Shown piece after piece: positions 1 to 26,371 of a DNA stretch of 26,371 bases; within the stretch, counting starts at the first letter, position 1, and each line of letters opens with the position of its first letter. Below the pieces are notes generated by a model. That model saw only the letters and a list, made by a program, of their open reading frames with translations, did not search any database and had not been told where the DNA came from. The translations under genes and the position numbers were made by a program. The stretch is taken from the IMG/VR virus record IMGVR_UViG_3300020385_000050, positions 1-26,371 of that record; one strand, written 5' to 3'. The stretch comes from a virus.

Positions 1-206
1 AGGCTAATATCGCAAGTAATTTGACTTCCATCACATTTACTGTGGGAGGTAATGTATTTACACCAGACTCGGTTTCTGTTGCCGGAACCGACGCTAGACC
101 TAGATTTGATATGACATCAAGCGGCACCGAGGCCGGAACTTTTTGGACTGACAATAATCTTGATGACACCGACAACATAACTATTACAGTGACAATAACA
201 TTCTAA
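1..206 (+). CDS. 3' end of an unidentified protein, probably structural
   Basis: The reading frame is open from base 3 to a TAA at 204-206, so this is the C-terminal end of a gene that begins before the window. The visible residues are rich in Thr, Asp, Gly and Ser and end in alternating Thr/Ile/Val (ITITVTITF), as in a beta-sandwich or fibre domain. A TTG at base 21 could be read as a start, but the frame continues upstream and nothing resembling a ribosome site precedes it. I infer a structural or fibre domain from composition only; no family is recognised. Confidence 0.55.
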   Translation, partial: ANIASNLTSITFTVGGNVFTPDSVSVAGTDARPRFDMTSSGTEAGTFWTDNNLDDTDNITITVTITF

Positions 207-220
207 AATAAGGAAATACA

Positions 221-457
221 ATGATTAACATTCAACACTATGCGGCTCTTATTGCCGATGTCAATAAGATGCAATCGAGGCTTGAAGCCATCGCATACAA
301 CTTCAAAGAAGAGGCACCTAAAACTGATCTAGACACTCAGTTGATTGATGCTTTGGTTGCCACTGCAACTGGTCTTTTGGCAAACGCAGAAACCATTAAA
401 GACATCGCATACGATCCAACCTCAGAAGGAGAAGATGGTAATTTTGCAGCAAGATGA
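221..457 (+). CDS. Small hypothetical protein (78 aa)
   Basis: This is a 78-residue protein preceded by AAGGA six bases before the ATG, 14 bases after the previous stop. It looks mostly helical, with an Ala/Leu-rich stretch over residues 40-60 and an acidic tail. There is no signal peptide or membrane segment. It sits just before the promoter that opens the replication block, so it may belong to the preceding late unit instead. I do not recognise its family. Confidence 0.6.
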   Translation: MINIQHYAALIADVNKMQSRLEAIAYNFKEEAPKTDLDTQLIDALVATATGLLANAETIKDIAYDPTSEGEDGNFAAR

Positions 458-458
458 G

Positions 459-486
459 TTGACTTTCGGTGAGAAGATGATATTAT
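459..486 (+). promoter_or_regulatory. Sigma-70-like promoter upstream of dUTPase
   Basis: TTGACT at 459-464 and TATTAT at 481-486 are separated by 16 bases; each hexamer matches 5 of 6 consensus positions. The element fills the gap between the stop at 457 and the dUTPase ATG at 493. It marks the start of the replication and nucleotide block, as expected for a host-polymerase early promoter. The predicted transcript start falls on the dUTPase ATG itself. Confidence 0.55.
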
Positions 487-492
487 ATACTT

Positions 493-1047
493 ATGATTAT
501 ACACAAACTACAATCCAACGTAATCGTTCCAGAACGTCAAACTGAGTGGTCTGCCTGCTTTGATGTTCATGCTCATCTGCGCGGACCAGTCATCTCCGAG
601 GACAAGGCACCAAACTTCAAAAAGGTAACGATCATTGATCGAACCAATACAAAACATGAAGTTTCGCCTGAAGTCACATGGGAGAATGACACACCCCATA
701 CCAAAATTGTCATCCCACCAAACAGTCGCGCATTGATCCCAACGGGAATGGTCTTTGACATTGAACCAGAGTATTCGGTTCGTATGCATCCACGTTCGGG
801 ACTTGCTTGGAAGTACGGAGTCACAATGGTGAACTGTGAAGGTGTCATTGATGCTGATTATAGAGAAGAAGTATTTGTTCCCCTCTTCAACACAACTGAA
901 GTCTCGTATGAAGTCGAACATGGTGACAGGGTTGCACAGTTCGAAATTATTCGTTATTATGATACTGTAACTTATCTCTCTTCTACCACCGAGAAGGCAG
1001 AGAATAAGACTGATAGAGTTGGTGGATTCGGATCAACTGGAGTATAA
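493..1047 (+). CDS. dut: dUTP diphosphatase (trimeric dUTPase)
   Basis: It hydrolyses dUTP to dUMP and pyrophosphate, which keeps uracil out of phage DNA and supplies dUMP for thymidylate synthesis by the ThyX encoded downstream. All five trimeric dUTPase motifs are visible in the 184 residues: motif 1 SACFDVHA (20-27), motif 2 PRSGLA (100-105), motif 3 GVIDADYREE (117-126), motif 4 GDRVAQ (144-149) and motif 5 DRVGGFGSTG (174-183). About 35 extra residues lie between motifs 1 and 2, making it longer than the usual 150 or so. The ATG at 493 has no Shine-Dalgarno at normal spacing (GAGAAG is 16 bases away). A promoter predicted at 459-486 would start the mRNA on this ATG. Confidence 0.95.
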   Translation: MIIHKLQSNVIVPERQTEWSACFDVHAHLRGPVISEDKAPNFKKVTIIDRTNTKHEVSPEVTWENDTPHTKIVIPPNSRALIPTGMVFDIEPEYSVRMHPRSGLAWKYGVTMVNCEGVIDADYREEVFVPLFNTTEVSYEVEHGDRVAQFEIIRYYDTVTYLSSTTEKAENKTDRVGGFGSTGV

Positions 1048-1050
1048 ATT

Positions 1051-1473
1051 ATGAATCGACAAGAACTACTTAATCATCACGCAGGACTGTGCGAAAAAGC
1101 TATGGGTATCATGAAACAAAAGAATCATGATTATGCTGGACAGGATGGCGGACAACCTTTCGCAAACTTCGAGCGATGTGAAGCTATGGGTGTCTGTTCT
1201 ACCGAACAGGGATTCCTTGTCCGTGTCATTGACAAGGTTTCACGTCTTGCTACTTTTGTAGAAGCAGGAGAACTTAAGGTTGACAACGAAGGGTATGAGG
1301 ACGCAGTTCTCGATATCATCAACTACATGATTCTGTTCTCGGCTTTTGTCAAGGACAAGAATGAAAGTGAAGTGACTGATGAATCTCCAGAGCTTCCATC
1401 TTTCAACATGCACACCGATGACACACAAGATCTTCCTACTTCCCAAAACAGCGTCATGCATCACCCCGTCTGA
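1051..1473 (+). CDS. DUF1599/Nmad1-type MazG-like protein
   Basis: This 140-residue protein has the pattern of the DUF1599 (nucleotide modification associated domain 1) family, which is related to all-alpha MazG/dUTPase-like NTP pyrophosphohydrolases. A KNHDYAG motif (24-30) is followed by FANFERCEAMGV, then DKVSRLATF, and E-x2-D-x3-D (residues 83-90). The acidic residues would bind Mg2+ and a nucleotide. The last 35 or so residues are polar and probably disordered. GGAG lies 8 bases before the ATG, and the gene begins 3 bases after the dUTPase stop, so the two are co-transcribed. I infer a role in nucleotide-pool cleaning; the substrate is unknown. Confidence 0.75.
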   Translation: MNRQELLNHHAGLCEKAMGIMKQKNHDYAGQDGGQPFANFERCEAMGVCSTEQGFLVRVIDKVSRLATFVEAGELKVDNEGYEDAVLDIINYMILFSAFVKDKNESEVTDESPELPSFNMHTDDTQDLPTSQNSVMHHPV

Positions 1474-1476
1474 ACA

Positions 1477-4011
1477 ATGAAATTTTATACAAATGTAGCT
1501 GTGCGTGGGGACAACATCCTATACAGAGGCTATGAAAACGGAACTCCGATTCAGGAGAAGGTTCCCTTTCAACCTACTGTGTTTGTCCCCACGAAGGAAC
1601 CGAGTGAGTGGAAAACTCTTCACGGAGCAAACGTCGAACCGTTTGTTGCTGGTGGTATTCAGGACACACGAAAGTTCATCAAAGACTATAAGGGTGTCGC
1701 TGGGTTTTCTGTTCACGGTGTAACTGATTTCCAATATCAGTACATCAGTGATCGTTTCCCAGAAGAGATGGACTATGATCCATCACAACTCAAGACAGCC
1801 AATATTGACATTGAAACTACTTCGGACGGTGGGTTCCCAAATCCTGACAATCCAACAGAGTCGATCATTGCAATTACCGTGGATTTTGGTGGTGATATTC
1901 ATGTATTCGGCGTGGATCAGTTTCATATTGATCGAGATGACATAACGTGTCATGTTCACACAAACGAACGTGACATGCTTTTGGATTTTATTTCCCTGTG
2001 GGACAACGAGAAACCAGATATTGTGACGGGATGGAACATTCGTTTCTTTGATATTCCATATCTCGTCAACCGAATTCGTTTTGTTCTAGACAACAAAGAA
2101 GAAAAGTTCCTATCTCCGTGGCGTGTTTTGAAAGAAAGAAACATCACACGGATGAACAGGGAACATAATGTTTACGAGTTGTTGGGTATTGCAACTCTAG
2201 ACTACTATGAACTTTACACCACGTTTACCTATGTTACTCAAGAATCATATAGACTTGATCACATCGCATTCGTGGAACTGGGTGAACGCAAACTTTCCTA
2301 TGATGAGTTCGACAGTATGGCAGAGTTCTACAAGAAGGACTTTCAAAAGTTCGTTGAGTATAATGTCAAGGACGTTGAACTCGTCGGTAAACTAGAAGAC
2401 AAGCTCAAGCTACTTGAACTGGCGACTTCTCTTGCGTACTCCGCCAAAGTAAACTTGATGGATATCTTCTCTCAGGTTCGAACGTGGGATCAGATCATCT
2501 ATCACTTCCTTCAGAAGAAGAAGATCGCAATACCACCAAAGTCAATGACGAGGAAAGATACCCAGTATGAAGGTGCGTATGTCAAAGAACCAATTGTTGG
2601 TAAGCACGATTGGATTGTTTCATTCGACTTGAACAGTCTATATCCCCATCTTATCATGCAGTACAACATCAGTCCCGAGACGCTCATTCCTATGGAGGAT
2701 GGTGAGAGGTTTGGTATTGGACCAAACAACATCCTAGATGGCGGAGAGAGTCAGCACAGTAGTAAAGCATACAAGAAGATACAGAACTTCACAAACATGG
2801 GATACTCTATTGCAGCGAATGGAACTTGCTACCAAAAGGACAAGCAAGGGTTCCTCGCTGAGTTGATGGAAACCATGTACAAAGAACGTAGTATGTACAA
2901 GAAGAAGATGATCGAGTGTCAGAAACAACAGCAAGCAGGGGAGTCTGGTTTAGAAAATCAGATTGCGAAGTTCAACAACTTCCAGTTGGTTCGTAAGATT
3001 CAATTGAACTCTGCTTATGGTGCGATTGGTAACGAGTGGTTCCGCTATTACGATGTCCGCATGGCGGAAGCAATTACACTGTCTGGACAGTTGAACATTC
3101 GATGGATCGCGGACAAGTTGAATGAGTTCCTGAATGAAACTCTTGATACCGACGACTATGACTATATCGTTGCAAGCGACACAGACTCGGTGTACCTTCG
3201 TCTCTCTAACCTAGTGGACAAGGTTCTTCCTGACTGTGATGACAAGGATAAAATTACCAACTTCCTGAACAAAAGTTGTGCAGAAATTATCCAACCATTC
3301 ATCGACAAGAAGTATGACGAGTTGGGTAAGATGCTGAACGTCTTTGAGAATAAGATGGTGATGGAACGCGAAGTTATCGCGGACAAGGGTGTTTGGACCG
3401 CGAAGAAACGATACATGCTTAATGTGCATAACAGTGAGGGTATTCAATACAAGGAACCCAAACTAAAGATCATGGGCATCGAAACGACTCGATCTTCTAC
3501 GCCACAGTTTGTTCGGGACAAACTCAAGACGGCGATCAAATTGATTCTTACCAGTGACGAAGAATCTGTTATTGAATTCATTGATCAAGTTCGAGTTGAT
3601 TTTTTCAATCAGATACCAGAGGATGTTGCGTTTCCCCGAGGTGTTTCTGCTTTGGAGAAGTATCAGGACTCGGCTAGTATTTACAGAAAGTCAACGCCGA
3701 TTGCAGTCAAGGGTGCGCTGATATATAATCATTACTTGAAAGAGTATGGTATCCAGAGAAAGTATCAAGAAATCCAAGAGGGTGACAAGGTAAAGTTCCT
3801 GTACCTCAAACAGCCGAATCCAGTCGGTGGTGTATATGGCACGGATCATGTTATATCTTTTTCAAATTCTATCCCAAAAGAGTTTGAATTGTTGGAGTTT
3901 ATCGACTATGATAAGCAGTTCCAAAAGAGTTTCTTGGATCCCCTTAAGAACATTCTTGACGCAATTGGTTGGAAGCACGAAAAGATTTCTACCCTCGAAT
4001 CACTATTTTAG
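1477..4011 (+). CDS. gp43: Family B DNA polymerase (T4 gp43-like)
   Basis: This is the replicative DNA polymerase with a 3'-5' proofreading exonuclease, 844 residues. The exonuclease motifs are intact: DIET at 111-114 (Exo I), GWNIRFFDIP at 185-194 (Exo II) and YNVKDVEL at 295-302 (Exo III). The polymerase motifs follow: DLNSLYP at 384-390 (motif A), K507 with NSAYG at 511-515 (motif B) and SDTDS at 567-571 (motif C, metal-binding Asp pair). The N-terminus resembles T4-like phage polymerases. The gene begins 3 bases after the MazG-like stop and has no obvious Shine-Dalgarno, so translation is probably coupled. UvsX follows after 8 bases. Confidence 0.97.
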   Translation: MKFYTNVAVRGDNILYRGYENGTPIQEKVPFQPTVFVPTKEPSEWKTLHGANVEPFVAGGIQDTRKFIKDYKGVAGFSVHGVTDFQYQYISDRFPEEMDYDPSQLKTANIDIETTSDGGFPNPDNPTESIIAITVDFGGDIHVFGVDQFHIDRDDITCHVHTNERDMLLDFISLWDNEKPDIVTGWNIRFFDIPYLVNRIRFVLDNKEEKFLSPWRVLKERNITRMNREHNVYELLGIATLDYYELYTTFTYVTQESYRLDHIAFVELGERKLSYDEFDSMAEFYKKDFQKFVEYNVKDVELVGKLEDKLKLLELATSLAYSAKVNLMDIFSQVRTWDQIIYHFLQKKKIAIPPKSMTRKDTQYEGAYVKEPIVGKHDWIVSFDLNSLYPHLIMQYNISPETLIPMEDGERFGIGPNNILDGGESQHSSKAYKKIQNFTNMGYSIAANGTCYQKDKQGFLAELMETMYKERSMYKKKMIECQKQQQAGESGLENQIAKFNNFQLVRKIQLNSAYGAIGNEWFRYYDVRMAEAITLSGQLNIRWIADKLNEFLNETLDTDDYDYIVASDTDSVYLRLSNLVDKVLPDCDDKDKITNFLNKSCAEIIQPFIDKKYDELGKMLNVFENKMVMEREVIADKGVWTAKKRYMLNVHNSEGIQYKEPKLKIMGIETTRSSTPQFVRDKLKTAIKLILTSDEESVIEFIDQVRVDFFNQIPEDVAFPRGVSALEKYQDSASIYRKSTPIAVKGALIYNHYLKEYGIQRKYQEIQEGDKVKFLYLKQPNPVGGVYGTDHVISFSNSIPKEFELLEFIDYDKQFQKSFLDPLKNILDAIGWKHEKISTLESLF

Positions 4012-4019
4012 GAGAACGT

Positions 4020-5078
4020 ATGTCATTTTTAGAATCTATGGTAAAGAAAGCAAACAATGAATATGCAAATATTGTTTCTCAAGGAATTGAAGGGAGTGAT
4101 GTAAGTGGATTCGTTGACACTGGGTCTTATATTTTTAATGCTCTTCTTTCTGGCAGCCTTTACGGGGGTATCCCTGACAATAAAATTCTTGCTATTGCTG
4201 GCGAGAGTGCCACTGGTAAGACTTATTTTACGATGGGCATTGTACATAAATTTCTTCGTGATCGGCCTGATGGTGTTGTACTCTATTTTGATAGCGAGCA
4301 AGCAGTAACATCAGACATGTTCAAAGAACGTGGTTGCGACACAAATCGAGTTGCTGTTTTCCCTGTAGCGACAGTAGAAAACTTCCGACACCAAGCGATC
4401 AGTATCGTGGATAGTTACCTCGAACTTCCCGAGAGTGAACGTAAGCCTATGCTTATCTGTCTTGACTCACTTGGGATGCTTTCTACTGAGAAAGAAATGG
4501 CTGACACCGCAGAGGGTAAGTTAACCAAGGACATGACTCGCGCACAGTTGGTGAAGGCTACCTTCCGCGTTCTTACCATGAAGCTAGGAAAGGCAGGCAT
4601 TCCTCTGATCATGACGAATCATACTTATGATGTCGTTGGTTCCATGTTCCCACAGAAAACTATGGGTGGTGGTTCTGGACTGAAGTATGCCGCTTCGACG
4701 ATCGTGTATCTCTCAAAGAAGAAGGTGAAAGAAGGAACCGATGTCATCGGAAACATCATTCACTGTAAACTCTTCAAGGGTCGATTGACGAAAGAAAATT
4801 CTATGGTTGATGTGATTCTGAATTATGATCATGGTCTTAGTCCTTACTACGGACTGACTGAGGTTGCCTTGAAGTATGAAATCTTCAAGAAGGTATCTAC
4901 TCGACTTGAGATGCCAGATGGAACCAAGATCTATGAGAAGCAGCTATACAAGCAGCCAGAAAGGTATTTTACAGAAGAAATCATGCAGAGGCTAGAGGAA
5001 GCGGTTGCTTCTGAGTTCAAGTATGGTACAATGGAACCCACAGAAAAGGAGCAAACTGATGAGTCAAGTGAAGTTTAA
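4020..5078 (+). CDS. uvsX: UvsX-like RecA recombinase
   Basis: It forms filaments on single-stranded DNA and drives ATP-dependent strand exchange, which in T4-type phages starts recombination-dependent replication. In the 352-residue form, Walker A GESATGKT is at 61-68, the FDSEQA segment holding the probable catalytic Glu is at 90-95, and Walker B MLICLDS is at 144-150. The L2-like loop MGGGSGLKYA follows. The frame extends back to 3969 inside the polymerase gene, but the ATG at 4020 is preferred because GGAG lies at 4011-4014 and it avoids the overlap. The 3' end overlaps the next start by 20 bases. Confidence 0.93.
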   Translation: MSFLESMVKKANNEYANIVSQGIEGSDVSGFVDTGSYIFNALLSGSLYGGIPDNKILAIAGESATGKTYFTMGIVHKFLRDRPDGVVLYFDSEQAVTSDMFKERGCDTNRVAVFPVATVENFRHQAISIVDSYLELPESERKPMLICLDSLGMLSTEKEMADTAEGKLTKDMTRAQLVKATFRVLTMKLGKAGIPLIMTNHTYDVVGSMFPQKTMGGGSGLKYAASTIVYLSKKKVKEGTDVIGNIIHCKLFKGRLTKENSMVDVILNYDHGLSPYYGLTEVALKYEIFKKVSTRLEMPDGTKIYEKQLYKQPERYFTEEIMQRLEEAVASEFKYGTMEPTEKEQTDESSEV

Positions 5079-5472
5079 TTACATCCCCATTGAGGGACTA
5101 GAGACCGATGCTATTAGTATTCTTGAAGGTGAATATGAAGGCCTTCATTTTCATTACGGAACCGTTTCTTTCAATGAGAAAGAAGATGATACCATTGAGA
5201 TGAAGTTCAACTACAACATCCTAAACAAGCCTGATGGGTTTGAGGACAACGAAGACTTCAAAAACTTTGCAGGGGATCTATTGGTACGGATTATGGAAGA
5301 AGAGCTACCTTCCTTAGCTCAGGAGGGATCCTACGAGGACACAGCGGATATTCCTGAACTGATAGAAGAACAAATTAAGACGTTGAAAGAAGAACAAGAT
5401 AGGCTACGTAATGGAGAAGAATATGCAGAGAGTGGAACAAACGATACTTCGACACCTGATCCACACGGATGA
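5059..5472 (+). CDS. Acidic conserved protein between uvsX and helicase (137 aa)
   Basis: This very acidic 137-residue protein starts at 5059 behind AAAGGAG (7-base spacing), inside the end of uvsX; its own end overlaps the helicase start by 50 bases. Residues 1-60 look beta-rich (FNYIPIEG, LHFHYGTVSF, MKFNYNIL). The middle is helical, and residues 95-120 form a Glu/Lys/Gln-rich likely coiled coil. I recall proteins of this type at the same position in T4-like cyanophages, without a known function. The position suggests an accessory role in recombination or helicase loading, but no similarity to gp59 or UvsY could be seen, so this is inference only. Confidence 0.8.
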   Translation: MSQVKFNYIPIEGLETDAISILEGEYEGLHFHYGTVSFNEKEDDTIEMKFNYNILNKPDGFEDNEDFKNFAGDLLVRIMEEELPSLAQEGSYEDTADIPELIEEQIKTLKEEQDRLRNGEEYAESGTNDTSTPDPHG

Positions 5473-6820
5473 ATATTCCAGAAAAGCCTTTCCTTTCATA
5501 CAACCTGAATATTTCTCTGATCGTTGTGACAAAATTGTATTCGAATTGATCTCTCAGTTCATCTCAACTTATAATACTCTTCCTGCGCCAGAAGCTATCC
5601 GCATCTCCTTGAATGAGAGACGTGATCTTGCTCAGTCTGAGTATGATGATTGTGTCACTTTGATCCGTGAGATATCTGATAAGCCTGAGGATGTTGATTC
5701 GAATTGGTTGGTGGAAACAACAGAATCATTCTGTCAACGTCGAGCAGTATATAATGCCATCATGGAGTCTATTCAGATCATTGATGGTAAGAGCAAGGCG
5801 AAAACAGAAACCGCTATCCCACATATTCTTTCAGATGCTCTTTCAGTGTCGTTCGATTCTCACATTGGACATGACTATATCGAAGATGCTGATGCTCGAT
5901 ATGAATTTTACCACAGGGTAGAAAATCGTGTTCCGTTTGATCTTGAATTTATGAACTTGATCACCAATGGCGGAACTCCGAATAAAACCTTGAACATTGT
6001 GATGGCGGGAACTGGTGTTGGTAAGTCTTTGTTCTTATGTCATCATGCAGCAAATTGTTTATCACAGAACAAGAATGTTCTTTACGTTACATGTGAGATG
6101 GCAGAGGAAAGAATTGCGGAACGTATCGATGCAAACCTGATGGACATCGGCATGGACGAACTTCATCAGCTTTCAAAACAAGTTTACGATTCTAAACTCA
6201 GTAGAGTTTCAAATGAGTTCACTGGTAAACTGATTATCAAGGAATATCCCACATCAACGGCTACTTCCAATCACCTTCGGATTCTTCTTGAAGAATTGTC
6301 GATGAAGAAGAAGTTCAAGCCAGATATCGTGATTGTGGATTACCTAAACATCTGTGCAAGTGCTAGACTCAAGAACAACGGCAACGTGAATAGCTACAAC
6401 TACATCAAAGCAATTGCTGAAGAACTTCGCGGGCTTGCTGTTGAGTATAACGTTCCTGTCTTCTCTGCGACTCAAGTCAACAGGAGCGGATTCGCTTCCA
6501 GTGATTTTGGACTTGAAGATACTTCAGAATCCTTTGGGTTGCCAGCGACTGCTGACTTCATGATTGCTATGATCGGTACAGAAGAACTTGACGAACAAAA
6601 TCAAGTTCTCATCAAGCAACTGAAAAACAGATACAACGATGCAGTATCTAACAGAAAGTTTGTTCTTGGTATTGATCGGTCTAAGATGAAGCTGTATGAT
6701 GTGAAGGATACAACTCAAGTTGGTCTTGTTCAATCAAACCAAGATAAACCTGATGATGTGTATGGTTCGGGGTTTGGTGCGATGAAAGAAAAATCAGACT
6801 TTACTGAATGGTCTATATGA
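5423..6820 (+). CDS. gp41: Replicative DNA helicase, DnaB family (T4 gp41-like)
   Basis: This is a hexameric 5'-3' helicase that unwinds DNA at the fork and partners with the primase encoded next. In the 465-residue form, residues 1-110 are the DnaB-like N-terminal helical domain. Walker A AGTGVGKS is at 195-202, the CEMAEER motif (catalytic Glu) at 224-230, and Walker B PDIVIVDYLN at 300-309, followed by SATQVNRSG with a likely gamma-phosphate sensor. Two ATGs are possible, at 5411 and 5423; 5423 is chosen because GGAG (5413-5416) lies 6 bases before it. The stop overlaps the primase start (ATGA). Confidence 0.95.
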   Translation: MQRVEQTILRHLIHTDEYSRKAFPFIQPEYFSDRCDKIVFELISQFISTYNTLPAPEAIRISLNERRDLAQSEYDDCVTLIREISDKPEDVDSNWLVETTESFCQRRAVYNAIMESIQIIDGKSKAKTETAIPHILSDALSVSFDSHIGHDYIEDADARYEFYHRVENRVPFDLEFMNLITNGGTPNKTLNIVMAGTGVGKSLFLCHHAANCLSQNKNVLYVTCEMAEERIAERIDANLMDIGMDELHQLSKQVYDSKLSRVSNEFTGKLIIKEYPTSTATSNHLRILLEELSMKKKFKPDIVIVDYLNICASARLKNNGNVNSYNYIKAIAEELRGLAVEYNVPVFSATQVNRSGFASSDFGLEDTSESFGLPATADFMIAMIGTEELDEQNQVLIKQLKNRYNDAVSNRKFVLGIDRSKMKLYDVKDTTQVGLVQSNQDKPDDVYGSGFGAMKEKSDFTEWSI

Positions 6821-7869
6821 GTACATACGTTGACAAAAAGTTTATCAATCTGGTTTCTGTTCGATTAGAAAAGTTTAGTTGGAAAAGTGATAAGTTAGCA
6901 AATTGTAGGTGTCCTCTCTGTGGGGACTCAAAGAAGAATAAAAATAAATGCAGAGGGTACTTCTATAAGAAGAACAATGACTTCTTCTACAAGTGTCACA
7001 ACTGCGGAGCAGGAACTTCACTGTACAGATTTTTAGAGTCAGTGAGTCCCCAGTTGATGAAAGAGTATTCTCTTGAACGATGGAAGAATGGTGAAAGTGG
7101 TAATTCTAACTACATAAAACCAGAAGAAACAAATATGTTCGGAATGTTTAGCAAACCAAAATTCAAACCCAATTCATCCTTACTTAAGGATTTGGTGTCT
7201 ATTGATAAGTTAAAATCAAATCACAAGGCATATGAATTTTGTAAGATGAGAAAGATCCCAGAAAAGTTCTATGACATTCTTTATTATTCCGACAACTTCG
7301 GTTCATGGATGTCAAAGCTAGATCCAGAATGTCTTGCAGTTGGTAAAGAGGAACGTCTCGTCATTCCATTTTTCAATAAAGATGGTGATGTTATTGGAGC
7401 GCAAGGTAGACTTCTTTCGTTCAAGGGAGAAGAGACTGCTAGAACGAGTGCGCGATACATTACTGTCAAGGGTGACAAGAGTATCGATCGTCTATGGTAT
7501 GGACTCTGGCGTGTCAATCCCAAGAAGAGAGTCTATGTTGTCGAGGGGCCAATCGATAGTCTGTTCATTCCTAATACCATTGCTATGGTTGGTGCGGGTG
7601 CAATAGAAAATCTGCATGATAGGTTGATGGGTACTGATGTCGTTTATGTTCTTGATAATGAGCCTAGGAATAAGCAAATTATAAACTACATGGACAGACT
7701 CATAAATAAAGACTGCAAGGTTTGTATTTGGCCTAGTACAATCAAAGAAAAAGATATTAATGATATGATCTACACCAAGTCCGCAAAGGAAATTCAAAAG
7801 ATCATGGATAACAATACATACAGCGGACTAGAAGCCAGACTGCATTTTAGAAACTGGAGAAGAACATGA
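6817..7869 (+). CDS. gp61: DNA primase (T4 gp61-like)
   Basis: It makes RNA primers for lagging-strand synthesis. In the 350-residue form, an N-terminal zinc-binding domain has CPLC at 32-35 and CHNC at 60-63, with the phage-typical GDSKKNKNK linker between them. The TOPRIM catalytic domain has VYVVEGPID (237-245, metal-binding Glu) and VVYVLDNEP (273-281, metal-binding Asp). The ATG at 6817 overlaps the helicase TGA as ATGA, so the two are translationally coupled. An ATG 9 bases upstream is possible but less likely. Confidence 0.93.
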   Translation: MSTYVDKKFINLVSVRLEKFSWKSDKLANCRCPLCGDSKKNKNKCRGYFYKKNNDFFYKCHNCGAGTSLYRFLESVSPQLMKEYSLERWKNGESGNSNYIKPEETNMFGMFSKPKFKPNSSLLKDLVSIDKLKSNHKAYEFCKMRKIPEKFYDILYYSDNFGSWMSKLDPECLAVGKEERLVIPFFNKDGDVIGAQGRLLSFKGEETARTSARYITVKGDKSIDRLWYGLWRVNPKKRVYVVEGPIDSLFIPNTIAMVGAGAIENLHDRLMGTDVVYVLDNEPRNKQIINYMDRLINKDCKVCIWPSTIKEKDINDMIYTKSAKEIQKIMDNNTYSGLEARLHFRNWRRT

Positions 7870-8081
7870 GTAAAGAAGACGAAGAAGAAATTCCAGATGA
7901 AGTCTATCTCGCTGCTGTATTGAATTTTGGTAGAAAGTTTTCTGAGTATGTGAAAGAAATGGATAAAAATCTTTGGGAAAGAGCTATTGCTTATGCCAAA
8001 GATTTTGTAGAAGTTGAAGGTTATGAAGTCTTATTTGATTACATAGAAACTGAGGATGATGATGACGACGACGACGAGTAA
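7866..8081 (+). CDS. Small acidic protein with poly-Asp tail (71 aa)
   Basis: The ATG overlaps the primase stop (ATGA). The 71 residues start with an acidic patch (KEDEEEIPDE), continue with about 45 residues of probable helix rich in aromatic residues, and end in seven Asp and one Glu. That tail is encoded by GAT and GAC triplet repeats that overlap the thyX start in another frame. Strong acidity suggests a DNA-mimic or protein-binding role, but no family is recognised. Confidence 0.7.
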   Translation: MSKEDEEEIPDEVYLAAVLNFGRKFSEYVKEMDKNLWERAIAYAKDFVEVEGYEVLFDYIETEDDDDDDDE

Positions 8082-8796
8082 AAAGGTATTGAATAAGGGT
8101 CATGTTGATCTGGTTGATCACATGGGATCTGATCTTACTGTTTGTAATGCCGCCAGAGTTTCCTTCAACAATGAAACCGACTGGGCAACTGACGAAGATG
8201 CAGTACAACGTCTCAGAGACTCGGGTTCTTCGTATCACAAAGAAGATGTTCGTAAGTTATCTGACAGGGACATCAAACTTCTAAATTACCTTGCTAAACA
8301 CAATCATTGGACACCATTCGCACATCCCCAGATTACATTGAGGATCAAGGCACCAATCTCGATTCGAACACAGTTCTTCAAGCACAAGCAAGGATTTGTT
8401 GAGAATGAAATCAGTCGTCGCTATGTTTCATTCAAACCAGACTTTTATATACCACAATGGAGAGGTAAGCCTGAAGGTAGTGCAAAGCAGGGCAGTGAAG
8501 AATTTATGGCAATAAAGGGTGAAAATGTTCGCTCATATGGTAATGCTATGGAACTATGTCTCTATACCTATGATCAACTCATTGCAGAAGGTGTCGCACC
8601 AGAACAGGCTCGTTTTGTTCTACCACAGGCAATGTTTACGGAGTGGTATTGGACTGGTTCCCTTGCTGCTTATGCCAGATTCTATAGTCAGAGAATTGAT
8701 GAACATGCTCAGTGGGAGATTCGTGAATATGCTAAAGTAATCGGTGATACAATTAGACCGTTATATCCACATTCGTGGAGATGTCTTACCAAATAA
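8062..8796 (+). CDS. thyX: FAD-dependent thymidylate synthase ThyX
   Basis: It methylates dUMP to dTMP using methylenetetrahydrofolate and FAD/NADPH, as a homotetramer. HNHWTPFAHPQ (81-90 region) is the usual N-terminal ThyX element. The signature RHRxxSxNExSxRY appears as KHKQGFVENEISRRY (107-121): the two Arg are Lys, but the Glu, Ser and final Arg-Tyr are kept. The QARFVLPQAMFTEWYWTGS segment matches the conserved region that ends the active site. Three ATGs lie in a row at 8056, 8059 and 8062; 8062 is chosen because GAGG (8052-8055) is 6 bases before it. The start overlaps the preceding gene by 20 bases. Confidence 0.93.
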   Translation: MTTTTSKKVLNKGHVDLVDHMGSDLTVCNAARVSFNNETDWATDEDAVQRLRDSGSSYHKEDVRKLSDRDIKLLNYLAKHNHWTPFAHPQITLRIKAPISIRTQFFKHKQGFVENEISRRYVSFKPDFYIPQWRGKPEGSAKQGSEEFMAIKGENVRSYGNAMELCLYTYDQLIAEGVAPEQARFVLPQAMFTEWYWTGSLAAYARFYSQRIDEHAQWEIREYAKVIGDTIRPLYPHSWRCLTK

Positions 8797-8799
8797 ATA
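8792..8799 (+). promoter_or_regulatory. Possible T4-type late promoter for the collagen-like gene
   Basis: AATAAATA matches 7 of 8 positions of the T4 late promoter TATAAATA. With the usual distance of six bases from the last position, the transcript would start at about 8805, on the candidate ATG of the collagen-like gene. Short AT-rich matches arise easily by chance, so this is only suggestive. Confidence 0.25.
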
Positions 8800-8804
8800 G
8801 AATA

Positions 8805-9995
8805 ATGAGTATACACAAAGATATTAATCTATTTTCCGAAGCTAGTATAGGTAAGACTGTTTTCTATCATGGTTCAATACTTCCTGATCTTGATCAGGGG
8901 GATTCTTTCAATGTTACGAATGATACCAGCAGTTTGGTATATCGAATCGGTTATGGTGCATCTTCTGTTAATCTTATTAATGAAGACGTGCATGTTACTC
9001 TTTTGGGTTCTTCTCGTCTTATTAATGAATCGTTTAGTGAAATGCTTGCTACGATAGATGATTTTGAAGTGGAAGAGATCGTAGAGGAATCAGTATTTAC
9101 ACAATCAGTTGGCCCAATGGGCCCAGTCGGACCTCGTGGTGAGCAGGGAGAGCAAGGGTTTCCTGGCATTCCTGGCCGCGATGGTAATGATGGAAAGGAT
9201 GGAACCGATGGCAATCAGGGTGAAAAGGGCGAACCAGGCGAGCGGGGTGAGGATGGTCAGCAGGGCCCTCAAGGCGAACACGGACTTCAAGGTGAACAGG
9301 GGCCTCAGGGTGAGCGGGGTGAACGAGGCCCTCAAGGTGAGCAGGGTGTTCAGGGGGAGATAGGAAATGTTGGTCCCGAAGGCCCTCGTGGAGAACGTGG
9401 TGAGCGAGGTGAACGTGGGGAACAAGGTATACAAGGTGAACATGGAGTTCAGGGTTCTGATGGTAAACAAGGAGAACGCGGACCACAAGGAGAACGTGGT
9501 GAGCGAGGTGAACGTGGACTTCAAGGCGAACGGGGATCTGACGGATTACGCGGAGAAGACGGAAAACCAGGCGAACATGGACCGAAAGGTGAACAGGGAG
9601 AAAGAGGAGAAGACGGAATCGCTAGAGTTTCTGGACCTCTTCTTTATGATTCATCCACCAAAGTTCTGTCGGTCAGTGAAAAGTGGGTAGAGTCCCTCGG
9701 CTCCATAATTCAAAATGGAGCAATTGTTGGTGGTGGTGGTGATCTTCTTGGAGTCAAAAAAGATGGGGTGCGTATTCCTAAAGGAAATGCAGTTCGTTAC
9801 ATTGATTTTAGAGGCACTGGAGTTGCGGTTAGTATTGACAAAAACAGTGCAGTTGTAGATATAACAACGTCCTCTAGTGGTGATGGTTCGGATAATGCAC
9901 TAGAGGTGAGTGGTGGTAACAATGTCATGTCACAGTTCCTTGACATGAATGGATTTGACATCTATAATGCTCGTGTAGATGGTGGAACTTTTTAA
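8805..9995 (+). CDS. Collagen-like repeat protein
   Basis: Counted from the ATG at 8805 the protein has 396 residues. Residues 1-102 are a folded N-terminal domain. They are followed by 56 uninterrupted Gly-X-Y triplets, dominated by GER, GEQ, GPQ and GED, as in bacterial and phage collagen-like triple helices. The last 125 or so residues are a beta-rich C-terminal domain with a GGGG hinge, probably for trimerisation or attachment. Phage collagen-like proteins are usually fibres or head and tail decorations, so this is probably a virion protein even though it sits between two nucleotide genes. No Shine-Dalgarno precedes 8805; GTG 8775 and ATG 8781 in the same frame are alternatives that overlap thyX. 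Confidence 0.88.
   Translation: MSIHKDINLFSEASIGKTVFYHGSILPDLDQGDSFNVTNDTSSLVYRIGYGASSVNLINEDVHVTLLGSSRLINESFSEMLATIDDFEVEEIVEESVFTQSVGPMGPVGPRGEQGEQGFPGIPGRDGNDGKDGTDGNQGEKGEPGERGEDGQQGPQGEHGLQGEQGPQGERGERGPQGEQGVQGEIGNVGPEGPRGERGERGERGEQGIQGEHGVQGSDGKQGERGPQGERGERGERGLQGERGSDGLRGEDGKPGEHGPKGEQGERGEDGIARVSGPLLYDSSTKVLSVSEKWVESLGSIIQNGAIVGGGGDLLGVKKDGVRIPKGNAVRYIDFRGTGVAVSIDKNSAVVDITTSSSGDGSDNALEVSGGNNVMSQFLDMNGFDIYNARVDGGTF
9111..9614 (+). repeat. Gly-X-Y coding repeat, 56 triplets
   Basis: This 504-base tract has a GGN at every ninth base and imperfect internal repeats, mainly variants of GGTGAGCGAGGTGAACGT. It encodes the collagen-like region. The DNA repetition could allow recombination to change fibre length. 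Long open frames on the other strand here are a by-product of the repeat. Confidence 0.9.
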
Positions 9996-10038
9996 ACTAT
10001 ATAAGTTATCTAATTTTTTTATTCAGGAGTGTATTCGT

Positions 10039-11994
10039 ATGTCATGGAACTTACCTAGTCTTTATCAATCTTTTATTCACCTTTCTCGTTATTCTCGTTG
10101 GTTACCCGAAGAAGGTAAACGTGAAAATTGGGAAGAGACTGTCACTAGGTACTTTGACTTTTTTACTGATCACTTGAAAGAAAATTGTAATTATGATGTT
10201 GAGCCTGAACTAAGAAAAGAACTTCAAGAGGCAGTCTTGAATCTAGAAATCATGCCCTCGATGAGAGCATTGATGACTGCTGGAGAAGCCCTTAAGAGGG
10301 ACAATATTGCAGGGTATAATTGTTCCTACGTTAGTGCAAGTAAAGTTAAGTCGTTTGATGAGATTCTGTACATTCTCATGTGCGGGACTGGAGTCGGGTT
10401 CTCTGTAGAACGCGACCTCATCAACACTCTGCCGACGATAGCTGAGGAGTTTGAAGACAGTGATACGACAATTGTTGTACAAGATTCAAAAATGGGTTGG
10501 TCGAAAGCGTATCGAGAGTTGTTTAGCCTGCTCATTGGAGGTCAAGTTCCAAAATGGGACACAAGCAAGATTCGTCCTGCCGGTGCGCGCCTTAAAACTT
10601 TTGGAGGAAGAGCAAGTGGACCTGAACCTCTTGAAGACCTCTTTAAATTCACCGTCGAAACCTTTAGACGAGCAGCGGGTAGAAAACCTACTTCTATCGA
10701 ATGTCACGATCTCATCTGCAAAATTGCAGAGATTGTGGTTGTCGGAGGCGTTCGCAGGTCCGCATTGATTTCTCTGTCGTCTCTCACAGACGAACGTATG
10801 AGGGATGCAAAGACGGGACAGTGGTGGGATGCAGATCCACAACGTGCATTGGCAAACAACTCTGTCTCCTATAAAGAGAAGCCAGAAACTGGTATCTTCA
10901 TGGAAGAGTGGTTGGCTCTATACAAGAGTAAGTCTGGAGAGCGTGGTATCTTTAACCGCGAAGCTGCACAAAAGCAAGTCGAGAGAGCCAATGAATTCAG
11001 AACTCGACTAGAATCAGACTTTAGGACGAGAGAGTCTAATCACAATTTCGGTACGAATCCGTGCAGTGAAATCATCCTGCGAGATCGAGAGTTCTGTAAT
11101 CTCACCGAAGTGGTCGTTCGAGAGAATGACACGGACGAAAGCCTAGAACGTAAGGTTCGTCTTGCCACTATTCTTGGAACGTGGCAGTCAACGTTGACAA
11201 ACTTCAGATACTTGTCTGGAGATTGGAAGAAGAACTGCGAAGACGAAAGGCTTCTTGGTGTCTCCATGACAGGGATCATGGACTGCAAGCTGACACGAGA
11301 GACAAAGAACCTCGGAGATCGTCTAGAACGCTTCAGAGCAGCAGCCATCATCACAAACAAGGAACATGCGGACACTCTTGGTATCCCACAGTCCGCTGCG
11401 ATTACCTGCGTGAAACCCTCTGGAACCGTCTCTCAGCTCGTTGACGCTGCTTCTGGTATCCACGCTCGTCACAGTGAGTATTACGTCAGAACCGTGAGAG
11501 CGGACAACAAAGATCCTCTGTGCATCTTCATGAAGGATAAGGGTTTCCCTTGTGAGCCAGATGTCATGAAGCCAGAACATGTTACTGTCTTTTCCTTCCC
11601 TATACATTCACCTAAATCCTCTATTACTAGAGATGAAATGACGGCAATCGAACAGCTAGAACTTTGGCTGATGTATCAAAGACATTGGTGTGAGCATAAG
11701 CCATCTGTTACTATCACGGTTCGTGAAGAGGAATGGCCTATTGTGGGTGGTTGGGTGTATGATCACTTCGATGAAGTTTCTGGTATCTCATTCCTTCCCC
11801 ACACAGATCACTCGTATAAGCAAGCTCCATATCAGGAGTGTACGAAAGAAGAATATAAAGAACTATTAGGAAAGCTCCCTTCCGTAGAATGGGCTGCCCT
11901 ATCTGAATATGAAATGGAAGATAATACAGCGGGAACGCAAACATTTGCCTGTTCAGGAAATGCGTGTGACGTTGTTGACTTGACAAGTAGTTGA
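10039..11994 (+). CDS. nrdJ: Class II (adenosylcobalamin-dependent) ribonucleotide reductase, monomeric type
   Basis: It reduces ribonucleotides to deoxyribonucleotides using coenzyme B12 to create the thiyl radical, so it works with or without oxygen but needs host B12. In the 651-residue form, NCSYV (C95) and EFCNLTE (C353) supply the redox Cys pair. NPCSEI (340-345) holds the thiyl Cys C342 with N340 and E344. CSGNAC near the C-terminus (C638, C643) is the electron-shuttle pair. The pattern fits the monomeric Lactobacillus RTPR type, which is about 740 residues long, so this is a shorter form. The start at 10039 follows GGAG by 9 bases; the frame continues upstream to 9979 without a ribosome site. 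No partner small subunit is present nearby, as expected. Confidence 0.93.
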   Translation: MSWNLPSLYQSFIHLSRYSRWLPEEGKRENWEETVTRYFDFFTDHLKENCNYDVEPELRKELQEAVLNLEIMPSMRALMTAGEALKRDNIAGYNCSYVSASKVKSFDEILYILMCGTGVGFSVERDLINTLPTIAEEFEDSDTTIVVQDSKMGWSKAYRELFSLLIGGQVPKWDTSKIRPAGARLKTFGGRASGPEPLEDLFKFTVETFRRAAGRKPTSIECHDLICKIAEIVVVGGVRRSALISLSSLTDERMRDAKTGQWWDADPQRALANNSVSYKEKPETGIFMEEWLALYKSKSGERGIFNREAAQKQVERANEFRTRLESDFRTRESNHNFGTNPCSEIILRDREFCNLTEVVVRENDTDESLERKVRLATILGTWQSTLTNFRYLSGDWKKNCEDERLLGVSMTGIMDCKLTRETKNLGDRLERFRAAAIITNKEHADTLGIPQSAAITCVKPSGTVSQLVDAASGIHARHSEYYVRTVRADNKDPLCIFMKDKGFPCEPDVMKPEHVTVFSFPIHSPKSSITRDEMTAIEQLELWLMYQRHWCEHKPSVTITVREEEWPIVGGWVYDHFDEVSGISFLPHTDHSYKQAPYQECTKEEYKELLGKLPSVEWAALSEYEMEDNTAGTQTFACSGNACDVVDLTSS

Positions 11995-12003
11995 GTGTAT
12001 AAT
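11975..12003 (+). promoter_or_regulatory. Strong sigma-70-type promoter for the porin unit
   Basis: TTGACT at 11975-11980 (5 of 6) and TATAAT at 11998-12003 (6 of 6) are separated by exactly 17 bases. It overlaps the last codons of the reductase gene and predicts a transcript start near 12010, giving a leader of about 60 bases before the ATG at 12071. It lets the two downstream genes be transcribed independently of the replication block by host RNA polymerase. Confidence 0.75.
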
Positions 12004-12023
12004 AGATTTTTTACCCAGTAAAT

Positions 12024-12042
12024 CCTATGGATGATCTATAGG
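12024..12042. promoter_or_regulatory. Dyad in the porin-unit leader
   Basis: CCTATGGATGATCTATAGG is a 19-base dyad around a central G, with one mismatched pair (G/T, which is a wobble in RNA). It lies about 15-33 bases after the predicted transcript start and before the AAGGAG ribosome site. It could be an operator for a repressor or form a short leader hairpin. No known site is recognised. Confidence 0.4.
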
Positions 12043-12070
12043 TACATACTCTAACATAAGGAGAATTATT

Positions 12071-12265
12071 ATGAGTAAAGTAACTGGTACGTGTCCTGCT
12101 ACTGGATGTAGCAATGATGTTGTTGGAAGCTGGCTTGGAAAGGTCGGGATCACCCGTTCGCTCCTCATCAGCCTCGCTCTCGTCCCCTTCGCATGGGATG
12201 GTGTTCTTTGGTTCCGCGATGCGATCGCTACTGTTTGGGATGCTGCCACCACTTGGGGCGGCTGA
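12071..12265 (+). CDS. Small membrane protein, first gene of porin unit (64 aa)
   Basis: AAGGAG lies 7 bases before the ATG. The 64 residues begin with a Cys-containing motif (CPATGC, 8-13), followed by one probable membrane helix over about residues 29-48 and an amphipathic Trp-rich tail. The N-terminal part lacks a lipobox, so it is not a typical lipoprotein. It is co-transcribed with the porin 19 bases downstream and shares its promoter and terminator. The two may act together at the envelope, but the function is unknown. Confidence 0.75.
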   Translation: MSKVTGTCPATGCSNDVVGSWLGKVGITRSLLISLALVPFAWDGVLWFRDAIATVWDAATTWGG

Positions 12266-12284
12266 TCTTTAAAGGAGATTAGAC

Positions 12285-13310
12285 ATGATTAACATTGGAA
12301 CAATTCTTCTTTCTGCGCCTCTTATGACAGGCGGTGTGGATACTGTGAACGCCCATGATTTAATCATGGCTGTTCGTGATGACTCCGCGACTCACATGAG
12401 TCTAACATCTGATGAATCCCCCATTACTCTTGACGTTACTGGTTTTCTCCAGTTTCGTTATTTGTTCAATGATGGTGGATCCAACACCTCTACTCGTGGA
12501 TTCGATGTAGAGCGCGCCCGAATTCAGTTCTCGGGTAAGGTGCATGACTTTGACTATGCAGTCAGTGGTCAGTGGAGTGACACCGAATTCGAACTCAAGG
12601 ATGCTTTCCTGAGTCGAAACTTCGGTGGATTTGATGTGAAGGCAGGACAGTTCGTCACCAGCTTCTATAGTGGTTACGTTGCTGATCCTACTACTCTTGT
12701 CTACGGTGATTACAGTGTCACCGCTTTGACTTATGGACAGGGACGTTCACAGGGATTCGAAGTGAGCCGAGGTTTTGATGCCTTCACCGCTTACGTTTCC
12801 TACAACGATGGCTTCAACACCGACAATAGTAATTTCGGTGATAACGATTATGGTATCAGTGCGCGCCTCGAATACGATGCAATTGATAACCTGACCATCG
12901 GTGGTGCATTCGCAAACCAGAACACTTCTACCGATAACTACAATAGTTTTACGGTTGATGCTGCTACTGAGTTCGGTGCATTTGATTTTTCTGCTGCGTA
13001 TGTTGCAGCCAACTGGAATGGCAGTTGGAACAACTACTCAATCGTTGGAACCGCAAGCTACGATCTTGATGATCAGATTCAGGTCTTCGGACAGTATGAA
13101 TATGGTGTTCTTGAAAGTGGAGCTTCGGATCTCAACTTGGGAACTGTTGGTGTGAATTATATCTTTAATTCAAATGTCCGCTGGACTAACTCTTTTGGTT
13201 ATGCTTTCAGTGGTGTTGATTCTGGTTATAACCTTACCGACACTGGATGGGAAACTTCTGCTGATAGTGGACAGTATCTCATTCGTAGTATGATTCAGAT
13301 CACCTTCTGA
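12285..13310 (+). CDS. Outer-membrane porin, phosphate-selective porin O/P-like
   Basis: The 341 residues have the alternating polar and hydrophobic strands with aromatic girdles of a beta-barrel, and end in Phe (MIQITF), the usual C-terminal signal for outer-membrane insertion by BAM. The segment GFLQFRYLFND, then VERARIQFSGKV, resembles the start of the phosphate-selective porin O/P family. A short hydrophobic N-terminus (about residues 1-23, ending VNA) may be a signal peptide, although it has no Lys or Arg near the start, which is unusual. AAAGGAG is 7 bases before the ATG. A strong promoter upstream and a terminator 20 bases after the stop make it part of an independent unit. Selectivity for phosphate is not established; it could equally be a general porin. 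Confidence 0.85.
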   Translation: MINIGTILLSAPLMTGGVDTVNAHDLIMAVRDDSATHMSLTSDESPITLDVTGFLQFRYLFNDGGSNTSTRGFDVERARIQFSGKVHDFDYAVSGQWSDTEFELKDAFLSRNFGGFDVKAGQFVTSFYSGYVADPTTLVYGDYSVTALTYGQGRSQGFEVSRGFDAFTAYVSYNDGFNTDNSNFGDNDYGISARLEYDAIDNLTIGGAFANQNTSTDNYNSFTVDAATEFGAFDFSAAYVAANWNGSWNNYSIVGTASYDLDDQIQVFGQYEYGVLESGASDLNLGTVGVNYIFNSNVRWTNSFGYAFSGVDSGYNLTDTGWETSADSGQYLIRSMIQITF

Positions 13311-13330
13311 TATCGCACTACAACTATAAG

Positions 13331-13367
13331 AAAAGACCCCCGTTTCGGCGGGGGTCTTTTTCTTTTT
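13331..13367. terminator. Bidirectional rho-independent terminator
   Basis: AAAAGACCCCCG (13331-13342) pairs perfectly with CGGGGGTCTTTT (13349-13360) across a six-base loop (TTTCGG), and is followed by further T residues on the plus strand and T-rich sequence on the minus strand. It lies between the porin stop (13310) and the stop of the converging minus-strand gene (13366), so it can end both transcripts. Confidence 0.93.
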
Positions 13368-16300
13368 ATAGTCCTGTTGGTTTCTTTATTAGCACTTCTC
13401 CAGTTGGAATGTCAGACGGTAAACTAACGGTTGTTCCTGGCGCAGTTAGGTAGAAATATGATTCCAATGAAGATCCATGTGCAGTCATACCACCAGCGGT
13501 TTTGTCAACAAAGAAGGTAGTTCCATTCGGGAATGGTATTCCTATCGTATCTCCAGCAGCAACGTATGCGGTATGGAATCCAGATGCCTTATTGATTCCT
13601 ATTGTCGATCCGTCCTCACCGAAGAATATTTTTATTTTGTTTCTGTTACCTTGCACGGTTTGGTATGTGGAACCAAAAATTTGAACAGACGAAACATCAT
13701 ATCCATCATTCAACCATGTTTGGTTTTGACTGGCATTAGTTATAAAAGTTTCATACGGTTCATAACTACCAAGATCGGTTAGTCCGTCTGCCGCTGCTTC
13801 AAATTCACCATCTTCAAGAGCGTAATATGATGAAACTTGATTCACCGAAGACTGATTGGGTAAGAACAGGTACGAAGAAACGTCGGGAATCCCCTCGGCT
13901 CCTAGGAAAATGCTACGAAGTGAAGACGTGTTGCTAACTCTAGCCTCAACACCCTGATCAGTAGATGTGTCTCTCGGTAATCTTATAATATTATCAGAGA
14001 ACCTTTCTTCCAACTTTCCAGCGACTTCTTTGGTTGCTCTTACCTTAATGCGTTTTGCATGAAACTTCCCTTCTTCCCCGAAAGGTATTGCAATATTCAT
14101 TAGAGTGCTTCCCGTGACCGAAGGAATAAGAATATCTCCTAACTTTTCTGTCTGTGTTACATACCCACTATTAGCTGTTAAGTACGAAGAATCAACTTCA
14201 TAGGCGCCAATCGTAGAGTGACCAATTCTTCTCTTTCTGTTTAGATCAAATTGTACTTGGTTTTCCATTCCCAGTGTCCCCCCACCTACAAGTGGTGAAC
14301 GATCCGCTGGTTGGTGATCGATTACATCTAGTGAATATGGGGTCGCCATGTCTGTGGGTATGCCATCTCCGCCCGATTGTGGAATATTACCTTTCCATAA
14401 GGGAGGATTCTCAAATGGTAGTACGTTCATAATACCCGTTTGCGAGTTTTGATTACCATTTACGGGACCACCATCCCATCGGAAGTTTCTTTCTACCCGC
14501 AGAGGAATTGTTTGACCATTATTGATGTATGGCCATGTAATACCCGTTTTCTTAACATCATTATCTAACTCATCTGTATATTCTTGTCCTGTACCCCTGT
14601 ATATCCATTCAAACTCGTGGGCCCATTTATTAAGAAAGTTATTTCTGTATACCATTGCATCATGTTGTCTGAGAAATCCAACAGTAGTTCCATATGTTTC
14701 ACGCATATGGTCCCCGTCCTGACTGCCTAAATTGATTACACGGACTTGACCTTGCGGTTCGGAATCCGGATCCATGTCATTCTCTAACCCAACTCCATTA
14801 ATAATGTTTAAATTATGGAAAGTGTTATGATAAAATAAAACGTGTACTTTAGATGGTCCTTGAAAATTAAATCCGAAGATGGTGGGAATTGGGATATTGG
14901 ACCATACATTATTAACGAATGCTAAATCATGATAACCCCCATGATATGTCCCCGAACCCTCAATGTTTCCACCCTGTCCATCTATGACAAAGTTACAATA
15001 TGCGTACAAAGCATTTTCTACTCTATGCACAGCTCTTAATGGCTTCGAATCAAAATACTGCATCGAATCAACGTGGTTGGTATCTCTACCACCAAGAAGA
15101 CACCAACTTGGTATTGGATGGGTGTTCTGTGGAAAAATAGGAGTGTCAAAGGAAGCCCCAGTCGCAGTTCCCATATGCTCCGCAGATAGTCCCTGTGCCG
15201 TGATCCCTGCCGCCCATGCAACGTTAAATTGTCCTCGGTTCACCTGCGGATTTGGTCGGGTTAGGAATTGAGCTTTTGTATATGGCCAAGTCGGGTTGAA
15301 TTGTTTACTTAACTTAATCGGTTCACCCTCATCATCCACAACATCCTGTATATAACCTGCTGATGGCCATGTCGTTCCTGCTAAACGCCAAAGGAAGTCC
15401 TGAGTTACTCCCCAGTCATCGGGAATACCATTAGTACCAGCAGCAGGGTTTGCAGCTATCGGTTTTGATGCATCGAATAGAATCTGTCCCCATGCGGTAA
15501 TTCCTAAGTTACTGTCTTCATATTTAAGCATTGTGCAGAATATTGGTTCATAGAATTTATGATTTGGATTATATGGACCGTCTGGATCTGGATCATATAT
15601 TAATCCACCAACGGAGCTGGCACCCCCGTCACCATCAACGTCATTATATGCAAACTCAATTTGCGCTTCCGTACTCAGACTATCAGTGACAGTCTTATTT
15701 GTGAACCACCACGGTGATGATTTTTCTGGTGATATTAGGTGGTGCCGAGACGCAAATGGTGCGGTCATTGTATTGAGAGTTGGTGGTTCTCTAACATTAT
15801 TATCTCCAAAGTATGGATCAGACGAATTTTTGGAAGTCTCATCCTCATTGTATAGTTGTCCCCACTGCCTATAGGTGGTTAGATTGAAATTAGTTTCACT
15901 GACTGGATCTTCTTGAAATGGTAGATTTACGTCTAAGAAATTCTCTTGGTTTATTTTTTGCCATACAGTTCCCGTTTCTGTCTCCTCTTTAAAAGAAGAG
16001 TCATCTACAGATACGGCTGGATCCGTACTCGCGGGATGTGGAACGTTCTGAGGTCTTTTTGGCCAAGATAATGTCACTCCCGCTGGGGAGTTTAAATTGT
16101 GTAGTCGAATATACTCGTTCAGTGTTCCGGGTTCAAACAACCGACTTCCGTTCGCATCAAGATCGGTTTTGCTCCCCCTCGTTCTTCCAATATATCGAAT
16201 GGAAGCATAATATCCGCTGAATTGTGTATATGGTGCGGTTGTATCATCATTTGGATCAAACCATATTCTTCTCCATTCTCCGAATACATTATTGTTACCT

Positions 16301-17817
16301 TTGAGCGTTACTGCGGCTGCCATGCTCATCTGCTTTAAATTGTCTCCGTCATTTTTTACAACATCAACATTAATTAAATTGGTGAATGCAATACTGTTTT
16401 CATCTCCACCTAAAATTTTTGATGGTTTTGCTGCTGTTCCAGAGAGGAGAACACGTTGATCGGGGACCGTTTCTCCTTTTAGGAAAGCTCCCTTTGGGTG
16501 GATTTGACCGTATGAATATGATGCCATTGTCATATCATGGAACCAAACTAAATCTGCTTCAGCGGTATGACCAGCAACAAAGTCACGTGCCGAATCCTTT
16601 ATTCTAAATCCTAACTCTGTCTGAGTAACTTTTGTCTGTGGTCTGTCTATGTAGACATGTTGAATGCTAAAACAATTTAGGGTTGGATTTTTAACGAGGA
16701 GACTAAAATCAGAACTGTGAACTCTTCTTGGTAGTTCTGGTGGGTCCGCGTTGACGTTTAATGCAGCTTCTTCATCGGTGAGTGTGAGTATCACATCTTC
16801 TCTAGGTACATCAGTGTCACCTCTTACGATGAACCAACCTCTCTTACACAGGGGTCTTCTGTTATCAGGATCTGTTTCGTCTATAAACTGTCCACCATCT
16901 CTTACGGTTAGCCATCCTATTTGACGAGAAGCATTGACACCCGTTATGGGGTCGTCAACGTCTCCAAAGTTTACTGCGGTGTATTTGCCTTCTAGTAAAA
17001 CAATTTCACATCTCGAAACATCCACATAATGGTTTCCTGTACCATCTTCTGTGATAAGTCGATTCGGTGCATTCATAGCAAGATCTCTAATTACTTCTAG
17101 CGCCCTTCCTATAGTTTTTACTGGAGATTCTTTTGTTTTTCCGTCATTGTCATCATTACCTGCTGGAAGCATGTACGCTGTGATACTTTTAAGTTCTGAA
17201 GTATCTTCATACACTGAGTTTTCCTGAAGAACTGTTCCTATCATGGAATGCTCACCTGGCACTGTTTTCTTATCAAAGAAAAAGTCACCCTTTCCTCCAG
17301 AAAATCCCATGTGATACCCCGTAAGTAAAGTCAAATCCTCACCAAGAATAACATCTTTGTCGTGTTGATGCATTCTGGGGACACCAGAGATCGGTCTTAC
17401 GATTGCTCGTAATTCCATATTGTTTGCGAATTCACTACCACTGGTTTGATCTGAGTCCTTTGGATTTATGACATCGGCTTTATTGACTCGGACACAGTAC
17501 TCAGGTAGGTTGGTGTATGGGTTTATTTCCTGGTCTGTTACCTTAACACCCTCACCACCATTAAGAATGAATTCAACCTCTTTGATTCCCTCTGCGTGAT
17601 ATGCCATGAGTCCAAAATAAAGGTGATCTGGATCACTTGTACCAGAAAATGCTGGTTGTTCGGATTCACCCTCCCTATATAATTGGAATGGATACTCAGT
17701 CCAGCGAGAGATTGGCTTATAATTATGTCCAGCTACACCATCATCACCAATAGCAGCCTCATCTGGAAATAGTCCACTAAAACCAGTTCCCGAAGTAACA
17801 CCCTTAATTTCACCCAT
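13366..17817 (-). CDS. Giant probable virion or adhesin protein with beta-helix region (1483 aa)
   Basis: This is the largest gene in the window. Near residues 217-244 it has a DDNDGKTKESPVKTIGRAL segment, which fits the G-x-D-x-N-G-T...P-x-K-T-I...A-L pattern that opens pectate-lyase-like right-handed beta-helix (DUF1565-type) domains. Many Asn/Asp/Gly turns and repeated short strands follow to about residue 1150. The C-terminal part is beta-rich and resembles fibre or receptor-binding tips. There is no signal peptide or membrane helix. I infer a tail fibre, tailspike or other host-recognition protein, but lyase activity is also possible. The ATG at 17817 is chosen because GGAG lies 9 bases before it; a TTG 15 bases upstream is the longest alternative. 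The start of the divergent resolvase gene is only 16 bases away. Confidence 0.8.
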   Translation of the reverse strand: MGEIKGVTSGTGFSGLFPDEAAIGDDGVAGHNYKPISRWTEYPFQLYREGESEQPAFSGTSDPDHLYFGLMAYHAEGIKEVEFILNGGEGVKVTDQEINPYTNLPEYCVRVNKADVINPKDSDQTSGSEFANNMELRAIVRPISGVPRMHQHDKDVILGEDLTLLTGYHMGFSGGKGDFFFDKKTVPGEHSMIGTVLQENSVYEDTSELKSITAYMLPAGNDDNDGKTKESPVKTIGRALEVIRDLAMNAPNRLITEDGTGNHYVDVSRCEIVLLEGKYTAVNFGDVDDPITGVNASRQIGWLTVRDGGQFIDETDPDNRRPLCKRGWFIVRGDTDVPREDVILTLTDEEAALNVNADPPELPRRVHSSDFSLLVKNPTLNCFSIQHVYIDRPQTKVTQTELGFRIKDSARDFVAGHTAEADLVWFHDMTMASYSYGQIHPKGAFLKGETVPDQRVLLSGTAAKPSKILGGDENSIAFTNLINVDVVKNDGDNLKQMSMAAAVTLKGNNNVFGEWRRIWFDPNDDTTAPYTQFSGYYASIRYIGRTRGSKTDLDANGSRLFEPGTLNEYIRLHNLNSPAGVTLSWPKRPQNVPHPASTDPAVSVDDSSFKEETETGTVWQKINQENFLDVNLPFQEDPVSETNFNLTTYRQWGQLYNEDETSKNSSDPYFGDNNVREPPTLNTMTAPFASRHHLISPEKSSPWWFTNKTVTDSLSTEAQIEFAYNDVDGDGGASSVGGLIYDPDPDGPYNPNHKFYEPIFCTMLKYEDSNLGITAWGQILFDASKPIAANPAAGTNGIPDDWGVTQDFLWRLAGTTWPSAGYIQDVVDDEGEPIKLSKQFNPTWPYTKAQFLTRPNPQVNRGQFNVAWAAGITAQGLSAEHMGTATGASFDTPIFPQNTHPIPSWCLLGGRDTNHVDSMQYFDSKPLRAVHRVENALYAYCNFVIDGQGGNIEGSGTYHGGYHDLAFVNNVWSNIPIPTIFGFNFQGPSKVHVLFYHNTFHNLNIINGVGLENDMDPDSEPQGQVRVINLGSQDGDHMRETYGTTVGFLRQHDAMVYRNNFLNKWAHEFEWIYRGTGQEYTDELDNDVKKTGITWPYINNGQTIPLRVERNFRWDGGPVNGNQNSQTGIMNVLPFENPPLWKGNIPQSGGDGIPTDMATPYSLDVIDHQPADRSPLVGGGTLGMENQVQFDLNRKRRIGHSTIGAYEVDSSYLTANSGYVTQTEKLGDILIPSVTGSTLMNIAIPFGEEGKFHAKRIKVRATKEVAGKLEERFSDNIIRLPRDTSTDQGVEARVSNTSSLRSIFLGAEGIPDVSSYLFLPNQSSVNQVSSYYALEDGEFEAAADGLTDLGSYEPYETFITNASQNQTWLNDGYDVSSVQIFGSTYQTVQGNRNKIKIFFGEDGSTIGINKASGFHTAYVAAGDTIGIPFPNGTTFFVDKTAGGMTAHGSSLESYFYLTAPGTTVSLPSDIPTGEVLIKKPTGL

Positions 17818-17833
17818 ACGAAAGTTCTCCAAA

Positions 17834-18388
17834 ATGTCAATAGCCGGTATAGACTATAGTTTAACTTGTCCTGCTATATGTATCTTTACAGGAAAAACGA
17901 GAGATAAATTTACCTTTAATAAATGCCTATTTTTCTTCCTTACAGACGTACAGAAGCAAGCAAAGACGTTCGCAAAGAACATAGTTGGAGAGAGACTCAG
18001 TTCATATTCACAGGAATGTGAGCGATATGATAGTATCTCGGAATGGGCTTGTGACAAGGTTCTAGGTTCTCAGCAAGTAGCCCTTGAGGGGTATGCATAT
18101 GGTGCGAAAGGACGAGTGTTTCACATCGCAGAGAACACTGGTATTCTGAAGTACAAGCTATATCAGAGAGGGACACCCATCGAGATCATCGAACCTACTC
18201 GCGTGAAGAAATTTGCCACTGGTAAGGGCAATTCCCCTAAAAGAGAGATGTATGATTTCTTCTACGCCGAAACAGGAGTCAACCTAAAAGATCTAGTAAC
18301 ACCTGATAAAAAAGATATCACCAACCCAGTCGGTGATATCGTGGATGCTTATTACATCTGCAAGTGTTTACATGATTCTATTGACTGA
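17834..18388 (+). CDS. RuvC-like Holliday junction resolvase
   Basis: The 184 residues fit the RNase H-like RuvC fold. The first-strand GIDYSLT carries D7, VALEGYAYG carries E85, and DIVDAYYI near the C-terminus holds the last metal-binding Asp residues (168 and 171). The GKGNSPKREM segment (130-139) matches the basic loop seen in this family. It would cut branched recombination intermediates before packaging, the job of endonuclease VII (gp49) in T4. The gene is transcribed away from the giant minus-strand gene and its 3' end overlaps the next minus-strand gene by 11 bases. There is no clear Shine-Dalgarno. Confidence 0.85.
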   Translation: MSIAGIDYSLTCPAICIFTGKTRDKFTFNKCLFFFLTDVQKQAKTFAKNIVGERLSSYSQECERYDSISEWACDKVLGSQQVALEGYAYGAKGRVFHIAENTGILKYKLYQRGTPIEIIEPTRVKKFATGKGNSPKREMYDFFYAETGVNLKDLVTPDKKDITNPVGDIVDAYYICKCLHDSID

Positions 18389-18749
18389 GATAATCAACAA
18401 TTTGATCGTAGTCTATTAATATTTTATCTTTAGGTTTACGATCACCATCATGTATCCATGCGTCAACATACAAAGTTCTTTTGTGATCCTCGTCTAGAAT
18501 GGCTCTAATTACTATCTTTTGAGATCTTGTTATTCGTTGCGGATTGACACCAACAGCCAATTCGCCGTCAACGTTTCTAACTCGTGCCCAACCATCTCGA
18601 TATGGTTTATCATATATGTCTCCCTGTAAAGCGGGGTTTCCTTTTCCAAAATGAGTGTTCCAATTTTTCTCTAACCACTCATGGTGACAGTCGCAACGAT
18701 AGGTTGCTCCCTTTGGATCGATCCAAAGTGAATCTGGGTAAGTTCTCAA
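18378..18749 (-). CDS. Hypothetical protein (123 aa)
   Basis: This 123-residue soluble protein has an N-terminal PDSLWIDPKGATYRCDCHHEWL segment with a Cys-x-Cys-His-His cluster that could bind metal. A WARVRNVDGELAV core follows, and then a charged C-terminus. I recall phage proteins with a similar W-x-R-V-R core but no function for them. It starts with TTG at 18749, overlapping the TGA of the preceding lipoprotein gene, with AAAGG 11 bases upstream. The 3' end converges with and overlaps the resolvase gene. Confidence 0.65.
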   Translation of the reverse strand: MRTYPDSLWIDPKGATYRCDCHHEWLEKNWNTHFGKGNPALQGDIYDKPYRDGWARVRNVDGELAVGVNPQRITRSQKIVIRAILDEDHKRTLYVDAWIHDGDRKPKDKILIDYDQIVDYLSQ

Positions 18750-18958
18750 TGTTTGGGTGACCTTTCATTTCGGATGAAAAGAAAAACGCCAGCACCCAAA
18801 ACAGTTATCCAAACGATGATAGCGTAAATGTGATTATAGTCTTCGATGCTCCCACTTTGTTCCACAACAACTGGGGGATCTTGTCTGTCTGGTCCTTTTA
18901 GAACTTGACCACCTGCACAACCAACCATTAATAACGTAGACAGAAGTAAACTCTTCAT
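18746..18958 (-). CDS. Small lipoprotein with C-terminal membrane anchor
   Basis: The 70 residues begin with a lipoprotein signal: a basic start, a hydrophobic stretch and LMVGC, so C14 would be lipidated. About 29 polar residues follow, then one membrane helix (about 44-62) and a basic end (RNERSPKH). An N-terminal lipid anchor with a C-terminal membrane helix is the layout of unimolecular spanins, which connect outer and inner membranes in lysis, but the linker here is much shorter than in phage T1 gp11. The gene follows the holin-like gene by 3 bases and has GGGAGA 6 bases before the ATG. A lysis role is inference. Confidence 0.65.
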   Translation of the reverse strand: MKSLLLSTLLMVGCAGGQVLKGPDRQDPPVVVEQSGSIEDYNHIYAIIVWITVLGAGVFLFIRNERSPKH

Positions 18959-18961
18959 TTA

Positions 18962-19414
18962 TTATCTCCCTCTTGCCGAAGCATTACCAAAATAAAATCC
19001 TACAATTGTCACGAGTATTTGTCTGTTTTCTGTTGTAAACAAATACCCATTTATCGTTTCAAACGAAACATACTCATTTGTACCAAAGAGACCGAAGAAG
19101 TCAAGAGGTGCATGTCGAGTTTCTTCTAGTTCCACAACGGTTGGAATAGAGAAAAACGGTAGAATGAATGGTGCTAAAATAGTACCAAAGAGTATGCATA
19201 AAACTATGAAACGGCGGACTGCTTTTCCAGCGTCTACAGAAACTCTTTCAACGGCAGCGTTGGCGGCTTCTGTACGCTTGTCTATAAGAGAGAGTGTTCT
19301 TTCGAATCTCTCCTTTTCGTCCTGTCGCTTCTCCGCAATAGTCCTGAAAATAAATCCTGCAATACTTCCCCCGACTAAAGAAAGGAACTCTGCACTTAAA
19401 AAGGTTTCTAACAT
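18962..19414 (-). CDS. Holin-like protein with three membrane segments
   Basis: Counted from the ATG at 19414 it has 150 residues. Membrane segments lie at about 4-26, 68-89 and 132-145, with a charged coiled-coil-like stretch (AEKRQDEKERFERTLSL) after the first. The C-terminal VGFYFGNASARGR resembles the end of the three-helix holins found in phages and gene transfer agents. Holins form inner-membrane pores that time lysis. The ATG at 19414 follows GGAG by 6 bases and overlaps the previous TGA (TGATG); a GTG three bases earlier is less likely. No endolysin is seen in this window. Confidence 0.6.
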   Translation of the reverse strand: MLETFLSAEFLSLVGGSIAGFIFRTIAEKRQDEKERFERTLSLIDKRTEAANAAVERVSVDAGKAVRRFIVLCILFGTILAPFILPFFSIPTVVELEETRHAPLDFFGLFGTNEYVSFETINGYLFTTENRQILVTIVGFYFGNASARGR

Positions 19415-20220
19415 CACGAACTCCTGTGTATCAAGTACGCCATTTCCCCTGTTTTGTTGTTCTGTACTAGAACGGGTTGACCTGGATTTCTATGAGCGTA
19501 CTTTTTGATATTTCCATTTTCTTCATTTTCCATGTCAAAGTGCTTTGACCATCGTTGGAACTTTTTCCTACCATTGATGGCTTTTAGATATTCATCTGAG
19601 CTTACTTTGTATACAGGCATTCCTGCAAACGTTTCTTCGGTGTATATCCCAGTTCTTTCCTTCTTCTCCATCAAGTTATATCTTGAGAGAGGAATGAAAT
19701 CATCCTTTAACACACAAGAACTTCCGAATCTAAAAAGAGATTCTCCGAGGTATTCTGTGAACGAGGTGATTGGTTGTGTAAGAAGAACCTTTTGATTTTC
19801 TATGACGTAAGTACCACGATCGATGATCTCCGCAGTTGTTCTTTCTTCATGAAAGTCAAATCTATCTTCTACCTCATATCCACTGTCTTCGAGATACCAG
19901 ACTAAAGCTCTCTCGAATAGAGTCTTGTCTCTCAACTGATCCGAGTGACTCTCTTTCAGAAGATAAAGAGCGGCAGCGAAAGATCCTATTCTTGTCTTTC
20001 CTGCTGGTACTTTAGCGAGAATCTTTTTGAGGTTCCATACCAGTGTATGAAGAATGGTGTATGAGGCTTTTTCTTGTGATGTCTGTAGATCTTTTCTCTT
20101 CTTTAAGATCTTACCATTCGCATCGACTATACCCAACTCATACGCTTCGGTTTCATTCCAAGGCGTTGTCATTAGCTTGATGAATTTGTATGCTATAAAT
20201 GAATCTACTACACCTGCCAT
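19414..20220 (-). CDS. Conserved T4-like phage protein (268 aa), role unknown
   Basis: The 268 residues start MAGVVDSFIAYKFIKL, then TPWNETEAYELGIVD and a helical segment with VPAGKTRIGSFAAALYLLKE, features I recall from a protein conserved in T4-like marine phages and usually listed as structural or unknown. The C-terminal part (about 165-268) looks beta-rich and contains FAGMPVYKV followed by a basic patch, GRKKFQRWSKHF. There is no signal peptide or membrane helix. AGGAG precedes the ATG by four bases, and the start overlaps the previous stop (TAATG). Association with virion assembly is inferred only from neighbours. Confidence 0.75.
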   Translation of the reverse strand: MAGVVDSFIAYKFIKLMTTPWNETEAYELGIVDANGKILKKRKDLQTSQEKASYTILHTLVWNLKKILAKVPAGKTRIGSFAAALYLLKESHSDQLRDKTLFERALVWYLEDSGYEVEDRFDFHEERTTAEIIDRGTYVIENQKVLLTQPITSFTEYLGESLFRFGSSCVLKDDFIPLSRYNLMEKKERTGIYTEETFAGMPVYKVSSDEYLKAINGRKKFQRWSKHFDMENEENGNIKKYAHRNPGQPVLVQNNKTGEMAYLIHRSS

Positions 20221-20597
20221 TACACACTCCTAAGATGATTTATTATTTCTTGATTCAAATGAATCGAGTCTAAATCTATATTTTCTATCTCTTTTGGTAA
20301 ATAGTTTAGATAAACTAAAAAGGTCTTTAGGTAAGAGTGCAGTTCAGGTTCGGTTTTGTAAAACAGGATTCTAGAAGAAGCTGCTGGTCCGAACACATTC
20401 CCAAGGATTATCAAATGATTTAATATTAATCGTTCTCTTAATATTCCGTTCTTTTCGTACTTCCTGAATAATCGCTTAACGTATTTTACTCTATTCAAAT
20501 CTTCGTGAAACTCATCAATACCCGTGCAAGTGGGATTTTCATAGTGCTTCATTGCGTACATTATAAAGTTTGATTCATTTAACGAAGAAAATTCCAT
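20220..20597 (-). CDS. DUF7207-like conserved phage protein (125 aa)
   Basis: The 125 residues include MEFSSLNESNFIMYAMKHYENP, then FHEDLNRVKYVKRLFRKYEKNG and ERLILNHLIILGNVFGP. This pattern is familiar from a protein widespread in T4-like phages, which I recall as DUF7207. It is predicted all-helical, soluble and basic in the middle. The function is unknown. It lies in a run with the 268-aa and 252-aa genes, 12 bases after the latter, with a weak ribosome site. Confidence 0.8.
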   Translation of the reverse strand: MEFSSLNESNFIMYAMKHYENPTCTGIDEFHEDLNRVKYVKRLFRKYEKNGILRERLILNHLIILGNVFGPAASSRILFYKTEPELHSYLKTFLVYLNYLPKEIENIDLDSIHLNQEIINHLRSV

Positions 20598-20609
20598 TTT
20601 GTTCCAATA

Positions 20610-21365
20610 TCAATCGTCGATAATACTCTCCAGAGTTTCCTGAAGTAGATAACTTGTTACATTATCTATGTCACTTTCATCTAGCTGCATTTCATACTTC
20701 TTGGCGGCAGATTTTACGACGTAAGCAAAGCCCTTAAATGCTTGTGCTTCAGTCATTGCTCTGGATGGATAAGTTAGATCTCCATCGACTCTGGTAACAA
20801 CGTCTTGAATTAGTGGCTTGATCTTTGACTCGAAAAGTTCATCATCGTTGTCGATTTTGAGCTTGAGTTCAAGGGCTTCACCAACGAGTTCATCTTCTTC
20901 AGTTGTCTCGTTGACGAAGTGGAGTTTACCTTCAAGGCTGACGTTTCCTTCACCCGATGAACGAACAGAAAGGACTAGAGGCGAACCGAACTTTTCGGTT
21001 GCTAGATCCTGTTCACCAATTTCACCAGTTGGTCCGAACTTATCGTCTAACTTGTAACCATAAACTTCGCCATAGTACTTGACTTCGTATGAAGTGATGT
21101 CCCCGTCAGAAACACCTTCGTTGCAGTTGAAGTTGAGTCCGACTTGGTTTAGTCGAATCTTTAGCTGCTCTAGACGCGCCTTTGGGTTCATGTGTTGACC
21201 AGATAGAAAGTTCTCGATGAAAGCGTTTACTTTACCGAGCTTATCTTTATCTGCGAGATTCTGGTGTACACCATCATCTCGGTGCAGGGACTGTCCCGAA
21301 TAACCAAACATGGAGTACTCAGACTCGACAATTAGCTTTTCTCTTAGATCTTTAAATCGTTGCAT
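20610..21365 (-). CDS. Hypothetical protein, acidic (251 aa)
   Basis: An unrecognised protein. Residues 1-30 are basic and polar, residues 60-190 are rich in beta-type alternation with many Gly, Glu and Asp, and the C-terminus is helical and acidic, ending IIDD. Two ATGs, at 21368 and 21365, are adjacent; 21365 is preferred because GGGAG lies about 5 bases before it and only 2 before the other. It follows the 100-aa gene directly and so shares the late promoter at 21691-21704. A virion or assembly role is possible but not shown. Confidence 0.75.
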   Translation of the reverse strand: MQRFKDLREKLIVESEYSMFGYSGQSLHRDDGVHQNLADKDKLGKVNAFIENFLSGQHMNPKARLEQLKIRLNQVGLNFNCNEGVSDGDITSYEVKYYGEVYGYKLDDKFGPTGEIGEQDLATEKFGSPLVLSVRSSGEGNVSLEGKLHFVNETTEEDELVGEALELKLKIDNDDELFESKIKPLIQDVVTRVDGDLTYPSRAMTEAQAFKGFAYVVKSAAKKYEMQLDESDIDNVTSYLLQETLESIIDD

Positions 21366-21667
21366 CATTCACTCCCAGATTTGTTTGCCATTGTATCATA
21401 AACACGACGATAGAACTCTGCTGACATAGTGTGATCAACAGCTAGTTTGTGCTGTCTAGCTGCACCATAGAAGTGTTCCTTCATGACCTCAGCTAGTTTT
21501 TCAGCAGTTCTTTCCCCTAGTGGGATCTGTGTAATACTATCCGCACAAGCCTGTACGGTTTCGTTGACTGCCTCTGGTAGGATAGTAGCATAATGTTCTT
21601 TATCATGCTTTTCCATGAGTTTAGCAATATCGTTTACTGCGTTCTTGTATTTGGGATCGTTAAACAT
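21365..21667 (-). CDS. Hypothetical protein (100 aa), first gene after late promoter
   Basis: The 100 residues are almost entirely helical, with an early KLMEKHDKEHY segment and a later KLAEVMKEHFYGAARQH segment. GAGGAGG lies 9 bases before the ATG, the strongest ribosome site on this strand, and a tandem TATAAATA sits 24 bases before it. That arrangement predicts a highly expressed late gene. No family is recognised. Confidence 0.75.
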   Translation of the reverse strand: MFNDPKYKNAVNDIAKLMEKHDKEHYATILPEAVNETVQACADSITQIPLGERTAEKLAEVMKEHFYGAARQHKLAVDHTMSAEFYRRVYDTMANKSGSE

Positions 21668-21690
21668 TTTTTGATTCCTCCTCGGAATAG

Positions 21691-21704
21691 TATTTATATT
21701 TATA
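21691..21704 (-). promoter_or_regulatory. Tandem T4-type late promoter
   Basis: Read on the minus strand, the bases are TATAAATATAAATA, two overlapping perfect copies of the T4 late promoter octamer. The proximal copy predicts a start near 21685 and an 18-base leader containing GAGGAGG before the ATG at 21667. The stop codon of the upstream gene (TAA, 21702-21700) lies inside the element. Confidence 0.7.
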
Positions 21705-22284
21705 TAGCCTTTCGTATCGCGTTAAACAGCGATCTGGCTAATCGTTTTGTCGTTGCCTTTGGTAAGCCTTGTGAAAATAGATCAAAATCGTCGTCCTGAA
21801 CTGCTGCTCTCATCTTGGTTCCAGACATTCCAGTTGTCCCCTCGGCATCTGGATCTCTTTTACCAGAAGATATTACCTCAAAGTTGTCAAACTCAAAGCT
21901 CTTCTTTTTGTCTGTGTGCTTGATGTACTTTGAAATCTCTCTCTTCATGTCAGCGATTCTGTCTCCACCAACGATAAGCACTACATTTTTGTATCCTTGA
22001 TCGCTAAGTTGTTTCATCATGTAAAATGGATTGATGATCTTAGCGTCTTCGTGTACTGTTGCCTTTGGAAACATTGCGCGTAGAAATCTGACTTTATCTT
22101 TATAGCGAAGGGGGTTTTTTACGTTGTTCTGACTTGGGCTAGTGTAGATTCTACTTTCAAACCCCATCCTCTTGGCGACTGAAGTTACCTTATCGACAAC
22201 TTTCTCGTGACCAGATGTTGGGGGTTGGAAACGCCCAAAGGTTACAACAATACCTCTCCCTCGTTTTTTCACTTCACTTAGCAT
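21700..22284 (-). CDS. HxGH-type nucleotidyltransferase (cytidylyltransferase/NMNAT-like)
   Basis: The 194 residues have the hallmark of the HIGH-superfamily nucleotidyltransferases. GRFQPPTSGH (17-26) has TSGH in place of HxGH, VGGDR is at 105-109, and the second signature is MSGTKMR (153-159), matching ISSTxxR. Members transfer AMP or CMP to phosphorylated substrates such as NMN, phosphopantetheine or choline phosphate. T4-like marine phages carry similar proteins, and KVP40 has a related NAD-synthesis enzyme, so nicotinamide mononucleotide is a plausible substrate, but it cannot be read from the sequence. The gene begins one base after the preceding stop and has a weak ribosome site. Confidence 0.85.
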   Translation of the reverse strand: MLSEVKKRGRGIVVTFGRFQPPTSGHEKVVDKVTSVAKRMGFESRIYTSPSQNNVKNPLRYKDKVRFLRAMFPKATVHEDAKIINPFYMMKQLSDQGYKNVVLIVGGDRIADMKREISKYIKHTDKKKSFEFDNFEVISSGKRDPDAEGTTGMSGTKMRAAVQDDDFDLFSQGLPKATTKRLARSLFNAIRKAI

Positions 22285-22285
22285 A

Positions 22286-22531
22286 TTACTTTCTTAGTTT
22301 TAAGAATGACTTCTTTTCTTTTGCCTTTTTCTTTGCCTTGACTTCAGAGTCTCTCTTCTTTTCGCGTCTCTCTTGTTTTTCGATGCGGTTATCTACGGCA
22401 ACTTCTTCGTTGTATATCCAACGTCCACCGACTCGTTCAAAAGAACCCCCGTGAAGTTCAACGTACTCTTTCATAAGTACAGCTCTTCTGGAGTTGTTTA
22501 CAATGGATTCTAGTTTTCTTTTGCTAATCAT
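22286..22531 (-). CDS. Small basic protein (81 aa)
   Basis: The first 45 residues look like a small folded domain (YVELHGGSFERVGGRWIYNE). The rest is a Lys/Glu/Arg-rich helix ending in KKSFLKLRK. The charge suggests nucleic-acid binding. It overlaps the ligase-like gene as ATGA and precedes the nucleotidyltransferase by one base, so the three are probably translated together. No family is recognised. Confidence 0.7.
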   Translation of the reverse strand: MISKRKLESIVNNSRRAVLMKEYVELHGGSFERVGGRWIYNEEVAVDNRIEKQERREKKRDSEVKAKKKAKEKKSFLKLRK

Positions 22532-23736
22532 TTTTTACCCTTCCAGTCCTTCTTGACTGTAAAATTAGATCTTGAAAATTCTAGTCTATCGACCAGTTTA
22601 TAAGCGTTTTTCTTGAATTTATCAATGGCAACAAATCCCTCTGGTGAGGTTATTTTGTATCCATCGGTGGTTCGTATGAACATGCCAAGAGATTTCACTT
22701 TTTCGAATTTTCTCACAAATCGAATTTTTAGTTCAATAAGAGCATAATGAAGATCGAAAATATCTTTAATGTTTTTTCTGTTTTTGTTGAGGTACGAGAT
22801 GATATCATCTAGTTTTTTCTTCTTTTGAAGTTTACCACGTTCTGTCTTCAAAGAAACTATGGCTCCCTGCATCTTGTCGTTCACGAATTTTGTGAACTCC
22901 TCCGCAGAGTAACGCATCCTACCTTGACGGACTTGTGCGTTTCCATAGATTTTCAGATCGTCGATTATTGATTTCTTCGATGTGAATTCATCAATGAATC
23001 TACGATGTTTAGCGAATGCCACCTTAATCTTGCTAATTTCATCCTTAGCAGATTCGGTCTCAGCCGCTGTGAAAGTTGCGGTCCCTGATGTGTCCCGAAA
23101 GTCTGCGTCGGTAAACCATACATCATTTACCTTCTTCAGACCATTCACATTCGCTCCAAACGATGCTTTCATACCAATCATCGTTTTACCTGTATATGTA
23201 GTATGCCAAACTACTCCTAGTTTGGCCTTTTTTATTTTTTGTGCAAACTCAGTTTCAGACTTTACGGCATATGTGATTGTATTTGGCGTAAATGTGAGAT
23301 ACGACTCACCATCAATAGTTTGTTTTTCAACATCATCGGTGAACATCATGTCACCCTGAAGGACACCCTTGATTCCCAGTTTGGGTAGGTGTTTCAGTGC
23401 AGCTTGTAGTTTGTCGGCTAGTCCACCTTCGTGGTTTTTGCGAATGTCTGCTGCTGTGTAATTGATCTTTGGAGTACCTGAGTTGAACACCGACTTGGTG
23501 CCAACGAAGAACTTACCGTTTTCGGGGTTCGTTCCTGCAAATATTGCAGGCGCACCATCCCATTTGACAGTTACGTTTACTCTGCTTTTAGAGTTACCCT
23601 CAACCATGTCTAGGAGGGATTCGCAGAACAAAATGGCATCTTTCACACCCTTCGATCCTTCATTGAATAATGAATCTTCAAGGTGTTCTAAATGTAGATT
23701 TTTGCTTTCTGCTAAATAAGTACAGAACCCATGCAT
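22528..23736 (-). CDS. Ligase-like nucleotidyltransferase (DUF6267-like)
   Basis: The 402 residues resemble a T4-like phage family that I recall as DUF6267. Elements fitting the covalent nucleotidyltransferase (DNA/RNA ligase, capping enzyme) order are KWDGAPA (58-64, motif I lysine K58), GVLQGDMMF (124-132, motif III position), VVWHTTYTG (175-183, motif IIIa) and EGFVAI (366-371, motif IV), followed by K380 in AYKLVDR (possible motif V). These would bind ATP and form a lysyl-AMP intermediate. The gap between motifs IIIa and IV is long and helical. It could be an RNA or DNA ligase or a protein AMPylase; activity is not established. GGAG lies 6 bases before the ATG. Confidence 0.75.
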   Translation of the reverse strand: MHGFCTYLAESKNLHLEHLEDSLFNEGSKGVKDAILFCESLLDMVEGNSKSRVNVTVKWDGAPAIFAGTNPENGKFFVGTKSVFNSGTPKINYTAADIRKNHEGGLADKLQAALKHLPKLGIKGVLQGDMMFTDDVEKQTIDGESYLTFTPNTITYAVKSETEFAQKIKKAKLGVVWHTTYTGKTMIGMKASFGANVNGLKKVNDVWFTDADFRDTSGTATFTAAETESAKDEISKIKVAFAKHRRFIDEFTSKKSIIDDLKIYGNAQVRQGRMRYSAEEFTKFVNDKMQGAIVSLKTERGKLQKKKKLDDIISYLNKNRKNIKDIFDLHYALIELKIRFVRKFEKVKSLGMFIRTTDGYKITSPEGFVAIDKFKKNAYKLVDRLEFSRSNFTVKKDWKGKK

Positions 23737-23779
23737 GTTAAACTCCTACCGTATGTAGGAAAAACTAAAGGAGAATACG

Positions 23780-24058
23780 ATGGCAGACAGAATTTACAGG
23801 AAAGCGACTCCCGTTGTTGCTGGACAAATCTTGGCTAAAAATGGAGTGATGGTATTAGGTAACGGTATCGCTCACGTTAAATTCTATAAAGATGTAGATT
23901 ACAGTAGTGGTCTTACTCTTGGTGAGGCTATGGGAACACAGTTAGCAGCAGATGAACAACATCCCATAACTGGAACCGCTCAAGGTACTATTGTACCTAT
24001 TTCAGTCCATACCTTAGTTTCTGTTGCGAGTGGAACTACCGTTTACAAACTTGCATGA
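23780..24058 (+). CDS. Small beta-rich protein on opposite strand (92 aa)
   Basis: This is the only plus-strand gene in the last 8 kb. The 92 residues start MADRIYRKATPVV and are rich in Gly, Val and Thr, with no Cys, resembling a compact beta barrel or Ig-like fold. There is no signal peptide. AAAGGAG is 6 bases before the ATG. A six-base-pair inverted repeat (TCCTAC/GTAGGA, 23744-23760) and a weak late-like CTAAATA at 23712-23718 lie upstream. The 3' end overlaps the converging exonuclease by 16 bases. A capsid decoration protein would fit its size, but this is a guess. Confidence 0.75.
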   Translation: MADRIYRKATPVVAGQILAKNGVMVLGNGIAHVKFYKDVDYSSGLTLGEAMGTQLAADEQHPITGTAQGTIVPISVHTLVSVASGTTVYKLA

Positions 24059-24717
24059 TGCTTGTTGTATTCGTCGATGTAATCCTTTAGCAACGACACA
24101 TACTGGAGAGGGTTTCCCTCAAACACCTGAACTTTGCCATCTTCACAAGAAATGAGGATGGCAAAGTTGTCTATTGCAGTCCCAGTTCTTTCTTGCCACA
24201 TGATTGCATATGCAGTTGCTTGTAGGAAGTAGTTCTCGATCTGACTCTTACTCTTGGAACGAGTCGCTCCCTTGAAGTCAATAATCGAGAGTTTACCATC
24301 ATACTCTGCAACACAGTCAACACGTCCTGCGAGCTTCATGGTGTCTGACCACAATGCTGCTTCTTGTGCATGAACGTTGTCGATCTTGTCGAGTTCTGGC
24401 TTGAGTTGCAAGAACAGTTCAAGCGTGTCAGGCATTACCTTATCATTTTGAATCGGTAGATCAGGATCAAACTCATTGTTGACATAATCTTCGATCAACG
24501 AATGAAGTTTGTTGCCTCTGCTGGTGACTCGACTTGCTTCTTTGGGGTTGTCTCGTCTCCACTTAGCAAAGAAGTGTTGCTTCTTCCATCCAGTAACGCT
24601 CGTCACGGAAGGATACTTGCCAGTTGGAGTTTCGTAGAGCCTGTTACCGTCGATATTAACGGTGTTTAGGTCTTGTAGATCATTATCAATATGTTTAAAT
24701 AGTTTCTTCACAAGCAT
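24043..24717 (-). CDS. PD-(D/E)XK exonuclease, RecB/MGME1-like
   Basis: The 224 residues match the RecB-type nuclease fold and resemble mitochondrial genome maintenance exonuclease 1. YPSVTSVTG leads to H72 (KLHSLIEDY). E119 (HAQEAAL) is followed by GRVD (131-134, metal-binding Asp), IIDFKG (D147, K149) and QATAYA (Q166, Y170). Such enzymes digest single-stranded DNA ends; this one would process replication and recombination ends or degrade host DNA. The ATG at 24717 directly follows the -10 of a consensus promoter, so a GTG two codons later (24711) is an alternative start. No Shine-Dalgarno is at normal spacing. Confidence 0.88.
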   Translation of the reverse strand: MLVKKLFKHIDNDLQDLNTVNIDGNRLYETPTGKYPSVTSVTGWKKQHFFAKWRRDNPKEASRVTSRGNKLHSLIEDYVNNEFDPDLPIQNDKVMPDTLELFLQLKPELDKIDNVHAQEAALWSDTMKLAGRVDCVAEYDGKLSIIDFKGATRSKSKSQIENYFLQATAYAIMWQERTGTAIDNFAILISCEDGKVQVFEGNPLQYVSLLKDYIDEYNKHHASL

Positions 24718-24746
24718 ATTATATCATCAATCCTCTTCGTTGTCAA
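24718..24746 (-). promoter_or_regulatory. Perfect-consensus sigma-70 promoter before the exonuclease
   Basis: On the minus strand TTGACA (24746-24741) and TATAAT (24723-24718) are separated by 17 bases, a full match to the consensus. It lies in the 3' end of the 53-aa gene and predicts a start at about 24711, inside the first codons of the exonuclease. It suggests early expression of this gene by host polymerase. Confidence 0.7.
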
Positions 24747-24888
24747 GTACTTCTTCTAGTTCTGGCTCTTGCTTTTTAGGCTCTTGTGCTGCTGTTTGGT
24801 TTCTATTTTGCCACTGCTGGTGTTGTGCGCCATCACTACCTGGCTGTCTCATAGCCTGCACCCATCCAAAGAAATCTTTCATACTCAT
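24727..24888 (-). CDS. Small protein with acidic tail (53 aa)
   Basis: The frame runs from ATG 24888 to TGA 24729-24727 and gives 53 residues starting MSMKDFFGWVQAMRQPG. A Gln-rich middle and a Glu-rich end (EELEEVLDNEED-like composition) follow. The ATG overlaps the stop of the preceding gene (ATGA); an in-frame ATG six bases later has AAGG at good spacing. The tight coupling supports a real gene despite its small size. No function is recognised. Confidence 0.65.
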   Translation of the reverse strand: MSMKDFFGWVQAMRQPGSDGAQHQQWQNRNQTAAQEPKKQEPELEEVLDNEED

Positions 24889-25241
24889 CCTTGTTCTCTC
24901 ACTTTCTTAAGTCTTTCGACTTCACGCTTTTTCAATTTAGGCAGCAAACGCTTTGCTATCTTTTGTAGTCTAGCGGCTGGAATCTTTTCCAGCCTCTTAT
25001 CAATCATGCCTTTTTCCGCATAGGACAGTTCATTGTAGTTTTTACCAGAAGAATACTTCTTCTTGAATATAGTTCTAGCCGCTTTGTTTGCTTTCATGAG
25101 GAGATCAGAATGTGTCTTCATTCTCTTCTCCTTCTGCTTTCTGCGGAACGCTCGTCTCTTCGCAGTTCTTTTTGCGATCTGACCACGTTTCTTTCGTTGG
25201 GCGGCAGTCAGTCTAACGGCTCGTTCTATGATGTTTCTCAT
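24885..25241 (-). CDS. Very basic conserved protein (118 aa)
   Basis: The 118 residues are about one third Lys and Arg, with the pattern RKKRGQIAKRTAKRRAFRRK at the start, KAARTIFKKKYSSGKNY in the middle and RLEKIPAARLQKIAKRLLPK later. I recall similar basic proteins conserved in T4-like marine phages, without an assigned role. It is probably helical and able to bind nucleic acid, so DNA packaging or head assembly is possible. The start overlaps the preceding stop as ATGA. Confidence 0.78.
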   Translation of the reverse strand: MRNIIERAVRLTAAQRKKRGQIAKRTAKRRAFRRKQKEKRMKTHSDLLMKANKAARTIFKKKYSSGKNYNELSYAEKGMIDKRLEKIPAARLQKIAKRLLPKLKKREVERLKKVREQG

Positions 25242-25738
25242 ACTTCTTCTCTTGTTACCGTAACAATTTTATTGATCTGTTTCTGAATCGAATTGATTCG
25301 ATCAGGCCATAGTATATATTCTTTGTCGGGGTTTTTCATGAGGTTATATAAGAGAGGGAGGATCAGCTTCTCGACCTCTGACATTTTAGTCTTATATACA
25401 TCGTCCAATTGAGCTTTTCTCTCTTCGACTTCATCGATCACGGCACGAATGTTTTCACCCTGTGATTCAATGGTTTTGGACAGCTCATCGTTCTGTAATG
25501 ATAGGATACTATCCACCTTTGATTCGATTCTATCGACACCAGCGTTGTAGAATTCGTCTCCTGGCATGGAAGCTAAGATTAGGTTGAGTCTATCCTCTAT
25601 CTTTTCTAAAACAGCACTATCAATCGCGTCAGAAGACGACTCTGAGCTTTCAGGGGAAGAAACTCCGAGATCATCAGCGTCCACAGCAGTGAACCCAAAG
25701 TCAAAATCAGAGTTTAGATACTCGTCGGGGATATTCAT
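25238..25738 (-). CDS. Conserved T4-like protein with coiled coil (166 aa)
   Basis: Residues 1-45 are acidic and Ser-rich (MNIPDEYLNSDFDFGFTAVD), residues 45-125 form a probable coiled coil, and the C-terminal LILPLLYNLMKNPDKEYILW followed by PDR matches a segment I recall from T4-like cyanophage proteins of unknown, possibly structural, role. The ATG at 25738 is used; the preceding TTG at 25741 is less likely. It overlaps the previous stop by one base (TGATG). Confidence 0.78.
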   Translation of the reverse strand: MNIPDEYLNSDFDFGFTAVDADDLGVSSPESSESSSDAIDSAVLEKIEDRLNLILASMPGDEFYNAGVDRIESKVDSILSLQNDELSKTIESQGENIRAVIDEVEERKAQLDDVYKTKMSEVEKLILPLLYNLMKNPDKEYILWPDRINSIQKQINKIVTVTREEV

Positions 25739-25935
25739 CAATACCCGTCCATTCCCACCGGTGCGAGTGTTTTTCTTCCTGCGGTGATGCCTTTAGTCAT
25801 CATTTGAGTTCTCTTTTTATGAGCTTCTTGCCCTTTGACAGAAACGGGTGGATCTGAACCAAGACCAGCAACAGATCCGCTGCTGGCGTTGTTTGCGGGC
25901 ATATCCTCTGAGATGTATTCTTTAAATGATTTCAT
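25738..25935 (-). CDS. Small conserved phage protein starting MKSFKEYI (65 aa)
   Basis: The 65 residues begin MKSFKEYISEDMP, an opening common among T4-like marine phage proteins, followed by a Gly/Ser-rich linker (NNASSGSVAGLGSDPP) and a basic end. The ATG at 25935 overlaps the stop of the 58-aa gene (ATGA) and has GGAGG just upstream. The frame also extends upstream to 25992, but that part overlaps the 58-aa gene and lacks a ribosome site. Function unknown. Confidence 0.7.
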   Translation of the reverse strand: MKSFKEYISEDMPANNASSGSVAGLGSDPPVSVKGQEAHKKRTQMMTKGITAGRKTLAPVGMDGY

Positions 25936-26108
25936 CTTCCTCCGTACGGGAACTTCTTGTTCAACGCTTCTTTTCTTTTCTTGCAACCACAAGGTTTTCC
26001 TGTCTTCTTACTGACTTCTTCGACTACCTTCTTGATACCTGTAGCTTTGGTGATCTTTTCGATGGTATCTCCAAGTCCCTTGCTCTTGTTTTCTTCACTG
26101 TGCGCCAT
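25932..26108 (-). CDS. Small conserved phage protein with C-x-C motif (58 aa)
   Basis: The frame from ATG 26108 to TGA 25934-25932 gives 58 residues. A helical part (GDTIEKITKATGIKKVVEEV) is followed by KPCGCKKRKEALNKKFPYGG. I recall a C-G-C-x2-R-K-x2-L-N-x2-F-P-Y ending in proteins of many T4-like cyanophages. The two Cys may bind metal. GGAG is 6 bases before the ATG, and the gene overlaps both neighbours. The role is unknown. Confidence 0.75.
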   Translation of the reverse strand: MAHSEENKSKGLGDTIEKITKATGIKKVVEEVSKKTGKPCGCKKRKEALNKKFPYGGR

Positions 26109-26371
26109 ATCTTGCTCCTGTTCTGCTGGATGCTACATCCAGATTTACTTTAGATGCTCTATTAATTACGGGTGACTTCTTCATTTTGTTCATAAGTTCA
26201 GACCACTGACCACCAGTGGCTTTGTCTGGGGTGAGTGTAGCATCGACTCCTCCTGCTGGAGCGTTGAACCAACCCCGTCTCACTTTACTTTCGTTACACT
26301 CGGGACAGGGTTCCTTACACGGATCGTCCCTCGTAGCGATTAGTTCAAATCTATCGAATTGATGATTGCAG
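26095..26371 (-). CDS. Zinc-ribbon protein, FmdB-like (start beyond window)
   Basis: The frame is open from the window end to TGA 26097-26095, so the N-terminus is missing. The visible part begins CNHQFDRFE and continues to PCKEPCPECNESKVRRGW. This matches the second half of an FmdB-type zinc ribbon, where C-x-H follows the first Cys knuckle and PCPxC is the second. The rest is a polar tail of about 60 residues with basic patches. A GTG at 26283 is the first start-like codon, but it lies after the Cys motifs, so the gene must start upstream. It could act as a small regulator or structural factor; this is inference. Confidence 0.7.
   Translation of the reverse strand, partial: CNHQFDRFELIATRDDPCKEPCPECNESKVRRGWFNAPAGGVDATLTPDKATGGQWSELMNKMKKSPVINRASKVNLDVASSRTGARYGAQ

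What the first reader, a model, noticed from the sequence alone, without database searches (positions are those of the whole stretch)
21700..23736. Ligase-like KxDG protein, basic protein and HxGH nucleotidyltransferase as one unit
Three consecutive genes overlap or lie one base apart. One has the lysyl-AMP ligase motifs, another the HIGH-family signature, and the third is a basic protein. The linked enzymes suggest a shared pathway, perhaps NAD-related or nucleic-acid repair, with no described product. I recall both enzyme families from T4-like marine phages but no function for the ligase-like one.
Basis: partly seen in the sequence, partly recalled or inferred. Interest (0 to 1): 0.55.

Follow-up and report, generated by a model that had tools for sequence, protein, structure and literature searches.

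The report
Head-packaged ligase-like phage enzyme cassette
Two neighbouring enzyme genes of a T4-like phage, one folded like an RNA ligase, appear to belong to a cassette of proteins carrying a short address tag that would load them into the phage head for delivery into the next host cell.

Summary
The three genes exist as described: a 4-base overlap, then a 1-base gap. The KxDG protein is Pfam DUF6267; its AlphaFold model resembles RNA ligases (best Z 9.1), with conserved KWDG, QGDxM, PEG and KLVDR motifs. The third gene is a HIGH-fold adenylyltransferase, with TxGH rather than HxGH.

The DUF6267 protein starts MHGFCTYLAE|S, in the same register as the T4 capsid-targeting sequence (T4 ipIII MKTYQEFIAE|A: positions 4, 7, 8, 10), which is cut after L/I-x-E. 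The tag is on 63 of 122 DUF6267 ORFs but 31 of 1103 other ORFs in the same loci. Its neighbours include tagged adenylate kinase, HAD-like, kinase and nucleotidyltransferase genes. Across two phages with mass-spectrometry virion lists, 5 of 6 tagged genes are virion proteins (p = 0.0015). The tagged relatives of the third gene are in the virions of three cyanophages.

I conclude that this is a head-packaged enzyme cassette. That DUF6267 itself is packaged, and its substrate, remain inferred: no virion detection of DUF6267 was found, and untagged DUF6267 relatives in two phages are not virion proteins. Strict co-occurrence of the two enzymes fails (35 of 73 loci).

The parts
22528..23736 (-). 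DUF6267 gene, 402 aa, RNA-ligase-fold KxDG protein with N-terminal tag
   Evidence: ORF; Pfam PF19782 E 4.5e-120; AF2 model pLDDT 85.2; best structural neighbours RNA ligases, Z 9.1
23707..23736 (-). codons 1-10, MHGFCTYLAE: capsid-targeting-like tag with L-x-E site at the position of T4 ipIII
   Evidence: residues 1-14 of the model have pLDDT under 50
23554..23565 (-). K58-W-D-G, ligase motif I (AMP-accepting lysine, inferred)
   Evidence: K58, D60, G61 invariant in A2
23338..23358 (-). Q127-GDMMFT, motif III-like
   Evidence: Q127, G128, D129 invariant
22630..22644 (-). PEGFV 365-369, motif IV-like
   Evidence: E366, G367, V369 invariant
22585..22599 (-). K380-LVD-R384, motif V-like (second Lys of KxK absent)
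   Evidence: K380, R384 invariant
22286..22531 (-). 81-aa basic protein
   Evidence: BLAST relatives only in L001-L005
21700..22284 (-). HIGH-fold adenylyltransferase (annotated cytidyltransferase in relatives), 194 aa; only a short MLSE start, no full tag
   Evidence: phrog_3041 E 9.6e-55; AF2 pLDDT 90.3; PPAT/NadD/NMNAT neighbours Z 13.7-12.4
22207..22236 (-). GRFQPPTSGH nucleotide-binding motif
   Evidence: alignment A3
21691..21704 (-). tandem TATAAATA, T4-late-promoter-like, in front of the next operon
   Evidence: only two exact matches in the window
20610..21368 (-). 252-aa protein with tag-like start; relative of tag-like proteins at the same place in HTVC008M and Melnitz-3
   Evidence: E 6e-7 and 2e-5
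24885..25241 (-). 118-aa basic protein (pI 11.6); its family sits between DUF6267 and the nucleotidyltransferase in Melnitz-3 and C48C1, where it is tagged (C48C1), and inside the DLP6 nucleotidyltransferase
   Evidence: E 1e-12, 1e-11, 3e-7
25738..25935 (-). small protein starting MKSFKEYISE at an inner ATG, tag in the T4 register

Best explanation
The DUF6267 gene encodes a lysyl-AMP (ligase-like) nucleotidyltransferase that is loaded into the assembling phage head. A cleavable N-terminal capsid-targeting sequence of the T4 internal-protein type does this; the head protease cuts it after L-A-E, and the mature enzyme enters the next host with the DNA. It is one item of an exchangeable cassette of tagged or co-delivered proteins: the HIGH adenylyltransferase, basic proteins, and in relatives adenylate kinase, HAD-like proteins and kinases. 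They would act on host or phage nucleic acid or nucleotides at once, before any phage gene is expressed. Shown here: the tag, its register, its enrichment, the two folds, and tagged nucleotidyltransferases in published virion lists. Inferred: packaging and cleavage of DUF6267 itself, ejection, adenylylation. Guess: RNA repair as the reaction (about 0.25).
For: The tag matches T4 ipIII position for position. The T4 review says residues 4 and 7 target, 8 and 10 direct cutting, and gp21 cuts after L/I-x-E (PMC9026906, passages). Tag pattern within one register step: 63 of 122 DUF6267 ORFs, 31 of 1103 other ORFs in the same loci, 44 of 24500 random inner positions (Fisher 1e-47). 53 of 73 distinct N-termini outside one clade carry it, mostly followed by S, A or G. 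In S-CREM2, 4 of 52 virion and 1 of 167 other proteins are tagged; they are SAM hydrolase, APH-like kinase, cytidylyltransferase and a small protein. In S-SCSM1 the only CDS tagged at its annotated start, of 282, is the virion NMNAT-like nucleotidyltransferase. Together 5 of 100 against 1 of 401, p = 0.0015. In S-SM1 the virion-detected T4-GC190 nucleotidyltransferase is the only tagged CDS of 87 in the stretch read. In S-CRM01 the kinase near DUF6267, reported in virions, is tagged, and so are the nucleotidyltransferase and a third gene there; these are 3 of 68 CDS. Tagged neighbours of DUF6267 include adenylate kinase (E 6e-38) and HAD-like genes. Ligase fold.
Against: No DUF6267 protein was found in any virion list that I could read. 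Two divergent, untagged DUF6267 proteins (S-CREM2 ORF87, SSCSM1_257) are not virion-listed. That fits the tag idea but shows that DUF6267 need not be packaged. The window's nucleotidyltransferase has no full tag, and only 3 of 34 nucleotidyltransferase ORFs in the contigs do. S-CBWM1's NMNAT, reported in virions, is untagged. S-CREM2 ORF175 is tagged but not in the virion. Authors of both virion papers allow that such enzymes may be contaminants. Foldseek alone gave no significant match for DUF6267, and a profile comparison with T4 Rnl2 found nothing. A late-promoter test was inconclusive.
Confidence: 0.55

Rival explanations
1. Ordinary intracellular enzymes. DUF6267 is a ligase-like RNA or DNA repair enzyme made after infection. 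The N-terminal motif has another role, for example binding a phage partner, and virion detection of relatives is carry-over.
For: In most annotated relatives read, the genes lie beside DNA polymerase, UvsX or helicase genes. Cyanophage DUF6267 lacks the tag. The papers name carry-over as possible.
Against: The motif sits on unrelated proteins, matches the T4 packaging signal in register, and tagged genes fall in virion lists more often than chance.
Confidence: 0.28
2. NAD or cofactor pathway. The HIGH enzyme is an NMN adenylyltransferase and DUF6267 a partner adenylyltransferase that restores NAD+ drained by host defence.
For: Weak best sequence matches are NMN adenylyltransferases; NadD and NMNAT are among the fold neighbours; a KNPL stretch resembles that of archaeal NMNAT (recalled).
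Against: Scores are far below the curated cut-offs; PPAT ranks first in structure; the family has TxGH as PPAT does (recalled), not HxGH; no NadV-like gene was seen in the neighbourhoods that I read.
Confidence: 0.1
3. DUF6267 is a head-core or scaffold protein that kept a dead ligase fold.
For: An L/I-x-E site close to the start also occurs in T4 core proteins (gp21, gp22).
Against: Motif residues K58, D60, G61, E366, G367 and K380 are invariant in 63 sequences, as expected for an active enzyme.
Confidence: 0.04

Closest known systems
T4 internal head proteins (ipI, ipII, ipIII, Alt) with capsid-targeting sequence
   Same: N-terminal tag of about 10 residues, aromatic at 4 and 7, I/L at 8, E at 10, cut site L/I-x-E
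   Different: the cargo here is a ligase-like enzyme, in relatives mostly in a replication-gene neighbourhood; no homology noted in the mature protein
Nick-sealing RNA ligases (Naegleria Rnl, T4 Rnl2, T. brucei REL1)
   Same: predicted fold (Z 9.1, 7.5, 8.0); KxDG, EG and K motifs in order
   Different: no sequence-profile similarity to T4 Rnl2; a helical insert at about 224-345; second lysine of motif V absent
HIGH-superfamily adenylyltransferases (PPAT, NadD, NMNAT)
   Same: fold and motifs
   Different: substrate unknown; no equivalog cut-off met
Virion-associated cytidylyltransferase/NMNAT of cyanophages S-SM1, S-CREM2, S-SCSM1
   Same: same nucleotidyltransferase family, in the same locus in S-SM1; found in virions by mass spectrometry
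   Different: in those phages the tag is on the nucleotidyltransferase, not on DUF6267

Membership tests
Pfam DUF6267 (PF19782) | score over the curated cut-off along the full profile | tested here: met
   401.9 bits against 27, profile 1-376 of 376
RNA-ligase-like covalent nucleotidyltransferases | motif I KxDG with invariant Lys | tested here: met
   K58-W-D-G, K58 invariant in A2
RNA-ligase-like covalent nucleotidyltransferases | ligase fold | tested here: inconclusive
   VIA-align: ranks 1-42 of 50 are ligases, best Z 9.1, rmsd 3.5, 182 aligned; Foldseek itself had no E <= 0.001
RNA-ligase-like covalent nucleotidyltransferases | motif V KxK (recalled) | tested here: not met
   K380-LVD-R384: first Lys invariant, no second Lys; so I say ligase-like, not ligase family member
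RNA-ligase-like covalent nucleotidyltransferases | adenylylation and strand joining | not testable with these tools
   needs purified protein
HIGH-superfamily nucleotidyltransferases | (T/H)xGH and C-terminal S/T-x-x-R-type motifs, Rossmann-like fold | tested here: met
   TSGH and MSGTKMR; Foldseek E 3.1e-6, Z 13.7
NMN adenylyltransferase | NCBIfam equivalog cut-off | tested here: not met
   21.4 bits against 397
T4-type capsid-targeted internal proteins | N-terminal targeting residues 4 and 7 and L/I-x-E cut site at 8-10 | tested here: met
   F4, Y7, L8, E10 in the window DUF6267
T4-type capsid-targeted internal proteins | present and processed in virions | not tested
   presence only is reported for tagged nucleotidyltransferases of three cyanophages; no data for tagged DUF6267
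T4-type capsid-targeted internal proteins | ejected into the host | not testable with these tools
   experiment needed

The most novel reading that the evidence does not exclude
Marine T4-like phages carry a general, modular address tag for the head, the same as T4's. With it they deliver an exchangeable kit of enzymes into the cell at time zero: ligase-like DUF6267, HIGH nucleotidyltransferase, adenylate kinase, HAD-like proteins, protein kinase and SAM hydrolase. The tag moves between partners of one complex (on DUF6267 in the window's clade, on the nucleotidyltransferase in cyanophages), so any CDS starting with it can be predicted as an injected effector from sequence alone.
Probability: 0.45. 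Interest if true: 0.8.

Novelty: new variant of a known kind. Interest (0 to 1): 0.62.

Why it matters
Hundreds of cyanophage and related genomes (467 records) carry DUF6267 with no assigned function; the name is in none of the PMC papers searched. A fold plus a delivery route turns it into a testable enzyme. A readable head-packaging tag would let one list the injected proteins of some of the commonest ocean viruses from sequence, and would explain why enzymes such as nucleotidyltransferases and kinases keep turning up in virion proteomes, so far left as possible contamination.

Tried and rejected
Strict operon or obligate pair: rejected, because half of the loci lack the nucleotidyltransferase nearby. 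Defence-system membership: no PADLOC match for the three window proteins. Solved relatives by sequence: none credible. NAD synthesis as the leading reading: not supported. Late promoter in front of DUF6267: inconclusive, 9 of 121 against 46 of 1026. SSCSM1_90, a virion protein beside the nucleotidyltransferase, was suspected to be DUF6267 and is not. Sequence-profile link to T4 Rnl2: none. A loose tag pattern in S-CREM2 was weaker (4 of 52 against 4 of 167, p 0.09), and the Melnitz-3 genome gave only 3 tagged of 210 against a mean of 0.7 at inner positions. Control limits: inner positions do not share start-codon composition, so other genes' N-termini are the better control. The second contig scan kept the best 80 of at least 599 relatives, so DUF6267 counts are not a random sample. 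Related sequences are not independent.

Full report
WHAT IS THERE. The window is a 26371-base viral record. DUF6267 matches Pfam PF19782 over its whole length (E 4.5e-120). The third protein matches phage 'cytidyltransferase' families phrog_3041 and phrog_395 (E 9.6e-55, 8.8e-45). phrog_455 covers both domains in one profile, and fusions occur in contigs L007 and L008 and in S-PM2. DUF6267 is in 467 and the nucleotidyltransferase in 527 of 50,697 phage records, mostly cyanophages.

ENZYME FOLDS. An AlphaFold model of DUF6267 from a 63-sequence alignment has mean pLDDT 85.2. Foldseek alone has no significant hit. Realignment of its 1000 best chains puts RNA and DNA ligases in rows 1-42 of the 50 listed: Naegleria RNA ligase Z 9.1 (182 residues, rmsd 3.5), T. 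brucei REL1 8.0, fungal tRNA ligase 7.5, T4 Rnl2 7.5, T4 Rnl1 7.0. The tool warns that Z near 8 can be a common arrangement; the uniform list and the motifs K58WDG, QGDxM, PEG(F/Y)V and KLVDR, in ligase order with invariant key residues, make the assignment credible. The second lysine of the usual KxK motif V (recalled) is absent, and a profile comparison with T4 Rnl2 finds nothing, so I call it ligase-like, not a ligase family member. The nucleotidyltransferase model (pLDDT 90.3) is clearly of the HIGH fold (Foldseek E 3.1e-6; PPAT Z 13.7, NadD 13.3, NMNAT 12.4). Its substrate is open.

THE TAG. The DUF6267 protein begins MHGFCTYLAES, and residues 1-14 of the model are of low confidence, as for a disordered segment. 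T4 ipIII begins MKTYQEFIAEA in the T4 record. The T4 review reports that residues 4 and 7 of ipIII direct head targeting, 8 and 10 processing, and that gp21 cuts after L/I-x-E (PMC9026906, passages read). The window protein has F4, Y7, L8, E10. In contigs, 36 of 122 DUF6267 ORFs match the exact T4 register and 63 of 122 within one position, against 28 and 31 of 1103 other ORFs in the same loci and 16 and 44 of 24500 random inner positions. Among 73 distinct N-termini outside one clade, 53 carry it, followed by S in 23 and A in 13. In the clade L014-L042 DUF6267 starts with a shorter L-x-E peptide instead.

OTHER TAGGED GENES. Tagged neighbours in the same loci include adenylate kinases (L122: Pfam ADK E 6e-38), HAD-like proteins, nucleotidyltransferases (L078, L129) and several families with no Pfam match. 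In Melnitz-3 only 3 of 210 proteins match the first pattern: a RimK-like ATP-grasp protein, the gene just before DUF6267, and DUF6267. In C48C1, DUF6267, the basic protein after it and a 90-aa protein are tagged. In S-CRM01 DUF6267 itself is untagged, but 3 of 68 CDS in the stretch read are tagged, all within the five genes downstream of it: a protein kinase, a small protein and the nucleotidyltransferase. In the window a small protein at 25935-25738 starts MKSFKEYISE. The 118-aa basic protein at 25241-24885 belongs to the family that lies between the two enzymes in Melnitz-3 and C48C1.

VIRION DATA. S-CREM2 (Table 3 of PMC10665884, section 18 read) lists 52 virion proteins. The tag pattern, drawn from DUF6267 relatives before this genome's N-termini were looked at, hits 4 of these (SAM hydrolase, APH-like kinase, cytidylyltransferase, ORF13) and 1 of 167 others. 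In S-SCSM1 (PMC9602691, passages read) 48 of 282 CDS carry the label 'virion protein' (counted by eye; the paper says 45). The only CDS tagged at its annotated start is the virion NMNAT-like nucleotidyltransferase SSCSM1_91. Together 5 of 100 virion and 1 of 401 other proteins are tagged, p = 0.0015. In S-SM1, T4-GC190 was found in virions (PMC3037559, section 26 read), and SSM1_190 (GC190) is the only tagged CDS of 87 in the 49 kb that I read. S-PM2's untagged fused form was not detected in its virion, but that study also missed seven known structural proteins, so this is weak. The S-CRM01 virion kinase is cited in PMC10665884 (section 19); I did not see the original paper.

AGAINST. No tagged DUF6267 has been looked for in virions, as far as I found. 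The untagged divergent DUF6267 proteins of S-CREM2 (ORF87) and S-SCSM1 (SSCSM1_257) are not virion-listed. The window's nucleotidyltransferase lacks a full tag, as do 31 of 34 nucleotidyltransferase ORFs in the contigs and window. S-CBWM1's virion NMNAT is untagged. S-CREM2 ORF175 is tagged but not virion-listed. Both sets of authors allow for contamination. The nucleotidyltransferase is downstream in only 35 of 73 loci. A late-promoter test was inconclusive; the only exact TATAAATA pair in the window precedes the next operon.

MECHANISM. Most likely DUF6267 is made late, bound to the prohead core by its tag, cut by the prohead protease, and ejected with the DNA, as T4 internal proteins are. 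The steps after the tag are inferred. The ligase-like fold, and adenylate kinase or HAD-like partners in some relatives, suggest nucleic-acid end repair or nucleotide adenylylation. I put RNA repair at about 0.25. Tag position differs by lineage (on DUF6267 in the window's clade, on the nucleotidyltransferase in S-SM1, S-RIM50, S-CRM01, S-CREM2 and S-SCSM1; on neither in P-HM2), which would make sense if the two travel as one complex; this is a guess.

KNOWN OR NEW. T4-type targeting sequences and virion-borne nucleotidyltransferases are known. PMC9026906 already suggests that T4-like phages may use such sequences to package varied proteins. Searches of the PMC library found no paper with 'DUF6267' and only that T4 review with 'capsid targeting' and 'cyanophage'; the listings added nothing on the point. 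The fold of DUF6267, the tag on it and the tagged cassette therefore seem undescribed within that library, which lacks most subscription papers. I rate this a new variant of a known kind.

Noticed in passing
L050:7704-10313 (S-CREM2, minus strand): A protein annotated Cas9-like and found in virions has a tag-like stretch (RFASFMAEA) about 20 residues in, after a short leader; a similar leader plus tag layout occurs in S-CRM01 g128.
   Followed up: no
L006:1272-3446: Nucleotidyltransferase fused to a RimK-like ATP-grasp domain and a putative ATP-dependent protease domain; other relatives carry P-loop, metallopeptidase-like or Polbeta-like parts.
   Followed up: partly
L014-L042 group: DUF6267 without a nucleotidyltransferase; a neighbouring family (fam45) can start with a tag-like FxxYVSE or FxxYIAE.
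   Followed up: partly
window 13366-17832 (-): 1488-aa ORF starting at TTG, perhaps a large virion or fibre-like protein, on the opposite strand to the replication genes.
   Followed up: no
window 12285-13310 (+): 341-aa protein that looks like an outer-membrane porin (by eye), unusual cargo for a phage.
   Followed up: no
window 8775-9995 (+): 406-aa protein with a long collagen-like G-x-x repeat.
   Followed up: no
L150:17907-18791 (S-SCSM1) and L051:8890-9777 (S-CREM2): Short divergent DUF6267 homologues of about 295 aa, annotated only as hypothetical, away from the nucleotidyltransferase and untagged.
   Followed up: partly
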